Both the position numbers and the translations under genes were made by a program. A model generated the notes under the pieces. It was not told where the DNA came from and searched no databases. It was given only the letters and a program-made list of their open reading frames with translations. Shown here piece after piece: positions 1-64,000 of a stretch of DNA of 64,000 nucleotides (the first letter of the stretch is position 1; each line of letters opens with the position of its first letter). The DNA lies in contig NZ_CP074372.1 of the NCBI RefSeq assembly GCF_018362995.1, positions 4,836,001 to 4,900,000 on the forward strand. The letters run 5' to 3'. Origin of the DNA: Chryseobacterium indologenes (GTDB lineage Bacteria; Bacteroidota; Bacteroidia; Flavobacteriales; Weeksellaceae).

Positions 1-539
1 TTGATATAACCGTTGTTTTTATTGGCTTCTTCTCTAATGATTTCTTTCACCGTTTCCGAATTGTCTGCTTTTATCACAAGATATCCTGATTTTACCATTT
101 TATCTTTTGGCATATTCAGTTCATAGCTGTCGTTTTTAGGCGTGTCCTTATAAATGATTTTGGTCTCTTTAATAACCTTTGGAGCTGGAGACTTTACAGC
201 AATTTTTTCAGATTTTTTTTCAGCAGAATCTTTTTTCTCTATTTTGGATTCCAGTTTTGTAGTGGCGATTTTTTCAGATAAAGAATCTACCATTTTGGAG
301 GTGTTCTCTATTTTTTGCTGAATATCACTTTTAGTATTTTCAAAATCTTTTATTTTAATACTGGCAGAATCCATTACCTGGTTTGCTGCTTTACTGGCAT
401 TGTCAATGGTTTCTGTAGCAACAGTAGTTGCGCTGTCAGCTTTATGGATTACTTCATTAATTTGATCCTGTGTAGCTTCTGCTTTTTTACACATAATGAA
501 AGTGCCTGATATGGCAACGAGTAATATGAACTTTTTCAT
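1..539 (-). CDS. DUF4349-like lipoprotein, 3' part beyond window
   Basis: The reading frame starts with ATG at 539 on the minus strand and runs off the left edge, so only about 179 residues are visible. It opens with a signal peptide, MKKFILLVAISGTF, followed by a lipobox-like IMC, so it is probably a lipoprotein anchored to a membrane. Residues about 20-130 are low-complexity, rich in Lys, Ser, Glu and Ala, and look like a flexible or helical spacer. The visible end (SGYLVIKADNSETVKEII and following) resembles the start of a DUF4349 domain, a family of membrane-associated proteins of unknown function. The assignment rests on this short stretch and is tentative. Confidence 0.6.
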   Translation of the reverse strand, partial: MKKFILLVAISGTFIMCKKAEATQDQINEVIHKADSATTVATETIDNASKAANQVMDSASIKIKDFENTKSDIQQKIENTSKMVDSLSEKIATTKLESKIEKKDSAEKKSEKIAVKSPAPKVIKETKIIYKDTPKNDSYELNMPKDKMVKSGYLVIKADNSETVKEIIREEANKNNGYI

Positions 540-760
540 AACATTAATTTTTTTGATGAAGTAAAATTAGAAGGGAAGTTCTTGTAAAGATTGTAAATAG
601 AATGTATTGTGCTGGTAAAATGCTAACCGTTGTATTTTCAGGGTTTTGTATTTGTTTTACAAAAGATTTACAAATTGTTTTTCTTTTTTTCGGTATTAAA
701 AAGATTAGAGTATGTTTTCATAGAGGTGTTTAATAACAACATTTTATTATTAATGGATTA
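540..760. other. Intergenic region, AT-rich, upstream of the DUF4349-like gene
   Basis: This stretch lies in front of the minus-strand lipoprotein gene and must carry its promoter. I see no convincing TAnnTTTG element and no gene in it. Confidence 0.4.
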
Positions 761-826
761 GATTCCTACGGAATGACATTCAGAACGCTGAATTTTATCC
801 ATGCACTTTGTCATTCCGTAGGAATC
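761..826. repeat. Perfect 18-bp inverted repeat (GTCATTCC family)
   Basis: Arms 761-778 and 809-826 are perfect reverse complements (GATTCCTACGGAATGACA and its complement) around a 30-nt spacer. The spacer holds a second hairpin, ATTCAG/CTGAAT. It shares the GTCATTC core with the elements at 37.2, 38.7 and 62.6 kb. It could act as a bidirectional terminator or be a REP-like mobile palindrome. Confidence 0.75.
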
Positions 827-883
827 CAGATGTATTAAAATAATAAACCTCATGCCTTATAAAAATGATTATATAGTAAGAAA

Positions 884-912
884 TAAAAAATCCGTAGAAA
901 TTTTCTACGGAT
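884..912 (-). terminator. Rho-independent terminator of prfC
   Basis: An 11-bp stem (ATCCGTAGAAA, 890-900, with TTTCTACGGAT, 902-912) is followed on the minus strand by a T-rich run. It lies about 30 nt after the prfC stop codon. Confidence 0.75.
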
Positions 913-940
913 CTGTATGATAAGCAATTTTATCTTTTAA

Positions 941-2536
941 TTAATGTTCCTGGAATTCACTGATAAAATGTAATTTCACATTCGGGAATTTCTCCTGTGT
1001 CATATGAATTGTGAAAGATGAGTCTGCAAGAAATACCAGTTGATTGTATTTATCTCTCGCCAGGAATCTCTGCTTTAATCTTGCAAATTCTTTGAACTCT
1101 TCAGATTTCTCGTCTGCTTCTACCCAGCATGCTTTGTGCATAGATAGTGGCTCATAAGTACATTTTGCACCATATTCATGTTCAAGACGGTATTGGATAA
1201 CCTCATACTGAAGGGCTCCTACCGTTCCGATGATCTTTCTTCCGTTCATTTCCAGGGTAAACAGCTGCGCAACTCCTTCATCCATCAACTGATCAATACC
1301 TTTCGCCAATTGCTTGGCTTTTAACGGATCATTGTTGTTGATATAACGGAAATGCTCAGGAGAGAAACTAGGAATACCTTTGAAGCTCAATTTTTCTCCA
1401 CCTGTAAGTGTGTCTCCGATTCTGAAACTTCCGGTATCATGCAAACCTACAATATCACCAGGGAAACTTTCTTCCACTACTTCTTTTTTATCAGCAAAGA
1501 ATGCGTTGGGAGAAGAGAATTTCATTTTTTTACCCTCTCTTACCAATAAGTAATTTTCGTTTCTCTTGAATGTTCCTGAAACAATCTTTACGAAAGCAAG
1601 TCTGTCTCTGTGCTTAGGATCCATATTCGCATGGATTTTGAAAACAAATCCTGTGAATGTACTTTCTTCAGGTTTTACCAAACGGGTATCACTTTCTTTT
1701 GGCTGTGGCATTGGAGCAATATCAATGAAAGCATCCAACAATTCACGTACTCCGAAATTATTTAAAGCTGAACCGAAGAATACAGGCTGAAGATCACCTT
1801 TCATATAATCCTCACGGTTAAATTCAGGGTAAACAGATTGAATAAGATCAAGTTCTTCTCTTAAAGTTTTTGCTGCTTTTTCACCAATTACTTCGTCAAT
1901 AGATGTATCATTGATGTCATCAAACTTGATAGAATCTCCAACTTTCTGTTTTTTCTCTTCTAAGAATAACTGAATATTGTTTTCCCAGATATTATAAATT
2001 CCCTGAAAGTCACTTCCCATACCGATTGGTAAAGATAGTGGGCAAACAGTTAATCCCAATTTTTGTTCTACTTCATCCAACAGATCGAAGGCATCTTTAC
2101 CCTCACGGTCAAGTTTATTGATGAAAACCAACATAGGAATGTTTCTCATTCTGCAAACCTTAACCAGTTTCTCAGTTTGTTCCTCAACCCCTTTTGCAAC
2201 GTCAATTACAACAATTACAGAATCTACAGCAGTTAATGTTCTGTAAGTATCTTCCGCAAAGTCTTTGTGACCCGGAGTATCGAGGATGTTGATTTTATGG
2301 TCTCTATATTCAAATGCCAATACGGAAGTAGCTACAGAGATCCCTCTCTGTCTTTCGATTTCCATAAAGTCGGAGGTAGCTCCTTTTTTTATTTTGTTGG
2401 ATTTTACCGCACCCGCTTCCTGGATAGCACCCCCGAAAAGAAGTAACTTTTCCGTAAGAGTTGTTTTTCCGGCATCCGGGTGGGAAATGATCCCGAAGGT
2501 CTTTCTTTTTTGTATTTCTTTGATTAAGTCTGACAT
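941..2536 (-). CDS. prfC: Peptide chain release factor 3 (RF3)
   Basis: The 531-residue product is a translational GTPase of the RF3 family, which recycles RF1/RF2 from the ribosome after termination. The G1 loop HPDAGKTT is at residues 19-26, the switch II motif DTPGHKDF near residue 86, and the G4 motif NKLDREGKD near 140. The switch I stretch MEIERQRGIS is also intact. Length (about 530) matches the family, and RF3-specific C-terminal sequence (GALQYEVIQYRLEHEYGA) separates it from EF-G. It is a single gene between two terminator or repeat regions, on the minus strand. Nothing is missing. Confidence 0.97.
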   Translation of the reverse strand: MSDLIKEIQKRKTFGIISHPDAGKTTLTEKLLLFGGAIQEAGAVKSNKIKKGATSDFMEIERQRGISVATSVLAFEYRDHKINILDTPGHKDFAEDTYRTLTAVDSVIVVIDVAKGVEEQTEKLVKVCRMRNIPMLVFINKLDREGKDAFDLLDEVEQKLGLTVCPLSLPIGMGSDFQGIYNIWENNIQLFLEEKKQKVGDSIKFDDINDTSIDEVIGEKAAKTLREELDLIQSVYPEFNREDYMKGDLQPVFFGSALNNFGVRELLDAFIDIAPMPQPKESDTRLVKPEESTFTGFVFKIHANMDPKHRDRLAFVKIVSGTFKRNENYLLVREGKKMKFSSPNAFFADKKEVVEESFPGDIVGLHDTGSFRIGDTLTGGEKLSFKGIPSFSPEHFRYINNNDPLKAKQLAKGIDQLMDEGVAQLFTLEMNGRKIIGTVGALQYEVIQYRLEHEYGAKCTYEPLSMHKACWVEADEKSEEFKEFARLKQRFLARDKYNQLVFLADSSFTIHMTQEKFPNVKLHFISEFQEH

Positions 2537-2553
2537 ATCGTATTTTGAAGTTG

Positions 2554-2584
2554 CAAAAATCGTGATTTTTTACGAGGTTTTCAA
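2554..2584 (-). promoter_or_regulatory. Candidate promoter of prfC
   Basis: On the minus strand a TTG (2582-2584) is followed after 20 nt by GATTTTTG (2554-2561), one mismatch from the Bacteroidota -7 consensus TAnnTTTG. The element lies 17 nt upstream of the start codon. The same TTG also closes a perfect TAAATTTG, so two overlapping promoters are possible. Confidence 0.4.
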
Positions 2585-2695
2585 ATTTAAATTAAGACAA
2601 TATTAATTAGGCAGAAGAATAGAAGGATAGTCACGTTTGAGAGTGATAAACAGGACTATGAACCTACTAATAGTCTGCTTTACTTGAGCTATTTA

Positions 2696-2815
2696 TCAAA
2701 CAAGCATTTTTATTAGCAATATAAAAACATCAATCAATCCAACGGCAAACAGTATAAAAACTGCTGACATGATGTATTCAAATATACCAGATTCAGTTTT
2801 TTGCGGTTCTGTCAT
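2696..2815 (-). CDS. Small membrane protein, 39 residues
   Basis: An ATG at 2815 opens a 39-codon frame ending in TGA at 2696-2698. The product begins MTEPQKTESGIFEY, then has one hydrophobic segment (about residues 14-38: IMSAVFILFAVGLIDVFILL). It starts 14 nt after the stop of the upstream membrane protein gene (2830-3351) on the same strand, so the two are probably co-transcribed. No homolog is recognised. The case for its being real rests on the tight spacing and the clean TM segment; it could be chance. Confidence 0.45.
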   Translation of the reverse strand: MTEPQKTESGIFEYIMSAVFILFAVGLIDVFILLIKMLV

Positions 2816-2829
2816 ATTAATTCTTGGTT

Positions 2830-3351
2830 TCAGATAATGCCACGCAGGAAGTGTGCATACAAAGTATATTTATTTTTTACCACCTTCAGAGGAAGATTCA
2901 TATCAATATGTCTTATGGTCTCCTCTTTTTTCTCTGATTGGATTGTTATTTCCAGTAAAGGAGGAATGCCTGACCCCAACGGATTAACAGTATAAATATC
3001 AAAATTTTGTTTTGAAGACCGAAGGTCTTTATAAAGGATCTGATCTGCAATCTCATCCTTTGCATTATAAAATAAAAGCCCGGTTTCATCCACCACAATT
3101 TTACTTTTTAATGTTTTTCTTTTTATATAATAACAGACTGCAGGAATTAAAATAAGTGCCGAGATCCCCCAACAAATCAATGCCGGATAAATCATTGTCT
3201 CAAATCCTCTTTTATAAATTCCGTAAACGGGTCCCATAACGAAAAGTATAGTGAAAGGAATAAATATAATGAAGAATAGTGTATTCAGAACGACCGTCAT
3301 CAATTTGTTTGTTGTAGACTCAATCCTCTGAAAAGGAGATTCTGTATTCAT
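2830..3351 (-). CDS. Two-TM membrane protein with PH-like C-terminal half
   Basis: The 173-residue product has two hydrophobic segments (about residues 18-45, LMTVVLNTLFFIIFIPFTIL, and 52-75, PALICWGISALILIPAV). A soluble region follows whose pattern (IVVDETGLLFYNAKDEIADQILYKDL) resembles the strand-rich bacterial PH-like domains found in many small Bacteroidota membrane proteins. That resemblance is inferred from hydrophobicity and strand pattern only. The function is unknown. A 39-residue membrane peptide gene follows closely and may be its partner. Confidence 0.7.
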   Translation of the reverse strand: MNTESPFQRIESTTNKLMTVVLNTLFFIIFIPFTILFVMGPVYGIYKRGFETMIYPALICWGISALILIPAVCYYIKRKTLKSKIVVDETGLLFYNAKDEIADQILYKDLRSSKQNFDIYTVNPLGSGIPPLLEITIQSEKKEETIRHIDMNLPLKVVKNKYTLYAHFLRGII

Positions 3352-3461
3352 TTTGTGATGTTCATGGATAAAGGAACGAAAATAAGAAAATCCTTTTTTA
3401 GTTGCCTGTAGCAGTCAAAAAAATTATCTTTGTTTCTATATAAACTTTTTACAGAGAAAGG

Positions 3462-4292
3462 ATGGAAAATAGCAAATATCCGAAGTTTACGTTCACATGG
3501 TTTGGCGGTGTTGTTTTGGTGGTTGGATTATTCGTGGGAACAATGGCTGTTTCTTTATTCAGCACCCTTTGGAAAGTTGTTTTCAGGGAAAATATTGAAT
3601 TGAAGGACTGGTTTCTGATGGTAGCAAATTCTGTAGGATTCCTTACTGCTATTGCTTTTTTTGATTTTTTCATTGTAAGACGTACCACCCAAAAGAAGCT
3701 TAACTTCAATTTATCATCCGTTAACTTCTCTACCTATCTTCTTATTTTTCCAATGATGGCGGGGATGATGTTCATTTCAGAATTTATTGCCGCTCAGATT
3801 CCTACTACAGGACCTTTTTTTGGAAAGTTTTACGAATATTTTACCCAACTGATGAGTCAATTGACCGATAATCCTGTGGTAATGATCATTATGACGGTAA
3901 TCATGGCTCCGATTTTTGAGGAAATTATATTTCGAGGGATTATCCAGAAAGGATTGATCAATAAAGGAGTAGAACCATGGAAAGCAATTTTATATGCTTC
4001 CATTATTTTTGGAGTGGTTCACGGAAATCCATGGCAGTTTATCAGCGCAGTGATGCTGGGCTGTGTGCTGGGACTGGTTTATCATAAAACAAAATCTTTA
4101 CTGATGCCTATACTGCTGCACGCGTTCAATAATTTAACTCTGTCGCTGTTGGTACTTTACGGTAAAGATGAAAGTTTCGCAAAAGTTCTTAATGTTTCAG
4201 AATGGCTTGTACTGGCCGTAGGAATTGTACTTTTCTCTTTATTCTATTATCTTTTTATGAAGAAGTATAAAGTGCATTATGCTGAAATGTAA
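3462..4292 (+). CDS. CPBP family intramembrane metalloprotease
   Basis: This 276-residue polytopic membrane protein belongs to the CPBP (Abi/CAAX-protease-like) family. The signature is complete: EEIIFRG near residues 154-160, a histidine in GVVHGNPWQF near 186, and HAFNN near 219, which together form the glutamate/histidine active site in the membrane. About eight hydrophobic segments are visible, including the N-terminal GGVVLVVGLFVGTMAVSLF. Family members act in prenyl-protein processing, bacteriocin self-immunity or envelope stress; the substrate here cannot be read from the sequence. It is followed by rdgB on the same strand 41 nt downstream. Confidence 0.9.
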   Translation: MENSKYPKFTFTWFGGVVLVVGLFVGTMAVSLFSTLWKVVFRENIELKDWFLMVANSVGFLTAIAFFDFFIVRRTTQKKLNFNLSSVNFSTYLLIFPMMAGMMFISEFIAAQIPTTGPFFGKFYEYFTQLMSQLTDNPVVMIIMTVIMAPIFEEIIFRGIIQKGLINKGVEPWKAILYASIIFGVVHGNPWQFISAVMLGCVLGLVYHKTKSLLMPILLHAFNNLTLSLLVLYGKDESFAKVLNVSEWLVLAVGIVLFSLFYYLFMKKYKVHYAEM

Positions 4293-4333
4293 GTAACCAG
4301 GCTAAAAAAGTAAAATTGAAAATGAATATAGAA

Positions 4334-4909
4334 ATGGAATTATTAGTAGCTACACACAACGAACATAAAAAAGAAGAAATCCAACAGATCCTGGGAAGTG
4401 ATTGCGTTGTGAAAAGTCTTACCGATTACAATATTCACGAAGAAATTGTGGAAGATGGAGATTCTTTTCATGCCAATGCCCTGATCAAGGCAAAATACTG
4501 CTTTGAAAAAACAGGTATTCCAAGTTTGGGAGATGACAGCGGTCTGGTAGTAGAGTCTTTGGATGGAAGACCTGGTATCTTCTCTGCGCGTTATGCCGGA
4601 GATCACGATTTCGCAAAAAATATCGAAAAGGTATTGGAAGAAATGAAGGGGATAGAAAATAGAAAAGCGTATTTCGTCACCGTTCTCTGCTACTATGATG
4701 AAAAAGGAGCTCAATATTTTGAAGGCAGGGTGCACGGAAACTTACTGACAGAAAATAAAGGCTTTAAAGGATTCGGATATGATCCTATTTTTGTTCCTGC
4801 AGGGTATGACAGAACCTTTGCAGAGATGAATCCGGAAGATAAAAACAAAATCAGCCACCGCAAGCAGGCCTTAGATTTATTTATGGATTTTTTAAAAGTG
4901 ACTGATTAA
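4334..4909 (+). CDS. rdgB: Non-canonical purine NTP pyrophosphatase (RdgB/HAM1)
   Basis: This enzyme hydrolyses dITP, ITP and XTP to monophosphates and so keeps deaminated purines out of DNA and RNA. The N-terminal LLVATHN, the GDDSGL motif near residue 65, GRPGIFSARYAG and GFGYDPIF near residue 145, and SHRKQA near the C-terminus are all diagnostic. I chose ATG 4334 because family members begin immediately before LLVAT; ATG 4322 and TTG 4316 are in frame upstream and would add 4 or 6 residues. The mature length of about 191 fits the family. It lies in a run of same-strand genes with rnz downstream. Confidence 0.94.
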   Translation: MELLVATHNEHKKEEIQQILGSDCVVKSLTDYNIHEEIVEDGDSFHANALIKAKYCFEKTGIPSLGDDSGLVVESLDGRPGIFSARYAGDHDFAKNIEKVLEEMKGIENRKAYFVTVLCYYDEKGAQYFEGRVHGNLLTENKGFKGFGYDPIFVPAGYDRTFAEMNPEDKNKISHRKQALDLFMDFLKVTD

Positions 4910-4951
4910 GTTTAAATATCAGGGTGAACTGACCATTTAGATTTTCTATCG

Positions 4952-4959
4952 TACATTTG
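4952..4959 (+). promoter_or_regulatory. Candidate -7 element before rnz (TACATTTG)
   Basis: TACATTTG matches TAnnTTTG exactly and lies 18 nt before the TTG start of rnz. No TTG -33 element is seen at the right spacing, so this is tentative. Confidence 0.35.
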
Positions 4960-4977
4960 TTATAATAAATTATTGAT

Positions 4978-5892
4978 TTGAGTACTTATTTAACAATATT
5001 AGGTTTTAATTCAGCGATTCCAACCATCAATACATCACCCACAGCCCAGCTGCTGGAAATGGAAGAAAGACTCTTCCTCATTGATTGTGGAGAGGGAACA
5101 CAGGTGCAGTTGAGAAAAGCAAAAGCAAGATTTTCAAAAATCAATCATATTTTTATCTCCCATCTTCATGGGGATCATTGTTTCGGGCTTCCGGGACTTA
5201 TTGCTTCTTTCCGTCTTTTAGGAAGAGATACTCCGTTGCATGTTTATGGTCCGAAAGGGATTAAGAAGATGTTAGAAACCATTTTCCAGATTACAGAAAC
5301 CCACCGTGGTTTTGAAGTGGTCTATCATGAATTGGATAAAGATTATTCCGAAAAAATATATGAGGACAACAGAGTAGAAGTATATACTATTCCGTTGGAT
5401 CACAGGATTTACTGTAACGGTTACCTTTTTAAGGAAAAACCTAAAGACAGACATCTGAATATGAAAGAAATTGCCAAATACAGCGAGATTGAAACCTGTG
5501 ATTACCATAATATAAAAGCAGGAAAAGATTTTGTACTGAGCGATGGCTATGTTCTTAAAAACGAAATTCTCACTCTTGAGCCTGTTGCGCCGGTATCCTA
5601 TGCATTTTGCAGTGATACCCGCTACCTTGAAAGTGTTATTCCGATTATTAAAAATGCTACCGTTCTCTATCATGAATCCACATTTTTACATGATCTGAAG
5701 GAAATGGCCGATTATACAGGGCATACCACGGCATTGGAAGCGGCAACTATTGCTCAGAAAGCTCAGGTTGAAAAACTGATTTTAGGGCATTTTTCCAACA
5801 GATATGGTGATCTGACGGTATTTACCGATGAAGCAAGAAATATTTTTCCCAATACATTTTTACCAAAAGCATTGGAAAGTGTAAAGATTTAA
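4978..5892 (+). CDS. rnz: Ribonuclease Z (tRNA 3' endonuclease)
   Basis: This 304-residue metallo-beta-lactamase-fold nuclease trims tRNA 3' trailers. The metal-binding motif HLHGDH is at about residues 61-66, an SDTRY motif near 211 supplies another ligand, TGHTT is near 250 and GHFSNRY near 270. The family's opening (LTILGFNSAIPT) begins right after the start, and the only start in the right place is TTG at 4978, with no ATG nearby upstream in frame. The gene ends one base before the ATG of the TIGR02757 gene, suggesting co-transcription. Confidence 0.95.
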   Translation: MSTYLTILGFNSAIPTINTSPTAQLLEMEERLFLIDCGEGTQVQLRKAKARFSKINHIFISHLHGDHCFGLPGLIASFRLLGRDTPLHVYGPKGIKKMLETIFQITETHRGFEVVYHELDKDYSEKIYEDNRVEVYTIPLDHRIYCNGYLFKEKPKDRHLNMKEIAKYSEIETCDYHNIKAGKDFVLSDGYVLKNEILTLEPVAPVSYAFCSDTRYLESVIPIIKNATVLYHESTFLHDLKEMADYTGHTTALEAATIAQKAQVEKLILGHFSNRYGDLTVFTDEARNIFPNTFLPKALESVKI

Positions 5893-5893
5893 A

Positions 5894-6670
5894 ATGAATA
5901 TGCTGAAATTTGAAGAACTCAGAGATTTTCTCAACGAAAAGGCAGATCAGTATAATGCTCCTGATTTTATTGAAAATGATCCCATACAGATTCCTCATCG
6001 TTTTTCTTTAAAACAGGATATTGAAATTGCAGGATTTCTGGCGGCTACAATTTCCTGGGGAAATAGAAAATCGATCATTAATTCTGCGGACAAAATGCTT
6101 GATATTATGGGGAATTCTCCCTATGATTTTGTGATGAATTATTCAGAAAAGGATCTTGAAGATATTCAGGATAAAAGTATTCACAGAACTTTCAATGGAC
6201 AGGATTTTTCCTACTTCATCAGACAGTTCAACAGAATTTATAAAGAAAATGAAAGCTTGGAAAATCTGTTTGAAGTGAAAGAACCGGAGAATAATTTTCT
6301 CCACGCCATAGAACGGTTCAGGAGCGGTTTTCTGGAAACAGAAAAGCACAGAAGCCATAAGCACATCAGTTCGCCCTACAAAAACTCTTCTGCCAAAAGG
6401 ATTATTATGTTTTTGCGGTGGATGGTGCGTAAAGATAAGCGGGGTGTGGATTTTGGAATCTGGGAGAATATAGATCAGAAGAATCTTTCCATTCCTTTGG
6501 ATGTGCATACCGGAAATATCTCCAGAAAACTGGGATTGGTTTCCAGAACACAGAATGACTGGAAAACGGTGGAAGAACTGGATGCTGCCATTAGAAAATT
6601 TGATGAAGCAGATCCTGCAAAATATGATTTTGCCTTGTTTGGATTAGGAGTTACCAAAGAACTGTTGTAA
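5894..6670 (+). CDS. TIGR02757 (DUF2400) family protein
   Basis: The 258-residue product matches the TIGR02757/DUF2400 family, found across Bacteroidota and some other phyla; its biochemical function is not established. Recognisable stretches are IEIAGFLAATISWGNRKSI near residue 37, ISSPYKNSSAKRIIMFLRWMVRK near 155, and IPLDVHTGNISRKLGL near 199. The proline/aspartate segment is reminiscent of the HhH-GPD DNA glycosylase fold (inference). ATG 5894 begins one base after the rnz stop; ATG 5900 is an alternative. It is probably translated from the same message as rnz. Confidence 0.88.
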   Translation: MNMLKFEELRDFLNEKADQYNAPDFIENDPIQIPHRFSLKQDIEIAGFLAATISWGNRKSIINSADKMLDIMGNSPYDFVMNYSEKDLEDIQDKSIHRTFNGQDFSYFIRQFNRIYKENESLENLFEVKEPENNFLHAIERFRSGFLETEKHRSHKHISSPYKNSSAKRIIMFLRWMVRKDKRGVDFGIWENIDQKNLSIPLDVHTGNISRKLGLVSRTQNDWKTVEELDAAIRKFDEADPAKYDFALFGLGVTKELL

Positions 6671-6681
6671 AAATATAAAGG

Positions 6682-7236
6682 ATGAAAAAATATAACGAAA
6701 AAACAGAAGTTCTTGAAAAAATAGCGGATAGTATTACATCATGGATAGGGTCTATTCAGTCTCTGATTGTGCATACTCTGCTGTTTCTTACTTCGTTTCT
6801 GCTTCCGATGCTGCATATTGTAGATTTTGATAAGATGCTTCTGATCCTTACTACAGTACTGTCTCTGGAAGCTATTTATCTGGCTATTTTTATCCAGATG
6901 TCAGTGAATAAAAGTCACGAGAAAATTGAAGATATCCAGGAGGATATTGAAGAGATCAGTGAAGATATTGAAGACATTCAGGAGGATATCGAAGAGATCA
7001 GTGAGGATATTGAAGAAATCAGCGAAGATATTGAAGAGATCAATGAAGATATAGAAGATATCCAGGAAGACATTGAAGAGATCAATGAAGAAGAGGAAGA
7101 AGAAGACCACAATGAAAGAGCAAAAAATGTAATATTGAGGAGCAATGTCAACTCTAATAAAAACGAAATAAAGGCTTTAAAAGATATTATTTCTCAGCTG
7201 CAAAATGAAATCGAGCAATTGAAAAAAGAAGAATAA
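6682..7236 (+). CDS. DUF1003-like membrane protein with an acidic heptad coiled coil
   Basis: The 184-residue protein has two N-terminal membrane segments (about residues 20-45 and 50-75). The stretch TVLSLEAIYLAIFIQMSVNKS resembles the DUF1003 membrane family. Residues 82-137 are eight consecutive seven-residue units of the form I-E-x-I-x-E-D, with isoleucine at both core positions and almost only Glu or Asp elsewhere. A further acidic run (EEEEE) and a normal Leu/Ile coiled coil (residues about 150-183, with KALKDIISQLQNEIEQLKKEE) complete it. The DNA of the repeat is a 21-bp tandem array. The gene starts 11 nt after the TIGR02757 stop. Function is unknown; the tail probably binds a basic partner or cations. 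Confidence 0.8.
   Translation: MKKYNEKTEVLEKIADSITSWIGSIQSLIVHTLLFLTSFLLPMLHIVDFDKMLLILTTVLSLEAIYLAIFIQMSVNKSHEKIEDIQEDIEEISEDIEDIQEDIEEISEDIEEISEDIEEINEDIEDIQEDIEEINEEEEEEDHNERAKNVILRSNVNSNKNEIKALKDIISQLQNEIEQLKKEE
6922..7092 (+). repeat. 21-bp in-frame tandem repeat encoding acidic heptads
   Basis: Eight 21-bp units (about 6922-7092) encode heptads such as IEDIQED and IEEISED. Units differ mainly at third positions and in the Q/S/N residue, as expected from slippage followed by selection. Confidence 0.85.
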
Positions 7237-7266
7237 CTGCAACTGAATTATGACAATAAAATATAA

Positions 7267-7296
7267 ACAGATCAATACAATTGGTCTGTTTTTTTA
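7267..7296 (+). terminator. Terminator after the acidic coiled-coil gene
   Basis: Stem ACAGATCAA / TTGGTCTGT (one G-T pair) around a short loop is followed by seven T residues, 30 nt after the stop codon. Confidence 0.8.
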
Positions 7297-7397
7297 TAAA
7301 TTTCTGCTCCAGAGTGATTTACGGAAAATGTAATGATAAGAAAAAAATCTTATGAATCTAGGTGTTTATTTGAAAAATAGTAACATTAAAGGCTGAT

Positions 7398-7424
7398 TTG
7401 TTATTGTTATTTTTGCTACATTTG
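7398..7424 (+). promoter_or_regulatory. Candidate promoter of the first anchor-L gene
   Basis: TACATTTG (7417-7424) matches the TAnnTTTG -7 element and lies 16 nt before the ATG. A TTG at 7398-7400 is 16 nt further upstream, slightly closer than the usual 19-21. Confidence 0.5.
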
Positions 7425-7440
7425 AACAAATGAAAACAAA

Positions 7441-9801
7441 ATGTTAATCTATAGACTAAAAAACTATTTTTTCCTTTTTTCTTTTATATTGATTTCTGTT
7501 TCTGCATTTTCTCAAACGAGACCAGTCAGAAAATCAGAAAAGATAAAACCTTCTGCTGCCAGTCTCAGGGCCGGAGCATTCATAGATGTGAATGTACCTC
7601 CGTACGTCCCTTCAAATTATACACCTGAGCAATTGGTGAAGAATATTTTGATCAACGGCGGTACCAATTGTACAACAGCCAATGTTACCAATGTTACAGT
7701 ATCTCCTAATCATGATGTGACTAACAGCAACAGATTTTGGGGATATTTTCATAAAGGAACAACAAATTTTCCTTTTACTGATGGTATTGTCCTGACAACA
7801 GGGTATGCTTCGGAAGCTGGTAATAATTATATATCAGCTGTTGGGCAATCTACAGGAACCGGGAGTGATGCAGACCTTGTTGCCGCTACAGGAGCCAACG
7901 TTAGTTTAACGGATGCTGTAGCGCTTGAATTTGATTTTGTACCGAATTCCAACCAGGTGAAGTTCAACTATATATTTGCTTCCGATGAATATACTTCGAA
8001 TTATCCATGTCTGGGTTATTCTGATGCTTTTGCATTATTGCTGAAGAAAGTGGGGGACCCTACCTATACTAACCTTGCGGTGTTGCCGGGAACAGCAGGC
8101 CCTGTAAGTGCTACCAATATTGTTCCTGCCGGCAATGGATTCAGTTGTGGACCTATCAATGCAGCTTATTTTGGAGGATTGGCAAACCCGCATCTGCTTA
8201 TTAATTATTTTGGAAGAACAACACCTTTAACAGCTGTAGCAGACGTAATTCCAGGACAAACGTACCATTTTAAAATGGTATTGGCAGATGCAAAAGATTC
8301 TACCCATGATTCAGCTGTATTCCTGGAAGGAGGATCTTTTGATGTCGGAATTAAAATTGTAGATGAAGCCGGGGCAGTTTTACCTGGCAGCATCAACATG
8401 TGTGACAATACACCAAAGCAATTGAAAGCACAGGTAGCAGCCATTCCGGGAATGACGTATCAGTGGTATAAAGACGGAGTTGCCATTCCGGGAGCAACCA
8501 GCGCTATTTATGTTGCCACCCAGCCAGGAGTATATACCGTAAAGGTAATGGTTCCGGGCAATCAGTGTCCTAGTGAAGCAACCGTTACCATTATCGGAGG
8601 AACGAGTCCTACAGTACAGAATGCTGTGCTTAAGCTCTGTACAACACCTGCACTCAGTACCTTTAATTTAGAAACGGCAAAACCTCTGATCAGTACAACA
8701 CAGGGAGCGGTATTCCGTTTTTATGCTAATCAGGCTGATGCACAGGCTCAAAATAATAGTTATATTACCAATCTGACAACCTATAATGGAACAGATGGAC
8801 AGATATTATATGTACTGGTTTCCAATGGAGCTTTCTGTAGTAAAATTGCAACTTTAACATTAAGAAAAGAAGAAACTCCAACGGCATTGCTTACAGCTCC
8901 TAGATTAAAAATCTGTGCAGGAGAATCTGTGTTATTAACAGCTTCTGGTGGAGTAACATACCAGTGGGGTGATTCTGCAGCCACTACAGGTGGAATAAGA
9001 ACTGTAAGCCCTACCCAGACAACAACATATACCGTATATGCTATCGGAGCACAAGGTTGTAAATCTCTTCAGCCGGCACGTATTACAATAGAAGTAGTAC
9101 CGGCTATCGTTTCAAACTTGAAAGGAGGACATATCTGTCAGGGAGATAAAATCATTCTGGATGCAGGTTCAGGTCCTGGATATACCTATCAGTGGAGCAA
9201 TGGAGAAACAGGTCAGAGTATTACGGTTTCCACTCCGGGAGAATATTCAGTAATGATAAGCAATGGGGTGTGTTCAAAAGAGTTTAAAGCACAGGTCATT
9301 AAAGCAGTGATTCCTGAAGTAATAAAAGTAGACTATAATGAAAATGGGGTAATGATCATTACAGCGAGCAATCCAAGTAATGGTACTCTGGAATATTCGG
9401 TGGATAACGGAGTTACATGGCAGTCTTCCAATGTATTTAACAATGTCCCTAAAAATAAAGTCATTTCAATCAGGGTGAGAGTTAAATTCACAAGTTGCGT
9501 AGGATTCCTTGAATTCTTTACATTCGTTATGAAAAATGTAATCACTCCAAATGGGGATAATATTAATGATATTATTGATTTCAGTGGAGTGGTCAACTAT
9601 AAAGATTTCAGCGGACAGGTTTTTGACCGATACGGAAGAGAAGTCTTCAAAGCTGAAAAGATAAGACCATATTGGGATGGATATTTCCAGGGTAAAAAAC
9701 TGCCTACTTCCACCTACTGGTATCAGGTAACCTTTGAAGATCCTGCGAGTAAAGAAGTTACGGTGAAAACAGGATGGATATTACTTAAAAATATAGAATA
9801 A
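7441..9801 (+). CDS. Secreted choice-of-anchor L protein with type B T9SS sorting domain (paralog 1)
   Basis: The 786-residue protein has a signal peptide (about 1-24, ending AFSQ), a short linker, and the shared family opening PSAASLRAGAFIDVN. Residues about 60-300 form a choice-of-anchor L domain (WGYFHKGTTNFPFTDGIVLT, FDFVPNSNQVKFNYIFASDEY, SDAFALLL, TYHFKMVLADA). Ig-like modules follow, including one at about 484-552 (KICAGESVLLTASGG). The last 85 residues are a type B T9SS/gliding-associated sorting domain (ITPNGDNINDI, FDRYGREVF, WDG, YWYQVTF). The product is expected on the cell surface or secreted by the type IX system. It is the first of three tandem paralogs with separate terminators. 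Confidence 0.92.
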   Translation: MLIYRLKNYFFLFSFILISVSAFSQTRPVRKSEKIKPSAASLRAGAFIDVNVPPYVPSNYTPEQLVKNILINGGTNCTTANVTNVTVSPNHDVTNSNRFWGYFHKGTTNFPFTDGIVLTTGYASEAGNNYISAVGQSTGTGSDADLVAATGANVSLTDAVALEFDFVPNSNQVKFNYIFASDEYTSNYPCLGYSDAFALLLKKVGDPTYTNLAVLPGTAGPVSATNIVPAGNGFSCGPINAAYFGGLANPHLLINYFGRTTPLTAVADVIPGQTYHFKMVLADAKDSTHDSAVFLEGGSFDVGIKIVDEAGAVLPGSINMCDNTPKQLKAQVAAIPGMTYQWYKDGVAIPGATSAIYVATQPGVYTVKVMVPGNQCPSEATVTIIGGTSPTVQNAVLKLCTTPALSTFNLETAKPLISTTQGAVFRFYANQADAQAQNNSYITNLTTYNGTDGQILYVLVSNGAFCSKIATLTLRKEETPTALLTAPRLKICAGESVLLTASGGVTYQWGDSAATTGGIRTVSPTQTTTYTVYAIGAQGCKSLQPARITIEVVPAIVSNLKGGHICQGDKIILDAGSGPGYTYQWSNGETGQSITVSTPGEYSVMISNGVCSKEFKAQVIKAVIPEVIKVDYNENGVMIITASNPSNGTLEYSVDNGVTWQSSNVFNNVPKNKVISIRVRVKFTSCVGFLEFFTFVMKNVITPNGDNINDIIDFSGVVNYKDFSGQVFDRYGREVFKAEKIRPYWDGYFQGKKLPTSTYWYQVTFEDPASKEVTVKTGWILLKNIE

Positions 9802-9816
9802 TTAAAACTATAATCG

Positions 9817-9846
9817 AAAGACTGACTATTTTGTCAGTCTTTTTTT
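9817..9846 (+). terminator. Terminator after anchor-L paralog 1
   Basis: A perfect 10-bp stem (AAAGACTGAC, 9817-9826, with GTCAGTCTTT, 9833-9842), loop TATTTT, and a T run. Confidence 0.9.
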
Positions 9847-9921
9847 ATTATATTAAAATAAATAGAGTTGATATCCTAACATAAATAAATTTGCGTTAGT
9901 AATAATGTAAATTGTGTTAAC

Positions 9922-9953
9922 TTGAATTTCAATTAAAAAAAATAGTATTTTTG
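9922..9953 (+). promoter_or_regulatory. Promoter of anchor-L paralog 2
   Basis: TTG (9922-9924), 21-nt spacer, TATTTTTG (9946-9953). Both elements and the spacing fit the Bacteroidota primary sigma consensus. The start codon is 16 nt downstream of the -7 element. Confidence 0.65.
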
Positions 9954-9969
9954 TTTAAAATAATATAAA

Positions 9970-12900
9970 ATGTTAAATAGGAGGAGAGGAAATTTATTTT
10001 TAGCGTTATTTTTAGTTTTCATAGGTAACTTTATTTTGGCTCAAAATAGAGGAAGGGTAGAAATTGCGAGAAAACCTAGTGCTGCTTCCTTGAGAGCAGG
10101 TGCTTTTATAGATGTGAATGCACCAAGCTACCCGGAATCAGGCTATCCTATAACTCAGCTAATCAATGATGTTCTTATATCAGGGGGTAGCACCTGTACC
10201 AGTTCAAGTGTAAGCAATGTAACGGTGTCTCCAAACCTACCAGCTTCCAATCAGAACCGAAGCTGGGGATATTTTAATAAATCAAATACCAATTTTCCGT
10301 TTAGCAAAGGAATTATACTTTCTACCGGATATGCCAATAAAGCAGGAAATACTCTTCAGGGAACTTTAAGCGATGACCTGGGAACAGGAGGAGATGTAGA
10401 TCTGGCAAACGCTTTGGGAATAGGGAATAATAACCTGACCAATGCTACCTCTATTGAATTTGACTTTGTTGCGGCTTCTACTGAAATTACTTTCAGATAT
10501 TTATTTGCTTCAAAGGAATATCAGCAGAACTTCCCATGTACCATCACCGATGGTTTTGCCTTGCTTCTGAAAAAGGTATCTGATCCTACTTATACCAATC
10601 TTGCAGTGCTTCCGGCAGGAGCAGGCCCTGTAAGTGTAACGAATATCCACCCGCAGTATCAAAACTGCGGACCTAAAAATGAAGCCTATTACGGAGGTAC
10701 CAATACCGCTCAGATTGAAACCAATTTTAACGGCCGTACCATTCCTCTTACGGCAAAAGCAACTGTAATCCCTGGACAAACGTATCATTTTAAAATTGTT
10801 CTTGCCGACTATCAGGATCCCAACTTTGATTCTGCCGTATTTTTGGAAGCAGGATCTTTCGATATTGGAGTGAAAATTTTAGACCCGGCCGGAGCACAGC
10901 TGCCTGCATCTGTAAATATGTGTGATAATACACCACAGACCTTTACAGCTTCTGTTCAGGGACCCAATATAACCTATCAGTGGTATTTGGGAACCAATCC
11001 GATTGCTGGAGCTACCAATGCAAGTTATACGGCAACAGCACCAGGAGTTTATACTGTTAAGGTTTTTATTCAGGGAAACAGCTGTCCGGGAGAGGCTACC
11101 ATTACAGTAGTGGGTGGAACATCTCCAACAGTACAGAATGCGACGTTAACGGCCTGTTATGCTGCCGGAAATGCTACATTTAATTTAACATCAGCACAAG
11201 CTTCAATAAGTACAACTCCGGGAGCTGTGTTTTCATATTATGCTACCTTGGCAGACGCTAATGCAGGAAATACAAATACAATTCCAAATCCCACAGCTCA
11301 TCAGAGTGCAGGTGGAACGGTGTATGTAAGAGTAGCAAACGGTTTCTGTGCAAAAGTAGCACAGCTTCAATTGGTGAAAGCACCACAAATGATCCCTACT
11401 ATTGCCCCTCCGGCAGTACTTACCTGTGCTAACTCTCAGACTACACTGGATGCATCAGCTTCCGTTTATCCGGCAGGTGCTACATTCAACTGGACGACTA
11501 CTGGAGGAAATATTGTTTCAGGAGGAACTACTTTAAATCCTGTTATCAATGCTGCGGGAACCTATACTTTAACTATAACAAAAGTCTATCAGCCAGGAAA
11601 TATTAGTTGTACAGCAGTGGGTAACGTAACGGTAACAGGAAACAGTGCTCCACCAGTTACAGGACTTACTGCAAGCAAAATAAAAATCTGTAAAGGCGGG
11701 TCTACAACACTTACCGCAACAGGAGGTGCTACCTATAACTGGGGCAATGGCCTTACCGGAAACGGAAATACACAGGTGGTTTCACCTACCGTTACAACTA
11801 CTTATACTGTAACAGCAGTAGGTGCTAATGGCTGTGTGTCTCAAAATCCTGCCACTATAACAATTGAAGTGTCAGAACCTTTTACAGCACAGAACGCAAT
11901 ACTACATAAATGTTATCAGCCAGGATTAACTTATAATCTCACAGAAGCTCAGCCTCAGATCACAACTACAGGTGGAGTTACTTTTACTTATTATATAAAC
12001 CAGGCTGATGCCATTGCTGCTAACGGAAACTTTATTGTAACCCCTACAGCATATACGCCGCCGGGAGGAAGCCAGACGATTTATGTTTTGGCAAGTAATG
12101 GAGGTTGTAGCTATGTAGTATCTCTGCAATTATTAAGCACGGCTCAAACTACTCTTACAATTGCTGCACCACAAACAATTACTTGTACGACTCCTCAGAT
12201 TACAATCAATGCTTCCGCATCAGTTGTACCTGCAGGATCTACTATTGCATGGACAGGAGGGACTATCGTCTCAGGAGGTAATACCCTTACCCCTGTTGTA
12301 AGCGCTGGCGGTACCTATACTTTAACCGTTACGAATGTATCACAGCCAGGAAACCTGAGCTGTACCTATACTTCAACAGTAACAGTACAGGAAGATAAAG
12401 TACAACCGGTTGCCGCTGTTGTTTCGTCAGTGCCTCGTATTTGTATAGGTGAATCAGTAACATTAACAGCTTCGGGAGGAGTAACCTATAACTGGGGGAA
12501 TGGTCTTACAGGAAACGGAAATACTCAGCTAGTTTCACCTACTGTGACTACGACATATACAGTATTTGCCGTTGGAGCTAACGGATGTATTTCTGCAACA
12601 CCAGCATCGGTTACAGTTCAGGTTGGTCCGCCTATCGCAGGACTTACCGCATCCAAATTAAAAATCTGTGAAGGGGAATCTGTGACATTGACTGCTTCAG
12701 GAGGAATTACTTATAACTGGATAGGACTTACCGGAAATGGAAATACACAGGTTGTTACTCCTACCACAACAACAGAATATTCAGTATTTGCATTGGGAGG
12801 AAACGGATGTAGCTCTGTAAACCCGGCTAAAGTTACCATCGAAGTAGTTCCGGCAATTGTTTCTACATTGAAGGATGTATTTGTTTGTGCCGGAGATAAA

Positions 12901-13548
12901 GGAACTCTTGATGCAGGTCCGGGACCAAATTATACGTACTTATGGAATACAGGAGCAACTACCCAGACGATAACAACTAATGTTGCGGGTGCTTATTCTG
13001 TAATAATCAGTAATGGAGTATGTTCCAAAACATTCTCTGCCCAGCTGATTAATCCTGATCTGCCACAATTTACCAATGTTGTATATGATAATCACATTCT
13101 TACCCTTACGGCAAGTAACCCGACGGGAGGTGTTTTAGAATTTTCAATTGATGGAGGATTAACATGGCAGCCATCGAATATATTTACCGGTATACTGAAT
13201 AATACAATGTATACTCTGATGGTAAGAGTAAAAGGTGCTAAATGCGGTACTTCACTGGACTATTTTACATTCGTGATCAGCAATGCTATTACTCCTAATA
13301 TGGATGGTGTAAATGATACTATCGATTTCACAGGAATCAGCGGATATAAAGATTTTGCAGCTTCTATCTTTGACAGATATGGGGCTGAGGTATTTAAAGC
13401 TTCGAAAGGCGATGTTATCTGGACAGGATCTTTAAAAGGAATTAACCTTTCTACAGGGACATACTGGTATAGAGTACAGTGGGAAAACCCGGCCAGTAAG
13501 AAAATGGAACAGCGCTCAGGCTGGATTCTCTTAAAGAACAGAAACTAG
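9970..13548 (+). CDS. Large choice-of-anchor L protein with type B T9SS sorting domain (paralog 2)
   Basis: At 1192 residues this is the longest of the three paralogs. It has a signal peptide (to about residue 25, ILAQ), the shared PSAASLRAGAFIDVNAP opening, an anchor-L domain (about 65-310) and a C-terminal type B sorting domain (ITPNMDGVNDTIDF, FDRYGAEVF, TYWYRVQW, SGWILLKNRN). The extra length comes from duplicated Ig-like modules: three copies of a ~68-residue unit (about residues 566-634, 816-884 and 893-960), each with KIC-G-S-TLTA-GG and GLTGNGNTQ, plus PKD/Ig-like modules with repeated AGTYTLT. Probably a surface adhesin or matrix protein; ligand unknown. It has its own promoter and a strong terminator. 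Confidence 0.92.
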   Translation: MLNRRRGNLFLALFLVFIGNFILAQNRGRVEIARKPSAASLRAGAFIDVNAPSYPESGYPITQLINDVLISGGSTCTSSSVSNVTVSPNLPASNQNRSWGYFNKSNTNFPFSKGIILSTGYANKAGNTLQGTLSDDLGTGGDVDLANALGIGNNNLTNATSIEFDFVAASTEITFRYLFASKEYQQNFPCTITDGFALLLKKVSDPTYTNLAVLPAGAGPVSVTNIHPQYQNCGPKNEAYYGGTNTAQIETNFNGRTIPLTAKATVIPGQTYHFKIVLADYQDPNFDSAVFLEAGSFDIGVKILDPAGAQLPASVNMCDNTPQTFTASVQGPNITYQWYLGTNPIAGATNASYTATAPGVYTVKVFIQGNSCPGEATITVVGGTSPTVQNATLTACYAAGNATFNLTSAQASISTTPGAVFSYYATLADANAGNTNTIPNPTAHQSAGGTVYVRVANGFCAKVAQLQLVKAPQMIPTIAPPAVLTCANSQTTLDASASVYPAGATFNWTTTGGNIVSGGTTLNPVINAAGTYTLTITKVYQPGNISCTAVGNVTVTGNSAPPVTGLTASKIKICKGGSTTLTATGGATYNWGNGLTGNGNTQVVSPTVTTTYTVTAVGANGCVSQNPATITIEVSEPFTAQNAILHKCYQPGLTYNLTEAQPQITTTGGVTFTYYINQADAIAANGNFIVTPTAYTPPGGSQTIYVLASNGGCSYVVSLQLLSTAQTTLTIAAPQTITCTTPQITINASASVVPAGSTIAWTGGTIVSGGNTLTPVVSAGGTYTLTVTNVSQPGNLSCTYTSTVTVQEDKVQPVAAVVSSVPRICIGESVTLTASGGVTYNWGNGLTGNGNTQLVSPTVTTTYTVFAVGANGCISATPASVTVQVGPPIAGLTASKLKICEGESVTLTASGGITYNWIGLTGNGNTQVVTPTTTTEYSVFALGGNGCSSVNPAKVTIEVVPAIVSTLKDVFVCAGDKGTLDAGPGPNYTYLWNTGATTQTITTNVAGAYSVIISNGVCSKTFSAQLINPDLPQFTNVVYDNHILTLTASNPTGGVLEFSIDGGLTWQPSNIFTGILNNTMYTLMVRVKGAKCGTSLDYFTFVISNAITPNMDGVNDTIDFTGISGYKDFAASIFDRYGAEVFKASKGDVIWTGSLKGINLSTGTYWYRVQWENPASKKMEQRSGWILLKNRN

Positions 13549-13569
13549 AATTTATTAAAATAAAAATAG

Positions 13570-13608
13570 ACAACAAAATCTTTCAGCAATGAAAGATTTT
13601 GTTGTTTT
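13570..13608 (+). terminator. Terminator after anchor-L paralog 2
   Basis: Perfect 15-bp stem: ACAACAAAATCTTTC (13570-13584) with its complement at 13591-13605, loop AGCAAT, followed by TTT. Confidence 0.88.
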
Positions 13609-13810
13609 ATATGGGAAACGTTATTGTGTTTTGTGAATTATTTAAAATAGAGGATAAATATGTTAAAACAATTTATAACACGATGCTACCACATTGTTTA
13701 TGGTTTGTACGAATAGGGATTGATTAACGAAAATTTACTTTAAAAGGTTCATATATTGTTTTTTTATGGTAAAAAATACAAATATGTATGTGAGATATTT
13801 AAAAAAAAAT

Positions 13811-13818
13811 TAAATTTG
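13811..13818 (+). promoter_or_regulatory. Candidate -7 element of anchor-L paralog 3 (TAAATTTG)
   Basis: TAAATTTG matches TAnnTTTG and lies 16 nt before the ATG, the same spacing as in the other two paralogs. No clear TTG -33 element is visible. Confidence 0.45.
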
Positions 13819-13834
13819 TTGAAACAAAAATATT

Positions 13835-16192
13835 ATGAGAAGATATCTACCGCTTTGTTTATTTTTTTTAGTCATCTCGACTTTTTTATTTTCACAAGAT
13901 CTACCGCCCAGGAAACACGTAAAGGAAATTCCTACAGCAGCCTCCAGAAGAGCAGGTGTTTTTATTGACGTTAATGCTCCGCAGTATCCTGAAACTGCTT
14001 ACACTATTGAAAAAATGGTTAAAGATGTATTGATCTCATCCGGGACCAATACCTGCCTTACTCCCAATGTAAGTAATGTGAAGATCACTCCTAATCATGC
14101 TGCAAGTAATGCAGACAGAGCATGGGGATATTTTCATAAGGCAACAACCAATTTTCCTTTTAAAGACGGGCTTATTCTTTCTACAGGGTATGCAAGAAGA
14201 GCAGGTAACACTTTTGAAGGAGGACTGAGTGATGTCAACGGTGGAGGTTCAGATGCTGATCTTGCACAGGTGATCGGAGTAGTGGAAAGCAGATTGAATG
14301 ATGCTGTTCTTTTGGAATTTGACTTCGTTCCAACAACAAGTCAAATTAAATTTAACTATCTGATTGCATCCGAAGAATACACAGGTTCATTCCCTTGTAC
14401 TTTTGCAGATGCATTTGCGATCTTATTGAGACCTACTTCGGGCGGACCTTATGTGAATATGGCTGTACTTCCCGGAGGTGCCGGACCTGTAAGTATTACG
14501 AATATCCACCCTGCAGTACCAGGCAGCTGTGGAGCGGTAAATGAACAATATTTTGCCGGTTACAACACAGGTAACGTTGAAACCAACTTTAATGGAAGAA
14601 CAATTCCATTAACTGCTACAGCAACCGTAGTAGCAGGACAGCAATATCACTTCAAAATGGTAATTGCCGATTATAGTGACCACAGTTATGACTCTGCAGT
14701 ATTTCTGGAAGGAGGATCTTTCAATATTGGAGTAGACCTTTTAGACCCTGCAGGAACAAAATTGCCTTCTGATATTAACGTTTGTGATAATGTACCTCAG
14801 GTAATTACTGCTTCTGTAAATGATCCTAACCTTGTATATCAGTGGTATTATAATGGGGCACCTGTTCCTAATGCTACAACCAATACAATTACGGCTGTAC
14901 AGCCAGGTACTTATACCATCGAAGTAAGTGTTCCGGGGAATCCATGTCCGGGTAAAGCTAGTATTCAGATTCATGGAGGAACAACTCCGCAGGCTCAGGA
15001 TGCTACATTACTGCTTTGTACCACACCGGATATTACGACTTTTGATTTAAGCACAATTACCTCTACCATCAGCCCGACACCAGGAGCAATTTTTAAGTTC
15101 TACGTAAATCAGGCGGATGCAATTGCACAGAACGGTAATTATATTCAGACTCCATTAAACTATAACGGTAACGACGGTCAGATTCTGTATGTTGTAGTTT
15201 CCAATGGTGGTTTCTGTAGTAAAATGGTTGAATTGAAATTACTGAAAGAAGTAACCCCAACCGCTAAAGTAAAAGCTTCCAGAATAAAAATCTGTCCGGG
15301 AGAATCTGTAACCCTTACTGCTGAAGGAGGAGATACTTACCAATGGAGCAACTTCATGGGAACAGGAGATACGCAGACTGTTACTTTATATCAGACAACA
15401 ACATTTACAGTATATGCCATTGGAACAAAAGGTTGTAAATCTCTTAATCCGGCAACAATAAGAATCGAAGTTACTCCGGAAATCACTTCACCATTAAAAG
15501 ATGTTGAAATGTGTGTCGGTGATAAAGTGACTCTTGATGCAGGTGCAGGACAAGGCTTTAAATACCTTTGGAGTACAGGGGCAACAACACAGAAAATTGA
15601 TGTAGACCAATGGGGTATCTATTCCGTAGAAGTTGATAACGGAATTTGTAAGAAAGTTTTCGAAGCTAAAGTATTGGGTGCAGCTACGCCTTTTGTGACT
15701 GGATTAAACTATGAAAGCATCAAGAAAACAGTAACGATCACGGCTGAAAACCCTCCGATGAACAATTTGCCAAGTACTTTGGAATATTCTATTGACAACG
15801 GAATCACCTGGCAGGATTCAAACGTATTTAGCAATCTTTTAGACAATACAAATTATACTGTTTTGGTAAGAAGAGTAGGGACGCATTGCGTAGGATCTCT
15901 TGAATTCTTTACCCTGCAGATCAACAACATTATTACTCCGAACGAAGACGGAATCAATGACGTACTGGATCTTAAAGCTCTTGGAGACTTTAAAAACTTT
16001 ACAGGTTCTGTGTATGACAGATATGGAGTGGAAATGTTCAGATTCTCAAAAGAAAAACCTATCTGGGACGGAACAGTTGGAGGTAAGAGACTTCCTACAG
16101 CAACATACTGGTATAAGTTCAACTTTGAGTATCCGAAATCAAAAGCTCAGATGAACTGGTCAGGATGGATCATGCTGAAAAACAGAAACTAG
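13835..16192 (+). CDS. Secreted choice-of-anchor L protein with type B T9SS sorting domain (paralog 3)
   Basis: The 785-residue protein has the same architecture and length as paralog 1. It has a signal peptide (to about residue 21, FLFSQ), the family opening PTAASRRAGVFIDVNAPQYP, and an anchor-L domain (WGYFHKATTNFPFKDGLILS, FDFVPTTSQIKFNYLIASEEY). An Ig-like module is at about 478-545 (KICPGESVTLTAEGGD), and the type B sorting domain is C-terminal (ITPNEDGINDVLDL, YDRYGVEMF, WDG, YWYKFNF). I start at ATG 13835 because it gives a complete signal peptide. Expected at the outer surface via type IX secretion. The gene block ends here with a strong terminator. Confidence 0.92.
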   Translation: MRRYLPLCLFFLVISTFLFSQDLPPRKHVKEIPTAASRRAGVFIDVNAPQYPETAYTIEKMVKDVLISSGTNTCLTPNVSNVKITPNHAASNADRAWGYFHKATTNFPFKDGLILSTGYARRAGNTFEGGLSDVNGGGSDADLAQVIGVVESRLNDAVLLEFDFVPTTSQIKFNYLIASEEYTGSFPCTFADAFAILLRPTSGGPYVNMAVLPGGAGPVSITNIHPAVPGSCGAVNEQYFAGYNTGNVETNFNGRTIPLTATATVVAGQQYHFKMVIADYSDHSYDSAVFLEGGSFNIGVDLLDPAGTKLPSDINVCDNVPQVITASVNDPNLVYQWYYNGAPVPNATTNTITAVQPGTYTIEVSVPGNPCPGKASIQIHGGTTPQAQDATLLLCTTPDITTFDLSTITSTISPTPGAIFKFYVNQADAIAQNGNYIQTPLNYNGNDGQILYVVVSNGGFCSKMVELKLLKEVTPTAKVKASRIKICPGESVTLTAEGGDTYQWSNFMGTGDTQTVTLYQTTTFTVYAIGTKGCKSLNPATIRIEVTPEITSPLKDVEMCVGDKVTLDAGAGQGFKYLWSTGATTQKIDVDQWGIYSVEVDNGICKKVFEAKVLGAATPFVTGLNYESIKKTVTITAENPPMNNLPSTLEYSIDNGITWQDSNVFSNLLDNTNYTVLVRRVGTHCVGSLEFFTLQINNIITPNEDGINDVLDLKALGDFKNFTGSVYDRYGVEMFRFSKEKPIWDGTVGGKRLPTATYWYKFNFEYPKSKAQMNWSGWIMLKNRN

Positions 16193-16212
16193 AATTGATA
16201 ATGTAATATAAA

Positions 16213-16254
16213 AGAAAGCCTTTCAGATTTATTTTGAAAGGCTTTCTGCTTTTT
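16213..16254 (+). terminator. Terminator after anchor-L paralog 3
   Basis: Perfect 12-bp stem AGAAAGCCTTTC (16213-16224) with GAAAGGCTTTCT (16236-16247), then a T-rich tail. Confidence 0.88.
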
Positions 16255-16285
16255 AGGTGTAAAGTTTACGATCACTTAATCCAAC

Positions 16286-16313
16286 AAAAAAGCTCCTTTA
16301 ACAGGAGCTTTAT
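16286..16313 (-). terminator. Terminator of rsmA
   Basis: Nine-bp stem AAAGCTCCT (16289-16297) with AGGAGCTTT (16303-16311). On the minus strand it is followed by a T run. It sits just past the rsmA stop codon and could also back up the plus-strand terminator. Confidence 0.8.
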
Positions 16314-16322
16314 TATTGAAGT

Positions 16323-17093
16323 TTATTGATTTTCTTTCCAGAGATTAGCGAAGTGTATAAAATCTGCAACACTGAGTTCTTCCGCTCTCTTATCCAAAAA
16401 CTCATGGCCTTTTAAAGCTTCTGGAATATTTAAGGATTTCAATGCATTAGACAATTTTTTTCTTCTCTGGTTGAATCCTGTTTTTACAATCTGCTTAAAA
16501 AGAATTTCATTGCCTGCAAGACCTTCCTTTGGATTTCTTGTAAGACGGATGACTCCGGATTTTACTTTTGGTGGCGGATTGAAGACATTTTCATGTACTG
16601 TAAACATATAGGATACATCATAATAAGCCTGTATCAGAACAGAAAGAATACCGTAATCTTTAGTTCTCGGAACGGCTGCCGTTCTCTCAGCCACTTCTTT
16701 CTGAAACATTCCTACCATTTCCGGAATCAGTTGATAATGATCTACAATCTGAAACAGGATCTGAGAAGAGATATTATAGGGGAAATTACCAATGATGGCA
16801 ATCTGATCATCTTTGATAAAACTGAAGTCCTGTTTCAGGAAATCTCCCACAAAAGTCTCTTCAGTAACCTTTGTATAATTTTTTTTCAGGTATTCGATAG
16901 ACTCTGTATCGATCTCTGCAAGGTAAATGTTCTGATCTTTTTCAAGAAGATATTTGGTAAGAACTCCCATTCCGGGACCTACTTCCATGATGTTATTATA
17001 GTTCTCAAAACTAAGACCTTCTACAATTTTTCTTGCGATGTTTTCATCTGTCAGGAAGTGCTGTCCAAGATGTTTTTTTGCTTTTACACTCAA
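16323..17093 (-). CDS. rsmA: 16S rRNA (adenine1518/1519-N6)-dimethyltransferase
   Basis: This 256-residue SAM-dependent enzyme (KsgA) dimethylates two adjacent adenosines in helix 45 of 16S rRNA late in 30S assembly. The family opening KKHLGQHFLTDENIARKIV is present, followed by the SAM-binding EVGPGMGVLT (about 37-46) and the catalytic GNFPYNISSQ (about 102). FNPPPKVKSGVIRL lies in the middle, and a C-terminal helical domain holds FNQRRKKLSNALK. Length is typical. It is transcribed away from ftsX, from a shared 90-bp intergenic region. Confidence 0.97.
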   Translation of the reverse strand: MSVKAKKHLGQHFLTDENIARKIVEGLSFENYNNIMEVGPGMGVLTKYLLEKDQNIYLAEIDTESIEYLKKNYTKVTEETFVGDFLKQDFSFIKDDQIAIIGNFPYNISSQILFQIVDHYQLIPEMVGMFQKEVAERTAAVPRTKDYGILSVLIQAYYDVSYMFTVHENVFNPPPKVKSGVIRLTRNPKEGLAGNEILFKQIVKTGFNQRRKKLSNALKSLNIPEALKGHEFLDKRAEELSVADFIHFANLWKENQ

Positions 17094-17184
17094 GGTTTTT
17101 TATGATTTTATTAACAATGATTTTCTTTATTTCGTCCCAAATTTCGGAAGTTTTTTTCTATTTTAGCCAAAAATTTTAATATTA

Positions 17185-18084
17185 ATGGCTAAATCTGTAG
17201 ATGAATTTAATAAGAAAAGGCTTCGGTCCAGCAATATTACAGTAGTGATAAGTATTGCCTTAGTGTTATTTTTGTTAGGATTAATGGGGCTTATTTTAAT
17301 TAATGCCCAGAAGTATTCTGACTATATCAAAGAACAGTTGGTGGTGAACGCCTACTTTGATGAAAATTATGATGCTAAAGATTCTGTAAAAATTGCAAAA
17401 CTGGAGGAAGAAACTTTTAAAAAGGTACAGACACTAGCTCCGGTAAAAAAAGCAACCTATATTTCAAGAGACATGGCTGCAAAAGAAGCCAAGAAAAGTA
17501 TGGGAATTGACAGTGATGCATTGTTTGAAGAAAATATCTTCCCATCTTCTATTGAAGTTGCTTTAAAACCTGAATTCGTAGATCCGGCAAAAATTGATGA
17601 GGCTATTAAAGAGATCAAATCAGTTCCAGGAATTATCGATGTTAAGAACGACAGTACCCTGATGGTAGATGTTTACAATAACCTGAGCAGGATCTTAAAG
17701 TGGATCTTCGGATTTTCAATTCTGTTCCTGGTATTGGCTGTTGTATTGATCAACAACTCTATCCGTCTGAAAATATTTTCAAAGAGATTTATTATTAAAA
17801 CAATGCAGCTGGTAGGAGCGAAAAGAAGATTCATCCTTAAGCCTTTCATCATAGAAGCCATCATTTTAGGAGCTATTGGCTCTGTAATTGGTCTTATAGC
17901 TTTAGGTGGTGTCTGGTATTATTTCACAAGCCAGATTGGTTCTGCTTTCGTACAGGACAACAACCAGTATTTCTGGTTAGTAATCTTGGTATTGGGAGTA
18001 GGAGTTTTTATCTCTGTCTTAAGTACAATTTTCGCTACATGGAGGTTCTTAAAATCAAACGTTGACGATTTATATTACTCTTAA
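17185..18084 (+). CDS. ftsX: Cell division protein FtsX
   Basis: This 299-residue permease-like protein, with FtsE, regulates peptidoglycan hydrolases at the division septum. It has one N-terminal TM segment (about 20-43) and an extracytoplasmic domain (about 45-170, including VKKATYISRDMAAKEAKKSMG and FPSSIEVAL). Three C-terminal TM segments form the FtsX permease domain (IFGFSILFLVLAVVLINNSIRLKIFSKR, IKTMQLVGAKRRFIL). ftsE is not in the window. Two bases separate it from the DUF3098 gene. Confidence 0.93.
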   Translation: MAKSVDEFNKKRLRSSNITVVISIALVLFLLGLMGLILINAQKYSDYIKEQLVVNAYFDENYDAKDSVKIAKLEEETFKKVQTLAPVKKATYISRDMAAKEAKKSMGIDSDALFEENIFPSSIEVALKPEFVDPAKIDEAIKEIKSVPGIIDVKNDSTLMVDVYNNLSRILKWIFGFSILFLVLAVVLINNSIRLKIFSKRFIIKTMQLVGAKRRFILKPFIIEAIILGAIGSVIGLIALGGVWYYFTSQIGSAFVQDNNQYFWLVILVLGVGVFISVLSTIFATWRFLKSNVDDLYYS

Positions 18085-18086
18085 CA

Positions 18087-18383
18087 ATGAGCAAAAAAAC
18101 AAATAAATTTTCCGCTTCAGACTTTGGACATGAAGCTGAAGTACCACAGCAAAACGCTTTCTATTTCGGACCGCAGAATTTCAAGTGGATGCTGATAGGA
18201 CTGGCATTTATTGTCGTAGGATTTCTATTGATGATGGGCCCGGACGCCAATACGGTAGATGGTAAATTTGACCCGAACTCATGGAATGATGATATCTTTT
18301 CTATCAGAAGAATCAGAATAGCACCTCTGTTTGTTGTTATAGGATTTGTAATAGAAGTATACGCTATCTTAAAAAGAAAATAA
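18087..18383 (+). CDS. DUF3098 family small membrane protein
   Basis: The 98-residue protein has an N-terminal cytoplasmic stretch, then TM segments at about 34-52 (WMLIGLAFIVVGFLLMM) and 76-95 (IAPLFVVIGFVIEVYAIL). A FDPNSWNDDIFSIRRIRIAPL motif between them is typical of DUF3098. This family follows ftsX in many Bacteroidota, implying a role with FtsX or uppP in envelope biogenesis; that role is inferred from context. Confidence 0.88.
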   Translation: MSKKTNKFSASDFGHEAEVPQQNAFYFGPQNFKWMLIGLAFIVVGFLLMMGPDANTVDGKFDPNSWNDDIFSIRRIRIAPLFVVIGFVIEVYAILKRK

Positions 18384-18394
18384 ATAAATTTTTA

Positions 18395-18475
18395 TATTTT
18401 GAGATTAAGAGATTAAGAAATTGAGAGTGATGCATTCTGAATTTCCGGATCTCTTAATCTTTTAATTTTTTAAAA
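18395..18475 (+). repeat. Inverted repeat between DUF3098 gene and uppP
   Basis: GATTAAGAGAT (18403-18413) is perfectly complementary to ATCTCTTAATC (18449-18459), followed by a TTTTAATTTTT tail. It could be a terminator or a small palindromic element; the direct repeat GAGATTAA within the left arm suggests repetitive origin. Confidence 0.6.
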
Positions 18476-18479
18476 GAAT

Positions 18480-19298
18480 ATGGATTTAATCAAAGCAATT
18501 ATTATTGCCATTGTAGAAGGGTTAACGGAATATCTTCCGATTTCTTCTACCGCACACATGGGATTTACGGCCAACCTTATGGGTCTTGAAGAAACAGAAT
18601 TTTTAAAAATGTTTCAGGTATCCATTCAGTTTGGAGCTATTTTATCAGTGGTAGTGGCCTACTGGAAAAAGTTTTTTGACTTAAACAATATTCAGTTCTA
18701 TTTTAAACTTGCTTTTGCTGTAGTTCCGGCGCTGGTTTTAGGATATTTATTTGATGATAAAATTGAAGCTGTGCTGGGGAATCAGATCGCTATTTCTTCA
18801 GTGTTGGTTTTAGGAGGTGTTGTTTTACTGTTTGCTGACAAATGGTTTAAAAACCCTAAAATAGACGACGAAAAAGGAATTACCATAAGAAAAGCAGTAA
18901 CCATTGGTTTCTGGCAATGTCTTGCGATGATGCCCGGAACAAGCCGTAGTGCGGCTTCTATCATTGGAGGAATGACACAGGGGCTTACCAGAAAAGCTGC
19001 TGCAGAATTCTCTTTCTTCCTTGCTGTACCTACCATGCTGGCAGTAACGGTATATTCAGTTTTTGTTAAAACCTGGGGAAAAGAAACGGCAAATCCGCAG
19101 AAAGGATATGAAATGATTATGGCGTCACAGGACCACATTATGATCTTTGTGGTAGGAAATGTTGTCGCGTTTATCGTAGCACTTATCGCTATCAAAGCAT
19201 TCATTGGAGTGCTTAATAAATACGGATTTAAACCTTGGGGCTGGTACCGTATTTTTGTTGGAGTTGCTCTATTGATTTATTTTTATTTCTTTAAATAA
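18480..19298 (+). CDS. uppP: Undecaprenyl-diphosphate phosphatase
   Basis: This 272-residue integral membrane enzyme (BacA/UppP) dephosphorylates undecaprenyl diphosphate to recycle the lipid carrier of peptidoglycan and other envelope glycans; it also gives bacitracin resistance. The two active-site motifs are intact: EGLTEYLPISSTAHM near residue 13 and PGTSRSAASIIGG near 156. About eight hydrophobic helices are visible. truB follows 24 nt downstream on the same strand. Confidence 0.96.
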   Translation: MDLIKAIIIAIVEGLTEYLPISSTAHMGFTANLMGLEETEFLKMFQVSIQFGAILSVVVAYWKKFFDLNNIQFYFKLAFAVVPALVLGYLFDDKIEAVLGNQIAISSVLVLGGVVLLFADKWFKNPKIDDEKGITIRKAVTIGFWQCLAMMPGTSRSAASIIGGMTQGLTRKAAAEFSFFLAVPTMLAVTVYSVFVKTWGKETANPQKGYEMIMASQDHIMIFVVGNVVAFIVALIAIKAFIGVLNKYGFKPWGWYRIFVGVALLIYFYFFK

Positions 19299-19322
19299 GA
19301 AATTACTCATTTATACCCATTC

Positions 19323-20021
19323 ATGACTGCTGAAGAACTGAAATCAGGATACATTTTTTTATTGGATAAGCCTTTGGACTGGACTTCCTTCCAGGCTGTC
19401 AATAAAATGAAATATAAACTTAAAAGGGAGTTTGATCTTCCTAAAAAATTTAAAATCGGGCATGCAGGAACTTTAGATCCCAGAGCAACAGGGCTTCTGA
19501 TTGTCTGCTGTGGAAAATTCACCAAGAAAATTACTGAAATCCAGGATGCTCCTAAAGAATACTGGACGGAGATTAAGATCGGAGTACAGACAGAATCCTA
19601 CGATACTGAGAAACCGGAAATCCTTCATCAGGATATCTCTCATATTACTGAAGAACAGGTAAAAGAGGTACTGGAAAAGTTTGTTGGAGAAATTGAACAG
19701 AAACCACCCGTTTATTCAGCCATTAAAATTGATGGTGAAAGAGCTTACAATCTAGCAAGGGCTGGGGAAGAAGTGGAAATGAAGGCCAGAAAAACCACCA
19801 TTCATTATATTAAAGATGTTAAGATAGATTTTCCTTTAGTAAGTTTCATGGTAGGCTGTTCAAAAGGAACCTATATCAGAAGTCTTGCACACGATATAGG
19901 GCAGGAATTAGGAGTAGGAGCCTATTTGACTCAATTAAGACGTACTAAAATCGGAGACTATGCTATTGAAAACGCTACAGATCAGTTTTTAAATAACGAG
20001 TACAGATTTGAAAATCTATGA
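19323..20021 (+). CDS. truB: tRNA pseudouridine(55) synthase
   Basis: The 232-residue enzyme makes pseudouridine 55 in the T-loop of tRNAs. The catalytic motif GHAGTLDPRATGLL is at about residues 46-59 with the nucleophilic Asp in TLDP. YSAIKIDGERAYNLARAGE near 134 and CSKGTYIRSLAHDIG near 178 are also diagnostic. Bacteroidota TruB lacks a long C-terminal PUA extension, in agreement with the length. Its stop codon overlaps the ATG of the next gene by four bases (ATGA), suggesting translational coupling. Confidence 0.96.
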   Translation: MTAEELKSGYIFLLDKPLDWTSFQAVNKMKYKLKREFDLPKKFKIGHAGTLDPRATGLLIVCCGKFTKKITEIQDAPKEYWTEIKIGVQTESYDTEKPEILHQDISHITEEQVKEVLEKFVGEIEQKPPVYSAIKIDGERAYNLARAGEEVEMKARKTTIHYIKDVKIDFPLVSFMVGCSKGTYIRSLAHDIGQELGVGAYLTQLRRTKIGDYAIENATDQFLNNEYRFENL

Positions 20022-20596
20022 AAATAAAATTATCCTTTTTCATATTTGTCTTCGTTTTTTTTAAGACATTTTCTCAGGATACAGAATCTGGAAAATCAAA
20101 AATGGATTTTTATTTTAATCCTTCCCTTAATATCGGATTTAATATTAAGAAGAAAGACCAGATCAACAATTCGCAGTATATTGAAAACAGATCCTCATTA
20201 GGAAATCTGACTTATGGTTTTACTACTATTGGAGGATATAATTTTCTTCCTAACTTTGCATTAGGAACCGGAATCAAATATAGCTTTATACAAGATAATT
20301 ATCATCTGATTTATTGGGTTATTCAGCCGAAGATCATTTTTTCTCCCGGAGAAAGACCATTTTACATTGATATTAATTATGGAAAGCAGCTTAATCACTC
20401 CGTTGTTTCAGATACTGAATTTTGGGGCGGCAGATTGGGAATGCAGGTTTCTTATTCAAAAAGATTGAGTCAGGAAGGAGGAATTGTTTTTGAATCACAT
20501 AAACTCAAAGATAGAGCTGATGGATTTTTCATAGGATTAAGCTATGGAATTACAATTTTCAGCAATAAAAATTATACCGGCTACGGAAAAGACTAA
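20018..20596 (+). CDS. Small outer-membrane beta-barrel protein
   Basis: The 192-residue protein has a signal peptide (to about residue 20, TFSQ). Alternating strands with aromatic girdles follow ([63 protein letters not shown]), matching an eight-stranded outer-membrane barrel of the porin-family type common in Flavobacteriia. No function is recognised. It is wedged between truB and an rRNA pseudouridine synthase, overlapping truB by 4 bp and the next gene by 1 bp, so all three are probably co-translated. Confidence 0.75.
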
Positions 20597-21318
20597 TGGA
20601 AAAAACGCGCATCAATAAATATTTATCAGAAGTAGGATACTGTTCCAGACGAGCAGCAGATAAGCTTTTGGAAGAGGGCAGGATCAAAATAAACGGAAAA
20701 ATTCCCGAGATGGGAACAAAAGTTTCCGATGAAGATCTTGTGGAAGTAGATGGTAAAGCTATCAGAGAACCTCAGGAGAAGCCGGTATATATCGTTTTTA
20801 ATAAACCGGTAGGAATTGTATGTACTACGGATACAAAACGTGAGAAAAATAACATCGTAGATTATATTAACCACCCGAAAAGGATTTTTCCTATCGGAAG
20901 ATTAGATAAGCCAAGTGAGGGACTGATCTTACTGACAAGTGATGGTGATATCGTTAATAAAATTCTGAGAGCCCGTAATAATCACGAAAAAGAATATATT
21001 GTTCGTGTAGATAAACCGATCAATCCGAGATTTTTGGAAAAAATGCGCAATGGAGTTCCTATTCTGGATACCGTAACCAAAAAATGTGAGGTAGAAAAGA
21101 TTGATGATATGAATTTCAGAATTGTTCTTACTCAAGGACTCAACAGACAAATCCGGAGAATGTGCGAATATCTCGGATATGAAGTCAAAAAACTGAAGCG
21201 AATCCGTATCATGAACATCAAACTAGACCTCCCGATTGGAAAATGGAGAGATCTTACAGATGATGAACTGAATGCACTGAATTCTATGCTTACAGATTCC
21301 AGTAAAACATTCGACTAA
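20596..21318 (+). CDS. RluF/RsuA-type rRNA pseudouridine synthase
   Basis: The 240-residue protein has an N-terminal S4 RNA-binding domain ([21 protein letters not shown], residues 4-60). The pseudouridine synthase domain follows, with the catalytic [18 protein letters not shown] near residue 101 and [18 protein letters not shown] near 176. [13 protein letters not shown] is closest to RluF (23S rRNA U2604), but distinguishing RluF from RluB or RsuA needs an alignment. The start ATG shares a base with the preceding stop (TAATG). A proline-poor, serine/threonine tail ends the protein. Confidence 0.9.
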
Positions 21319-21485
21319 AACTTATACTATACTTTAGCGGTTTCCCTCTATTTCCCAGTATCAATTGCTGGAAATACTAATGAATTATTTTTATTTCATA
21401 ATTTTTCACATATTGGTGTAATATATTTTATTTTTCACAAGAAATATATTATATTTATAACAATAACACTTATAACCTGAAAATC

Positions 21486-22706
21486 ATGAAATTAAAATTT
21501 ATTGTAGCCCTTTTATTTGTGACTTTGATAACTTTTACCAGTTGTCTAAATGAGCACGATCCGGATCATTCACATGATTCTTCCTTTTACATTGATTACA
21601 GAAGCTTAAAAGGATTACCAGACGGAATTGCCGTTATAGAACTCGATCCTGAAGCCCCGAATTTTGGAAATATCAGCAGCAGGCTTGAATTGGGTGTTGG
21701 TGTATTACCACATCATATTTATTATAATCAAAACGCAAAAAAAATGTTCACTACTGCTTTGGGTGGCAGTTATCTCTATGAGATAAAAACGGGAAAAGAT
21801 CAAAATGGGCTGCCAAAATTAATTGATGCAACGCCTATTGATACTGGTGAGAATACGGTAGGAGAAAATATATTTTTCACAACTGACGGAAGGTATTTTA
21901 TGACCTTTATGGGAGGGGCAGGAGGCCCTAAGGATGGCAGCATAGGTGTTTTTAATGCTAATAATAATCAACTGATCAAAACAATTAAAGCACCAATTCA
22001 GGCTAATCCCAATAAGTTTATAATGTATCCGCATGGTATTTCAATTAATGAAGAAAAAGGATTAATGATGGTCAGCTCAACCATTCATCCGGACCTCACT
22101 ACAGGAATGGGCAATACCTGTACTTTATTAGATCTGAACACTTATGAAATAAAAGAAACCTATCAGGTAGCAGACTCCCCAACTGATTTATCTGCTCCTG
22201 TGGAAGTGTTATTATTACGCGGAAAGTTTCCACAGTATGCACTTGCTACAACAATGCTTGGCGGAGATATCTGGATTGCTCCATACAATACTGCCACTAA
22301 AAAATATGATGCTTTTACTAAGATCTTTGACGGAAGCACAAAAGGTTTAGGCTGGGCACTCGAAATGTATATTGATGATTCAAACAAACTGTATGTGAGT
22401 TTTGCAGATCCTGGAAAGGTACTTGTCTTTGATATAAATAATCTTCCCCAATTAAAGCTTTTAAAGACTTTTGATGCTGATAAAGGAGCACACCATATGG
22501 CTTTCTTTAAAACCAAGTCAGGAAAAGAAGTGGTAGCAGTACAAAATAACCTGTTGGATCTCCCTAATCTGAACTCAGGAACCATTAGTGTAATTGATAT
22601 CAACACAGGAAAAACCTTAGGTACAGTCGATTTGCGTAACCGCTATGGAATATTGCCGGAATCCATTGAAGGCACCAATGGACCAAGCAGTTATATGCAT
22701 CATTAA
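21486..22706 (+). CDS. Beta-propeller lipoprotein, YncE-like
   Basis: The 406-residue protein has a lipoprotein signal peptide (MKLKFIVALLFVTLITFTSC; lipid-modified Cys about residue 20) followed by repeats that alternate short strands and turns. FFTTDGRYFMTFMGG, GSIGVFNANNNQLIKTI and GTISVIDINTGKTLGTVDL are typical YncE-like propeller blades. PHH and PHG motifs recall methanethiol-oxidase/selenium-binding propellers, but this is only a hint. It probably sits in the outer or inner membrane facing the periplasm. No operon partner; a strong terminator follows and is shared with the convergent HhH gene. Confidence 0.7.
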   Translation: MKLKFIVALLFVTLITFTSCLNEHDPDHSHDSSFYIDYRSLKGLPDGIAVIELDPEAPNFGNISSRLELGVGVLPHHIYYNQNAKKMFTTALGGSYLYEIKTGKDQNGLPKLIDATPIDTGENTVGENIFFTTDGRYFMTFMGGAGGPKDGSIGVFNANNNQLIKTIKAPIQANPNKFIMYPHGISINEEKGLMMVSSTIHPDLTTGMGNTCTLLDLNTYEIKETYQVADSPTDLSAPVEVLLLRGKFPQYALATTMLGGDIWIAPYNTATKKYDAFTKIFDGSTKGLGWALEMYIDDSNKLYVSFADPGKVLVFDINNLPQLKLLKTFDADKGAHHMAFFKTKSGKEVVAVQNNLLDLPNLNSGTISVIDINTGKTLGTVDLRNRYGILPESIEGTNGPSSYMHH

Positions 22707-22725
22707 ATCCGGGGTAATATTTCAG

Positions 22726-22763
22726 AAACGATTCCAAAAATAATATTTTGGAATCGTTTTAAG
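22726..22763. terminator. Bidirectional terminator between the propeller lipoprotein and HhH genes
   Basis: Perfect 14-bp stem AAACGATTCCAAAA (22726-22739) with TTTTGGAATCGTTT (22746-22759), flanked by A and T rich runs, lying between convergent genes. Confidence 0.85.
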
Positions 22764-24026
22764 CTATTTTACATATAATCTCATTCTTTCTTCATACTCA
22801 GGTTTCAGTTTTAAAAGTTTCCATATTTTTCTATCATCAGGATTACTGATACGGTAGAAAATGATTTTGTCTGCAGAATATTTGAAATAGGGATGATTTT
22901 TAAGCCATTCTTCGGGGGCATCCACTAATGAATATCTGGGTACATCTGAGGAATTTAATGGTGCAATTGAGATCAGCTTTTGAACAAGATCTTGATCAAT
23001 ATTGTATGTACTTAAAATCTGTTGCTTATTGATAAAGCCCCCTAGTTTTTTTCTGAAACCGATAATAGAACCCGCGCTTCTTTCATCCAGTCCAAATTCT
23101 ATAAGTTGTCTGAAAGTAATTTTATTGAGATCTGTTTTTGAAAAATCGGTTTTTTCCTGCTGCTTTTCCTGGAGTTTGATATAAGGTTTCATTTCCTGAA
23201 ATTTCTCAGCAGAAATCACAAAACATTTCTGCAGATCGTCTAGGCTTTTAAAGCTTCCCCGTAGATTTCTGTCCCGGTAATTAATGATGGTAATGGCTTG
23301 CTTTTCTGAAAATCCAAAAGCTTTCCAGCCCTCCAGATCCAGTTGATTAGGATCAAAAGAATGGTACTGGATTTTGGTTTTAACCGTACTGTTCTTTGCT
23401 GAATTTTGAAAAGTTTCAGGAGTTTTTGCAGGTAAAAGTAAATAAGGCTCCAGCTTGCTGTAATTTTCCGGAGAGATGATAAAACATTCTTTAAACTTCT
23501 CCTTGCTGATAAAGCTGCCTCCCAGATAATTTCTGTATTTTAAAATAGCTTCTGCCTGTCTTTCACTGAAACCCATTTTTAGCCAGTCATTAGCAGAAAA
23601 CCGATCAGGATTGAATTTCCCTGAAATCGTAATTTTTTTCTTTCCATACGCATTGAATCCTTTTGGTTTTCCATTCTCTGTTATTTCAGGAAGTAAAATG
23701 AATGATTCCAACTCCCTGAATTTCTCGTCAGAAATAGCGTAACATTTTTTCAACTGTTCTTTTGACATAAACTTTCCCCCTACAATATCTTTATATTTAA
23801 GAATTGTAGCAGTCTGCTTTTCTGAAAAACCAAGTTTCTGCCATTGCTCTTTGTCCAGTGTATTGGGATCAAAATCTGATAGTTTCGCAGAATTTGAAGA
23901 ACTAGTAATAAACTTTACATCAGGAAAAGGTTCTTTTTCCCGGCTGGTATATTTCTGATAGGCCAATAAAATAGTCAGCAATGTGACCATAAATGCCAAT
24001 TTCTGGTAATAGCTTTTTCTCATCAT
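22764..24026 (-). CDS. Helix-hairpin-helix repeat protein, ComEA-like
   Basis: The 420-residue protein has an N-terminal membrane anchor (about residues 7-23, YQKLAFMVTLLTILLAY). Four ComEA-type helix-hairpin-helix units follow, spaced about 70-90 residues apart, each beginning FDPN or similar and containing LGFSEKQ-ILKYK (GFSEKQTATILKY, GFSERQAEAILKY, GFSEKQAITIINY, GLDERSAGSIIGF). HhH units of this kind bind DNA non-specifically, and ComEA is the periplasmic DNA receptor for transformation. Four tandem units are unusual. A closing ENRLYVK-like stretch ends the protein. Function in DNA uptake is plausible but not shown. Confidence 0.82.
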   Translation of the reverse strand: MMRKSYYQKLAFMVTLLTILLAYQKYTSREKEPFPDVKFITSSSNSAKLSDFDPNTLDKEQWQKLGFSEKQTATILKYKDIVGGKFMSKEQLKKCYAISDEKFRELESFILLPEITENGKPKGFNAYGKKKITISGKFNPDRFSANDWLKMGFSERQAEAILKYRNYLGGSFISKEKFKECFIISPENYSKLEPYLLLPAKTPETFQNSAKNSTVKTKIQYHSFDPNQLDLEGWKAFGFSEKQAITIINYRDRNLRGSFKSLDDLQKCFVISAEKFQEMKPYIKLQEKQQEKTDFSKTDLNKITFRQLIEFGLDERSAGSIIGFRKKLGGFINKQQILSTYNIDQDLVQKLISIAPLNSSDVPRYSLVDAPEEWLKNHPYFKYSADKIIFYRISNPDDRKIWKLLKLKPEYEERMRLYVK

Positions 24027-24398
24027 GAAGTAAAAATATCAATAAGAATTAAGCGTGTCAATATCTGATAATGAATTGGTTAAATATGATATACAGATTG
24101 TGTTTAATGCTTATGAAGCAATCAGAAATATCATCTTTTATATGATATAATTTCGTAATTGAGAGTGAATGTTGTGATTAGAGTTTATCTGTTTTTTGTT
24201 TTTAACACGACATGTTTTGTCGTTGTGTGTGAATAATTTTGCATTTAAATAAAACAAATGTCAATATAAATAAAGTGGATTTAATAATAAATAGTAAGAT
24301 ATATGTTAAATCGCATCTTTGTGATTTTCATGTCTTAAAAAGTGTTAAATTCGCGAAGTTTTAAGAAACTAATTACTAACTCAGAAAACAACATTGGA
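24027..24398. other. Intergenic region between divergent genes, upstream of the RHS locus
   Basis: This 372-bp AT-rich region holds the divergent promoters of the HhH gene and the RHS locus. A TAATTTTG (24234-24241) matches the -7 consensus; a small hairpin ACGACA/TGTCGT (24207-24223) lies just upstream. A second candidate, CATCTTTG (24314-24321), is nearer the gene. No gene is seen. Confidence 0.45.
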
Positions 24399-26024
24399 AT
24401 GAAAAAATTCTATATAGGTGCATTCACTTTATGCACGGTCTTGGGCATCTCTGCCCAGGAAGTGGTATGGCAGAAAGACATCAAATCCTCTACCCAGGAT
24501 TTTCTTAGTCAGGTTACTACAACAATCGATCAGCAGTATCTTATAACGGGAAGCTCTATCCAAAGTAATAAGCAGCAAACATCAGGAAATAAGCAAAACA
24601 ACGGTTACGATTTTCATCTTGTAAAACTGAATCAACAGGGAGATGAAGTCTGGGAAAAATATTTCTCAGGACAAAATCATGATTATCTGTCAGCAACTGT
24701 TACTACACAGGATGGAGGGTTTCTATTAGCCGGAACATCCTATTCAGGAAAAGGCTTAGATAAAAAAGACGATTCTAAAGGAGGATCTGATATCTGGCTG
24801 ATCAGAATCAATGAATTTGGTGATGAATTGTGGCAGAAAACACTCGGAAGTTCTTCAGACGAAGAAGCAAGAGCCGTTATCCAGACCACCGATTTGGGAT
24901 TCTTTGTTGCAGGGAATGTTCAAAACTCTTCAAAAGGTTACGGTTCAAAAGATGTTTTGATCACAAAACTAGATAAGAATGGAAAAGAACTCTCCCAATT
25001 AATTTTAGGCGGAAAAGGTTTAGACGAAGTAGAGAAAATGATTCCAACGAAAGATGGCGGAGCCTTACTGGGAATTTATTCAAGAAGTTCCGAGGTTCGT
25101 GTTTCGGGATCTGAAAAGTCTCAGATGCGAGATGCGGGTTCTGTGTCAAACGGTCAAAATTCGAATCCCGTATCGCGAAACTCGAAACAAACTGAAAACT
25201 TTGGTGAAGGTGACTATTGGATTGCCAAGCTCGATAAAAACGGAAAAGTGGAATGGGAAAAGAACTTTGGAGGCAAAGGAGATGATCATATCAGAACGCT
25301 GGCACTAACTTTAAATGGCTTTGTTATCGGTGGAGAATCCAGATCGGAAAGATCAGGAAACAAAACGGTTGGATTGGAAGAAGGAACAGACCTTTGGCTG
25401 ATTTCTTTAAATGAAAGAGGCGATGAACAGTGGCAAAAATCCTACAATTTCAAAAACAGAGATATCCTGATGGGAATGAGTGTCCTTCATTCTGCAGATG
25501 ATAAATCTTCCAAAGGAATTTTATTAGGAGGCTATACTCAGGCTGAAGGAAGAATACAACCCGATGATGAAACGTTCTGGATGTTGTATCTAGATCATAA
25601 TGGTAATGAACAGTGGAGAAAGCATATCAAAGGAGAATCCAGAAAGAAGGAAGAGAGACTATCTGACTTAAAGCTCAACAGAGACGGTTCAATTGTTCTG
25701 GCTGGGACCAGTGCAGAAGAGCTTGGGAAAGAGAATTGGAAGATTGTGAAACTAGGAGACAAGCAGGTTGATCAGTTAATCGAAAAATATGATATCAAGA
25801 TTTATCCAAATCCTGTATCTGATTATGCTTACGTAGAAATTGGTTTTGATTTTAAAGATGCTGATATTCTGTTGTATGATATGTCTGGAAGACAACTGCA
25901 AAATCTGAAAACAAAGAACAGAGTGACAAAGATTAACACTCAGGCTTTGGTTCAGGGAGCTTATCTGGTGACTATAAAAACTGATAACAACAAAACGGCG
26001 AATGCTAAGTTGATAAAGAAATAA
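24399..26024 (+). CDS. T9SS type A sorted repeat protein, first gene of RHS locus
   Basis: I place the start at ATG 24399 because it gives a proper signal peptide (MKKFYIGAFTLCTVLGISAQ); the longer frame from GTG 24342 would bury it. The 541-residue product carries several ~60-residue repeats (GDEVWEKYFSG, DGGFLLAG, GSDIWLIRINEFGDELWQK) that should form a beta-propeller-like fold. It ends with a type A T9SS sorting domain (YPNPVSDYAYVEIGF, LYDMSGRQL, GAYLVTI). A low-complexity, differently composed stretch at about residues 228-268 (SSEVRVSGSEKSQMRD onward) interrupts one repeat. It sits 10 nt upstream of the RHS genes, so it is probably the surface or adhesion partner of that system. Confidence 0.85.
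   Translation: MKKFYIGAFTLCTVLGISAQEVVWQKDIKSSTQDFLSQVTTTIDQQYLITGSSIQSNKQQTSGNKQNNGYDFHLVKLNQQGDEVWEKYFSGQNHDYLSATVTTQDGGFLLAGTSYSGKGLDKKDDSKGGSDIWLIRINEFGDELWQKTLGSSSDEEARAVIQTTDLGFFVAGNVQNSSKGYGSKDVLITKLDKNGKELSQLILGGKGLDEVEKMIPTKDGGALLGIYSRSSEVRVSGSEKSQMRDAGSVSNGQNSNPVSRNSKQTENFGEGDYWIAKLDKNGKVEWEKNFGGKGDDHIRTLALTLNGFVIGGESRSERSGNKTVGLEEGTDLWLISLNERGDEQWQKSYNFKNRDILMGMSVLHSADDKSSKGILLGGYTQAEGRIQPDDETFWMLYLDHNGNEQWRKHIKGESRKKEERLSDLKLNRDGSIVLAGTSAEELGKENWKIVKLGDKQVDQLIEKYDIKIYPNPVSDYAYVEIGFDFKDADILLYDMSGRQLQNLKTKNRVTKINTQALVQGAYLVTIKTDNNKTANAKLIKK
25084..25196 (+). repeat. Intergenic-type repeat sequence inside a coding region
   Basis: The segment has G/C-rich words foreign to the surrounding gene (GTTTCGGGAT, CGAGATGCGGGTT, CGCGAAACTCGAAAC). 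Its 25128-25140 word differs at one base from CGAGTTGCGGGTT in the intergenic element at 34452-34464. The ends are loosely inverted. It keeps the reading frame of the host gene. Confidence 0.5.
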
Positions 26025-26034
26025 ACGAATAATT

Positions 26035-28833
26035 ATGAAGAAAATATTTTTACTGTTGATAGCCTTTTTAGGCTATCAAGCCTATTATGGGCAGGAAAGA
26101 AGCTTAAATAAAGGAGTAGAACATCCTGTTCCTACTATTTCGTCATTAGCTACCTATACGAATATCCCTGTTTCTGTACAAACCGGAATTCCTAAAATAT
26201 CCTATAATTTAGTTAATGTTCCGACTAATAATAACTCAGTTAATATCAACCTGATGATCAATTACCATGCAGCGAACGTTACCGAAGATTTATGGTCTGG
26301 AGATTTAGGATCAGGCTGGTCACTATTGGGCCAGGGAGTTATATCAAGAGATAACTACCAAGATCCTGACGAATCTTTTGATGATAACACAAAAACTTTT
26401 TACTTCAAAAATGATTTTAATGATATTTACAATTATAATATTCCAGGAGAATCGGGAAGGTTTAAATTTGTAAGAGATACTTTGAATAACAGTTTTCAAT
26501 TATTAAAACTGACCCCTACTACATCAAAAATTACCTATCAAAGAAATAGTAATCAATCCACTTTGATTATTGATTCTTTTACCATAACTAGTGATACAGG
26601 AATCAAGTATAAGTTTGAAACTTATAATAAATCTACTGCATCGGTGTGGAGATGGAGTTTTGACTGGCTTAATGATATGTATGGCAAGCTTGCCTATAGA
26701 AGTGCTTTTTTCTTAACGACGATAGAAGATGAAAATAATCAGGAACTTGCAAAATTTACTTATTTCAGAGATTTGGTGTATGTGACTGGGACAGGAAATA
26801 CAGTTACAGAATCAGAATTGAATAAGCTCAGTCGTATTGAAATTAAAGATAGGGGAATCATTGATATGGAATATGGGAAAAAACAATATGTCCAAAAAGG
26901 GGATCAGTTTTGGCTAAAAAGTATGACATTAAAAACAATCAATAATCAATTTGTGTCGAAATATATATTTGATGTAAATAATACTTTAACCTCTTACAGT
27001 AAAGTAGATATAAATAATACTATTTTGGAGAAGACAAATTTTGGGTATGGAGGGAATACGGAGATTCCGACTATATATCCACCTGTGGAAGAGGGAGAGA
27101 ATGTCTATGGGAATACATTACTTAATACTATCTCTTTACCAACGGGAGGTGTTATTGAGTATAATTTTGAAATGATTCCCTATTTTAGTGTTCAGATAAA
27201 TAAAGAAATTCCAGCTCCTACAGAAAACATTGGGAATGTAGGCTTCAACCAGTTTGGTTCAACCCGAAAGTATTTTTTTACACTGGCTGAAGATAAAAAA
27301 ATAACCATTGAGTCCCCTGTAGGAAGCTTATCCGGCTATCTGTGGTCTCTTATTTTTTATAAAAAAGTAGGAAACACTTATCAAATAGCACCTTATAGTT
27401 TAGGAAATGCATTTTCAGATGATCCTTCTAATTATCCAGAAAAAAATGAAATAAAATTTAAGGCTGGTGAATACTATGCTGCTTTAAGCAGTACATCACC
27501 CGCAGCCTTTCCAGAACCATTATTTTTTGATGCTGTAAAGAAAGTTGGAGATTCTACGGTGGTTACTGAAATAAGATCATCCCGTAGAGGAATTCCGAGA
27601 ATAAAAAATATTAAATACTATAATGATATTCTATCGGTTCCTTCACGGGTGGAAGAATATTCTTATAAAAAGTTTGAAAATCCTGCTGTTGAAAGTGGTC
27701 ATTTTGAAGGGGGAGGTTTTTTATCAGATGGTATTAGTCCAGCTAATCCCGTTCTAATTTATAAAAATGTAAAAGTTTCGGGAGGTACGGAGGGGTATAC
27801 TAATTATTATTTTAAGGCAACTGACGCGTATCCCGAATATTCTGAGCCTTCACCTTATCCCGGAACTAACTATAGGATTATTCCCAATTATAATTTTACA
27901 AGAGAGGGGCTTTTAGAAAAGAAAGAAATTTATAGTATTACTGGTCAAAAAGTATCGGAGGATTTGTTAGATTACATTATGGAAGACTATCCCGCTCCAC
28001 CTTATCCTTTAATGAATAACGGAATTAGTAATACTCCCTATACAAAAACAGCATGGATGAAAAATGAGACTATTACTTCCCGTAATTATTTTAATTCAGG
28101 TATTACTGAAACGAAGAAAGTGATTTTTAATAACACGAATAATTACAGACCTAATTTAGAAAAAGTGACTTCATTTGACGGAAGTATCCAAGAAGTAAAA
28201 TATAAATATGCGTTAGATAAAAACATTCAAAAATTAATTACAGCCAATATTATAGGTATTCCTTTAGAGAGTGAAACAACTCAGACTATTGGTGCCGTCA
28301 CTAAAACAATTTCAAAAACAGAAACAAAATACGATAACCCATTAAACTTACTCCCAAGTTCTGTCCTATCTACAGATCTACAAAATGTTACTTCTACAGA
28401 AGTTACTTATGACCAATATGATTTAAAAGGAAACTTACAGCAGTATACCACGAAAGATGGTATTTCTACCGTAATTATCTGGGGGTATAATCAGACTCAG
28501 CCGATTGCTAAGATAGAAGGAGCTAAATTAACAGATATCCAGCAGTCCTTAATTGATTCTATTGTTAATGCCTCCGATACAGATGCTCTAGCAGCTTCTG
28601 GTAATGATGAGACAGCATTTTTATCAGCATTGAGTTCATTCAGGAGTAATACAGCTTTATCCGGTTATCAGACCACTACTTATACTTATGATCCTTTAGT
28701 AGGAGTAAGAAGTATCACTTCACCATCAGGAATCAGAGAAAGCTATGTTTATGATTCGGCTAACAGGCTTGAAAAAGTGATTGATGTGAATGGCAAAGTG
28801 TTGAAGGAGATGAAATACAATTATAAAAACTAA
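26035..28833 (+). CDS. RHS-related secreted shell protein (first of a pair)
   Basis: The 932-residue protein has a signal peptide (to about residue 19, YYGQ). The N-terminal region (VPTISSLATYTNIPVSVQTGIPKISYNLVNV, GDLGSGWSLLGQGVISR) resembles the start of SpvB/TcaC-like and wall-associated RHS proteins. The C-terminal third has YD/RHS repeat sequence (TTYTYDPLVGVRSITSP, SYVYDSANRLEKVIDVNGK). It lacks an RHS core and an effector domain, so it may be the shell or partner of the downstream protein, as the B component is for the C component in insecticidal toxin complexes (inference). Spacing to the next gene is 8 nt. Exported by Sec; no T9SS sorting domain is seen. Confidence 0.8.
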   Translation: MKKIFLLLIAFLGYQAYYGQERSLNKGVEHPVPTISSLATYTNIPVSVQTGIPKISYNLVNVPTNNNSVNINLMINYHAANVTEDLWSGDLGSGWSLLGQGVISRDNYQDPDESFDDNTKTFYFKNDFNDIYNYNIPGESGRFKFVRDTLNNSFQLLKLTPTTSKITYQRNSNQSTLIIDSFTITSDTGIKYKFETYNKSTASVWRWSFDWLNDMYGKLAYRSAFFLTTIEDENNQELAKFTYFRDLVYVTGTGNTVTESELNKLSRIEIKDRGIIDMEYGKKQYVQKGDQFWLKSMTLKTINNQFVSKYIFDVNNTLTSYSKVDINNTILEKTNFGYGGNTEIPTIYPPVEEGENVYGNTLLNTISLPTGGVIEYNFEMIPYFSVQINKEIPAPTENIGNVGFNQFGSTRKYFFTLAEDKKITIESPVGSLSGYLWSLIFYKKVGNTYQIAPYSLGNAFSDDPSNYPEKNEIKFKAGEYYAALSSTSPAAFPEPLFFDAVKKVGDSTVVTEIRSSRRGIPRIKNIKYYNDILSVPSRVEEYSYKKFENPAVESGHFEGGGFLSDGISPANPVLIYKNVKVSGGTEGYTNYYFKATDAYPEYSEPSPYPGTNYRIIPNYNFTREGLLEKKEIYSITGQKVSEDLLDYIMEDYPAPPYPLMNNGISNTPYTKTAWMKNETITSRNYFNSGITETKKVIFNNTNNYRPNLEKVTSFDGSIQEVKYKYALDKNIQKLITANIIGIPLESETTQTIGAVTKTISKTETKYDNPLNLLPSSVLSTDLQNVTSTEVTYDQYDLKGNLQQYTTKDGISTVIIWGYNQTQPIAKIEGAKLTDIQQSLIDSIVNASDTDALAASGNDETAFLSALSSFRSNTALSGYQTTTYTYDPLVGVRSITSPSGIRESYVYDSANRLEKVIDVNGKVLKEMKYNYKN

Positions 28834-28841
28834 ACACAATC

Positions 28842-31800
28842 ATGAAAAAACTCATATTACCAATAGGAGCCTTGCTTTTATCTAATATAACCTATGCCCA
28901 GCTTTCCACGATTTCAAGCAATGAAAATTATATTCAGACCAAAACATATTTAGATTATAATGGAACAGCTGCTACCAAATCCTTAGAAACGGTACAGTAT
29001 TTTGACGGATTGGGAAGACCCAAGCAGATTATCAACTTACAAGCTTCACCTTTGGGAAAAGATGTTGTGACCCACATTGAATATGACCCTTTCGGAAGAC
29101 AGGTTAAAGACTATCTTCCTGTTCCCCAACTTTCCACAAGTAACGGGAATTATTATTCAGGACCTTTGGGTGTTTATCCTAACACCTATGGCAATGAAAA
29201 GATCTATTCAGAAAAGGTTTTGGAAAACTCACCTTTGGACAGAATTCTGGAGCAGAAACAAGTTGGAACTGCATGGGATAACAAACCCGTACAATTTGGA
29301 TATGACGCCAATGTCGATGGTGAGGTTAAAAAATATACAGCCACTTTTACCTATACCACTTTTACTTCCCAACTCATCCCATCCGGTTCCTATGCAGTAG
29401 GACAGCTGTATAAAAATACAGTCACCGATGAAGACGGCAACTCAACCATTGAGTTTAAAAACGGCCAGGGGCAGGTGGTATTGGTCAGAAAAGTAATCAG
29501 TGCTACAGAAAGTGCAGATACCTATTATGTTTACAATGATTATAACCAGCTGGCTTTTGTGATTCCTCCCAAAGCTTCCGTAGAAGCAGATCCCAATACC
29601 GTACTTAGTGATTTATGTTACCAGTATAAATATGACGGAAGGAACCGTCTGGTAGAAAAGAAACTTCCCGGAAAAGGCTGGGAATATATGGTGTATGACA
29701 AACAGGACAGGCTGATCATGACCCAGGATGCTGTCATGGGAGCATTAAAACAGTGGCTTTTTACCAAGTATGATCAGTTCGGAAGAACAGCATACACAGG
29801 CCTATATACCAGTACCCAGGTGTATGGTACAGCAGGAAGAGCTGCAGAGCAAATATCAGCAGATGCTAAGGGGAGTAATAATGTAACCAGGTCCTCTACC
29901 GTAGGATTTACCAACAGCGGGGTAGGAGTATATTATGATAATGGTTCTGCCAGTTATCCTGGTTCTGTCACTACGCTGTTAACGGTTAATTATTATGATA
30001 CTTATCCGACAGGCTCCCCTGCGGTAACCAATGTCTTTGCCCAACCTCTTCTTACAGATAATCCTGCTAATGCACAAACCACTAAAGGATTTCTTACAGC
30101 TTCTTATGTAAAGAATATAGAAGATGACAATTGGACAAGGAATTTTATCTGGTATGATACCAAAGGAAGAAATATCGGATCAAGAAGTCGTAATTATCTT
30201 GGAGGCTATACTGTGATTAATAATAAGCTTGACTATACCGGGGTTATCCTTCAGACCAATACTTACCATAAAAGGCTGGGTTCAGACCCTGAAAAAATCA
30301 TTGTAGAAAAATTCACCTATGATTCCCAGAACAGGCTTCTGACCCAGACTCATCAGATAGGAAGTAATCCAGTTGAATACATTGCTCAAAACAAATACAA
30401 TGAACTTTCCCAGCTGGAATCTAAGAAAGTAGGAGGAATAGCTGCGGCCTCCCCATTACAGACCATTGCTTACCAATACAATATCCGTGGTTGGATGACT
30501 AAAATCAATGATCCTGCTAATCTGAACGGGAAATTATTTGGCTATGAGATGAAGTATAACAATCCTGTTTATACCAATACTTCATCCGGAAGGTTTAATG
30601 GGAATATTGCTGAGATTGATTGGAATATTTCCAGTTCCGAGGGGTTGAAAAGATACAATTACCAGTATGATGCTTTAAACAGGGTGTTGAAAGGAGCTTA
30701 TTCCCAGCCCAATGCTTCTTTAGCCCAAAATAACTATTTTAATGAAGAGCTGAGCTATGATCTCAATGGGAATATTAAAACCTTAAAGAGATTATCATGG
30801 CCTGCTGCCGGAGGAACAACAGCAGAGAAGATTGATGATCTGATCTATAACTATCAGAATGGAGACAAAAGTAATGTATTGGACAAAATTACCCTTCCTC
30901 CAGGAGTTATTAACAACAGTTCAGGATATAATGCTTTGCAGGGAACCATGGTGTATAATCCCAACGGGAATATGACGGATCATCCTGACAGAAAGATGAA
31001 GATCATTTATAATTGTCTGAATCTTCCCAATTATATTTCAGTTAACGAAGGATTGATAGGTATTTCCAACACCAGCTATACCTATAGGGCAGATGGAACC
31101 AAAGTATCTAAAACATACAGTATGAACGGATCTATAGAAACCAATTATCTGGATGGTTTCCAGTATGATAACAGGCATGCATATGATACTTCAGCCTCTC
31201 TTTATACCATTCCTGCATTAAAATTTGTACCTACCTCAGAAGGGTATTATGATTTTACTGAAAATAAGTATATTTACAATTACACGGATCATTTAGGAAA
31301 TGTAAGAGTGAGCTACAAAAGTAATGGCAGTGGTGGGAGTGAGATCATTGATGTCAACAATTATTATCCTTTTGGATTAAAACATCAGGAGAGCCCTATT
31401 GTCCCAGCCCCTTTTGCAGGAGTGCCTTATAACTATAAATACAATGGGAAAGAGCTTCAGGAGACTGGAATGTATGATTATGGAGCAAGATTCTATATGC
31501 CGGATATGGGAAGATGGGGTGTGGTAGATCCTAAGAGTGAGTTAGGTAGAAGATGGGGGCCTTATACTTATGCTCTAGACAATCCTATTCGATTTATCGA
31601 TCCAGATGGAATGTGGCCATACCCTGTAACTACACGTTCTTTTGCTCCATTTGAGTCTTTTGGAGGATGGTTTGGAGGTGATAACAGAGGGTTTTCTACT
31701 TCACAATCTGTTACGTCTAGATTATCACACGGTTATGTAATGAATACTGATAATCATACTTACACTAATTATGGAGCTACTTCCAGTCCTTCTACTCATT

Positions 31801-32318
31801 TTTTGCTTGGCTCTGCAACAGCGACAGATGACCGTGGTACAATTACAAATGCGGTATATAGCTCAAATAAAGATGGAAGTACTACAACTTCTTGGACATC
31901 TACGATGGCGGGGCACAATCCATTAGTTCCAGGTTCTCCTGATATTGATGTTAAAACTAATTTTAGTTTAACAGAGAATAAAAATTCAGGAACTTTAGGA
32001 GTTAACGTTACTCAAACAGGAGATGGATTTCCTTCAGCAGAGACAATGATTGGTGATACAGCTGGGAATCAATTGATGATAGGTGTTAGTCCTGCAGTAG
32101 GGAATCCTTACACCAGTTTACCAGGGGATGGCAGTAAACCAATGATGAGTAACAATTTTACTATAACAATGGATAAGAATGGCGTATTTACAGGAGTGCA
32201 AAAAGGGGATAAGACATACTCTGTTGGCGATTGGAATAAAACAATGACTTCGCAACCAGCTGTTGAAAGAGTACCTATTCCAGAACCAGGGTCATTGGAG
32301 TTTGAAATGGTAAGATAA
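28842..32318 (+). CDS. DUF6443/RHS-core protein with unrecognised C-terminal domain (putative toxin)
   Basis: The 1158-residue protein has a signal peptide (to about residue 19, TYAQ) and a DUF6443 domain (NYIQTKTYLDY, VQYFDGLGRPKQ, EYDPFGRQVKDYLP). A long run of YD/RHS repeats follows, then the RHS-associated core (YNGKELQETGMYDYGARFYM, GRWGVVDPKSELGRRWGPYTYAL, NPIRFIDPDGM, ending near residue 925). The following ~230 residues are the variable region where polymorphic toxins carry their effector. Here they are Ser/Thr/Gly rich, have no cysteine, and match no nuclease, deaminase or ADP-ribosyltransferase motif that I can name. A four-TM protein gene follows 14 nt later. Release from the periplasm is not explained by any visible sorting domain. 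Confidence 0.88.
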   Translation: MKKLILPIGALLLSNITYAQLSTISSNENYIQTKTYLDYNGTAATKSLETVQYFDGLGRPKQIINLQASPLGKDVVTHIEYDPFGRQVKDYLPVPQLSTSNGNYYSGPLGVYPNTYGNEKIYSEKVLENSPLDRILEQKQVGTAWDNKPVQFGYDANVDGEVKKYTATFTYTTFTSQLIPSGSYAVGQLYKNTVTDEDGNSTIEFKNGQGQVVLVRKVISATESADTYYVYNDYNQLAFVIPPKASVEADPNTVLSDLCYQYKYDGRNRLVEKKLPGKGWEYMVYDKQDRLIMTQDAVMGALKQWLFTKYDQFGRTAYTGLYTSTQVYGTAGRAAEQISADAKGSNNVTRSSTVGFTNSGVGVYYDNGSASYPGSVTTLLTVNYYDTYPTGSPAVTNVFAQPLLTDNPANAQTTKGFLTASYVKNIEDDNWTRNFIWYDTKGRNIGSRSRNYLGGYTVINNKLDYTGVILQTNTYHKRLGSDPEKIIVEKFTYDSQNRLLTQTHQIGSNPVEYIAQNKYNELSQLESKKVGGIAAASPLQTIAYQYNIRGWMTKINDPANLNGKLFGYEMKYNNPVYTNTSSGRFNGNIAEIDWNISSSEGLKRYNYQYDALNRVLKGAYSQPNASLAQNNYFNEELSYDLNGNIKTLKRLSWPAAGGTTAEKIDDLIYNYQNGDKSNVLDKITLPPGVINNSSGYNALQGTMVYNPNGNMTDHPDRKMKIIYNCLNLPNYISVNEGLIGISNTSYTYRADGTKVSKTYSMNGSIETNYLDGFQYDNRHAYDTSASLYTIPALKFVPTSEGYYDFTENKYIYNYTDHLGNVRVSYKSNGSGGSEIIDVNNYYPFGLKHQESPIVPAPFAGVPYNYKYNGKELQETGMYDYGARFYMPDMGRWGVVDPKSELGRRWGPYTYALDNPIRFIDPDGMWPYPVTTRSFAPFESFGGWFGGDNRGFSTSQSVTSRLSHGYVMNTDNHTYTNYGATSSPSTHFLLGSATATDDRGTITNAVYSSNKDGSTTTSWTSTMAGHNPLVPGSPDIDVKTNFSLTENKNSGTLGVNVTQTGDGFPSAETMIGDTAGNQLMIGVSPAVGNPYTSLPGDGSKPMMSNNFTITMDKNGVFTGVQKGDKTYSVGDWNKTMTSQPAVERVPIPEPGSLEFEMVR

Positions 32319-32332
32319 TAAAAAAAAATACA

Positions 32333-32725
32333 ATGAAAATACTACTAACAAATTGGATAAATATATTAGGCGTTTTTATATCCCTCTTAGTTTATTCTAT
32401 CATTTTTAATTTTACTGTTGATGATGGTGTTACAAGAAATTTTTTTCAATCAATATTTGCTGCAATATTTTTACTCTTTTTATATGGCGTAATGTTTTGG
32501 GCAGGCTTTATATTAGCACTTATTATTTTAGATTTAATACTTATAGTTCCTAATCAGGATAAACTTATTTTAAAATTATTATTTGAATGGGTTATAATTA
32601 GTATCCCTTTTATATACTGGGCTATCATATATGAAAAACAACGAAATATTTTTATGGTTGCTATAATAGCTTTTCTAGTAACACAATTATTAAGAAAAAA
32701 AATAATAAATAAAGCCATTCAATGA
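32333..32725 (+). CDS. Four-TM small protein, putative immunity to the RHS toxin
   Basis: The 130-residue protein is almost entirely hydrophobic, with TM segments at about residues 8-27, 38-60, 60-73 with a break, 78-97 and 105-121, and a basic tail (RKKIINKAIQ). It lies 14 nt after the putative toxin gene, at the end of the operon, where cognate immunity genes usually are. The DNA is strongly AT-rich compared with its neighbours, a common mark of exchanged toxin cassettes. A membrane immunity protein would fit a toxin that acts on the inner membrane. Role inferred from position only; no family recognised. Confidence 0.65.
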   Translation: MKILLTNWINILGVFISLLVYSIIFNFTVDDGVTRNFFQSIFAAIFLLFLYGVMFWAGFILALIILDLILIVPNQDKLILKLLFEWVIISIPFIYWAIIYEKQRNIFMVAIIAFLVTQLLRKKIINKAIQ

Positions 32726-32740
32726 GTGGCTTTATTTATT
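32704..32740 (+). terminator. Terminator overlapping the end of the putative immunity gene
   Basis: Perfect 14-bp stem AATAAATAAAGCCA (32704-32717) with TGGCTTTATTTATT (32727-32740). The stop codon lies in the loop, so the last codons of the gene form the left arm. Confidence 0.85.
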
Positions 32741-32809
32741 TTACTGTTGTGCACTAGATAGTGCGTGCCCCGCTGTCACGAACATTTTGCTTGTGTCCAC
32801 AAATAAAAC

Positions 32810-32838
32810 AAAACCACTGTACAAACAGTGGTTTTTGT
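32810..32838 (+). terminator. Second terminator downstream of the RHS locus
   Basis: Perfect 11-bp stem AAAACCACTGT (32810-32820) with ACAGTGGTTTT (32825-32835), loop ACAA, then a T-rich tail. The 70 bp between the two terminators hold no gene but include a small palindrome (GCACTA/TAGTGC, 32751-32764) and a GC-rich patch. Confidence 0.75.
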
Positions 32839-32929
32839 TCTTTATTCTAAAAAATGTGTTTTTTACAAAATGTCCTACTTATAAAGCAACTTTTCCAGTT
32901 TACTCATCAGTAATCCTTGTTTTTCAGAA

Positions 32930-32966
32930 TATAAAATCTGCTGCAGTAAATGCGGCGGATTTTAAT
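32930..32966 (-). terminator. Terminator of the MerR-family gene
   Basis: Twelve-bp stem AAAATCTGCTGC (32933-32944) with GCGGCGGATTTT (32952-32963), two G-T pairs, with a T-rich run after it on the minus strand. Confidence 0.65.
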
Positions 32967-32980
32967 ATATTGTATAAAAC

Positions 32981-33325
32981 TTATTCAGCATCCCTTTCTC
33001 CCAGAGACTCTTTCAGCTTAATAAGCTCAGCTTTTACAAATTCCAGTCGGTCAATAAGGGTAATGGTTTCTGAGATTTTACTGTTTGTAGTCAGGGCGAT
33101 GCGGGCTCCGTCCAGAGTGTATCCTTTTTCTTTTACCAGATGGTAGATCATCTGAAGGTTTTTGATGTCTTCAGGAGTAAAATATCGGTTTCCTTTTCTG
33201 TTTTTTTTAGGCTTGATAATCGGGAATTCCTGTTCCCAGTAACGTATTAATGAAGTGTTTACATCGAATGCTTTTGCCACTTCTCCTATAGAATAATACA
33301 GTTTATCAGGTAAATTTATTTTCAT
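32981..33325 (-). CDS. MerR family transcriptional regulator
   Basis: The 114-residue product starts at ATG 33325 (MKINLPDKLYYSIGEVAKAFDVN); the open frame extends to 33412 but that extension has no MerR homology. The MerR DNA-binding domain is intact: YYSIGEVAKAFDVNTSLIRYWEQEF, then RKGNRYFTPEDIKNLQMIYHLVKEKGYTLDGARIAL. A short coiled coil follows (LIDRLEFVKAELIKLKESL), consistent with the dimerisation helix. It lacks the C-terminal metal or drug-binding extension, which makes it one of the short MerR types seen in Bacteroidota. It is divergent from the AraC gene at 33533. Confidence 0.93.
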   Translation of the reverse strand: MKINLPDKLYYSIGEVAKAFDVNTSLIRYWEQEFPIIKPKKNRKGNRYFTPEDIKNLQMIYHLVKEKGYTLDGARIALTTNSKISETITLIDRLEFVKAELIKLKESLGERDAE

Positions 33326-33445
33326 TTTACAACTCCTAAACCTCAAAGATAAAAATTTTTTAAAGTTTAATCCAAAATATATTGTAAAAAGTGCGGTCAT
33401 ACTTTGTTTCAAAGGAATTTAGGGGTCTAAATTCATCATTCAAGA

Positions 33446-33457
33446 ACAAACGTTTGT
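33446..33457. promoter_or_regulatory. Perfect 12-bp palindrome, possible operator
   Basis: ACAAACGTTTGT is self-complementary and lies in the short region between the MerR and AraC genes. A -7-like TAAATTTG (33499-33506) stands before the AraC gene. Any dimeric regulator could use the palindrome; which one is unknown. Confidence 0.35.
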
Positions 33458-33532
33458 AGTAGATATAAAGGATCATGATATACTGGCGCTTTTTTGTCTA
33501 AATTTGTGAATTCTTACGATATATAAATATAA

Positions 33533-34414
33533 ATGAATCCGATTTCTGTTCTTCATATCGATCTTTTTCAGGCGGGTAAAAATACTTCAGATTTTTATTT
33601 TAACACAATGAAGAATCATTTGGTGGTAGGACATCGTCATATAGAGAAACCTCACAGGCATGATTTCTATGCGGCTGTTCTTTTTACCAAAGGAGTAGGG
33701 GTACATGAAATCGATTTTCAGAGGTATGAAGTGTCGGAAGGAAGCCTTTTCTTTCTGTCACCTGGGCAAATTCACAGCTGGGAACTATCGGAAGATATAG
33801 AAGGTTATATTTTCTTTTGTTCTCAGGAATTTTATGAAATGCATTATGTGAATCAGAAGCTGAGGAATTTTCCTTTTTTCGGATCTGTGTCTTTTCCGAG
33901 AAAACTTCAGTTGGACGCTCTGGAGCTGAAGAAGAATATTAGGTTATTTCAGGAACTGGGAGAAGAACATCAGGCTAAAAATATAATGAAAGAAGGTCTT
34001 ATTTTGTCATTAATGTCTCAGATCTTCATTAATTCTACCCGATTATTTTCCAGAGATTTTGACACACAGGATTCTGCCACCGGACTTTCTTACTTTAAAC
34101 ATTATCAGGATTTCGAAAATCTGATTGAACAGCATTTTGCAGAACATAAATCGATTGCCTATTATGCTTCTTTATTAGGAATTTCATCCAAACATCTGAA
34201 TAGAATTGTACAGACTGTTGTTCAAAAAACAGCTACAGATATTATTACAGAAAGAGTAGTGCTGGAAGCCAAAAGAATGTTGATGTACCTGGATGAAAGC
34301 CTGGTTGAAATTGCTTTCAGATTAGGATATGAAGAATATTCCTACTTTGTAAGAGTATTCCGGAAAAGTTCCGGAATGACTCCTACGCAGTTTATGAGGA
34401 AATATAAGGCTTAA
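33533..34414 (+). CDS. AraC family transcriptional regulator
   Basis: The 293-residue protein combines an N-terminal cupin-like sensing domain (about 35-110: HRHIEKPHRHDFYAAVLFTKG, EGSLFFLSPGQIHSWEL) and a C-terminal AraC HTH domain (about 190-290: LISSKHLNRIVQTVVQKTATDIITE, LVEIAFRLGYEEYSYFVRVFRKSSGMTPTQF). The GxTPTQF-type end is typical. The effector is unknown. It is divergent from a MerR gene and convergent with ccoG; no catabolic gene lies next to it, so its regulon must be elsewhere. Confidence 0.9.
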   Translation: MNPISVLHIDLFQAGKNTSDFYFNTMKNHLVVGHRHIEKPHRHDFYAAVLFTKGVGVHEIDFQRYEVSEGSLFFLSPGQIHSWELSEDIEGYIFFCSQEFYEMHYVNQKLRNFPFFGSVSFPRKLQLDALELKKNIRLFQELGEEHQAKNIMKEGLILSLMSQIFINSTRLFSRDFDTQDSATGLSYFKHYQDFENLIEQHFAEHKSIAYYASLLGISSKHLNRIVQTVVQKTATDIITERVVLEAKRMLMYLDESLVEIAFRLGYEEYSYFVRVFRKSSGMTPTQFMRKYKA

Positions 34415-34556
34415 TGAGTTTAAGGTTTAAGGTTGCTGGTTGTTTTGGTTACGAGTTGCGGGTTTCTTTTGTTTCGAGTTTACGAGTTGCTGGTTACACA
34501 CAACCTTAAACTTTGAACCTTGAATTCTCCCTAATCCCTGCAACCTACCATCTGCT
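34415..34556. repeat. Palindromic intergenic repeat element
   Basis: GTTTAAGGTTG (34425-34435) is the exact complement of CAACCTTAAAC (34501-34511). Between them are two near-identical words, TTACGAGTTGCGGGTT and TTACGAGTTGCTGGTT. The element fills the gap between the AraC gene and ccoG. It shares a 13-bp word, one mismatch, with the insertion in the T9SS protein at 25128. Confidence 0.65.
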
Positions 34557-34558
34557 CC

Positions 34559-36001
34559 CTAAAGAGCTAACTTAAACGGTCCTTCAAAAGTTGTTTCAAA
34601 TGAATCTACCAGTTTTCCTTTCTCATCAAAGACTCCGATGACCATATTTTGTTTTGAGAACTTAATGTTTTCTTCAGGAAAGGAAATGTTAATGTTTCCT
34701 TTCAGGATCTGGTCTCCTTTCAAGATGATTTTTTCAGAACCGAAATACGTGATTTCTGCATTCGATGGAGTGATAACTTTGATATTTAGGATCTTTTTCT
34801 CATTAGATTTATTCAGAAGCGTGTAAATAAAGGTATTGGTGATTTTACCGTTTTTAACGAAAAATGTAGAGCCCGCTGGTTTGATGAACTTAGCTTCCAT
34901 AGAACCACGGTCGTACATTAAAAATCCAAGGAATCCAATCAGCAATGCCAGAATAACGGTTGTCGCTTTCATTCTCGGAGTAAATCTGAATTTCTCGCTG
35001 TTTTCAATTTCTGATTCTGTAGCATAACGCACCAATCCTTTAGGTAAACCTACCTTTTCCATTACTTCATCACAGGCATCAATACAGGCTGTACAATTCA
35101 CACACTCCAGTTGCTGCCCGTTTCTGATGTCGATTCCTGTAGGACAGACAACAACGCATTGGTTACAATCTATACAATCTCCTTTGCCGGCCGCTTTTCT
35201 GTCTTCATTATTTCTCCATTTTGAACGGCCTTCCCCTCTTTTAAAATCGTAATATACGTTGATTGTCTGTTTATCAATTAAAACACCCTGAAGCCTTCCG
35301 TAAGGACAAACCAGCGTACATACCTGCTCACGAAGCCATGCAAAAACAAAATAGAAAGTCATCGTGAAAAAGATCATTGTAATGAACTTTAAAGGATGTT
35401 CCGAAGGTCCTTCCAGCATAATCTGGAAAACCTGTTCATAGCCTACAATATACATAAACATGAAAGTAGATATGATCAGAGAAATCAAAATAAATACGGA
35501 CCATTTCGTCACTCTTTTTCGGATCTTCTCGGCATCCCATTCCTGTCTGTCGAGTTTCATCTGCTTATTTCGGTCTCCTTCGATCCAATATTCTATTTTA
35601 CGGAAAACCATTTCCATAAAAAGGGTTTGAGGGCAAAGCCAGCCACAGAATATTCTTCCGAAAACCACGGTAAATAACATTACAAAAATAACAGAAGTTA
35701 CCGCGCCTAATGCAAGGATAAAAAAGTCCTGCAGGTAGAAAGGCTGTCCGAGTATAAAGAATTTCCTGTCGATAACATTGATGAGCAGAAAAGGATTATT
35801 GTTGATCTTTACAAAAGGCAGTCCGAAAAATAATGCAAGAAGAAGATAGCTGGTGTAATTTCTGTAATTGGTGTATTTTCCTTTAGGCTTTCTGGGGAAT
35901 ATCCACTTCCTTTTTCCGGTTTCATCCATTGTTCCCACTGAATTTCGGAAATCTTCATTTTCAATTTCTAAAGATTTGATATTGTTGGACTCTGCGCTCA
36001 T
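34559..36001 (-). CDS. ccoG: Cytochrome c oxidase accessory protein CcoG
   Basis: This 480-residue polyferredoxin-like membrane protein (RdxA/FixG) reduces copper for delivery to cbb3-type oxidase. It has an N-terminal TM helix, then iron-sulfur cysteine clusters: CGWLCPQ near residue 115, CTLVCPYGRLQGV near 230, and CIDCNQCVVVCPTGI with CVNCTACIDAC near 275-310. Further TM segments and a C-terminal domain (GSTFFVKNGKITNTFIYTLLNKS) follow, the usual FixG C-terminal Ig-like region. In many genomes it follows ccoNOP; here no oxidase subunit gene is in the window. Confidence 0.94.
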   Translation of the reverse strand: MSAESNNIKSLEIENEDFRNSVGTMDETGKRKWIFPRKPKGKYTNYRNYTSYLLLALFFGLPFVKINNNPFLLINVIDRKFFILGQPFYLQDFFILALGAVTSVIFVMLFTVVFGRIFCGWLCPQTLFMEMVFRKIEYWIEGDRNKQMKLDRQEWDAEKIRKRVTKWSVFILISLIISTFMFMYIVGYEQVFQIMLEGPSEHPLKFITMIFFTMTFYFVFAWLREQVCTLVCPYGRLQGVLIDKQTINVYYDFKRGEGRSKWRNNEDRKAAGKGDCIDCNQCVVVCPTGIDIRNGQQLECVNCTACIDACDEVMEKVGLPKGLVRYATESEIENSEKFRFTPRMKATTVILALLIGFLGFLMYDRGSMEAKFIKPAGSTFFVKNGKITNTFIYTLLNKSNEKKILNIKVITPSNAEITYFGSEKIILKGDQILKGNINISFPEENIKFSKQNMVIGVFDEKGKLVDSFETTFEGPFKLAL

Positions 36002-36257
36002 TGTTGTATGCTATAAAAGTATTTTGGTACTATTTTCAACAGGATAACCTCTTTTTTTGAATTGATTTTTTATTGAAAAAAAGTGATCGATCCTGTTACT
36101 GCAAAGCTCCGGATTATATCCTTTTACTACTAATATGATCTACTTCAAAAATAGGACAATTGGGACATTTTGTATTTATGGTTTTTATTGTATCAAAACG
36201 GGAATATATTTTGAAACCTGAAGGCCATATTGTAAATTGCGGGTTTAAAAATGAAGC

Positions 36258-37151
36258 ATGAAGAATATCTTTAAAATAGGCATGATTGGTTTGGTTTTCG
36301 CATTGGTAAACTGTCAATCAGTAAATTATAGTAAAATGTTTTATGAAGGAGTAAAACCGGAAAGGGTTTCCGATACGTTCAGTTTCACAGAAGGGCCATC
36401 AGCAGATAAAGAAGGAAATGTTTACTTTACCGATCAACCCAATGATAAGATCTATTATTGGGACTGGAAAAGCAATACAGTAACAGAATTCTTAGACAAG
36501 ACGGGAAGGGCAAACGGAACGCACTTTGATAAAGACGGGTATTTGATTACCTGTTCAGATGATCAGGGAGAAATCTGGAAAATTTCCAAAGACAAAAAAG
36601 TAGAAGTTCTGCTTAAAGGTTTTGAAGGGAAAAGGTTCAACGGTCCCAATGATGTATGGAATGATGAAGCCGGAGGAATGTACTTTACCGATCCGTTGTA
36701 TGAAAGAGATTACTGGATCGGTTTTAAACAGGAACTGCCACACAAAAGCCTTTATTATAGAGATAAATCAGGGAAAGTTACCAAGCTGGATACATTTACC
36801 CAGCCGAATGGAATTGTAGGCAGTGAAAAACTGAAAAAATTATACCTTTCTGATATTGATGCCGGAAAAACCTATGTATATGACATATTGGGTGAAGGAA
36901 AACTGTCTGAAAAAAGACTTTTCTGTGAAATGGGCTCAGACGGAATGGAGTTAGATAAGCATGGTAATCTTTACCTTACAGGAGATGGAGTACATGTTTT
37001 TAACCGTTCAGGAAAGAAAATTTACCATATTCCTATCCCTGAAAAGTGGACTTCCAATGTAACTTTTGGTGGAGAAAATAATGATATACTTTTCATTACC
37101 GCTTCAAAATCTGTATATACTTTTCCTACAAGGGTAAGGGGGATCAAATAA
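36258..37151 (+). CDS. SMP-30/gluconolactonase/LRE-like lipoprotein
   Basis: The 297-residue protein has a lipoprotein signal (MKNIFKIGMIGLVFALVNC, Cys about 19). A six-bladed propeller of the SMP-30/gluconolactonase/LRE-like type follows: FTEGPSADKEGNVYFTDQ near residue 47, NGPNDVWNDEAGGMYFTDP near 125, and QPNGIVGSEKLKKLYLSD near 181. The metal ligands in the family (Glu, Asn, Asp) are present in these motifs. Such enzymes hydrolyse sugar lactones or related esters; substrate is unknown. It is a single gene between repeats, on the plus strand. Confidence 0.88.
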   Translation: MKNIFKIGMIGLVFALVNCQSVNYSKMFYEGVKPERVSDTFSFTEGPSADKEGNVYFTDQPNDKIYYWDWKSNTVTEFLDKTGRANGTHFDKDGYLITCSDDQGEIWKISKDKKVEVLLKGFEGKRFNGPNDVWNDEAGGMYFTDPLYERDYWIGFKQELPHKSLYYRDKSGKVTKLDTFTQPNGIVGSEKLKKLYLSDIDAGKTYVYDILGEGKLSEKRLFCEMGSDGMELDKHGNLYLTGDGVHVFNRSGKKIYHIPIPEKWTSNVTFGGENNDILFITASKSVYTFPTRVRGIK

Positions 37152-37155
37152 TTTT

Positions 37156-37250
37156 TGTGTCATTGCGAGGAGCATAGCGACGAAGCAATCTCTTTTCATT
37201 AAATATGATTATAAATATGAGATTGCTTCACTTCGTTCGCAATGACAATA
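37156..37250. repeat. Dispersed palindromic element (GTCATTGCGAGGAGC family)
   Basis: The left arm GTCATTGCGAGGAGCATAGC and GAAGCAATCTC is repeated in reverse (GAGATTGCTTC, then GTTCGCAATGAC). It sits between the convergent SMP-30 and helicase genes. It is one member of a family seen also at 761, 38720 and 62607. Confidence 0.8.
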
Positions 37251-37268
37251 GAGTATTGAGTGGAGGGT

Positions 37269-38576
37269 TTAGTAAGCAACCTCCATTTTTACTTTCTTTC
37301 CTTTCAGTTTTTCGTTTTGCAGCTTTCTTAAAACAGCATTGACTTTATTTCTGGAAACAGCAACATAGGAAGTGGTATCCTTTACTTCGATCAAACCGAT
37401 ATCTTCTTTCTGAAGTTCTCCTTTTTTGATAAGATATCCCACAACATCCACTTTATTGACCTTATCTTTTTTTCCGGCACTGATATAAATAGTCTGGAAA
37501 GGTGTTTTTTCCGGAACCTTAGTAAATCCGGCAACACTTTCCTCAGGAGTATTATTTTTAATGAATGGGAAATTTTCGTCCTCTGTCATGATCATATATA
37601 CAAAACCTTTGGCATTCATTCTTGCAGTACGTCCGTTTCTATGAATGAAGGCATCTTCTTTTGGTGGAAGCTGATAATGTACAATAGATTCTACCTCCGG
37701 AACATCAAGTCCACGGGCAGCAAGATCTGTAGTAATAAGAATTCTGGCAGAATCATTTCTGAATTTCAGCAATGCACGTTCTCTTTCATCCTGTTCCATA
37801 CCGCCATGGAAGGTTTCTCTGTCGATTCCCATCTGATAAAGGAGTTCAGAAATTCTGTCAACAGCTTCACGGTGGTTACAGAAGATAAGCGTTCTTTTAT
37901 TTCCTATTTTGCAGATTAAATTAAACAAAGTATCAAGTTTTTCCTCAGAGATTGTCATTACTTTTCGCAATTGAATATCTGGTTTTACTTCACTTAGTTT
38001 TAAAAAGTCGATTGTTTTTTCATTTTTAAGACCTGTAAACAATGGAATTTCATCCATTGCAGTGGCTGAAGTTAAAATTCTTTGTGAAAGTCCTTTTAAT
38101 GAGCCTGCAATAAACTCCATATCTTCATGGAAACCTAATTCCAGTGCTTTATCGAATTCATCAAGAACGAGGGTTTTAATCGTTTTCGGATCGAAATTAT
38201 TATTTCTCACATGGTAAGCAACTCTTCCCGGAGTTCCTATTAATACTGCAGGAGCTTCAATTAAATTGTTAACCTCAATCTTTTTGTCGTGTCCGCCGTA
38301 ACAAACAGATACTTTATAATCTGTTCCCATTGCTTTGAAAACCTGTTCAATCTGTAAAGCCAATTCTCTGGCCGGAACCAATATTAATGCCTGAACTCCC
38401 TGAACATTTTTTTTCAGATTCCGAAGAACCGGGAATAAAAAAGCAAGAGTCTTTCCAGATCCTGTAGGAGAGAGTAAAACAATGTCTGTATTGTTTTCTG
38501 ACGCATTATAAGTAGATTTCTGCATCTGATTCATATCCTGAATCTGCAGCTTCTGATAGATTGATTGTAGTTCCAT
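37269..38576 (-). CDS. DEAD-box RNA helicase, DbpA-like
   Basis: The 435-residue protein is a DEAD-box helicase with the Q motif region, Walker A SPTGSGKT, the DEAD-type box VLDEFD, SAT motif ILTSATA, and the second RecA domain (IFCNHREAVDRISELL, HGGMEQDERERALLKF, ITTDLAARGLDVPEV, HRNGRTAR). The box here is DEFD rather than DEAD. The C-terminal 70 residues (VGYLIKKGELQKEDIGLIEV, VAVSRNKVNAVLRKL) form the DbpA RNA-binding domain that recognises 23S rRNA hairpin 92, so a role in 50S assembly is likely. No operon partner. It is a single minus-strand gene flanked by repeats. Confidence 0.93.
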   Translation of the reverse strand: MELQSIYQKLQIQDMNQMQKSTYNASENNTDIVLLSPTGSGKTLAFLFPVLRNLKKNVQGVQALILVPARELALQIEQVFKAMGTDYKVSVCYGGHDKKIEVNNLIEAPAVLIGTPGRVAYHVRNNNFDPKTIKTLVLDEFDKALELGFHEDMEFIAGSLKGLSQRILTSATAMDEIPLFTGLKNEKTIDFLKLSEVKPDIQLRKVMTISEEKLDTLFNLICKIGNKRTLIFCNHREAVDRISELLYQMGIDRETFHGGMEQDERERALLKFRNDSARILITTDLAARGLDVPEVESIVHYQLPPKEDAFIHRNGRTARMNAKGFVYMIMTEDENFPFIKNNTPEESVAGFTKVPEKTPFQTIYISAGKKDKVNKVDVVGYLIKKGELQKEDIGLIEVKDTTSYVAVSRNKVNAVLRKLQNEKLKGKKVKMEVAY

Positions 38577-38720
38577 GGTGCAAAGGTAGTGAATTTAAGC
38601 GGGTGCTGCGTGGGAGAGTTTGAGGGTTTGAGAGTTCTGGAGTGATAGCATTTTAGGGTTTGAGAGTTTGAGTGGGATAGGGAAGTGCAGCTCTTCTTTA
38701 ATTGTTATTGTTTTAATTCT
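38577..38720. repeat. G-rich direct repeats upstream of the helicase
   Basis: The words GGGTTTGAGAGTT occur at least twice exactly (38628 region and 38655 region) within a low-complexity G/T stretch. No ORF is supported here. Confidence 0.5.
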
Positions 38721-38902
38721 GGGTTACTGTCATTCTGAATGAAGCGTAGCGAAATGAAGAATCTCATTTTGTCCACCATTAGTTATAGTGCTTCGTAAAT
38801 TACGTTTGTAAACTTTAAGTTTATGCTCAGCATGACAGCGAATATTTCTTCATTCTAAATTTAAAACAGTTAGTATTAGATATGTCATGCTGAGCGAAGC
38901 CA
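38720..38902. repeat. Cluster of GTCATTC/GTCATGC palindromic repeat fragments
   Basis: Three family fragments lie together: GTCATTCTGAATGAAGCG near 38729, GCTCAGCATGACAGCG near 38824 and TGTCATGCTGAGCGAAGCC near 38883, in alternating orientation. Confidence 0.7.
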
Positions 38903-38969
38903 AAGTATTATTTTAATCAAAATATTGATTTTTAAATATATAAGTTAAATATTAACACGCTGAAACCTG

Positions 38970-39000
38970 TTGTTTATCTCAAATAAAATCCCTATCTTTG
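38970..39000 (+). promoter_or_regulatory. Promoter of rpsA
   Basis: TTG (38970-38972), 20-nt spacer, TATCTTTG (38993-39000): a close match to the Bacteroidota consensus. The transcript would begin near 39006, leaving a leader of about 117 nt. The leader contains a CACCC/GGGTG hairpin (39001-39017) and GGTTTGA/TCAAACC (39021-39027 with 39078-39084), a possible S1 feedback site. Confidence 0.7.
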
Positions 39001-39122
39001 CACCCACTTTTGGGGTGAAAAGGTTTGATGGGTAAATTACTTAAAATTAATTACTTCCGTATTTTTTAATCCGCATTTATTCAAACCGTTAAAAAAGAAG
39101 GAATACAAATTTTTATTAGAAA

Positions 39123-40913
39123 ATGTCAAAAGAGACAAATTCAGCAGAGGTTTTATTAAACCAAAACGTAGCACCAGAACAATTTGATTGGGATTCTTTC
39201 GAATCAGGTCTTGATGCAGATGCGAGAAAAGAAAAAAGCGATTTAGAAGAAATCTATAACGGATCTCTTAACAGCCTGAACGATAATGACGTTTTAGTTG
39301 GTAGAGTTGTAAGATTAACTGACAAAGAAGCTATCGTAGACATCAACTTCAAATCTGAAGGTGTTATTTCTCTTAACGAATTCCGTTACAACCAAGGCCT
39401 GAAAGTAGGTGACGAGGTAGAAGTAATGGTTGACAAGAGAGAAGACAAAACTGGTCAGTTACAATTATCTCACAGAAAAGCTAGAACACTTAAAGCTTGG
39501 GATAAAGTAAACGAACTTCACGAAACTGGAGAAATCGTTAACGGTTTTGTTAAATCAAGAACTAAAGGTGGTATGATCGTTGACGTTCACGGAATCGAAG
39601 CATTCTTACCTGGTTCTCAAATTGACGTTAAGCCAATTAAAGATTACGATCAGTTCGTAGGAAAAACTATGGAGTTCAAAGTTGTGAAAATCAACCCTGA
39701 GTTCAAAAACGTAGTTGTATCTCACAAAGCATTGATCGAAGCAGATATCGAAGGTCAGAAAAAAGAAATCATCGCTCAGCTTGAAAAAGGTCAGGTTCTT
39801 GAAGGTACTGTTAAGAATATTACTTCTTACGGTGTATTCATTGACTTAGGAGGTGTTGATGGATTGATCCACATTACAGACCTTTCTTGGTCTAGAGTGA
39901 ACCACCCATCTGAAATCCTAGAGGACGGACAGACTGTAAAAGTTGTAATCCTTGATTTCGATGATGAGAAAACAAGAATCCAGTTAGGTATGAAGCAATT
40001 AGAAGCTCATCCTTGGGATGCTCTTTCTGCTGACTTGAAAGTAGGTGATAAAGTAAAAGGAAAAGTAGTAGTTCTTGCTGACTATGGTGCATTCGTAGAA
40101 ATCGCTCCAGGTGTAGAAGGATTAATCCACGTTTCTGAAATGTCTTGGTCTACTCACTTAAGATCTGCTGGAGATTTCGTAAAAGTAGGTGATGAAGTAG
40201 AAGCTGAAGTATTAACTTTAGATAGAGAAGAAAGAAAAATTTCTCTTGGTATCAAGCAATTGTCTAAAGATCCATGGGAAAACATCGAAGCTAAGTATCC
40301 GGTAGGATCTCAGCATGTAGGAACTGTAAGAAACTTCACTAACTTTGGTGTATTCGTAGAGTTAGAAGAAGGTATCGACGGATTAATCTACATCTCTGAT
40401 CTTTCTTGGACTAAGAAAATCAAGCACCCATCTGAGTTCTGCGCAGTAGGTGATAAATTAGACGTTGTAGTTCTTGAATTAGATATCCAGGCTAGAAGAT
40501 TATCTCTAGGTCACAAGCAATTGACTGAGAATCCATGGGATAAATTCGAAACTAAATATGCTGAAGGAACTATCCACGCTGGTAAAGCTGTAGAAGTTCA
40601 CGATAAAGGAGCTTCTGTTCAATTCGAAGATGCTGAAGTAGAAGCATTCTGCCCTTCAAGATTATTAGAGAAAGAAGATGGATCTAAAATCAAAAAAGGT
40701 GAAGAAGCTCAATTCAAAGTAATCGAATTCAACAAAGAATTCAAGAGAGTAGTAGTATCTCACACAGGTATCTTCAGAGACGAAGAAAAGAAAAACGTTA
40801 AAGAATCTTCTTCTAGAAACGTATCTTCTTCTTCAAACAACGAAGAAAGATCTACTCTTGGAGACATCGATGCATTAGCAGAGTTGAAAAGAAAAATGGA
40901 AGAAGGTAAATAA
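39123..40913 (+). CDS. rpsA: 30S ribosomal protein S1
   Basis: The 596-residue protein has repeated S1 RNA-binding domains (for example DVLVGRVVRLTDKEAIVDINFKSEG, VLEGTVKNITSYGVFIDLGGVDGLIHITDLSW, VKGKVVVLADYGAFVEIAPGVEGLIHVSEMSW, HVGTVRNFTNFGVFVELEEGIDGLIYISDLSW). Domain spacing of about 85 residues and the LGMKQL and LGHKQL ends are typical. S1 helps recruit mRNA to the ribosome; this matters where SD sequences are absent, as here. A serine-rich, charged tail (KESSSRNVSSSSNNEERSTLG) closes it. Single-gene unit with its own promoter and terminator. Confidence 0.97.
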   Translation: MSKETNSAEVLLNQNVAPEQFDWDSFESGLDADARKEKSDLEEIYNGSLNSLNDNDVLVGRVVRLTDKEAIVDINFKSEGVISLNEFRYNQGLKVGDEVEVMVDKREDKTGQLQLSHRKARTLKAWDKVNELHETGEIVNGFVKSRTKGGMIVDVHGIEAFLPGSQIDVKPIKDYDQFVGKTMEFKVVKINPEFKNVVVSHKALIEADIEGQKKEIIAQLEKGQVLEGTVKNITSYGVFIDLGGVDGLIHITDLSWSRVNHPSEILEDGQTVKVVILDFDDEKTRIQLGMKQLEAHPWDALSADLKVGDKVKGKVVVLADYGAFVEIAPGVEGLIHVSEMSWSTHLRSAGDFVKVGDEVEAEVLTLDREERKISLGIKQLSKDPWENIEAKYPVGSQHVGTVRNFTNFGVFVELEEGIDGLIYISDLSWTKKIKHPSEFCAVGDKLDVVVLELDIQARRLSLGHKQLTENPWDKFETKYAEGTIHAGKAVEVHDKGASVQFEDAEVEAFCPSRLLEKEDGSKIKKGEEAQFKVIEFNKEFKRVVVSHTGIFRDEEKKNVKESSSRNVSSSSNNEERSTLGDIDALAELKRKMEEGK

Positions 40914-40937
40914 TCTTTGAACCATTGATATATAAGG

Positions 40938-40964
40938 AGCCGCTCATTTGAGCGGCTTTTTTTT
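40938..40964 (+). terminator. Terminator of rpsA
   Basis: Nine-bp GC-rich stem AGCCGCTCA (40938-40946) with TGAGCGGCT (40949-40957), then eight T. Confidence 0.92.
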
Positions 40965-41298
40965 ATCTCTATACCAATATGAAAAGTAAAAATATGATTA
41001 AAGAAAAGGGTAGATAATATAGCTTTTTCAAAAAATAGTAACATAAAATAAAAATAGATAATCATTGAAAATATTACAGTGATGTGTGATTTATATAATG
41101 AAATAATTAAATCGTAATGATTTAAAAATAAGATAAATACAATGTGATAGGCATAAATTTATGATGAGGTTCTCCTTATTGAGAAATATGTAAAATAATA
41201 TTAATCTGATGATTTTTAATTTATTCATTTATGTTTTTGTTTTTAATAAAAAAAATATGAAAGTTATGTGAATTATTTGTAGATTAGCGCCTTTAATA
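40965..41298. other. AT-rich intergenic region upstream of the M36 protease
   Basis: No gene, repeat or strong promoter is visible in this ~330-bp stretch apart from a possible -7-like TTATTTG near 41273. The protease gene's promoter must lie here. Confidence 0.4.
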
Positions 41299-43932
41299 AT
41301 GGATATGAAAAACAAAGCTTTACCTCTTTTATTTGCGGTATTTTCTGCATTTCCAACAGTATTGTTTGGACAGGATAATGAAAAACTGATTAAGGATTAT
41401 ATTTCTCAAAATAAGATTAGAGAATATAAAAAGTCTGCTCTTAATAATATCATTGTTGATATTGTAGATCCTTCAAAATCCTTAAATGGTAATGTTGTGA
41501 AATTTTTACAGACTTATAATAGTTTACCAATTTACAGTTCTGTAGGAACAGCATTGATCAAGGACAATAAAATTGTTTATTATACAGATAATTTTATAAA
41601 AGATTATACTGCATCTACATCCGGTACAGCTGCTATTAGTAAAAGCACAGCGCTTCAAAAAATTGCTGAAGACCTGAAAAATCCTGATATTGCAAATTTT
41701 ACGATTCTTGAATATCTTGAAAAGACTCAAAAAAAAGCCACATCAGCCAATCAAAGACTTGTATATACTAACGACGAGAGCGGAAACTTACGCTTGGCTT
41801 ATGAATATACCTTAACGGAACCAAAAACTCCGAATTACTGGAATATTTTAGTAGATGCCAACAATGGAAATATCCTGTTAAAAAATAATCTGACTTTATC
41901 TTGTAATTTCCATCATGATGCTTATAGCTCAGATGCTGAATATGGCCATGCTGATCATTTTGAAAATACCCTAATGGGCCCCAAAAATAATGTAGCACAG
42001 AATAATATTCCGTTACTTTTACCGGATAATGCATCCTATAACGTGTTTCCATTGCCAATTGAAGCACCTACTTTTGGTTCAAGATCAATCATTACTAATC
42101 CTTGGATCCTGAGTGCTTCTCCTGAAGGATGGCATTCTGACGGAACCAATCATTATACGGTTACAAGAGGAAATAATGTTTTTGCCTATGAAGACGCTGC
42201 AGGAACAGCTTTAACAGCGCCTGATTATCTTACAGGAGCTCCGGCAGATGGTGGGGCTACAAGAAATTTTGATTTCCCTTTTAATATCAATGAAACTCCT
42301 TTAAATAACAGGAATGCTGCCATTACGAATTTATTTTATCTGAATAATAGAATTCATGATGTTTTCTACAAATTTGGATTTACAGAATCTGCCAGAAACT
42401 TCCAGCAGAATAATTTTGGTAATGGACCTGTAGGAGGAGATGATGATTCTGTATATGCAGAGGCGCAGGATGGAAGCGGATTAAATAATGCCAATTTCTC
42501 TTCAGGGCAGGATGGTTATAATGGTAAAATGCAGATGTACCTTTGGTCTCCGGTAGGAAGAGTATTTTATTATAATGCACCAAGTACTGCTATTTCCCGT
42601 ACACCGGGAGCAGGAACTGCGCAATTTGGTAATCCACTACCTATGAGCGGTATTACAGGAGATGTAGCACTCTCATCAGTTTTGGATGGTTGTACAGCTT
42701 TGCCTGCAAGTTCATTGACTAATAAAATAGGACTGGTTGAAAGAGGAACATGTTCTTTTGCTGTTAAAGTGAAAAACCTTCAGGATGCCGGGGCTAAAGC
42801 GGCGATTGTTTATAACAACGCAGTGAATGGGGCTACTATAGGTAATATGGCGGGTAACGATCCGACAATTATAATTCCTTCGGTACTTATTAACAATGCA
42901 GAAGGAGAATATATCAAAACTCAAATGGCAGCAAGTACAACAGTAAATGTTACCTTGAAAGGAAATATGACTCCTGATGGAAGTTTTGATAATGGAATCG
43001 TAACTCATGAATATGGTCATGGAATATCCAACAGAATGACAGGTACAGGATACAACTGTCTGAATGCAGGAGTAAGTAAAGAACAAATGGGAGAAGGATG
43101 GTCTGATTTCTTCGCCTTAATGTTGACTAATAAAGCTGGAGACAATGCTACTGTGGCAAGAGGTACAGGTACTTATGCATTAGGTCAGGCGATAACAGGT
43201 GCTGGTATCAGACCTGCAAAATATTCAACAAGTCTTGCAGTTAACGGATTTACATATGGAGATACCAATGGAATGGAATATAATAACGGATCAGCAGTTG
43301 TTCCGGATGTACACTCTATTGGTTTCGTTTGGGCTACTATGTTATGGGATCTTCATTGGAAATATGTTGAAAAATATGGTTATTCTTCGGATGTATTATC
43401 TACAACGCCTAACGGAAGTACAAAAGTATTACAACTGGTAACAGATGCTTTGAAACTTCAGGGATGTAACCCTAGCTTTATTGATGGAAGAAATGCAATA
43501 TTAGCAGCAGAGTTAGCAACTACCGGAGGTGTTGACAAATGTATGATCTGGGGTGTTTTCGCAAGAAGAGGTTTAGGAGTAAGTGCATCTGCAGGAGTGA
43601 AGAATAATATTAATGATCAGATTCAGGACTTTAATGTACCGGAACAGTGTTTATTAGCTACCAATGAAGTGAATGGTGATAAAAATAAAAATATTTCCAT
43701 CTATCCAAACCCTGCTAAAGACGAGTTTTATATCAATTTCCCAAGCAATACTCTTGGAAAAGTAAGTGTAGAACTTTATGATATGTCTGGTAAACTGGTT
43801 TCTTCTGAAGATAAAATTTCGCCGGATGCTAAGAATGCAATTTCTACAAGTAACCTGGTAAACGGAACTTATATGGTGAAAATCAAAGGACTTGGTTTTG
43901 AAGCCGCTTCAAAAGTAATGGTTAAAAAATAA
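41299..43932 (+). CDS. Secreted M36 (fungalysin) metalloprotease with T9SS type A sorting domain
   Basis: The 877-residue protein has a signal peptide (to about residue 23, VLFG), an FTP propeptide domain (about 40-170), then an M36 catalytic domain. The zinc motif HEYGH is at residues 570-574 and the third ligand Glu in GEGWSD is about residue 599. A PA domain is inserted at about 445-540 (GLVERGTCSFAVKVKNLQDAG), typical of the large bacterial forms. The C-terminus has a type A T9SS sorting domain (YPNPAKDEFYINFP, LYDMSGKLV, GTYMVKI). It is probably a secreted broad-range protease for nutrient supply or virulence. ATG 41305 is an alternative start. Confidence 0.93.
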   Translation: MDMKNKALPLLFAVFSAFPTVLFGQDNEKLIKDYISQNKIREYKKSALNNIIVDIVDPSKSLNGNVVKFLQTYNSLPIYSSVGTALIKDNKIVYYTDNFIKDYTASTSGTAAISKSTALQKIAEDLKNPDIANFTILEYLEKTQKKATSANQRLVYTNDESGNLRLAYEYTLTEPKTPNYWNILVDANNGNILLKNNLTLSCNFHHDAYSSDAEYGHADHFENTLMGPKNNVAQNNIPLLLPDNASYNVFPLPIEAPTFGSRSIITNPWILSASPEGWHSDGTNHYTVTRGNNVFAYEDAAGTALTAPDYLTGAPADGGATRNFDFPFNINETPLNNRNAAITNLFYLNNRIHDVFYKFGFTESARNFQQNNFGNGPVGGDDDSVYAEAQDGSGLNNANFSSGQDGYNGKMQMYLWSPVGRVFYYNAPSTAISRTPGAGTAQFGNPLPMSGITGDVALSSVLDGCTALPASSLTNKIGLVERGTCSFAVKVKNLQDAGAKAAIVYNNAVNGATIGNMAGNDPTIIIPSVLINNAEGEYIKTQMAASTTVNVTLKGNMTPDGSFDNGIVTHEYGHGISNRMTGTGYNCLNAGVSKEQMGEGWSDFFALMLTNKAGDNATVARGTGTYALGQAITGAGIRPAKYSTSLAVNGFTYGDTNGMEYNNGSAVVPDVHSIGFVWATMLWDLHWKYVEKYGYSSDVLSTTPNGSTKVLQLVTDALKLQGCNPSFIDGRNAILAAELATTGGVDKCMIWGVFARRGLGVSASAGVKNNINDQIQDFNVPEQCLLATNEVNGDKNKNISIYPNPAKDEFYINFPSNTLGKVSVELYDMSGKLVSSEDKISPDAKNAISTSNLVNGTYMVKIKGLGFEAASKVMVKK

Positions 43933-43950
43933 TTTACTTATATTTAATTT

Positions 43951-43988
43951 CAAAATCGCCACAAGCTTGCTTGTGGCGATTTTGTTTA
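43951..43988 (+). terminator. Terminator of the M36 protease
   Basis: Perfect 16-bp stem: CAAAATCGCCACAAGC (43951-43966) with its complement at 43969-43984, loop TT, then a T-rich tail. Confidence 0.92.
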
Positions 43989-44030
43989 TCTATCATGATA
44001 ACATTTCGGATAGGTTTAATTTATATGTCG

Positions 44031-44038
44031 TAACTTTG
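44031..44038 (+). promoter_or_regulatory. Candidate -7 element of the DMT transporter gene (TAACTTTG)
   Basis: TAACTTTG matches TAnnTTTG, 18 nt before ATG 44057. The -33 TTG is not evident. Confidence 0.4.
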
Positions 44039-44056
44039 CAGGCTGAAAAAAAAATT

Positions 44057-45043
44057 ATGAAGAAGAAAAATATACTAAAAGGTGTTTTATTTGTAGGGAT
44101 TGGAGCTAGTATATACGGTATGTTGGCCACTTTTGTGAAAATGGCTTACCATGATGGTTTCACTACTTCGGAAGTAACTACTTCCCAGTTTGTATTAGGT
44201 TTGACAGGACTTTTGATCCTTAATCTTATTCAGACTCTAACCTCAAAACAGAAATTATCGCTGCCAAATTCTAAAGAAGTCAGAATGTTGCTGCTTGCAG
44301 GAACTTCTTTAGGAGGAACAAGCTTATTTTATTATATTGCTGTACAATATATCAATGTTTCAATTGCTATAGTACTTTTGATGCAGTCAGTATGGTTCAG
44401 TGTGGTGGTGGAAAGTATTCTTACAAAAAAACTGCCCAACGCAAGAAAAGTAGTTTCAGTAGTTATCGTATTGTTGGGAACAGTTTTGGCCACGAATCTT
44501 ATCAATATGGATATAGAACTTGACTGGCATGGAGTCTTCTGGGGACTGATGGCCGCTGCGTCATATACTTTGACGATGTTCACTTCCAATACGCTGGCAA
44601 CCCATCTTCCGGTTTTCAGGAAAAGTATCATTATGCTGGCAGGTGGTTCTGTAGTAGTTTTTGCATTTTTATTCTTTGCACAGATCGGACCTATGTATTT
44701 TGATGGTTTAAAATCATTATACTTGAATTTTACAGATAATACAGAACATATCCATTCATTCAATTATTCAATATTCCTGACATACGGATTTGTCCTGGCT
44801 CTTTTTGGAACCATTATTCCTCCAATTTTATTCAATATCGGATTCCCAAATGCGGGGTTGGGCCTGGGAAGTATTGTTTCCTCACTGGAACTTCCGGTTT
44901 CCGTAACAATGGCCTTTGTTTTATTAGGGGAGAAAGTATTTCTGATTCAATGGATAGGAATTGCTTTGATCCTTTTTGCTATTGTTTTGATGAATTTACC
45001 TTCAAAAAAAGTAAAAGAAGTTTCGGTAGCAGAATTGTCTTAA
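44057..45043 (+). CDS. EamA/DMT family transporter
   Basis: The 328-residue product starts at ATG 44057 (MKKKNILKGVLFVGIGASIYG). The longer frame would begin inside the preceding terminator and is wrong. About ten hydrophobic segments form two EamA repeats (residues about 8-150 and 165-320), the drug/metabolite transporter pattern. SLGGTSLFYYIAVQYINVSIAIVL is a typical first-repeat segment. Substrate cannot be read from the sequence. It is a single gene with its own terminator. Confidence 0.88.
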   Translation: MKKKNILKGVLFVGIGASIYGMLATFVKMAYHDGFTTSEVTTSQFVLGLTGLLILNLIQTLTSKQKLSLPNSKEVRMLLLAGTSLGGTSLFYYIAVQYINVSIAIVLLMQSVWFSVVVESILTKKLPNARKVVSVVIVLLGTVLATNLINMDIELDWHGVFWGLMAAASYTLTMFTSNTLATHLPVFRKSIIMLAGGSVVVFAFLFFAQIGPMYFDGLKSLYLNFTDNTEHIHSFNYSIFLTYGFVLALFGTIIPPILFNIGFPNAGLGLGSIVSSLELPVSVTMAFVLLGEKVFLIQWIGIALILFAIVLMNLPSKKVKEVSVAELS

Positions 45044-45069
45044 AAAATATTTAAATAAAAATAACAGTT

Positions 45070-45098
45070 GAAGCCGTTCCTTTTGGAGCGGTTTTTTT
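45070..45098 (+). terminator. Terminator of the DMT transporter gene
   Basis: AAGCCGTTCC (45071-45080) pairs with GGAGCGGTTT (45085-45094) with wobble, followed by a T run. Confidence 0.75.
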
Positions 45099-45124
45099 AA
45101 TTTTAATCTTTAAATAAAAGTTTC

Positions 45125-46117
45125 ATGAAACATTTCAGAAATATAGCTGCTGTTTTTGCGTTGATGGTGTCCGGTTTTATGTTTTCACAGGTAAAGCCTC
45201 TGGATGCAATGCTTTCCGATTATAAATACCCTTATGAAGTTCATTTTCTTAATTTGAAGTCTCAGGGAGAGGATTTGAAAATGGCTTATATGGATGTAAA
45301 GCCACAAAAGCCTAATGGGAAAACAATAATGCTTCTTCATGGAAAGAATTTCAACGGAGCGTATTGGGAGAAAACGGCAAAGGATTTGTCTGCAAAAGGA
45401 TTCAGAGTAGTGATTCCTGATCAGATCGGGTTTGGAAAGTCTTCAAAGCCTCACGCTTACCAATTTTCTTTTTCACAACTGGCAGAGAATACGAAAGGAA
45501 TTTTGGATGAACTGAAAATTGATAAAGCAATCGTTCTGGGGCATTCAATGGGTGGAATGGTAGCGACTAGATTTACATTGCTGTATCCGGAAAAAGTACA
45601 GAAGCTAATTCTCGAAAATCCAATCGGGTTGGAGGATTATAAGACTTTTGCTGCATATCAGACAATCGACCAAGCGTATCAGTCCGAACTGAAAAATACT
45701 GCAGAAACTTATAAAAATTATCAGTTCAAATTCTATTATGATAACAAGTGGAAAGAAGAATATCAGCCCTGGCTTGATCTGATTGCAGGATGGACTCTTC
45801 ATAAAGATTACCCTCAGGTAGCCTGGGATGCAGCGCTTACCTCGGATATGATCTATAATCAGCCCGTATGTTATGAATTTAAAAATATAAAAGTTCCCAC
45901 ACTGCTTATTATTGGAACAAGAGACAGAACGGCAATCGGGAAAGATAGAGCGCCTAAAGAACTTCAGCCAAAAATGGGACAGTATCAGGAATTAGGAAAG
46001 AAAACCCAGAGTGAAATTGCAGGCTCAAAGCTTGTAGAGATTGAGAACGTAGGGCATCTTCCACACATTGAAGTATACCCTCAGTTCTTTGAAGCTCTGT
46101 ATAACTTTATACAGTAA
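45125..46117 (+). CDS. Secreted alpha/beta hydrolase
   Basis: The 330-residue protein has a signal peptide (to about residue 21, MFSQ). It has the alpha/beta-hydrolase pattern: oxyanion region LLHGKNFNGAYWE near residue 75, nucleophile elbow GHSMGGM near 140, acid residue in IIGTRDRTAIG near 266, and histidine in NVGHLPHIE near 310. All three catalytic residues are present. Members of this group are esterases, lipases or haloperoxidase-like; substrate is unknown. Single gene, convergent with the MFS transporter and separated from it by an inverted repeat. Confidence 0.88.
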   Translation: MKHFRNIAAVFALMVSGFMFSQVKPLDAMLSDYKYPYEVHFLNLKSQGEDLKMAYMDVKPQKPNGKTIMLLHGKNFNGAYWEKTAKDLSAKGFRVVIPDQIGFGKSSKPHAYQFSFSQLAENTKGILDELKIDKAIVLGHSMGGMVATRFTLLYPEKVQKLILENPIGLEDYKTFAAYQTIDQAYQSELKNTAETYKNYQFKFYYDNKWKEEYQPWLDLIAGWTLHKDYPQVAWDAALTSDMIYNQPVCYEFKNIKVPTLLIIGTRDRTAIGKDRAPKELQPKMGQYQELGKKTQSEIAGSKLVEIENVGHLPHIEVYPQFFEALYNFIQ

Positions 46118-46121
46118 AATA

Positions 46122-46222
46122 TTTGAAACATTAAGTTTTTATATAAAAATGGTTCTTCTTTTTCATTTTCATCTGATGAAACTTAACGATTCTTATTTTC
46201 TTATTAAACTTAATGTTTCAAA
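46122..46222. repeat. 17-bp perfect inverted repeat around a 67-nt spacer
   Basis: TTTGAAACATTAAGTTT (46122-46138) and AAACTTAATGTTTCAAA (46206-46222) are exact complements. The spacer has an inner hairpin near 46163-46181 (TTTCATCTGATGAAA). The element fills the gap between the convergent hydrolase and MFS genes. Confidence 0.75.
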
Positions 46223-46223
46223 A

Positions 46224-47366
46224 TTAATTTTTCCTGTATTCAAAGAATACTAAAGTACAAACTCCAATTCCCGAAAACAAGACACAGGAAATCCCTAAAT
46301 TCTGGATAAAACCAACGCTTATCAGGCCTAAACCTATCAGTATATAATACATTAGTCCCAGCAAAGCTCCCGCACTTCCGGTTTCATTTTTATAATGGAT
46401 AAGTGCGGTACTCAGAATATTCGGAATAGCAATGCTGAATGCCATTACAATGAAGAAGTATGGAATTAAAAAGTATATCCCTTTACTCACCAGAATCCAT
46501 ACGAAAACTGAGGCGATACATGCAGTAAATGTGCCCGCTTCAACTAAATATTTAGGTTGTATGTTCCTCAATAACAGAAATCTGTTAAGTTTTGCTCCGG
46601 CAAATGTTCCGACAGCCAATATAACACTGCTGTATCCGAAAATATATGAGGAATAATGATATTCTTTAAAGATAAACGGAGCCAGTGTGTAGTAGGAAAA
46701 CAGCAAGACATTAAAGCTCATAATCAGTAAGCAGCATTTTATAATAGTTTTATCACGAAGCATTCTCTTTAATAAATCAGTTAAAATAACCATATTGATT
46801 TCTTTTACTGAATGTTGGGTTTCTGAAATTTTCTTACGGGAAAGAGTATAAAACAGCCCTGCAAGCAGACATAATGTTATAAAAACACCCTGATGTCCAG
46901 CGGACGAAATCAATACTGATCCGGTCATCATTCCTATTACAGGACTTATGGATAAACCAATTCCAATCCAGGAAAATACTTTGCTGATATTGTTTTGATC
47001 ATACGTATCTCTTAGAATTGTTTGTGTAACAATAGAGCCTACAGAAATTCCAAATGCAGAAATAATCCTGGCACTAAGGAAAATCATGAAATTGGGTGCA
47101 AAAATAGCTGCCAGTGTTCCGATTCCATAGGTGATAAGCCCGTATTCAAGGGATTTTTTTCTTCCGATTCTATCACATTGTACTCCCCAAAATGCTACTC
47201 CCAGAGCAAATGCTATAAAATATAAACTGATCGTCAGGGTAACAGATTCTTCATTCACTCCGAACTGCTCCTTCACCATTGGTAAAACCGGGCTGTAAAT
47301 AGTTTCTACAAACTGAGGAAGCATTACAAGTACGGTCAGCAGCCAAATGGGATTTGTCTTTTTCAT
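46224..47366 (-). CDS. MFS transporter, Bcr/CflA-like
   Basis: The start is placed at ATG 47366 (MKKTNPIWLLTVLVML). A TTG seven codons upstream is less likely. The 380-residue protein has 12 hydrophobic helices, a motif-A-like stretch (GVQCDRIGRKKSLEYG, about residues 70-85), a second-helix FALGVAFWGV and FVETIYSPVLPMVKEQFG near the start. It resembles the Bcr/CflA or NimT group of drug exporters. A divergently transcribed AraC gene 75 bp away is a typical pairing for regulated efflux. Confidence 0.88.
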   Translation of the reverse strand: MKKTNPIWLLTVLVMLPQFVETIYSPVLPMVKEQFGVNEESVTLTISLYFIAFALGVAFWGVQCDRIGRKKSLEYGLITYGIGTLAAIFAPNFMIFLSARIISAFGISVGSIVTQTILRDTYDQNNISKVFSWIGIGLSISPVIGMMTGSVLISSAGHQGVFITLCLLAGLFYTLSRKKISETQHSVKEINMVILTDLLKRMLRDKTIIKCCLLIMSFNVLLFSYYTLAPFIFKEYHYSSYIFGYSSVILAVGTFAGAKLNRFLLLRNIQPKYLVEAGTFTACIASVFVWILVSKGIYFLIPYFFIVMAFSIAIPNILSTALIHYKNETGSAGALLGLMYYILIGLGLISVGFIQNLGISCVLFSGIGVCTLVFFEYRKN

Positions 47367-47441
47367 TTTTTTCTGCAAAGTTTCCAAAATTTCAATGTAT
47401 ATTTATAATGACATAAAAACAAAAAATATCAAAAATAGGAC

Positions 47442-48224
47442 ATGGCTGTATTGAAGCAAAATGAAGAGTTTGATGCGGATTCTATCCGGGAAAAGGTAAT
47501 TGGAATAGCTTCTGATATGGTGATGCATGATTCCGGCTTTCATTTTCATACAACGAAAGCTCAGTTATTATATGCACCATCTGGCTGCATGACCGTTACT
47601 ACTTCTGATAGGCAACTGGTTTTGCCTCCATTCAGAATGCTCTGGATTCCTGCCAATGAGACTCATCGGGTAAATTTCAGAAATATTGTGGCTTACAGGT
47701 CAATCTATTTTGATGAATGTTATGCCGAAAAATATATGAGATCCAGTCTTAAAGTTTTGCACGTCAACCCATTATTAAAAGAAATTATTGAAAGGATCTG
47801 CTTTTGGGAATGGTCAGAACTCAGAAATGATCAGGTCAATCTGCTCAATGTTTTCTGGAATGAAATAAGTGGAGCTTTGGAAGAAAAGCTGGAGATTAAA
47901 ATCCCGCAAGACAGACGTTTTAAGAAATTTTCAGAAGAGTGGACTCTGCGCTATGCTATGCCGCCGATGTTGAAAGATCTTGCTGAAAAAACCGGAGCAG
48001 TGGAGAAAACAATCAGCCGTATTTTTAAAAAAGAAACAGGGTTGTCTTACCAGGAATGGAGGCAGCAGTGGCGGTTGCAGCGATCCATTGAACTTTTGGT
48101 GGAAGGTAATTCAATAGGAGAGGTGTCTCATATTTTAGACTTCTCTTCAGACAGTGCTTTTATTGAGTTTTTCAAAAAACAGACAGGCTCGACTCCTTTG
48201 CAATACCTCATAAAGCATGAGTAA
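47442..48224 (+). CDS. AraC family regulator of the divergent MFS gene (inferred)
   Basis: The 260-residue protein has an N-terminal cupin-like domain (FHFHTTKAQLLYAPSGCMTVTT, ETHRVNFRNIVAYRSIYFD) and a C-terminal AraC HTH (EKTISRIFKKETGLSYQEWRQQWRLQRSIELLVEGNSIGEVSHILDF, DSAFIEFFKKQTGSTPLQYL). This type is known from NimR and similar repressors that face a divergent MFS exporter gene, which is exactly the arrangement here. That it controls the MFS gene is inferred. Convergent with rplS. Confidence 0.88.
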   Translation: MAVLKQNEEFDADSIREKVIGIASDMVMHDSGFHFHTTKAQLLYAPSGCMTVTTSDRQLVLPPFRMLWIPANETHRVNFRNIVAYRSIYFDECYAEKYMRSSLKVLHVNPLLKEIIERICFWEWSELRNDQVNLLNVFWNEISGALEEKLEIKIPQDRRFKKFSEEWTLRYAMPPMLKDLAEKTGAVEKTISRIFKKETGLSYQEWRQQWRLQRSIELLVEGNSIGEVSHILDFSSDSAFIEFFKKQTGSTPLQYLIKHE

Positions 48225-48339
48225 TATCTTTACAGGTGATAAAAGAGATTGGATAGATGAACCTTGACAGGGTTGAACGAGATTGATTTAGAAACAGGAA
48301 AAGGAACTCCAAATAGAAAATAAAAAGAGTTTTAAACAA

Positions 48340-48375
48340 AAAAAGAGACTGTTTACGTGTAAACAGCCTCTTTTT
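48340..48375 (-). terminator. Bidirectional terminator of rplS
   Basis: Stem AAAAAGAGACTGTTTAC (48340-48356) pairs with GTAAACAGCCTCTTTTT (48359-48375) with one A-C mismatch, loop GT. The T run on the minus strand serves rplS; the plus side may serve the AraC gene. Confidence 0.85.
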
Positions 48376-48394
48376 GTATGTATTGTTGTCTGAA

Positions 48395-48751
48395 TTATTT
48401 CTTCTTGTAAGCAGCGTCTTTGATTCTTGCTTTTTTACCTCTAAGGTCTCTGAAGTAGTAAATTCTAGCTCTTCTAACTCTACCTTTTCTGTCAAGCTCG
48501 ATTTTTTGAAGTGCAGGCAGGTTAATAGGGAATACTCTTTCTACACCTACATCACCACTCATTTTTCTGATAGTGAAAGTTTTTGTAGAACCAGTACCTC
48601 TTAATTGGATAACTGTTCCTTTGAAGAACTGAGTTCTTGTCTTTTGTCCTTCTTTAATTTCGTAATACACAGTAATTGTATCACCTGCTTTGAATTCAGG
48701 GAATTCTTTTTTAGCAATGTACTTGTCTTGTACGTACTTTAATAAATCCAT
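48395..48751 (-). CDS. rplS: 50S ribosomal protein L19
   Basis: The 118-residue protein has the L19 signature: YVQDKYIAKKEFPEFKAGDTITVYYEI at the start, QFFKGTVIQLRG, and GVERVFPINLPALQKIELDRKGRVRRARIYYFRDLRGKKARI. It forms a bridge at the 30S/50S interface. In many bacteria it follows trmD; here it stands alone as a single-gene unit with its own promoter and terminator, on the minus strand. Confidence 0.97.
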   Translation of the reverse strand: MDLLKYVQDKYIAKKEFPEFKAGDTITVYYEIKEGQKTRTQFFKGTVIQLRGTGSTKTFTIRKMSGDVGVERVFPINLPALQKIELDRKGRVRRARIYYFRDLRGKKARIKDAAYKKK

Positions 48752-48820
48752 TATTAATAAAATAAAATGTTAAAGCTAAGCAACTTACACGTTCTTCGTC
48801 AGAGGTTGAATAACAGGTTG

Positions 48821-48852
48821 CAAATGTACAAAATACTTTTTGAATATGCCAA
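48821..48852 (-). promoter_or_regulatory. Promoter of rplS
   Basis: On the minus strand TTG (48850-48852), 21-nt spacer, TACATTTG (48821-48828). An exact match to the consensus, about 69 nt upstream of the start codon. Confidence 0.7.
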
Positions 48853-49045
48853 ATAATTAATGTACTAAAAACTATAATTTTTTCATTCCGGTTTTGCTAA
48901 AAAATTAACGGTTTCTTTAAAGTACCATCAGACAGAGTTTATATGGGAATTCTACTTTTGCCCGAAGTAAAAAATCCGAACAACGATTTTTTAAATTCCT
49001 GATTCACAATTTAAAACTATATGTTATTTTAAAACTAAAGCTATT

Positions 49046-51784
49046 ATGAAACATTATTTCTTCTTTTTTTGTTTCGCGGTCCAGATGGCTTTCGGGCAGG
49101 TTTTGTTTCCCTATTTACAAAATCCAACCCCGAATTCTATGATCGTCAATTGGAAAACAGCTTCCAATAATGAAACAACCGTGATCTACGGAGATTCTCC
49201 AACGAATTTGAACGTGACAGTAACAGGAACTACCAATATCTTTTCAGATACAGGGTACAACAACAACTATTATTATCATACGGCAAAGGTTACCAATCTG
49301 CAGCCGAATACGAAATACTATTATAAGATAAAAACAGGTACCAGCGAGTCTGCTGTCTACAATTTCAGAACGCTTCCTTTGCCTGGACAGGCTGTAACGG
49401 CTAATGGAAAGATCCGTTTCCTTATTATGGGGGACAACCAGATTAAAGCTGAGCCCAGATATGATACGCTTACTTTGAATGCCTATAAAAAATTAAAAGA
49501 AAAATTCGGAGCCGCTTCAGATCCGTCCGATAATGTTGCTCTTACTTTTATGGTGGGTGATCAGGTGGATGTAGGAACATTGGATCATTATGAAAATGTT
49601 CACTTTAAAAAGAATATCAAATTATCACCGTATCTGCCAATCCAGACAACAGTAGGAAATCATGAAACCTATGGAACGATGGGAATGAATTCTTACTATG
49701 CTCATTTTTATATTGATGAAATTAGTTATAAAGGAATAAACTCAGGAAATGAAAATTATTATGCTCAGCAGGCTGGGAACGTTTTGTTTGTAAGTTTAAG
49801 TTCTGAACATACAGGATCAGCACAGCAGACATGGCTTCAGCAGATCTTAACAGCAGCTAATAATGATACTACAGTAGACTGGATTATTTCTTTAAGCCAC
49901 AGACCTTACCAGGCTGAACAATATGTGGGAGATATCTCTACATGGGTAAGAGAAAATGCCGTACCACTTCTGGTAACTTCAGATAAATATTTAATGCACG
50001 TGGGAGCTCACCATCATTTATACCACAGAGGACAGCTTAAAAATACACCAAACTATCAGATTATTTCCGGTGGAACGGCTTGGGATCAGTATTGGGGAAT
50101 GTCTAATGAAAAGGATTTTGATGATGTTCAGAAAACTTTGACAGACTGGACGTATCAGATCGTAGAAGTAGATGTTCCGACAGGAAAAGTGGATATTGAA
50201 TGTTATTCTATCGGAGGAGTTTACAATAAGAAAAATAATGTACTGGTAGATTATTTCCACAGGTATAAAAATCAGCCTAAACCGGCAAAACCATCCATTA
50301 CAAACAATTTCTCAGGGGCTATTACTTTACCTTTGACATTAAATGGAAGTGCATTTGCCTCTTCAAATAATGAATTGCTGAACACAACGCAGTTCCTGAT
50401 CAGTAAGACATCCAGTTTTTCTGTGATTGAAAAAGAATTTTACCGCGATTTTGAAAACTGGTTTGGAAAAGACGGAAACGGAACTCCGGATAAAACCAAA
50501 AACCTGAATGATGGCGTAGACATTACAAAAGCAACATTGGCTGCTAACTCTATTCCAAACGGAATCTATTACGTGAAAACGCGTTACAGAGACAGAAACC
50601 TGGAGTGGAGTGACTGGAGTGATGTAAAGCAGTTTGAAATCACCGGAAGTGTTGTTTCAAATCCTACATTTACTTTAAATAAAACAGAATATGCCCAAAA
50701 TGAAGCGATTACTGCTACTTTCACAGGAGGTCCGGGGAATCAGCAGGATTGGGTAGGAATTTATAAAAAAGGACAAACGCCGGCCACTACTACTTCACAG
50801 GTATACAGTTATACTAACGGACAGGTAGCAGGAACGGTTACTTTTAATAATGGTATGGCTAATAAAGGTCAGTATTTTGCAGGATTTTTTGCTAATGGTG
50901 GTTATACAGAAATCACTCCAAGAAAAAATTTCTATGTAGGACCGAAAGTTCAGTTGCAGACAACTTCTGATACGTATCCGGTAGGAGGAACGGTTGTTCT
51001 TAATTTTACAGACGGACCCAACTTACAGAAAGACTGGATCGGAATTTATAAAATGGGACAGACTCCGGGAACTACAGCTTCTATCAAATGGAGCTATGTA
51101 ACAACTGCATCAGGAACGCTTAATTTCACAGGCCTTCCGAAAGGATATTATTATGCTCAGTATCTGCTAGAAGACGGATATAACGGAATCGGGGAGAAGG
51201 TATTCTTTAAAGTAGGGGATATCGTGACTGATTTGTGGATCAATAAACCGGTATATACTTTAGGTGAAAATATTACGGCTTCATGGACAGATTCTCCGGG
51301 AATTATTAAAGACTGGCTGGGAATTTACCCGCAAAGTGTCCAGACACCGGATGATAACTTCGTTTCTTATACCTATTTTGACGGGGTGACTCAGGGAACA
51401 AAAACAATCCAGGGAACAGCAGTTCCTGCCACACCAGGAAACTATTATATGGTCATGTTTACCAATGATTCTTATACAGAAGTTTCAAACAGAGTACAGT
51501 TCCAGGTAACTTCACCAACATTAGGAACTGAGGAAACCAGAAGTACAGAGAAAAATGTAGTGTTGTATCCAAATCCGACCAAACCGGGACAGCCTACTTT
51601 TATCAAAAGTGATTATCCGATTGAGAAAATCGAATTGGTTTCAGCTTCAGGAGAACTGCTTTATGTATCGAAAAATATCAATAACCAACGTTTCTCTTTG
51701 GTGAATGAAAATCTTCCGGCAGGCGTTTATTTTGTAAAAGTACACGGAAGAAAACTATTTACTTTAAAGCTGATCATTCAGTAA
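49046..51784 (+). CDS. Purple-acid-phosphatase-like metallophosphoesterase with T9SS type A sorting
   Basis: The 912-residue protein has a signal peptide (to about residue 17, AFGQ), an N-terminal fibronectin-III-like domain (VNWKTASNNETTVIYGDSP, YYYKIKTGTSESAVYNFRT) and a metallophosphoesterase domain. The metal motifs are GDNQIK near residue 129, GDQVDVG near 171, GNHETYG near 205, SHRPYQ near 285 and GAHHHLY near 319. Three ~90-residue Ig-like modules follow (KTEYAQNEAITATFTGGPGNQQDWVGIYKKGQTP repeated with variation), and a type A T9SS sorting domain ends the protein (YPNPTKPGQP, GVYFVKV). Expected as a secreted phosphatase. Confidence 0.9.
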   Translation: MKHYFFFFCFAVQMAFGQVLFPYLQNPTPNSMIVNWKTASNNETTVIYGDSPTNLNVTVTGTTNIFSDTGYNNNYYYHTAKVTNLQPNTKYYYKIKTGTSESAVYNFRTLPLPGQAVTANGKIRFLIMGDNQIKAEPRYDTLTLNAYKKLKEKFGAASDPSDNVALTFMVGDQVDVGTLDHYENVHFKKNIKLSPYLPIQTTVGNHETYGTMGMNSYYAHFYIDEISYKGINSGNENYYAQQAGNVLFVSLSSEHTGSAQQTWLQQILTAANNDTTVDWIISLSHRPYQAEQYVGDISTWVRENAVPLLVTSDKYLMHVGAHHHLYHRGQLKNTPNYQIISGGTAWDQYWGMSNEKDFDDVQKTLTDWTYQIVEVDVPTGKVDIECYSIGGVYNKKNNVLVDYFHRYKNQPKPAKPSITNNFSGAITLPLTLNGSAFASSNNELLNTTQFLISKTSSFSVIEKEFYRDFENWFGKDGNGTPDKTKNLNDGVDITKATLAANSIPNGIYYVKTRYRDRNLEWSDWSDVKQFEITGSVVSNPTFTLNKTEYAQNEAITATFTGGPGNQQDWVGIYKKGQTPATTTSQVYSYTNGQVAGTVTFNNGMANKGQYFAGFFANGGYTEITPRKNFYVGPKVQLQTTSDTYPVGGTVVLNFTDGPNLQKDWIGIYKMGQTPGTTASIKWSYVTTASGTLNFTGLPKGYYYAQYLLEDGYNGIGEKVFFKVGDIVTDLWINKPVYTLGENITASWTDSPGIIKDWLGIYPQSVQTPDDNFVSYTYFDGVTQGTKTIQGTAVPATPGNYYMVMFTNDSYTEVSNRVQFQVTSPTLGTEETRSTEKNVVLYPNPTKPGQPTFIKSDYPIEKIELVSASGELLYVSKNINNQRFSLVNENLPAGVYFVKVHGRKLFTLKLIIQ

Positions 51785-51810
51785 GGTAAACTAAAACACA
51801 ACTATAACGG

Positions 51811-51841
51811 AGAGGCTGTCAGTAATGATAGCCTCTTTTTA
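51811..51841 (+). terminator. Terminator of the metallophosphoesterase gene
   Basis: Perfect 11-bp stem AGAGGCTGTCA (51811-51821) with TGATAGCCTCT (51826-51836), loop GTAA, then a T run. Confidence 0.85.
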
Positions 51842-51959
51842 TGGATGTAAATGATTATAAAATTATCCATAATTATCTGTGAAAATCTGTGCCCATCTTT
51901 GGTTAAATAAAAAAGCGATTCCAAAAAATGAAACCGCCTTTGATATATAGTTGTGGTAA

Positions 51960-53501
51960 TTAGTCAAATAGATGGTACAGATCATCCTCGCTGATCAGCG
52001 TCTGGTTTTCAGCAGAAGCATTTTCCTCCTGAGCGTCGGCCAGCGTTTTAGTTTCCTGAATGAGCTTTCCATCCATATTATAAAGTTTTAACAAGATCCA
52101 TTTTCCGCTGCGTTCAAGTTCTTTAGCTCCATCCCATGTTTTTATTCTGATTTTTCCGCTTTGAATAATACCTGCTTTTACAGAAGACTTATTGGCAGGC
52201 TTTCCTTTTACATACTGTGTGATTTGTGCTGTGAAGGAATAATCTTCCCCGTCTTCACTGATAGGTTGTGTAAATGTATATAAGATAGTGCCTTTGGGGT
52301 CATAAACAGTTGCATCATATCCTGTTTGTTTAGCGTTCAGCTTTTTTTCAAAACTCAGCTTCGTATTATTACCTTCAAAAAAGCTTTTGATATTTACGAT
52401 AATACCTTCCTTATAAACTGTTTCATTAAAGCCTTCATAAGTAGTACCATTATAAGGGATGCCATCTTTATATGTTAATGTAGATTTCAGCTTTCCCTCC
52501 GGGGAATAATATTTAATTTCCTGGATAAGATCATCTTTTAAAAATTGCTCGGAGGATAACTTTCCGTCTTCATCAAAATATTTACTGGTTACCTTTGAGC
52601 CTTTTTCATAAGTATCAATAGAGGAAATCTGTGAATATTCATAAGCCAGATGATAATCATTCCCGTCCATTGGATTATAAATATCATTTTCCTTATCATA
52701 TTGGTAGATCAGATGACCTATTTTTTTACCCGACTCATCATAAGTGGTTTTATAGCCATCTTTTTTATTCATTTTCTGTTCCTGTAAAATCTTTCCGGTT
52801 TTGCTGTAGACAACGCCTTCCTTTACACTGCCGTCCTTTCTGTATTTTTCTATCTTAGAAATCCTCATTGGACTGGAATAATAATCCACCACCATATTTT
52901 CACCCGAACCGGAGGTCGTATTGCTGCCAAGATATTTTCCTTTTTCACCGTAATATTTTGTTTCAGTGTTGCTGTCCTTATCAATGATGGTTTCATTTCT
53001 GATGCCTTTAATGTCATTATCATAAACGGTTGTTTTTACAGGCGTTGAGTTTTCATATTCAACCAGAATATTAAAATCCATTCCCTCCTCAGCGTCTTTA
53101 TAGCTGAACATCTTTCCTGAAAAATTTCCATCAGCTTTATAGACCACATCTTCTGTCAGCCTGCCATTCATATCATAAGTCTGGGCAGGGCCAACCTGCT
53201 GTCCGTTGGAATAGGTGGCGAAATTCAAAACCTTTCCTTCAGGAGTGTACCAGGTCACTTTTCCGTCAAAAACTTCACTGTTTGGAGTTGTGTCAGAAGC
53301 CAGACCTTCCATCTGTAGTTTGCCGTCTTTATAGAAATCCTTGATAAGAGTGAGCTTGCCTTTAGGAGTTGTTTCACGGTAATATTCCATGTTGTCCTGA
53401 GTGGTCTTTTCCCAGTTTTCATCGAAATAAGTTTTTTCCTGTGCATACACATTGATGCTGAGTACCAAGGCAAGTAATGCTGAGGTAAATAATTTTTTCA
53501 T
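51960..53501 (-). CDS. Secreted MORN/YwqK-like repeat protein
   Basis: The 513-residue protein has a signal peptide (to about residue 20, NVYAQ) and many short strand-turn repeats (DFYKDGKLQMEGLA, WYTPEGKVLNFATYSNGQ, TYDMNGRLTEDVVYKADG, YFDEDGKLSSEQFLKD, YYSPEGKLKSTLTYKDGIPYNG). These resemble the MORN-like repeats of the YwqK-type antitoxin family, common as large expansions in Flavobacteriia. No catalytic motif is visible. The repeats run to about residue 350; a more irregular C-terminal part follows. It is a single gene; function is unknown. Confidence 0.75.
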   Translation of the reverse strand: MKKLFTSALLALVLSINVYAQEKTYFDENWEKTTQDNMEYYRETTPKGKLTLIKDFYKDGKLQMEGLASDTTPNSEVFDGKVTWYTPEGKVLNFATYSNGQQVGPAQTYDMNGRLTEDVVYKADGNFSGKMFSYKDAEEGMDFNILVEYENSTPVKTTVYDNDIKGIRNETIIDKDSNTETKYYGEKGKYLGSNTTSGSGENMVVDYYSSPMRISKIEKYRKDGSVKEGVVYSKTGKILQEQKMNKKDGYKTTYDESGKKIGHLIYQYDKENDIYNPMDGNDYHLAYEYSQISSIDTYEKGSKVTSKYFDEDGKLSSEQFLKDDLIQEIKYYSPEGKLKSTLTYKDGIPYNGTTYEGFNETVYKEGIIVNIKSFFEGNNTKLSFEKKLNAKQTGYDATVYDPKGTILYTFTQPISEDGEDYSFTAQITQYVKGKPANKSSVKAGIIQSGKIRIKTWDGAKELERSGKWILLKLYNMDGKLIQETKTLADAQEENASAENQTLISEDDLYHLFD

Positions 53502-53882
53502 GTTTTTATTTAAAGTTTGATTTTGATATGATTAATGTGATGATACATATTGAAATGTTTCTCTGAAGAGATCAGAAGAAGTAAAGGGCAATCATGCTCT
53601 GCCGTAAAATAATTTTTATATTAAGTTGTGTTTAAAATCAATGATACCCGAAATAAAATAGACTGTATTTCTGGATTTGAAGCCTCAAATATATATCAAT
53701 TTGATGAGAAATACCATAAAAAACGAACAGACTTGTTCATTTTTGTTGATAAAATTCTGATTTTTAAAGTTTTAAATGTTGAAAAAAAGGATTGAAAGAA
53801 GTATTCAATTCAGGACGATTTCCGGTCGTGGGATATACCGGAAAATTTATTAAATTTAGCCAACAGAAAAATCTAATATTTC
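53502..53882. other. Intergenic region upstream of scoA
   Basis: This 381-bp gap holds no gene. It contains an inverted repeat TTTCCGGT (53819-53826)/ACCGGAAA (53837-53844) just upstream of a -7-like TAAATTTA (53851-53858), so it is probably the control region of the CoA-transferase gene. Confidence 0.5.
53819..53844 (+). promoter_or_regulatory. Inverted repeat TTTCCGGT-N10-ACCGGAAA, candidate operator of scoA
   Basis: The 8-bp arms are exact complements around a 10-nt centre. The site ends 6 nt before TAAATTTA, a near match to TAnnTTTG, so a protein bound here would touch the promoter. The regulator is unknown. Confidence 0.45.
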
Positions 53883-54584
53883 ATGATAGATAAAAGAGTA
53901 AAAAATGCAAAGGAGGCCATCGAAGGAATTCAGGATGGAATGACACTGATGCTTGGCGGATTCGGACTTTGCGGTATCCCTGAAAACTCAATCAATGCTT
54001 TGGTAGAAAGTGATGTGAAAGATCTTACCTGTATTTCAAACAATGCAGGAGTAGATGATTTCGGATTAGGATTACTGCTTCACAAAAGACAGATTAAGAA
54101 GATGATTTCCTCTTATGTAGGAGAAAATGCTGAATTCGAAAGACAGATGCTTTCAGGTGAGCTGGACGTAGAACTTACTCCACAAGGGACTTTAGCTGAA
54201 AAATGCAGAGCTGCCCAGGCGGGAATTCCAGCTTTTTACACACCTGCAGGTTACGGAACTGAAGTAGCAGAAGGAAAAGAAGTAAAAGAATTCAAAGGAA
54301 AACCTCATATTCTGGAACATGCTTACGATGCAGACTTTTCTATCGTGAAAGCATGGAAAGGTGATCATGCCGGAAACCTTATCTTCAAAGGATCTGCAAG
54401 AAACTTCAACCATCCTATGGCGGGTGCTGCGAAGATCACCATTGCGGAAGTAGAAGAATTGGTAGAACCGGGACAATTGGATCCAAACGAAATTCATATT
54501 CCGGGAATCATGATTCAAAGAATTTTCCAGGGAGAAAAATTTGAAAAAAGAATTGAGCAGAGAACAGTAAGAACTAAAGAATAA
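53883..54584 (+). CDS. scoA: 3-oxoacid CoA-transferase subunit A
   Basis: The 233-residue subunit is of the SCOT type, moving CoA from succinyl-CoA to acetoacetate or other 3-oxoacids. Diagnostic sequence includes [18 protein letters not shown] near residue 22, [15 protein letters not shown] near 58, [15 protein letters not shown] near 75, [26 protein letters not shown] near 86 and [14 protein letters not shown] near 113. The catalytic Glu is on subunit B, encoded 2 kb downstream; the two genes are separated by an ABC transporter on the other strand. Probably part of ketone-body or short-chain acid use. Confidence 0.95.
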
Positions 54585-54602
54585 GCCCAAATAATAAACA
54601 AG

Positions 54603-54634
54603 AAGCGCTGAAAATATTTTCAGCGCTTTTTTTA
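54603..54634. terminator. Palindromic bidirectional terminator (scoA and ABC exporter)
   Basis: A 26-bp perfect palindrome (54603-54628; half AAGCGCTGAAAAT) is followed by T residues. It separates the convergent scoA and ABC genes. Confidence 0.88.
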
Positions 54635-56434
54635 TGCTTGAGGAACTTGTGTTTTCCTTTCCCCGATTTGTTGTCTCCACATGGCGTAATAAAGTCCCTT
54701 TTCGGCAATCAGATTGCTGTGGGAACCTGTTTCTACTACCTGCCCGCGTTCAAGTACATAGATCTTATCAGCATGCATAATCGTACTTAAGCGGTGTGCA
54801 ATAAGTACTGTAATCTGTTCCCTTTCTTTTGATATGTCTTTGATAGTCGTAGTAATTTCCTCTTCAGTAATACTATCCAATGCAGAAGTAGCTTCGTCAA
54901 ATATCAGAAGATGAGGTTTTCTTAAAAGAGCTCTTGCAATCGCTATTCTTTGTTTTTCACCGCCACTCAGTTTCAGACCGCCTTCACCAATAACTGTTTC
55001 AATTCCTTTTTCAGCTCTTTCCAGCAATGCTGTACAGCTCGATTTCTGTAAAGCAACAGCCAGTTCCTCTTCAGTAGCTGAAGGATTTACGAAAAGAAGG
55101 TTTTCTTTAATAGTTCCTGCAAATAACTGGGTATCCTGCGTTACAAAACCAATCTGATTTCTCAGTTCATCAAAATCAAATTCCTTTCCATTAATTCCAT
55201 TGTAAAAAATATTTCCTTCCTGAGGCCTGTACAATCCAACCAGCAGTTTTACCAATGTACTTTTTCCGGAACCACTCGGTCCAACGAAAGCAATGGTTTC
55301 ACCGTTTTTAAGATCAAAAGAGATATTATTTAAAGCTTTATACTGGGCAGACTGATGTTTGAAAGAAACGTGTTTGAATTCCAGTTCTTCAATAGCACCA
55401 ATTTGTTTCGGATGAAGAGGTTTTTCCTCTACTTCTTTTTTCATTAAACGGTCAAAATTCTGAAGAGATGCTTCAGCTTCACGGTAAGAAATAATAATGT
55501 TTCCAATCTCCTGCATTGGTCCGAAAATAAAGAAACCGTAAAACATCAGTGACAGATATTGTCCTGGAGTTACAATATTTTTAAAAATCAAATACAATAA
55601 AGTCAGGGTAATCATCTGCTGGAGAAAATTCACCATCGTTCCCTGGATAAAACTTAAAGAACGTATACTTTTCACCTTTCTTAATTCAAGACCGAGGATT
55701 TTATAAGTATTGTTATTTAAACGGATCACTTCCTGATTGGTTAATCCTAAACTTTTGACAATTTCAATATTTCTTAAACTTTCTGTAGTACTTCCCGCTA
55801 AAGCTGTGGTCTCGGTAACAATATTTTTCTGAATTACTTTTATTCTTTTACTCAATAAATTGGTAACAATAGCAATAAAGAATATTCCACAGATATAAAC
55901 CGGCATAATAGACCAATGTAATCGGATTGCATACACCGAAACGAAAATAATGCTCACCAGAATCCCGAAGAAAATATTAATGAAATTTGTGATAAATTTT
56001 ACAGTGTCTTCTCTTACTTTCGTTAAAATTGATAGGGTTTCACCACTTCTCTGATCTTCAAACTCCTGAAAAGGCAACGCCATGGAATGCTTTAAACCAT
56101 CTGTAAATATTTTTGCACCAAACTTCTGGGTGATGACACTTACCACATAATCCTGGAAAGCCTTGGCAATTCTACTCACCATTGCCGTTCCGATAAGAAG
56201 TCCCAGAAAATAAAAAGCACCATGATATACAGAGCTTCCATATAAATATTCATTAAGATTTCTGGGTAATAATTTTTCTTTATCAAAAAAATTAGGATGA
56301 GTAACCAGCTGGTCAAGGATATTTCCTGTAATAGCAGGAGCAAATAAAGAGAAAACCTGATTGATAGTAGCCAAAAACAATGAAATGAGAATCAGCCACT
56401 GATAAGGTTTAAGATATTTAAAAAGTATTTTCAT
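54632..56434 (-). CDS. ABC exporter, fused permease and ATPase
   Basis: The start is taken at ATG 56434 (MKILFKYLKPYQW); a TTG seven codons upstream is less likely. The 600-residue protein has six TM helices (about residues 15-310) and a C-terminal ATPase with Walker A GPSGSGKST near 384, Q-loop QIGFVTQDTQLF, signature LSGGEKQRIAIARAL near 482, Walker B LLIFDEATSALD near 506 and H-loop IAHRLST near 540. Homodimeric exporters of this type move lipids, peptides or drugs; the substrate is unknown. It lies antisense between scoA and scoB, which normally are adjacent. Confidence 0.93.
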   Translation of the reverse strand: MKILFKYLKPYQWLILISLFLATINQVFSLFAPAITGNILDQLVTHPNFFDKEKLLPRNLNEYLYGSSVYHGAFYFLGLLIGTAMVSRIAKAFQDYVVSVITQKFGAKIFTDGLKHSMALPFQEFEDQRSGETLSILTKVREDTVKFITNFINIFFGILVSIIFVSVYAIRLHWSIMPVYICGIFFIAIVTNLLSKRIKVIQKNIVTETTALAGSTTESLRNIEIVKSLGLTNQEVIRLNNNTYKILGLELRKVKSIRSLSFIQGTMVNFLQQMITLTLLYLIFKNIVTPGQYLSLMFYGFFIFGPMQEIGNIIISYREAEASLQNFDRLMKKEVEEKPLHPKQIGAIEELEFKHVSFKHQSAQYKALNNISFDLKNGETIAFVGPSGSGKSTLVKLLVGLYRPQEGNIFYNGINGKEFDFDELRNQIGFVTQDTQLFAGTIKENLLFVNPSATEEELAVALQKSSCTALLERAEKGIETVIGEGGLKLSGGEKQRIAIARALLRKPHLLIFDEATSALDSITEEEITTTIKDISKEREQITVLIAHRLSTIMHADKIYVLERGQVVETGSHSNLIAEKGLYYAMWRQQIGERKTQVPQA

Positions 56435-56556
56435 TCTGTTAAAATAATGGAGCAAAATTACAGATATTATTTTAACTAACAGTGTTAATTATTGAATACA
56501 ACAAAGCCCTTTTGTATTCAAGTGAAAATAATTAAATTGCAGTCTAAGTTTTTATT

Positions 56557-57210
56557 ATGCTTACAAAAGAACAAATTGCCAAAAGAATTTCAAAAGAACT
56601 CAAAGATCGTTATTATGTAAACCTGGGAATTGGGATTCCTACTTTGGTTGCCAACTATGTTCCGGAAGGTATTTCCGTAGAATTCCAGAGTGAGAATGGA
56701 GTTTTGGGGATGGGGCCTTTCCCTTTTGCAGGAGAAGAAGATGCTGATATCATCAATGCCGGAAAACAGACTATTACTATTTTAGAAGGAGGTTCATTCT
56801 TCGATTCAGCATTCAGTTTCGGGATGATCCGTGGTCAGAAAGTTGACCTTACCATCCTTGGAGCAATGGAAGTTTCGGAAAACGGAGATATTGCCAACTG
56901 GAAAATTCCGGGAAAAATGGTGAAAGGAATGGGTGGTGCAATGGACCTTGTGGCTTCTGCTGAAAATATTATTGTTGCAATGATGCACGTAAACAAAGCG
57001 GGAGAAAGTAAAATCCTGAAGAAATGTACGCTTCCTTTAACTGGTGTAAACTGTGTGAAAAAAGTAGTAACTGAATTAGCTGTTCTGGATGTAACTCCGG
57101 CTGGTTTCAAACTGGTGGAAAGAGCACCGGGAGTTTCAGTAGAAGATATTATTAAAGCTACAGAAGCAGATCTGATCATTGAAGGTGAAATTCCTGAAAT
57201 GCAGTTCTAA
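56557..57210 (+). CDS. scoB: 3-oxoacid CoA-transferase subunit B
   Basis: The 217-residue subunit carries the catalytic Glu at about residue 46 in SENGVLGMGPFPF. The opening (IAKRISKELKDRYYVNLGIGIPTLVANYVP), GGSFFDSAFSFGMIRGQKVDLTILGAMEV near 75 and KCTLPLTGVNCVKKVVTELAVL near 152 confirm the family. With scoA it forms the heterodimeric succinyl-CoA:3-ketoacid transferase. It is 2 kb from scoA because of the antisense ABC gene, so it must have its own promoter. A perfect 20-bp terminator follows. Confidence 0.95.
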   Translation: MLTKEQIAKRISKELKDRYYVNLGIGIPTLVANYVPEGISVEFQSENGVLGMGPFPFAGEEDADIINAGKQTITILEGGSFFDSAFSFGMIRGQKVDLTILGAMEVSENGDIANWKIPGKMVKGMGGAMDLVASAENIIVAMMHVNKAGESKILKKCTLPLTGVNCVKKVVTELAVLDVTPAGFKLVERAPGVSVEDIIKATEADLIIEGEIPEMQF

Positions 57211-57222
57211 TCTGATTACAAT

Positions 57223-57265
57223 ATAAAAAATTTCGGCCTCACAAAGTGAGGCCGAAATTTTTTAT
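57223..57265. terminator. Terminator of scoB
   Basis: A perfect 20-bp stem (57223-57242 with 57246-57265; core TTTCGGCCTCAC) around a 3-nt loop. A-rich and T-rich ends make it functional in either direction. Confidence 0.92.
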
Positions 57266-57282
57266 AAGATGTGAAATAAAAC

Positions 57283-57480
57283 CGACATCGGAACTCGGAG
57301 CGTCAAAAAAATAATTCCTGTGAGCGTTAAGAAAATTCTATTGTCCGAAGCGCGAGACTAGTTACGAATCGATTCAACAATAATGAATTCGCGCAAGTTT
57401 AGAATTTTTAGAGAACAGGAATTATTTTTAGCGAAGAGGTCCAGGTCTTGAATTTTGTTTCTTTGTTTCAAGACAAAAAA
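57283..57480. repeat. ~198-bp structured non-coding repeat, copy 1
   Basis: Copy 1 begins CGACATCGGAACTCGGAGC and ends in the run GTTTCAAGACAAAA. Within it AATAATTCCTGT (57310-57321) and ACAGGAATTATT (57415-57426) are exact complements, and inner GCGCGA/TTCGCGC arms lie between them, so most of the unit can fold into one long hairpin. The second copy is 269 nt downstream. No conserved ORF covers it. Confidence 0.85.
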
Positions 57481-57551
57481 ATTAAAGCAAAAAAAAACGA
57501 TGCGTTTGTCATTTAGAATTAGACAAATAGTTCTAATAATGACTTTAAAAG

Positions 57552-57750
57552 CGACATCGGAACTCGCAGCGTCAAAAAAATAACTCCTGTGAACGTTAAG
57601 AAAATTCTATTGTCCGAAGCGCGAGACTAGTTACGAACCGATTCAACAATAATGAATTCGCGCAAGTTTAGAATTTTTAGAGAACAGGAATTATTTTTAG
57701 CGAAGAGGTCCAGGTCTTGAATTTTTGTTTCTTTTGTTTCAAGACAAAAG
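57552..57750. repeat. ~198-bp structured non-coding repeat, copy 2
   Basis: Nearly identical to copy 1; I see four substitutions (GCAG for GGAG, AACTCC for AATTCC, GAACG for GAGCG, AACCG for AATCG) and small indels in the T and A runs at the end. The AACTCC change creates an A-C mismatch with its partner arm, so this difference does not support conserved pairing. Confidence 0.85.
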
Positions 57751-57761
57751 AAATTTAAAAA

Positions 57762-57790
57762 CAAAAAAGCTGCCTCATCATGAAACAGCT
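57762..57790 (-). terminator. Terminator of the DUF4197 gene
   Basis: GCTGTTTC / GAGGCAGC on the minus strand (57769-57776 and 57782-57789), with two G-T pairs, followed by a long T run. Confidence 0.7.
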
Positions 57791-57817
57791 TCTGTATTTA
57801 GTCTAATATTATCTTAT

Positions 57818-58630
57818 TTATTTCTCATCCTGCGCCCCAAACACCTTCTGCAAAATGCTTGTCGTTCTCATTGCAGGAGTATTTCTGATTCCGCTTTCTT
57901 TATCTGCAACCATTTTGAATACACCATTGATGGTTTCTGTAGTAACATATTCGTTAAGATCTGTTGTTACAGATTGTCCTGTAAAAGTATTGTATTTTGA
58001 AATCAGGTTTTTCCAAAGCGTATCAGCACCTACTTTTCCTAATGATGCCTTTACTTTAGGCTGGAAAGCACTGAACAGCTGGCTCTGGGTTTTCCCCTGA
58101 AGATAACTTGTTGCTGCATTATTACTGCCCAATAAAATATTCTTGGCATCTGTAATGGTCATGGAAGTAATGGCATTGGTGAAAATAGGAGCAGCTTCTG
58201 TTACGGCATCTTCAGCAGCTCTGTTTAATAATTTTACGCCTTCATCAGCAAGACTTCCCATACCGATGGAACGTAAAGTGGTATCAATCTTTCTTAATTT
58301 TTCTGGCATTAAAATTTTTACCGCTTCATTTTTGAAAAAACCATCCGTAATCGCCAGTTTTTTGACTCCGTCCGTTACTCCCATACTTAAGGCTTCTTTT
58401 AATCCTGAAGAAATCTGGGTAGAGGTAAGGTTTCCAAGATTAGCAGATGATTTATTAGTCTGAGTGGAAGTTGTGGTTGTGGTGGTAGTTTTAGCACCAT
58501 TATTTTTTACGGGAACATTCAGATCTACGCCTGTTTTATCTTTAACGGCAGATTTTATGATATCGAAAATTTGTGCCTGTGTTGACATTGAGAATAATAA
58601 TCCGACTGCCAGGAAAAAGTTTTTTTTCAT
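57818..58630 (-). CDS. DUF4197 family secreted protein
   Basis: The 270-residue protein has a signal peptide (to about residue 20, MSTQAQ), a short linker with a poly-threonine run, then the DUF4197 domain (about 68-268). Typical stretches are GLKEALSMGVTDGVKKLAITDGFF, DAVTEAAPIFTNAITSMTITDAKNILLG, TDLNEYVTTETINGVFKMVADKE and LQKVFG. The domain is widespread in Gram-negative bacteria; its function is unknown. Expected in the periplasm or outer membrane. Single gene. Confidence 0.93.
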   Translation of the reverse strand: MKKNFFLAVGLLFSMSTQAQIFDIIKSAVKDKTGVDLNVPVKNNGAKTTTTTTTSTQTNKSSANLGNLTSTQISSGLKEALSMGVTDGVKKLAITDGFFKNEAVKILMPEKLRKIDTTLRSIGMGSLADEGVKLLNRAAEDAVTEAAPIFTNAITSMTITDAKNILLGSNNAATSYLQGKTQSQLFSAFQPKVKASLGKVGADTLWKNLISKYNTFTGQSVTTDLNEYVTTETINGVFKMVADKESGIRNTPAMRTTSILQKVFGAQDEK

Positions 58631-58862
58631 CCTATTTTTTTACAAATTTAAATCTTTTAATTTTTTTAAGTCGACTAAGTTGATCAAAAAACAAACCATA
58701 ATGTACAGAATATAATAGAATAATATCTAAGAAAATAATTTGGCAAACGGTAAATTGTCCATTCACAAGAAACTAACAATTTAAGATGTTTAAATTTTGT
58801 TTTTAAAAAGGGCTAAGAGTTTTGAAAAATAATTATCTTAGCTCAAATCTTAATTTCATCCA

Positions 58863-61124
58863 ATGATACGGACTTTTTTAGTATTTTTTGTATTGATTTC
58901 AAATGTAATTTTTGCCCAGAATAAATTGAATCTAATCCCTTATCCTCAAAAAGTTGAATTTTCACAGGGTGAATTTATAATCCCTGAAACTCTGCTATTA
59001 AGCAGCAATTTACCAAAAGAGGAAACAGGGGTTTTCAAAAAAAGGTTAGGCTCTGGGTTTAAATTCCAAGAAATTCAAAAAGATGGTGGAAGCCATTTGA
59101 CCTATTCTATAATTCCTGTAGCTCCAACAGATGCAGAACAGAAAAAAGAATATTATTCAATAGGAATTTCTCCTAAGCAGATTCATATAAAATCTTATAC
59201 TAAGCAAGGTTATTTTCTGGCACTGCAAACATTGATTCAGGTTTTTGAGCAGTATAAAGAGAGTAAGAAAATTCCGGCTTTAAAAATTGAAGATCAACCG
59301 AAATTTGCATGGAGAGGAATGCATCTGGATGTCTGCCGCCATTTTTTCACAGTAGATGAAGTGAAGCAATATATAGACTATCTGGCAATGTACAAGCTGA
59401 ATACTTTCCACTGGCATTTAACAGATGATCAGGGATGGAGAATTGAAATTAAAAAATATCCAAAACTGACTCAGATAGGTTCAAAACGTAAAGAATCAAT
59501 GATCGGGGCTTATGTTGATAATACTTTTGACGGGAAGCCTTACGGACCTTATTTTTATACTCAGGAACAAATAAAAGAAGTAGTAAAATATGCTCAGGAC
59601 AGACATATTACAGTAGTTCCGGAAATCGAAATGCCTGGGCATGCTTTGGCCGCATTATCTGCATATCCTGAACTGGCCTGTACAAAAGGCCCTTTTGAGC
59701 CTGCTACTAAATGGGGCGTTTTTGATGATGTTTTCTGCCCGAAAGATGAAACATTTACTTTCCTGGAAAATGTTTTGGATGAAGTGATGAAGTTATTTCC
59801 ATCCAAATACATTCATATCGGAGGTGACGAATGTCCGAAAACGCGATGGAAAGAATGTGCGCATTGTCAGGAATTGATTAAGAAAAATAACTTAAAAGAT
59901 GAACATGGTTTACAAAGCTATTTTATTCATAGAATTGAAAAATATGTCAACAGCAAAGGACGAAAAATCATTGGTTGGGACGAAATTTTAGAAGGAGGGC
60001 TGGCACCCAATGCTGCTGTGATGAGCTGGACTGGTGTAAACGGTGGTATTGAAGCAGCAAAATCAAAACACTTTGCCGTAATGACTCCCGGAGCATACTG
60101 TTATTTTGACCATTATCAGGGAGATCCGCAGTCTGAGCCTAATGCTTTTGGTGGTTTTACTCCTTTAGACAAAGTATATTCTTACAATCCTATTCCTTCC
60201 GAACTGAATGCCGAACAGGCGAAATATATTATGGGAGTTCAGGCTAACTTATGGACGGAATATATTTTAGACTTTAAACAGGTTCAATATATGATCTTCC
60301 CAAGATTAATGGCACTTTCCGAAGTGGGTTGGGGAACCTCAGATCCTAAAAATTATAAAGAGTTTGAAAACAGGGTGATCAATCAGTTTAAAGTTCTGGA
60401 TAAGATGAAGGTGAACTATGCAAAAAGCATTTATAATATCACCGGAAAAGTAATTCCCTCAAATAATGGGATTGCTTATGAACTGTCTACCTCACAGAAC
60501 TCAAACGGAATCAGATATACTTTAGACGGAACAGATCCTTCGATCAACTCTAAAACTTATGAGAAAATGGTTCAGATTCCTAATTCTTTAACGATAAAAT
60601 CAGCTTATTTTGAAGATGGCCAGCTGAAAAGTGCTGTTTCTACCCAGCAATTTACCATTTCAAAAACTACTGGGAAAAGCATAAGTCTTGAACAGCAGCC
60701 AAGTGAAAATTATTCTTTTGGAGGTGCTTTTACTTTGGTAGATGGTATTATCGGAAATGTAAAACAGCTTGGTAAAACATGGCTTGGCTTCCAGGGGAAA
60801 GATGTTGTGGCAACCATAGATTTTGGTCAGAAAACAGCTTTTTCCGAAGTTTATTTCAATACCCTAGAAAATAAAGGAAGCTGGATTCACCTTGCAAAAT
60901 CTGCGAAAATTTTCGTTTCTGATGATAATAAGAATTTTAAAATGATCAAGGAAATTGGCACTGCAGAAATTCAAAATGCCAAAGGGAAAATCAGATTGAA
61001 TGTAGGAACACAGAATGCAAAATATCTGAAAGTAAGCATTGAAAATGCGGGCATTATTCCGGCAGGAAATCCTGGAGCAGATTCAAAGGCATGGCTGTTT
61101 GTAGATGAAATTGGCGTAAATTAG
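58863..61124 (+). CDS. Beta-N-acetylhexosaminidase (GH20)
   Basis: The 753-residue protein has a signal peptide (to about residue 18, IFAQ), a GH20b N-terminal domain (about 22-145), then the GH20 catalytic barrel. WRGMHLDVCRHFF near residue 155 and the Asp-Glu pair in HIGGDECPKTRW near residues 321-323 mark the active site. A chitobiase-type C-terminal domain (IRYTLDGTDPSINSKTY) and an F5/8-type-C-like discoidin domain (FGQKTAFSEVYFNTLENKGSWIHLAKSAKIFVSDD) follow. It releases terminal GlcNAc/GalNAc from chitin oligomers or host glycans. No T9SS domain is seen, so it may be periplasmic. Confidence 0.94.
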   Translation: MIRTFLVFFVLISNVIFAQNKLNLIPYPQKVEFSQGEFIIPETLLLSSNLPKEETGVFKKRLGSGFKFQEIQKDGGSHLTYSIIPVAPTDAEQKKEYYSIGISPKQIHIKSYTKQGYFLALQTLIQVFEQYKESKKIPALKIEDQPKFAWRGMHLDVCRHFFTVDEVKQYIDYLAMYKLNTFHWHLTDDQGWRIEIKKYPKLTQIGSKRKESMIGAYVDNTFDGKPYGPYFYTQEQIKEVVKYAQDRHITVVPEIEMPGHALAALSAYPELACTKGPFEPATKWGVFDDVFCPKDETFTFLENVLDEVMKLFPSKYIHIGGDECPKTRWKECAHCQELIKKNNLKDEHGLQSYFIHRIEKYVNSKGRKIIGWDEILEGGLAPNAAVMSWTGVNGGIEAAKSKHFAVMTPGAYCYFDHYQGDPQSEPNAFGGFTPLDKVYSYNPIPSELNAEQAKYIMGVQANLWTEYILDFKQVQYMIFPRLMALSEVGWGTSDPKNYKEFENRVINQFKVLDKMKVNYAKSIYNITGKVIPSNNGIAYELSTSQNSNGIRYTLDGTDPSINSKTYEKMVQIPNSLTIKSAYFEDGQLKSAVSTQQFTISKTTGKSISLEQQPSENYSFGGAFTLVDGIIGNVKQLGKTWLGFQGKDVVATIDFGQKTAFSEVYFNTLENKGSWIHLAKSAKIFVSDDNKNFKMIKEIGTAEIQNAKGKIRLNVGTQNAKYLKVSIENAGIIPAGNPGADSKAWLFVDEIGVN

Positions 61125-61152
61125 CCTTATTAGTTGCAATATTATCAGACTT

Positions 61153-61863
61153 ATGTACAAATCAATTTCCTTCATTTTATTGTTTTTTTTTATGTTTTCA
61201 TGTAAGCCTGAGAATGTAAAAGCAAAAGAATTTAAAATAGGAAAAGTTAGTTTTAATTATCCTTCTGATTGGAAATTAATAGAACCAAAGATGATTGATT
61301 CTTATAGTGCATATTTAACTAATAATGAAGATACTATATTTATAAATTATGGAAGATATAATCATAAAATTTACAAAAATAAATTAAGTGAGAATTTAAG
61401 GGAACAAATTGAAATAAATGGGAGAGAAGCCGTAATTGAAATACCAAATTCTAAACAAGGATTTTATAATATTTATGTTCCAAAATTAGATTCATTAGAT
61501 GGAGTTATTATATCATCATCTTCATTAAAAGATAGGAAAAAAGTTGCTACAATATTATCTGGTTTTAAAATAGACAATATTGGCAATTCAAATATTTTAG
61601 ATAAGAAGAATTTCTCAAACAAAAACAAAGAAACTGGATTAACTAATTATGAATACAATTGCTTAAGCTGTCATTCTGAAAATAATCGAGTTATTGGTAG
61701 GTCATTAGATAAAGCTTTTATAAATTCCAAGAGCAGTGAATGGCTGACAAACTATCTATACTCAGATAAAAAAAGTTATTATACTGATATTAAATGCTTT
61801 CAATTTGATAAAAAAGATTCGATATTAGTAAATCAAATGGTAAATTACCTAAAACATAAATAA
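61153..61863 (+). CDS. Lipoprotein with a C-terminal CxxCH haem-binding motif
   Basis: The 236-residue protein has a lipoprotein signal (MYKSISFILLFFFMFSC, Cys about residue 17). A strand-rich N-terminal domain follows (KIGKVSFNYPSDWKLIEP, TIFINYGRYNHK), reminiscent of lipid-anchored sensor-like modules. The C-terminal part has YNCLSCHSENN with CxxCH at 170-174, followed by EWLTNYLYSDKKSYY and NQMVNYLKHK, where a Met may be the distal haem ligand. It resembles a small mono-haem cytochrome c fused to another domain. DNA here is much more AT-rich than neighbours. The haem reading is inferred from motif only. It precedes the Crp/Fnr gene by 15 nt. Confidence 0.65.
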   Translation: MYKSISFILLFFFMFSCKPENVKAKEFKIGKVSFNYPSDWKLIEPKMIDSYSAYLTNNEDTIFINYGRYNHKIYKNKLSENLREQIEINGREAVIEIPNSKQGFYNIYVPKLDSLDGVIISSSSLKDRKKVATILSGFKIDNIGNSNILDKKNFSNKNKETGLTNYEYNCLSCHSENNRVIGRSLDKAFINSKSSEWLTNYLYSDKKSYYTDIKCFQFDKKDSILVNQMVNYLKHK

Positions 61864-61878
61864 TTTAGAATTAAAATT

Positions 61879-62517
61879 ATGCAGGACAATACCATACTTT
61901 CTTCCGAATTTTCATCACCAGATCTGGTAGAAAAGCTGTATCAATATGGTACAACGAAAAATTACCATGAAGGAGATATCATCTTAGATGAAAATGCTTC
62001 CATTCGTTCTATTCCTATTGTGATGAAAGGAATGCTGAAGGTCATCAGGACTGAAGAAGACGGACGTGAAATTTTACTATACTACATCAAAGCGGGAGAA
62101 AGCTGTATCATGTCTTTTCTTGGTGGAATGCATAACGAAAAAAGCATCGTAAAAGCCGAAATCGAAGAAGATGCGGAAATTCTTTTTTTACCGGTAGACA
62201 AAGTATCTTTATTCATCAAAGAGCACCCGGAATGGTTAGACTATATCTTCAGATTGTATCATAAAAGGTTTGAAGAACTATTGGATATCATCAATGCGAT
62301 TGCTTTCAAAAAAGTAGATCAAAGACTGCTGAATCTGCTGCAGAAAAAATCTGAACTTACCCACTCTGAAACCATCACTACAACTCATGAACAGCTTGCA
62401 AATGAGCTGGGAACTGCAAGAGTAGTAGTCTCGAGGCTCCTCAAGCAACTGGAAGAAGACGGAAAAGTAAAGCTGGGCAGAAACAAAATTACCCTCCTGA
62501 AAACCCTTAATTCATAA
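61879..62517 (+). CDS. Crp/Fnr family transcriptional regulator
   Basis: The 212-residue protein has a cyclic-nucleotide-binding-like N-terminal domain (about 20-130: EGDIILDENASIRSIPIVMKG, GREILLYYIKAGESCIMSF), a long dimerisation helix and a C-terminal Crp HTH (about 165-205: THEQLANELGTARVVVSRLLKQLEEDGKVKLGRNKITLL). It has one cysteine in GESCIMS, and no N-terminal iron-sulfur Cys set, so it is not classical FNR. Downstream genes on the same strand, with a shared upstream sequence, suggest it controls sulfur-type genes (TauE/SafE and MBL). Effector is unknown. Confidence 0.92.
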   Translation: MQDNTILSSEFSSPDLVEKLYQYGTTKNYHEGDIILDENASIRSIPIVMKGMLKVIRTEEDGREILLYYIKAGESCIMSFLGGMHNEKSIVKAEIEEDAEILFLPVDKVSLFIKEHPEWLDYIFRLYHKRFEELLDIINAIAFKKVDQRLLNLLQKKSELTHSETITTTHEQLANELGTARVVVSRLLKQLEEDGKVKLGRNKITLLKTLNS

Positions 62518-62564
62518 ACGATACCTCATTTTAATCAAGGGCACTCACATTCCCCTCCTTTGGT

Positions 62565-62645
62565 GGGGTGGCGAAAATTCAGAGAATTTTTGACGGGGTG
62601 GTCAACCTGTCATTGCGAACCAAAGGAGAACCAATCTCGGGTAAT
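62565..62645. repeat. GTCATTGCGAA palindromic repeat fragment
   Basis: CTGTCATTGCGAACCAAAGG (about 62609-62628) with CCAATCTC resembles the left arm of the element at 37156-37190 (GTCATTGCGA, CAATCTC). It seems to be a partial copy. Confidence 0.5.
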
Positions 62646-62695
62646 TTTCTTGTGTTCTTTGTAAACATATTAGTGTTCATTCGTTTTAAACCTTC

Positions 62696-62719
62696 CTTAT
62701 GTAACAAAAGTAGCTGTAG
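62696..62719 (+). promoter_or_regulatory. Shared 24-bp operator-like sequence, copy 1 (TauE/SafE gene)
   Basis: An exact 24-bp match to 63567-63590, containing GTAACAAAAGTAGC, a near-palindrome (GTAAC-N4-GTtaC type). TTTG begins at 62741, 22 nt beyond the end of the repeat, and TTTG begins at the identical distance from copy 2. This fixed geometry suggests a regulator site centred about 41 bp before the transcription start. Confidence 0.7.
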
Positions 62720-62767
62720 CCTTCCTTTCACTTTCCCATTTTTGCATCAGAATATTTGAATAGTAAA

Positions 62768-63562
62768 ATGGAAATTATAGGGTATGCAGCAGCAGTTTTA
62801 ATCGGGATTTCTCTCGGTTTGATCGGAGGTGGGGGAAGTATTCTCACCGTTCCGGTCCTTGTTTATCTCTTTGGTCTCGATGCCTTTCTGGCAACGGAAT
62901 ATTCCCTTTTTATAGTGGGAATAAGCAGTCTTGTTGGATCTGTTTCGTATTTTAAAAAAGGGTTGGTCAATTTTAAGATGGCAATGATATTCGGAATTCC
63001 TTCTGTGCTTTCCATCTTTTTAACCAGAATATACCTTCTCCCTTTAATTCCGGAAGAGGTATTCAGAATACAGAACTTTACCATTACCAGAGACATTTTT
63101 TTATTATTGATTTTCGCAGGCCTGATGATTCTGGCTTCTTATAAAATGATAAAGGGCAATGCTTCAGAAAAACTTTCAGAAAGAGCTGCAGATAAGAATA
63201 ATACTTTGCTGGCTGCAGGACAGGGTTCTGTTGTGGGTGTTCTAACCGGATTGGTAGGAGCAGGAGGTGGTTTTATGATTATTCCGGCATTGGTTAACCT
63301 CTTAAAAATTCCCATGAAGATCGCGATAGGGACTTCTTTAGTCATTATCTCCTTCAATTCTTTGATAGGCTTTTTTTCTTCTGCAAATCACGTAAAAATA
63401 GAGTGGAAACTATTGATTTCTATCGCGACAATTGCTGTTGCAGGAATTATAATAGGTTCACAGCTATCAAAAAAGATAGATGGAAAAAAACTAAAACCGG
63501 CATTCGGATGGTTTATCCTGATCATGGGTATTTACATTATTACCAAAGAAATATTTCTTTAA
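62768..63562 (+). CDS. TauE/SafE family sulfite/anion exporter
   Basis: The start is taken at ATG 62768; the longer frame begins with TTG 62756. The 264-residue membrane protein has about eight TM segments in two similar halves, each opened by a glycine-rich loop: GLIGGGGSILTVPVLVYLFG near residue 20 and GLVGAGGGFMIIPALVNLLKIP near 163. This is the TauE/SafE/YfcA fold, which moves sulfite, sulfonates or other anions. It is followed by an ETHE1-like MBL gene and preceded by a Crp/Fnr regulator. It carries the shared upstream 24-bp site. Confidence 0.9.
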   Translation: MEIIGYAAAVLIGISLGLIGGGGSILTVPVLVYLFGLDAFLATEYSLFIVGISSLVGSVSYFKKGLVNFKMAMIFGIPSVLSIFLTRIYLLPLIPEEVFRIQNFTITRDIFLLLIFAGLMILASYKMIKGNASEKLSERAADKNNTLLAAGQGSVVGVLTGLVGAGGGFMIIPALVNLLKIPMKIAIGTSLVIISFNSLIGFFSSANHVKIEWKLLISIATIAVAGIIIGSQLSKKIDGKKLKPAFGWFILIMGIYIITKEIFL

Positions 63563-63566
63563 ATCT

Positions 63567-63590
63567 CTTATGTAACAAAAGTAGCTGTAG
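63567..63590 (+). promoter_or_regulatory. Shared 24-bp operator-like sequence, copy 2 (MBL gene)
   Basis: Identical to copy 1 at 62696-62719. TTTG starts at 63612, again 22 nt beyond the end. It overlaps the end of the TauE/SafE region by none; it begins 5 nt after that stop codon, so the MBL gene has its own promoter. Confidence 0.7.
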
Positions 63591-63646
63591 AGGAAAAAAG
63601 AAAGCGGGAGATTTGTATCAGATAACAACATCAAAAAATAGAGACA

Positions 63647-64000
63647 ATGAAAATAAAACAGATTTATACAGGATGCCTGGCACAGGGAGCTTATTATATT
63701 ACTTCAGCAGGTGAGGCGGCAATTATCGATCCTTTAAGAGAGACACAACCTTATATCAACAGACTGAAGGAAGATGGAGTAGAATTGAAATATATTTTTG
63801 AAACCCATTTTCATGCTGATTTTGTCAGCGGACACCTTGATTTAAGCAATAAAACCGGAGCTCCGATTGTGTATGGCCCAACTGCAAAACCAGAGTTTGA
63901 GGCTATCATTTCAGAAGATCATCAGATATTTGAAATAGGAGATATTACAATCAAGGTTCTTCATACACCAGGGCATACTCTTGAGAGCTCATGTTATTTG
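63647..64000 (+). CDS. ETHE1/persulfide-dioxygenase-like MBL-fold hydrolase, 3' part beyond window
   Basis: ATG 63647 opens a frame that runs off the right edge; 118 residues are seen. The sequence is of the ETHE1/Blh type of metallo-beta-lactamase fold: QGAYYITSAGEAAIIDPLRE near residue 13, the metal motif THFHADFVSGH near 55 and HTPGHTLES near 108. Such proteins oxidise persulfides (ETHE1) or are linked to sulfide detoxification, often together with rhodanese domains, which could lie in the missing part. The neighbouring TauE/SafE gene and the shared upstream sequence support a sulfur role. Confidence 0.85.
   Translation, partial: MKIKQIYTGCLAQGAYYITSAGEAAIIDPLRETQPYINRLKEDGVELKYIFETHFHADFVSGHLDLSNKTGAPIVYGPTAKPEFEAIISEDHQIFEIGDITIKVLHTPGHTLESSCYL

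Follow-up and report, generated by a model that had tools for sequence, protein, structure and literature searches.

The closest described gene sets are those of the Staphylococcus aureus cst operon and of the reactive-sulfur operons of Acinetobacter baumannii. In cst (tauE, cstA, cstB and sqr, under the CsoR-like repressor CstR) a TauE-family exporter stands beside a persulfide dioxygenase-sulfurtransferase, the genes are co-regulated and all four are raised in a cstR deletion, as stated in the available part of PMC5480029. The FisR and BigR systems of A. baumannii hold PDO, TauE and YeeE/YedE genes in reactive-sulfur operons, with a sigma54 activator and an ArsR-family repressor as regulators, and a persulfidated Crp-like protein is also reported from this species (PMC7315123, in the sections available). 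Reviews on bacterial sulfide and persulfide sensing, in their accessible text, name CstR, SqrR/BigR and FisR; in a word search of these texts 'bacteroid' was absent, and 'crp' and 'fnr' occurred just in the reference list or in sections on carbon monoxide. In the open-licence literature we found no publication on a Crp/Fnr protein that regulates genes for persulfide dioxygenase, TauE or rhodanese and none on such a system from Bacteroidetes, which, as the search was limited to open-licence papers, is weak evidence of absence.

The other point of comparison is the class II CRP/FNR promoter of Escherichia coli. The class II position is -41.5, and the activator touches RNA polymerase from a site that adjoins the -33 region. 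The locus described here resembles these promoters in that a palindromic Crp-type site, predicted to be centred at -41.5, lies by the promoter, and in that the residue at the Glu181 position is tied to base 3 of the half-site. It differs from them in the Bacteroidota -7 box NAnnTTTG, in Val at the Glu181 position, in the asymmetric GTAGC right half and in a regulator that lacks a CRP equivalog score.

The locus lies at the end of a stretch of 64,000 nucleotides from Chryseobacterium indologenes (NZ_CP074372.1, positions 4,836,001 to 4,900,000), which we call the window. On the forward strand it carries a gene for a Crp/Fnr-family regulator of 212 aa (61879-62517; cNMP_binding and HTH_Crp_2 domains), a gene for a TauE/SafE-family membrane protein of 264 aa, a putative sulfite/thiosulfate/sulfonate exporter (62768-63562), and the start (63647-64000) of a CstB-like MBL-rhodanese-rhodanese gene that encodes 473 aa and runs past the window (L031:6647-8068). 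Two YeeE/YedE genes lie beyond the window (L031:8078-8641 and L031:8666-9154), i.e. 9 nt separate the MBL gene from the first and 24 nt separate the first from the second. The MBL protein matches PF00753 and, in two stretches, PF00581, so that the MBL domain is followed by two rhodanese domains as in CstB-type proteins. Over its length it also matches PDB 3tp9 and 3r2u (the latter with E 9.6e-59, residues 3-454), and we take 3r2u to be the S. aureus CstB protein. The product is best explained as a putative persulfide dioxygenase/sulfurtransferase of the CstB kind. Unlike in cst, we noticed nothing similar to cstA or sqr among the frames listed nearby, and the linked regulator is of the Crp/Fnr family, with proposed class II operators, and not a member of the CsoR family, as it would be in a CstR-type regulon. 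Unlike in A. baumannii, one regulator would join the gene sets.

The regulator belongs to the Crp/Fnr superfamily by PF00027 (40.9 bits, cut-off 27.5) and PF13545 (42.7 bits, cut-off 27), and its structure model has a predicted CRP fold (best fold match 4ev0, E 2.1e-16). Against the cAMP-CRP equivalog model NF008732 it reaches 53.7 bits, the cut-off being 266. An FNR-type [4Fe-4S] cluster, the oxygen sensor of FNR, needs several cysteines, and the window's regulator has a single one, Cys76. This residue is present in 91/91, 14/14 and 16/17 distinct proteins of three identity groups, i.e. in 121 of the 122 homologues at the loci. It is also found in the two nearest paralogues of this genome and is therefore not specific. 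By eye no sulfur genes were recognised within about 1.5 kb of these two paralogues, so Cys76 was rejected as a mark unique to sulfur-linked regulators. Autoregulation through the same site was rejected as well, since none of the 113 regulator gene copies of this group (some of them single genes seen in two loci) has a site within 250 nt upstream.

Two further elements surround the regulator gene. A lipoprotein-like (cytochrome-like) reading frame with a CLSCH (c-type heme) motif, at 61153-61863, ends 15 nt before it; as a conserved partner it was rejected, since matches to it are found in just 5 of the 171 loci and the window itself accounts for two of these. An interspersed repeat of about 57 nt (62549-62605, strand not assigned) separates the regulator gene from the tauE promoter; more than 30 copies of it, partial or full, are present in the genome at 80-96% identity, and the system does not need it.

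The original prediction described 24 identical bases upstream of the TauE/SafE and MBL genes, each followed by a TTTG that starts 22 nt past the repeat with unrelated sequence in between, and this description is exact at both sites. The 24-mer, CTTATGTAACAAAAGTAGCTGTAG, occurs on the forward strand at 62696-62719 and 63567-63590. The flanking bases are C..C at the first copy and T..A at the second, i.e. unlike on both sides, so the length of the repeat is exactly 24 nt. Each copy, a proposed operator, contains the palindromic core GTAAC-AAAA-GTAGC (62701-62714 and 63572-63585), directly followed by TGTA (62715-62718 on the forward strand, and 63586-63589), a conserved asymmetric extension that reads KGTA in relatives and lies at about -34 to -31. 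After 21 intervening bases, which are unrelated in the two promoters, TTTG is found at 62741-62744 and 63612-63615 as the end of the -7 boxes CATTTTTG (62737-62744, tauE promoter) and GAGATTTG (63608-63615, MBL-rhodanese promoter), both of the type NAnnTTTG and on the forward strand. From the site geometry and the box position in Flavobacterium, transcription is predicted to start at an A in both cases, at 62749 for tauE and at 63620 for the MBL-rhodanese gene (forward strand), which would leave leaders of 19 nt and 27 nt, respectively.

In the 5.0 Mb genome there are just two copies of the exact core TGTAACAAAAGTAGC. The looser pattern TGTRACNNNNGTARC is found at eight places on both strands, among which the core is present in just these two, and with TTTG required 26 nt past the core only the same two places are left genome-wide. 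Further exact class II members in this genome were thus rejected, as the other six matches lack the spacing. With up to three mismatches the window has 25 matches against 7.25 expected, only the two sites being exact, and at three mismatches there is no genome-wide excess (207 + 162 against 226 + 242 for the reversed control); in other words, the exact sites are what stands out.

We consider it highly probable that both repeats are operators of the adjacent Crp/Fnr protein and that this protein is a class II activator of the tauE and MBL-rhodanese promoters. A dimer of the regulator would bind GTAAC-N4-GTAGC, adjoining the -33 region and overlapping part of it, and would activate, in the class II manner, promoters of the housekeeping sigma factor. 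The small sulfur regulon of the original prediction would then consist of two promoters, one driving tauE alone and the other driving the MBL-rhodanese-rhodanese gene together with, by close spacing, the two YeeE/YedE genes. The unit would oxidise persulfide and export excess reactive sulfur or move sulfur oxyanions. This reading draws on features of the compared sequences themselves, i.e. the sites, their fixed geometry, their conservation at sulfur genes and the co-variation of a helix residue with a half-site base; we infer binding, activation rather than repression, the start sites and the continuity of the operon.

The distance between core and box was studied in 91 non-redundant sites, defined as TGTRACN4GTRRC in 171 loci with spacers differing by at least 5 bases; the orthologous promoters in these counts are not mutually independent, and five of the loci (L198, L199, L200, L215 and L216) were fetched because of a pattern match. 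TTTG is found exactly 26 nt past the core in 81 sites and TTTA in 6, i.e. TTT[GA] in 87 of 91; the remaining four have neither there, and the next commonest TTTG offset accounts for 5 sites. Outside the close group (65 loci, 137 Crp-type palindromes) TTTG is at +26 in 57 cases, 11 of them preselected by pattern, and no other offset has more than 4. Among the 35 places given by the reversed pattern as a control, none has TTTG at +26 and no other offset exceeds 2. A point against our reading is that in two Mangrovimonas loci the offset of TTTG is +25. In Flavobacterium psychrophilum the sigma-A box TAnnTTTG occupies -12 to -5 (PMC9723704, part available). If the G of the box is set at -5 as in that species, the palindrome centre falls at -41.5, in agreement with the earlier placement of a class II site near this position, and +1 falls at an A, the base found there in 85% of the 91 sites.

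Of the 115 promoters of this group, 113 have C or G at -12, the first position of the box, whereas T stands there in all 21 promoters of a related rhodanese/OsmC group, which keep the same geometry with a perfect TAnnTTTG. A C or G at -12 would make the -7 box weak, which is consistent with activator dependence. These features bear on the alternative that survives best, unlikely as it is, namely that the Crp/Fnr protein is a repressor which covers the -33 region and is released by reactive sulfur like CstR and BigR. Repressor sites usually vary in position, whereas the constant centre at -41.5 together with the degenerate -12 is an activator signature. For a repressor it can be said that the site adjoins the -33 region and that most of the reactive-sulfur regulators named in the reviews, as far as their text is available, are repressors.

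The preferred reading of a class II activator leaves part of the conserved sequence aside. In the close group the KGTA element has G at its second and T at its third position in 114 of 115 sites each, with weaker conservation in the other groups, and neither this flank nor the GTAGC right half is accounted for by a symmetric dimer, a point against our explanation.

The recognition helix of the regulator reads TARVVVSR, and one Val in it presumably occupies the position of Glu181 in E. coli CRP, as aligned by eye with the CRP sequence. Substitutions of Glu181 in CRP alter the specificity at base 3 of the half-site. When sites were searched with base 3 left free and TTT[GA] required at +26, regulators with Val at this position had GTAA half-sites in 142 of 143 sites and those with Ala or Ser (the Elizabethkingia type) had GTGA in 8/8. 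Thr gave a mixed picture (1/2), and Glu went with exactly one GTGA half in 11/11. Other Val regulators (Mariniflexile, Mangrovimonas and two more genera) showed no GTGA half in their printed sites. In a tree of 79 regulators, where long branches leave the deep joins unsure, Val appears at two or more separate points, while Ala, Ser and Thr are nested in the large Val clade. Glu181 is named as a base contact of CRP in the part of PMC12531629 that was available.

The pairing has a poor fit in one genus (g11), where six of seven loci (L221, L225, L226, L227, L228 and L233) carry TGCAAC-N4-GTTGC and not TGTAAC after the regulator gene, 26 nt before TTTG. The helix there is the usual TARVVVSR, which counts against the residue-base pairing in its simple form. 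This palindrome may be an operator, the terminator hairpin of the regulator gene or both. The poor fit may mean that it is such a hairpin, or else that the pairing rule is incomplete.

In some relatives the left half-site is built around the stop codon of the regulator gene, as TG-TAA-C or TG-TGA-C, and a change of operator base 3 is therefore also a change of stop codon. Such an overlap is seen in 17 of the 113 gene copies of the window's group and in 10 of 12 in the related rhodanese/OsmC group (L063, L073, L192, L195, L217, L222 and L235, and ten of L203-L214). The regulators of the latter group, L203-L214, have 50-55% identity and the helix ITREA[TV]SR, and their genes precede a single-domain rhodanese gene (12/12 by eye) and an OsmC-like gene (8/12 by eye); the operators that overlap the stop codon are of the GTGAT/GTAAC type.

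A distinctly unlikely alternative is that the conserved block and the -7 box together form a promoter for an alternative sigma factor, with no activator site. The fixed distance, the strongly conserved asymmetric KGTA and the C or G in place of T at -12 would suit such a promoter. The left half, however, ends about 35 nt upstream of TTTG, which is farther off than a -35 element would lie, the outer halves are palindromic, and a base of the site co-varies with the Crp recognition helix. The relatives that hold the geometry with a perfect box argue in the same direction.

Conservation of the proposed operators was examined in 80 loci of TauE relatives. A site with at most two mismatches to the core precedes tauE in all 38 loci of Chryseobacterium, Epilithonimonas and Elizabethkingia, and in the same 38 loci such a site also precedes the MBL gene found in each; i.e. 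the check suggested earlier, a search for the site upstream of sulfur genes in related species, finds it at the same genes. All the earlier refuting conditions that are open to computation turned out in support of the original interpretation. Across the family, TGTRACNNNNGTARC-N26-TTTG matches 90 of 197 genomes, against 3 matches in all for the reversed control, which excludes chance. Thirty places with the spaced pattern were inspected, each in a different genome; the window's genus accounts for 27 of these genomes. Of the thirty places, 27 directly precede a gene of interest, namely tauE in 12 cases, the 473-aa type of MBL gene in 12, YeeE in 2 and a second type of MBL gene in 1, and the remaining three comprise two inside coding sequence and one without a reading frame after it. 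Eleven further pattern matches were chosen and gave 13 sites, 10 of which precede TauE, MBL, YeeE or rhodanese genes by eye; the other three lie before a peroxiredoxin, inside coding sequence and before nothing recognised. At four of these eleven loci (L256, L257, L258 and L260) it is a more distant Crp/Fnr gene that stands beside the sulfur genes. The peroxiredoxin, recognised by eye, follows a class II-type site at L261:3000 (genome G070), TGTAACTCAAGTAAC, with TTTG at +26, and is a possible extra member of the regulon in that genus.

Regulator genes of this group, with at least 64% identity, occur in 67 of the 197 genomes: 59 have both gene and spaced pattern, 8 the gene only, 31 the pattern only and 99 neither. 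Among the eight with the gene only, three (G165, G169 and G196) lack tauE beside the regulator and have a site at the same distance before YeeE with TTTA for TTTG, three (G039, G056 and G089) have the g11 palindrome, one (G027) has a weaker site at the right distance, and in one (G019) none was found. Within the window's genus (50 genomes) the exact pattern is found in 30 of the 33 genomes with the gene and in 2 of the 17 without it.

Several cases go against the preferred explanation. In G098 and G105 near-perfect sites precede MBL genes although no close regulator turned up in these genomes; G067 has one such site on a different contig from the regulator, and the search of the G019 and G010 loci yielded no site. 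In all three Sphingobacterium loci the site precedes the MBL gene and the locus has no Crp match at E 1e-6. Separately, four records (L059, L060, L061 and L062, named as Epilithonimonas hispanica, E. lactis, Chryseobacterium vrystaatense and C. gambrini) have the same 45-nt promoter sequences; one of these precedes the second MBL type, and the same 45-mer occurs in G105 (L200), which is another genus. Either recent transfer or contaminated assemblies would explain the shared promoters.

It is very unlikely that the sites serve some other Crp/Fnr paralogue or a global regulator, the adjacent gene being incidental. The genome does hold 12 other Crp-like matches, and the spaced pattern occurs without a close regulator in the 31 genomes mentioned above. 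On the other hand, the co-variation of helix and site tracks the adjacent gene, which also supports the original attribution to it, the pattern follows the presence of the gene within the genus, and in the stop-codon overlaps the operator includes the stop codon of the regulator gene itself. That chance or gene conversion produced functionless identical 24-mers is refuted by the comparative data, for although two copies within 900 bp could arise by recent conversion, both sites are kept in dozens of species with diverged spacers and the same 26-nt distance, and the reversed control is nearly empty.

If, as we prefer, the adjacent Crp/Fnr protein is a class II activator of both promoters, its signal is likely to be reactive sulfur species, by analogy with the gene contents of S. 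aureus cst and A. baumannii FisR/BigR, and Cys76 is a candidate persulfide sensor. A tentative extension, which we regard as possible but rather doubtful, is that the subfamily is a reactive-sulfur sensor of Bacteroidota: persulfide modification of the single Cys76 in the effector pocket would make it activate persulfide-oxidising and sulfur-exporting genes, strictly in the class II manner, and its DNA specificity would have evolved by swaps of a helix residue (E, V, A/S, T) together with an operator base.

On the best explanation, the unit would work as the cst system of Staphylococcus does, with a Crp/Fnr class II activator over the reactive-sulfur operon. If this is true, a large phylum uses a different type of regulator for the same chemistry. 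With the 26-nt rule, class II promoters of Crp/Fnr proteins could be found in a simple way in genomes of Bacteroidota, and the pairing of residue and base would supply a natural series in which to test how these regulators alter their specificity.
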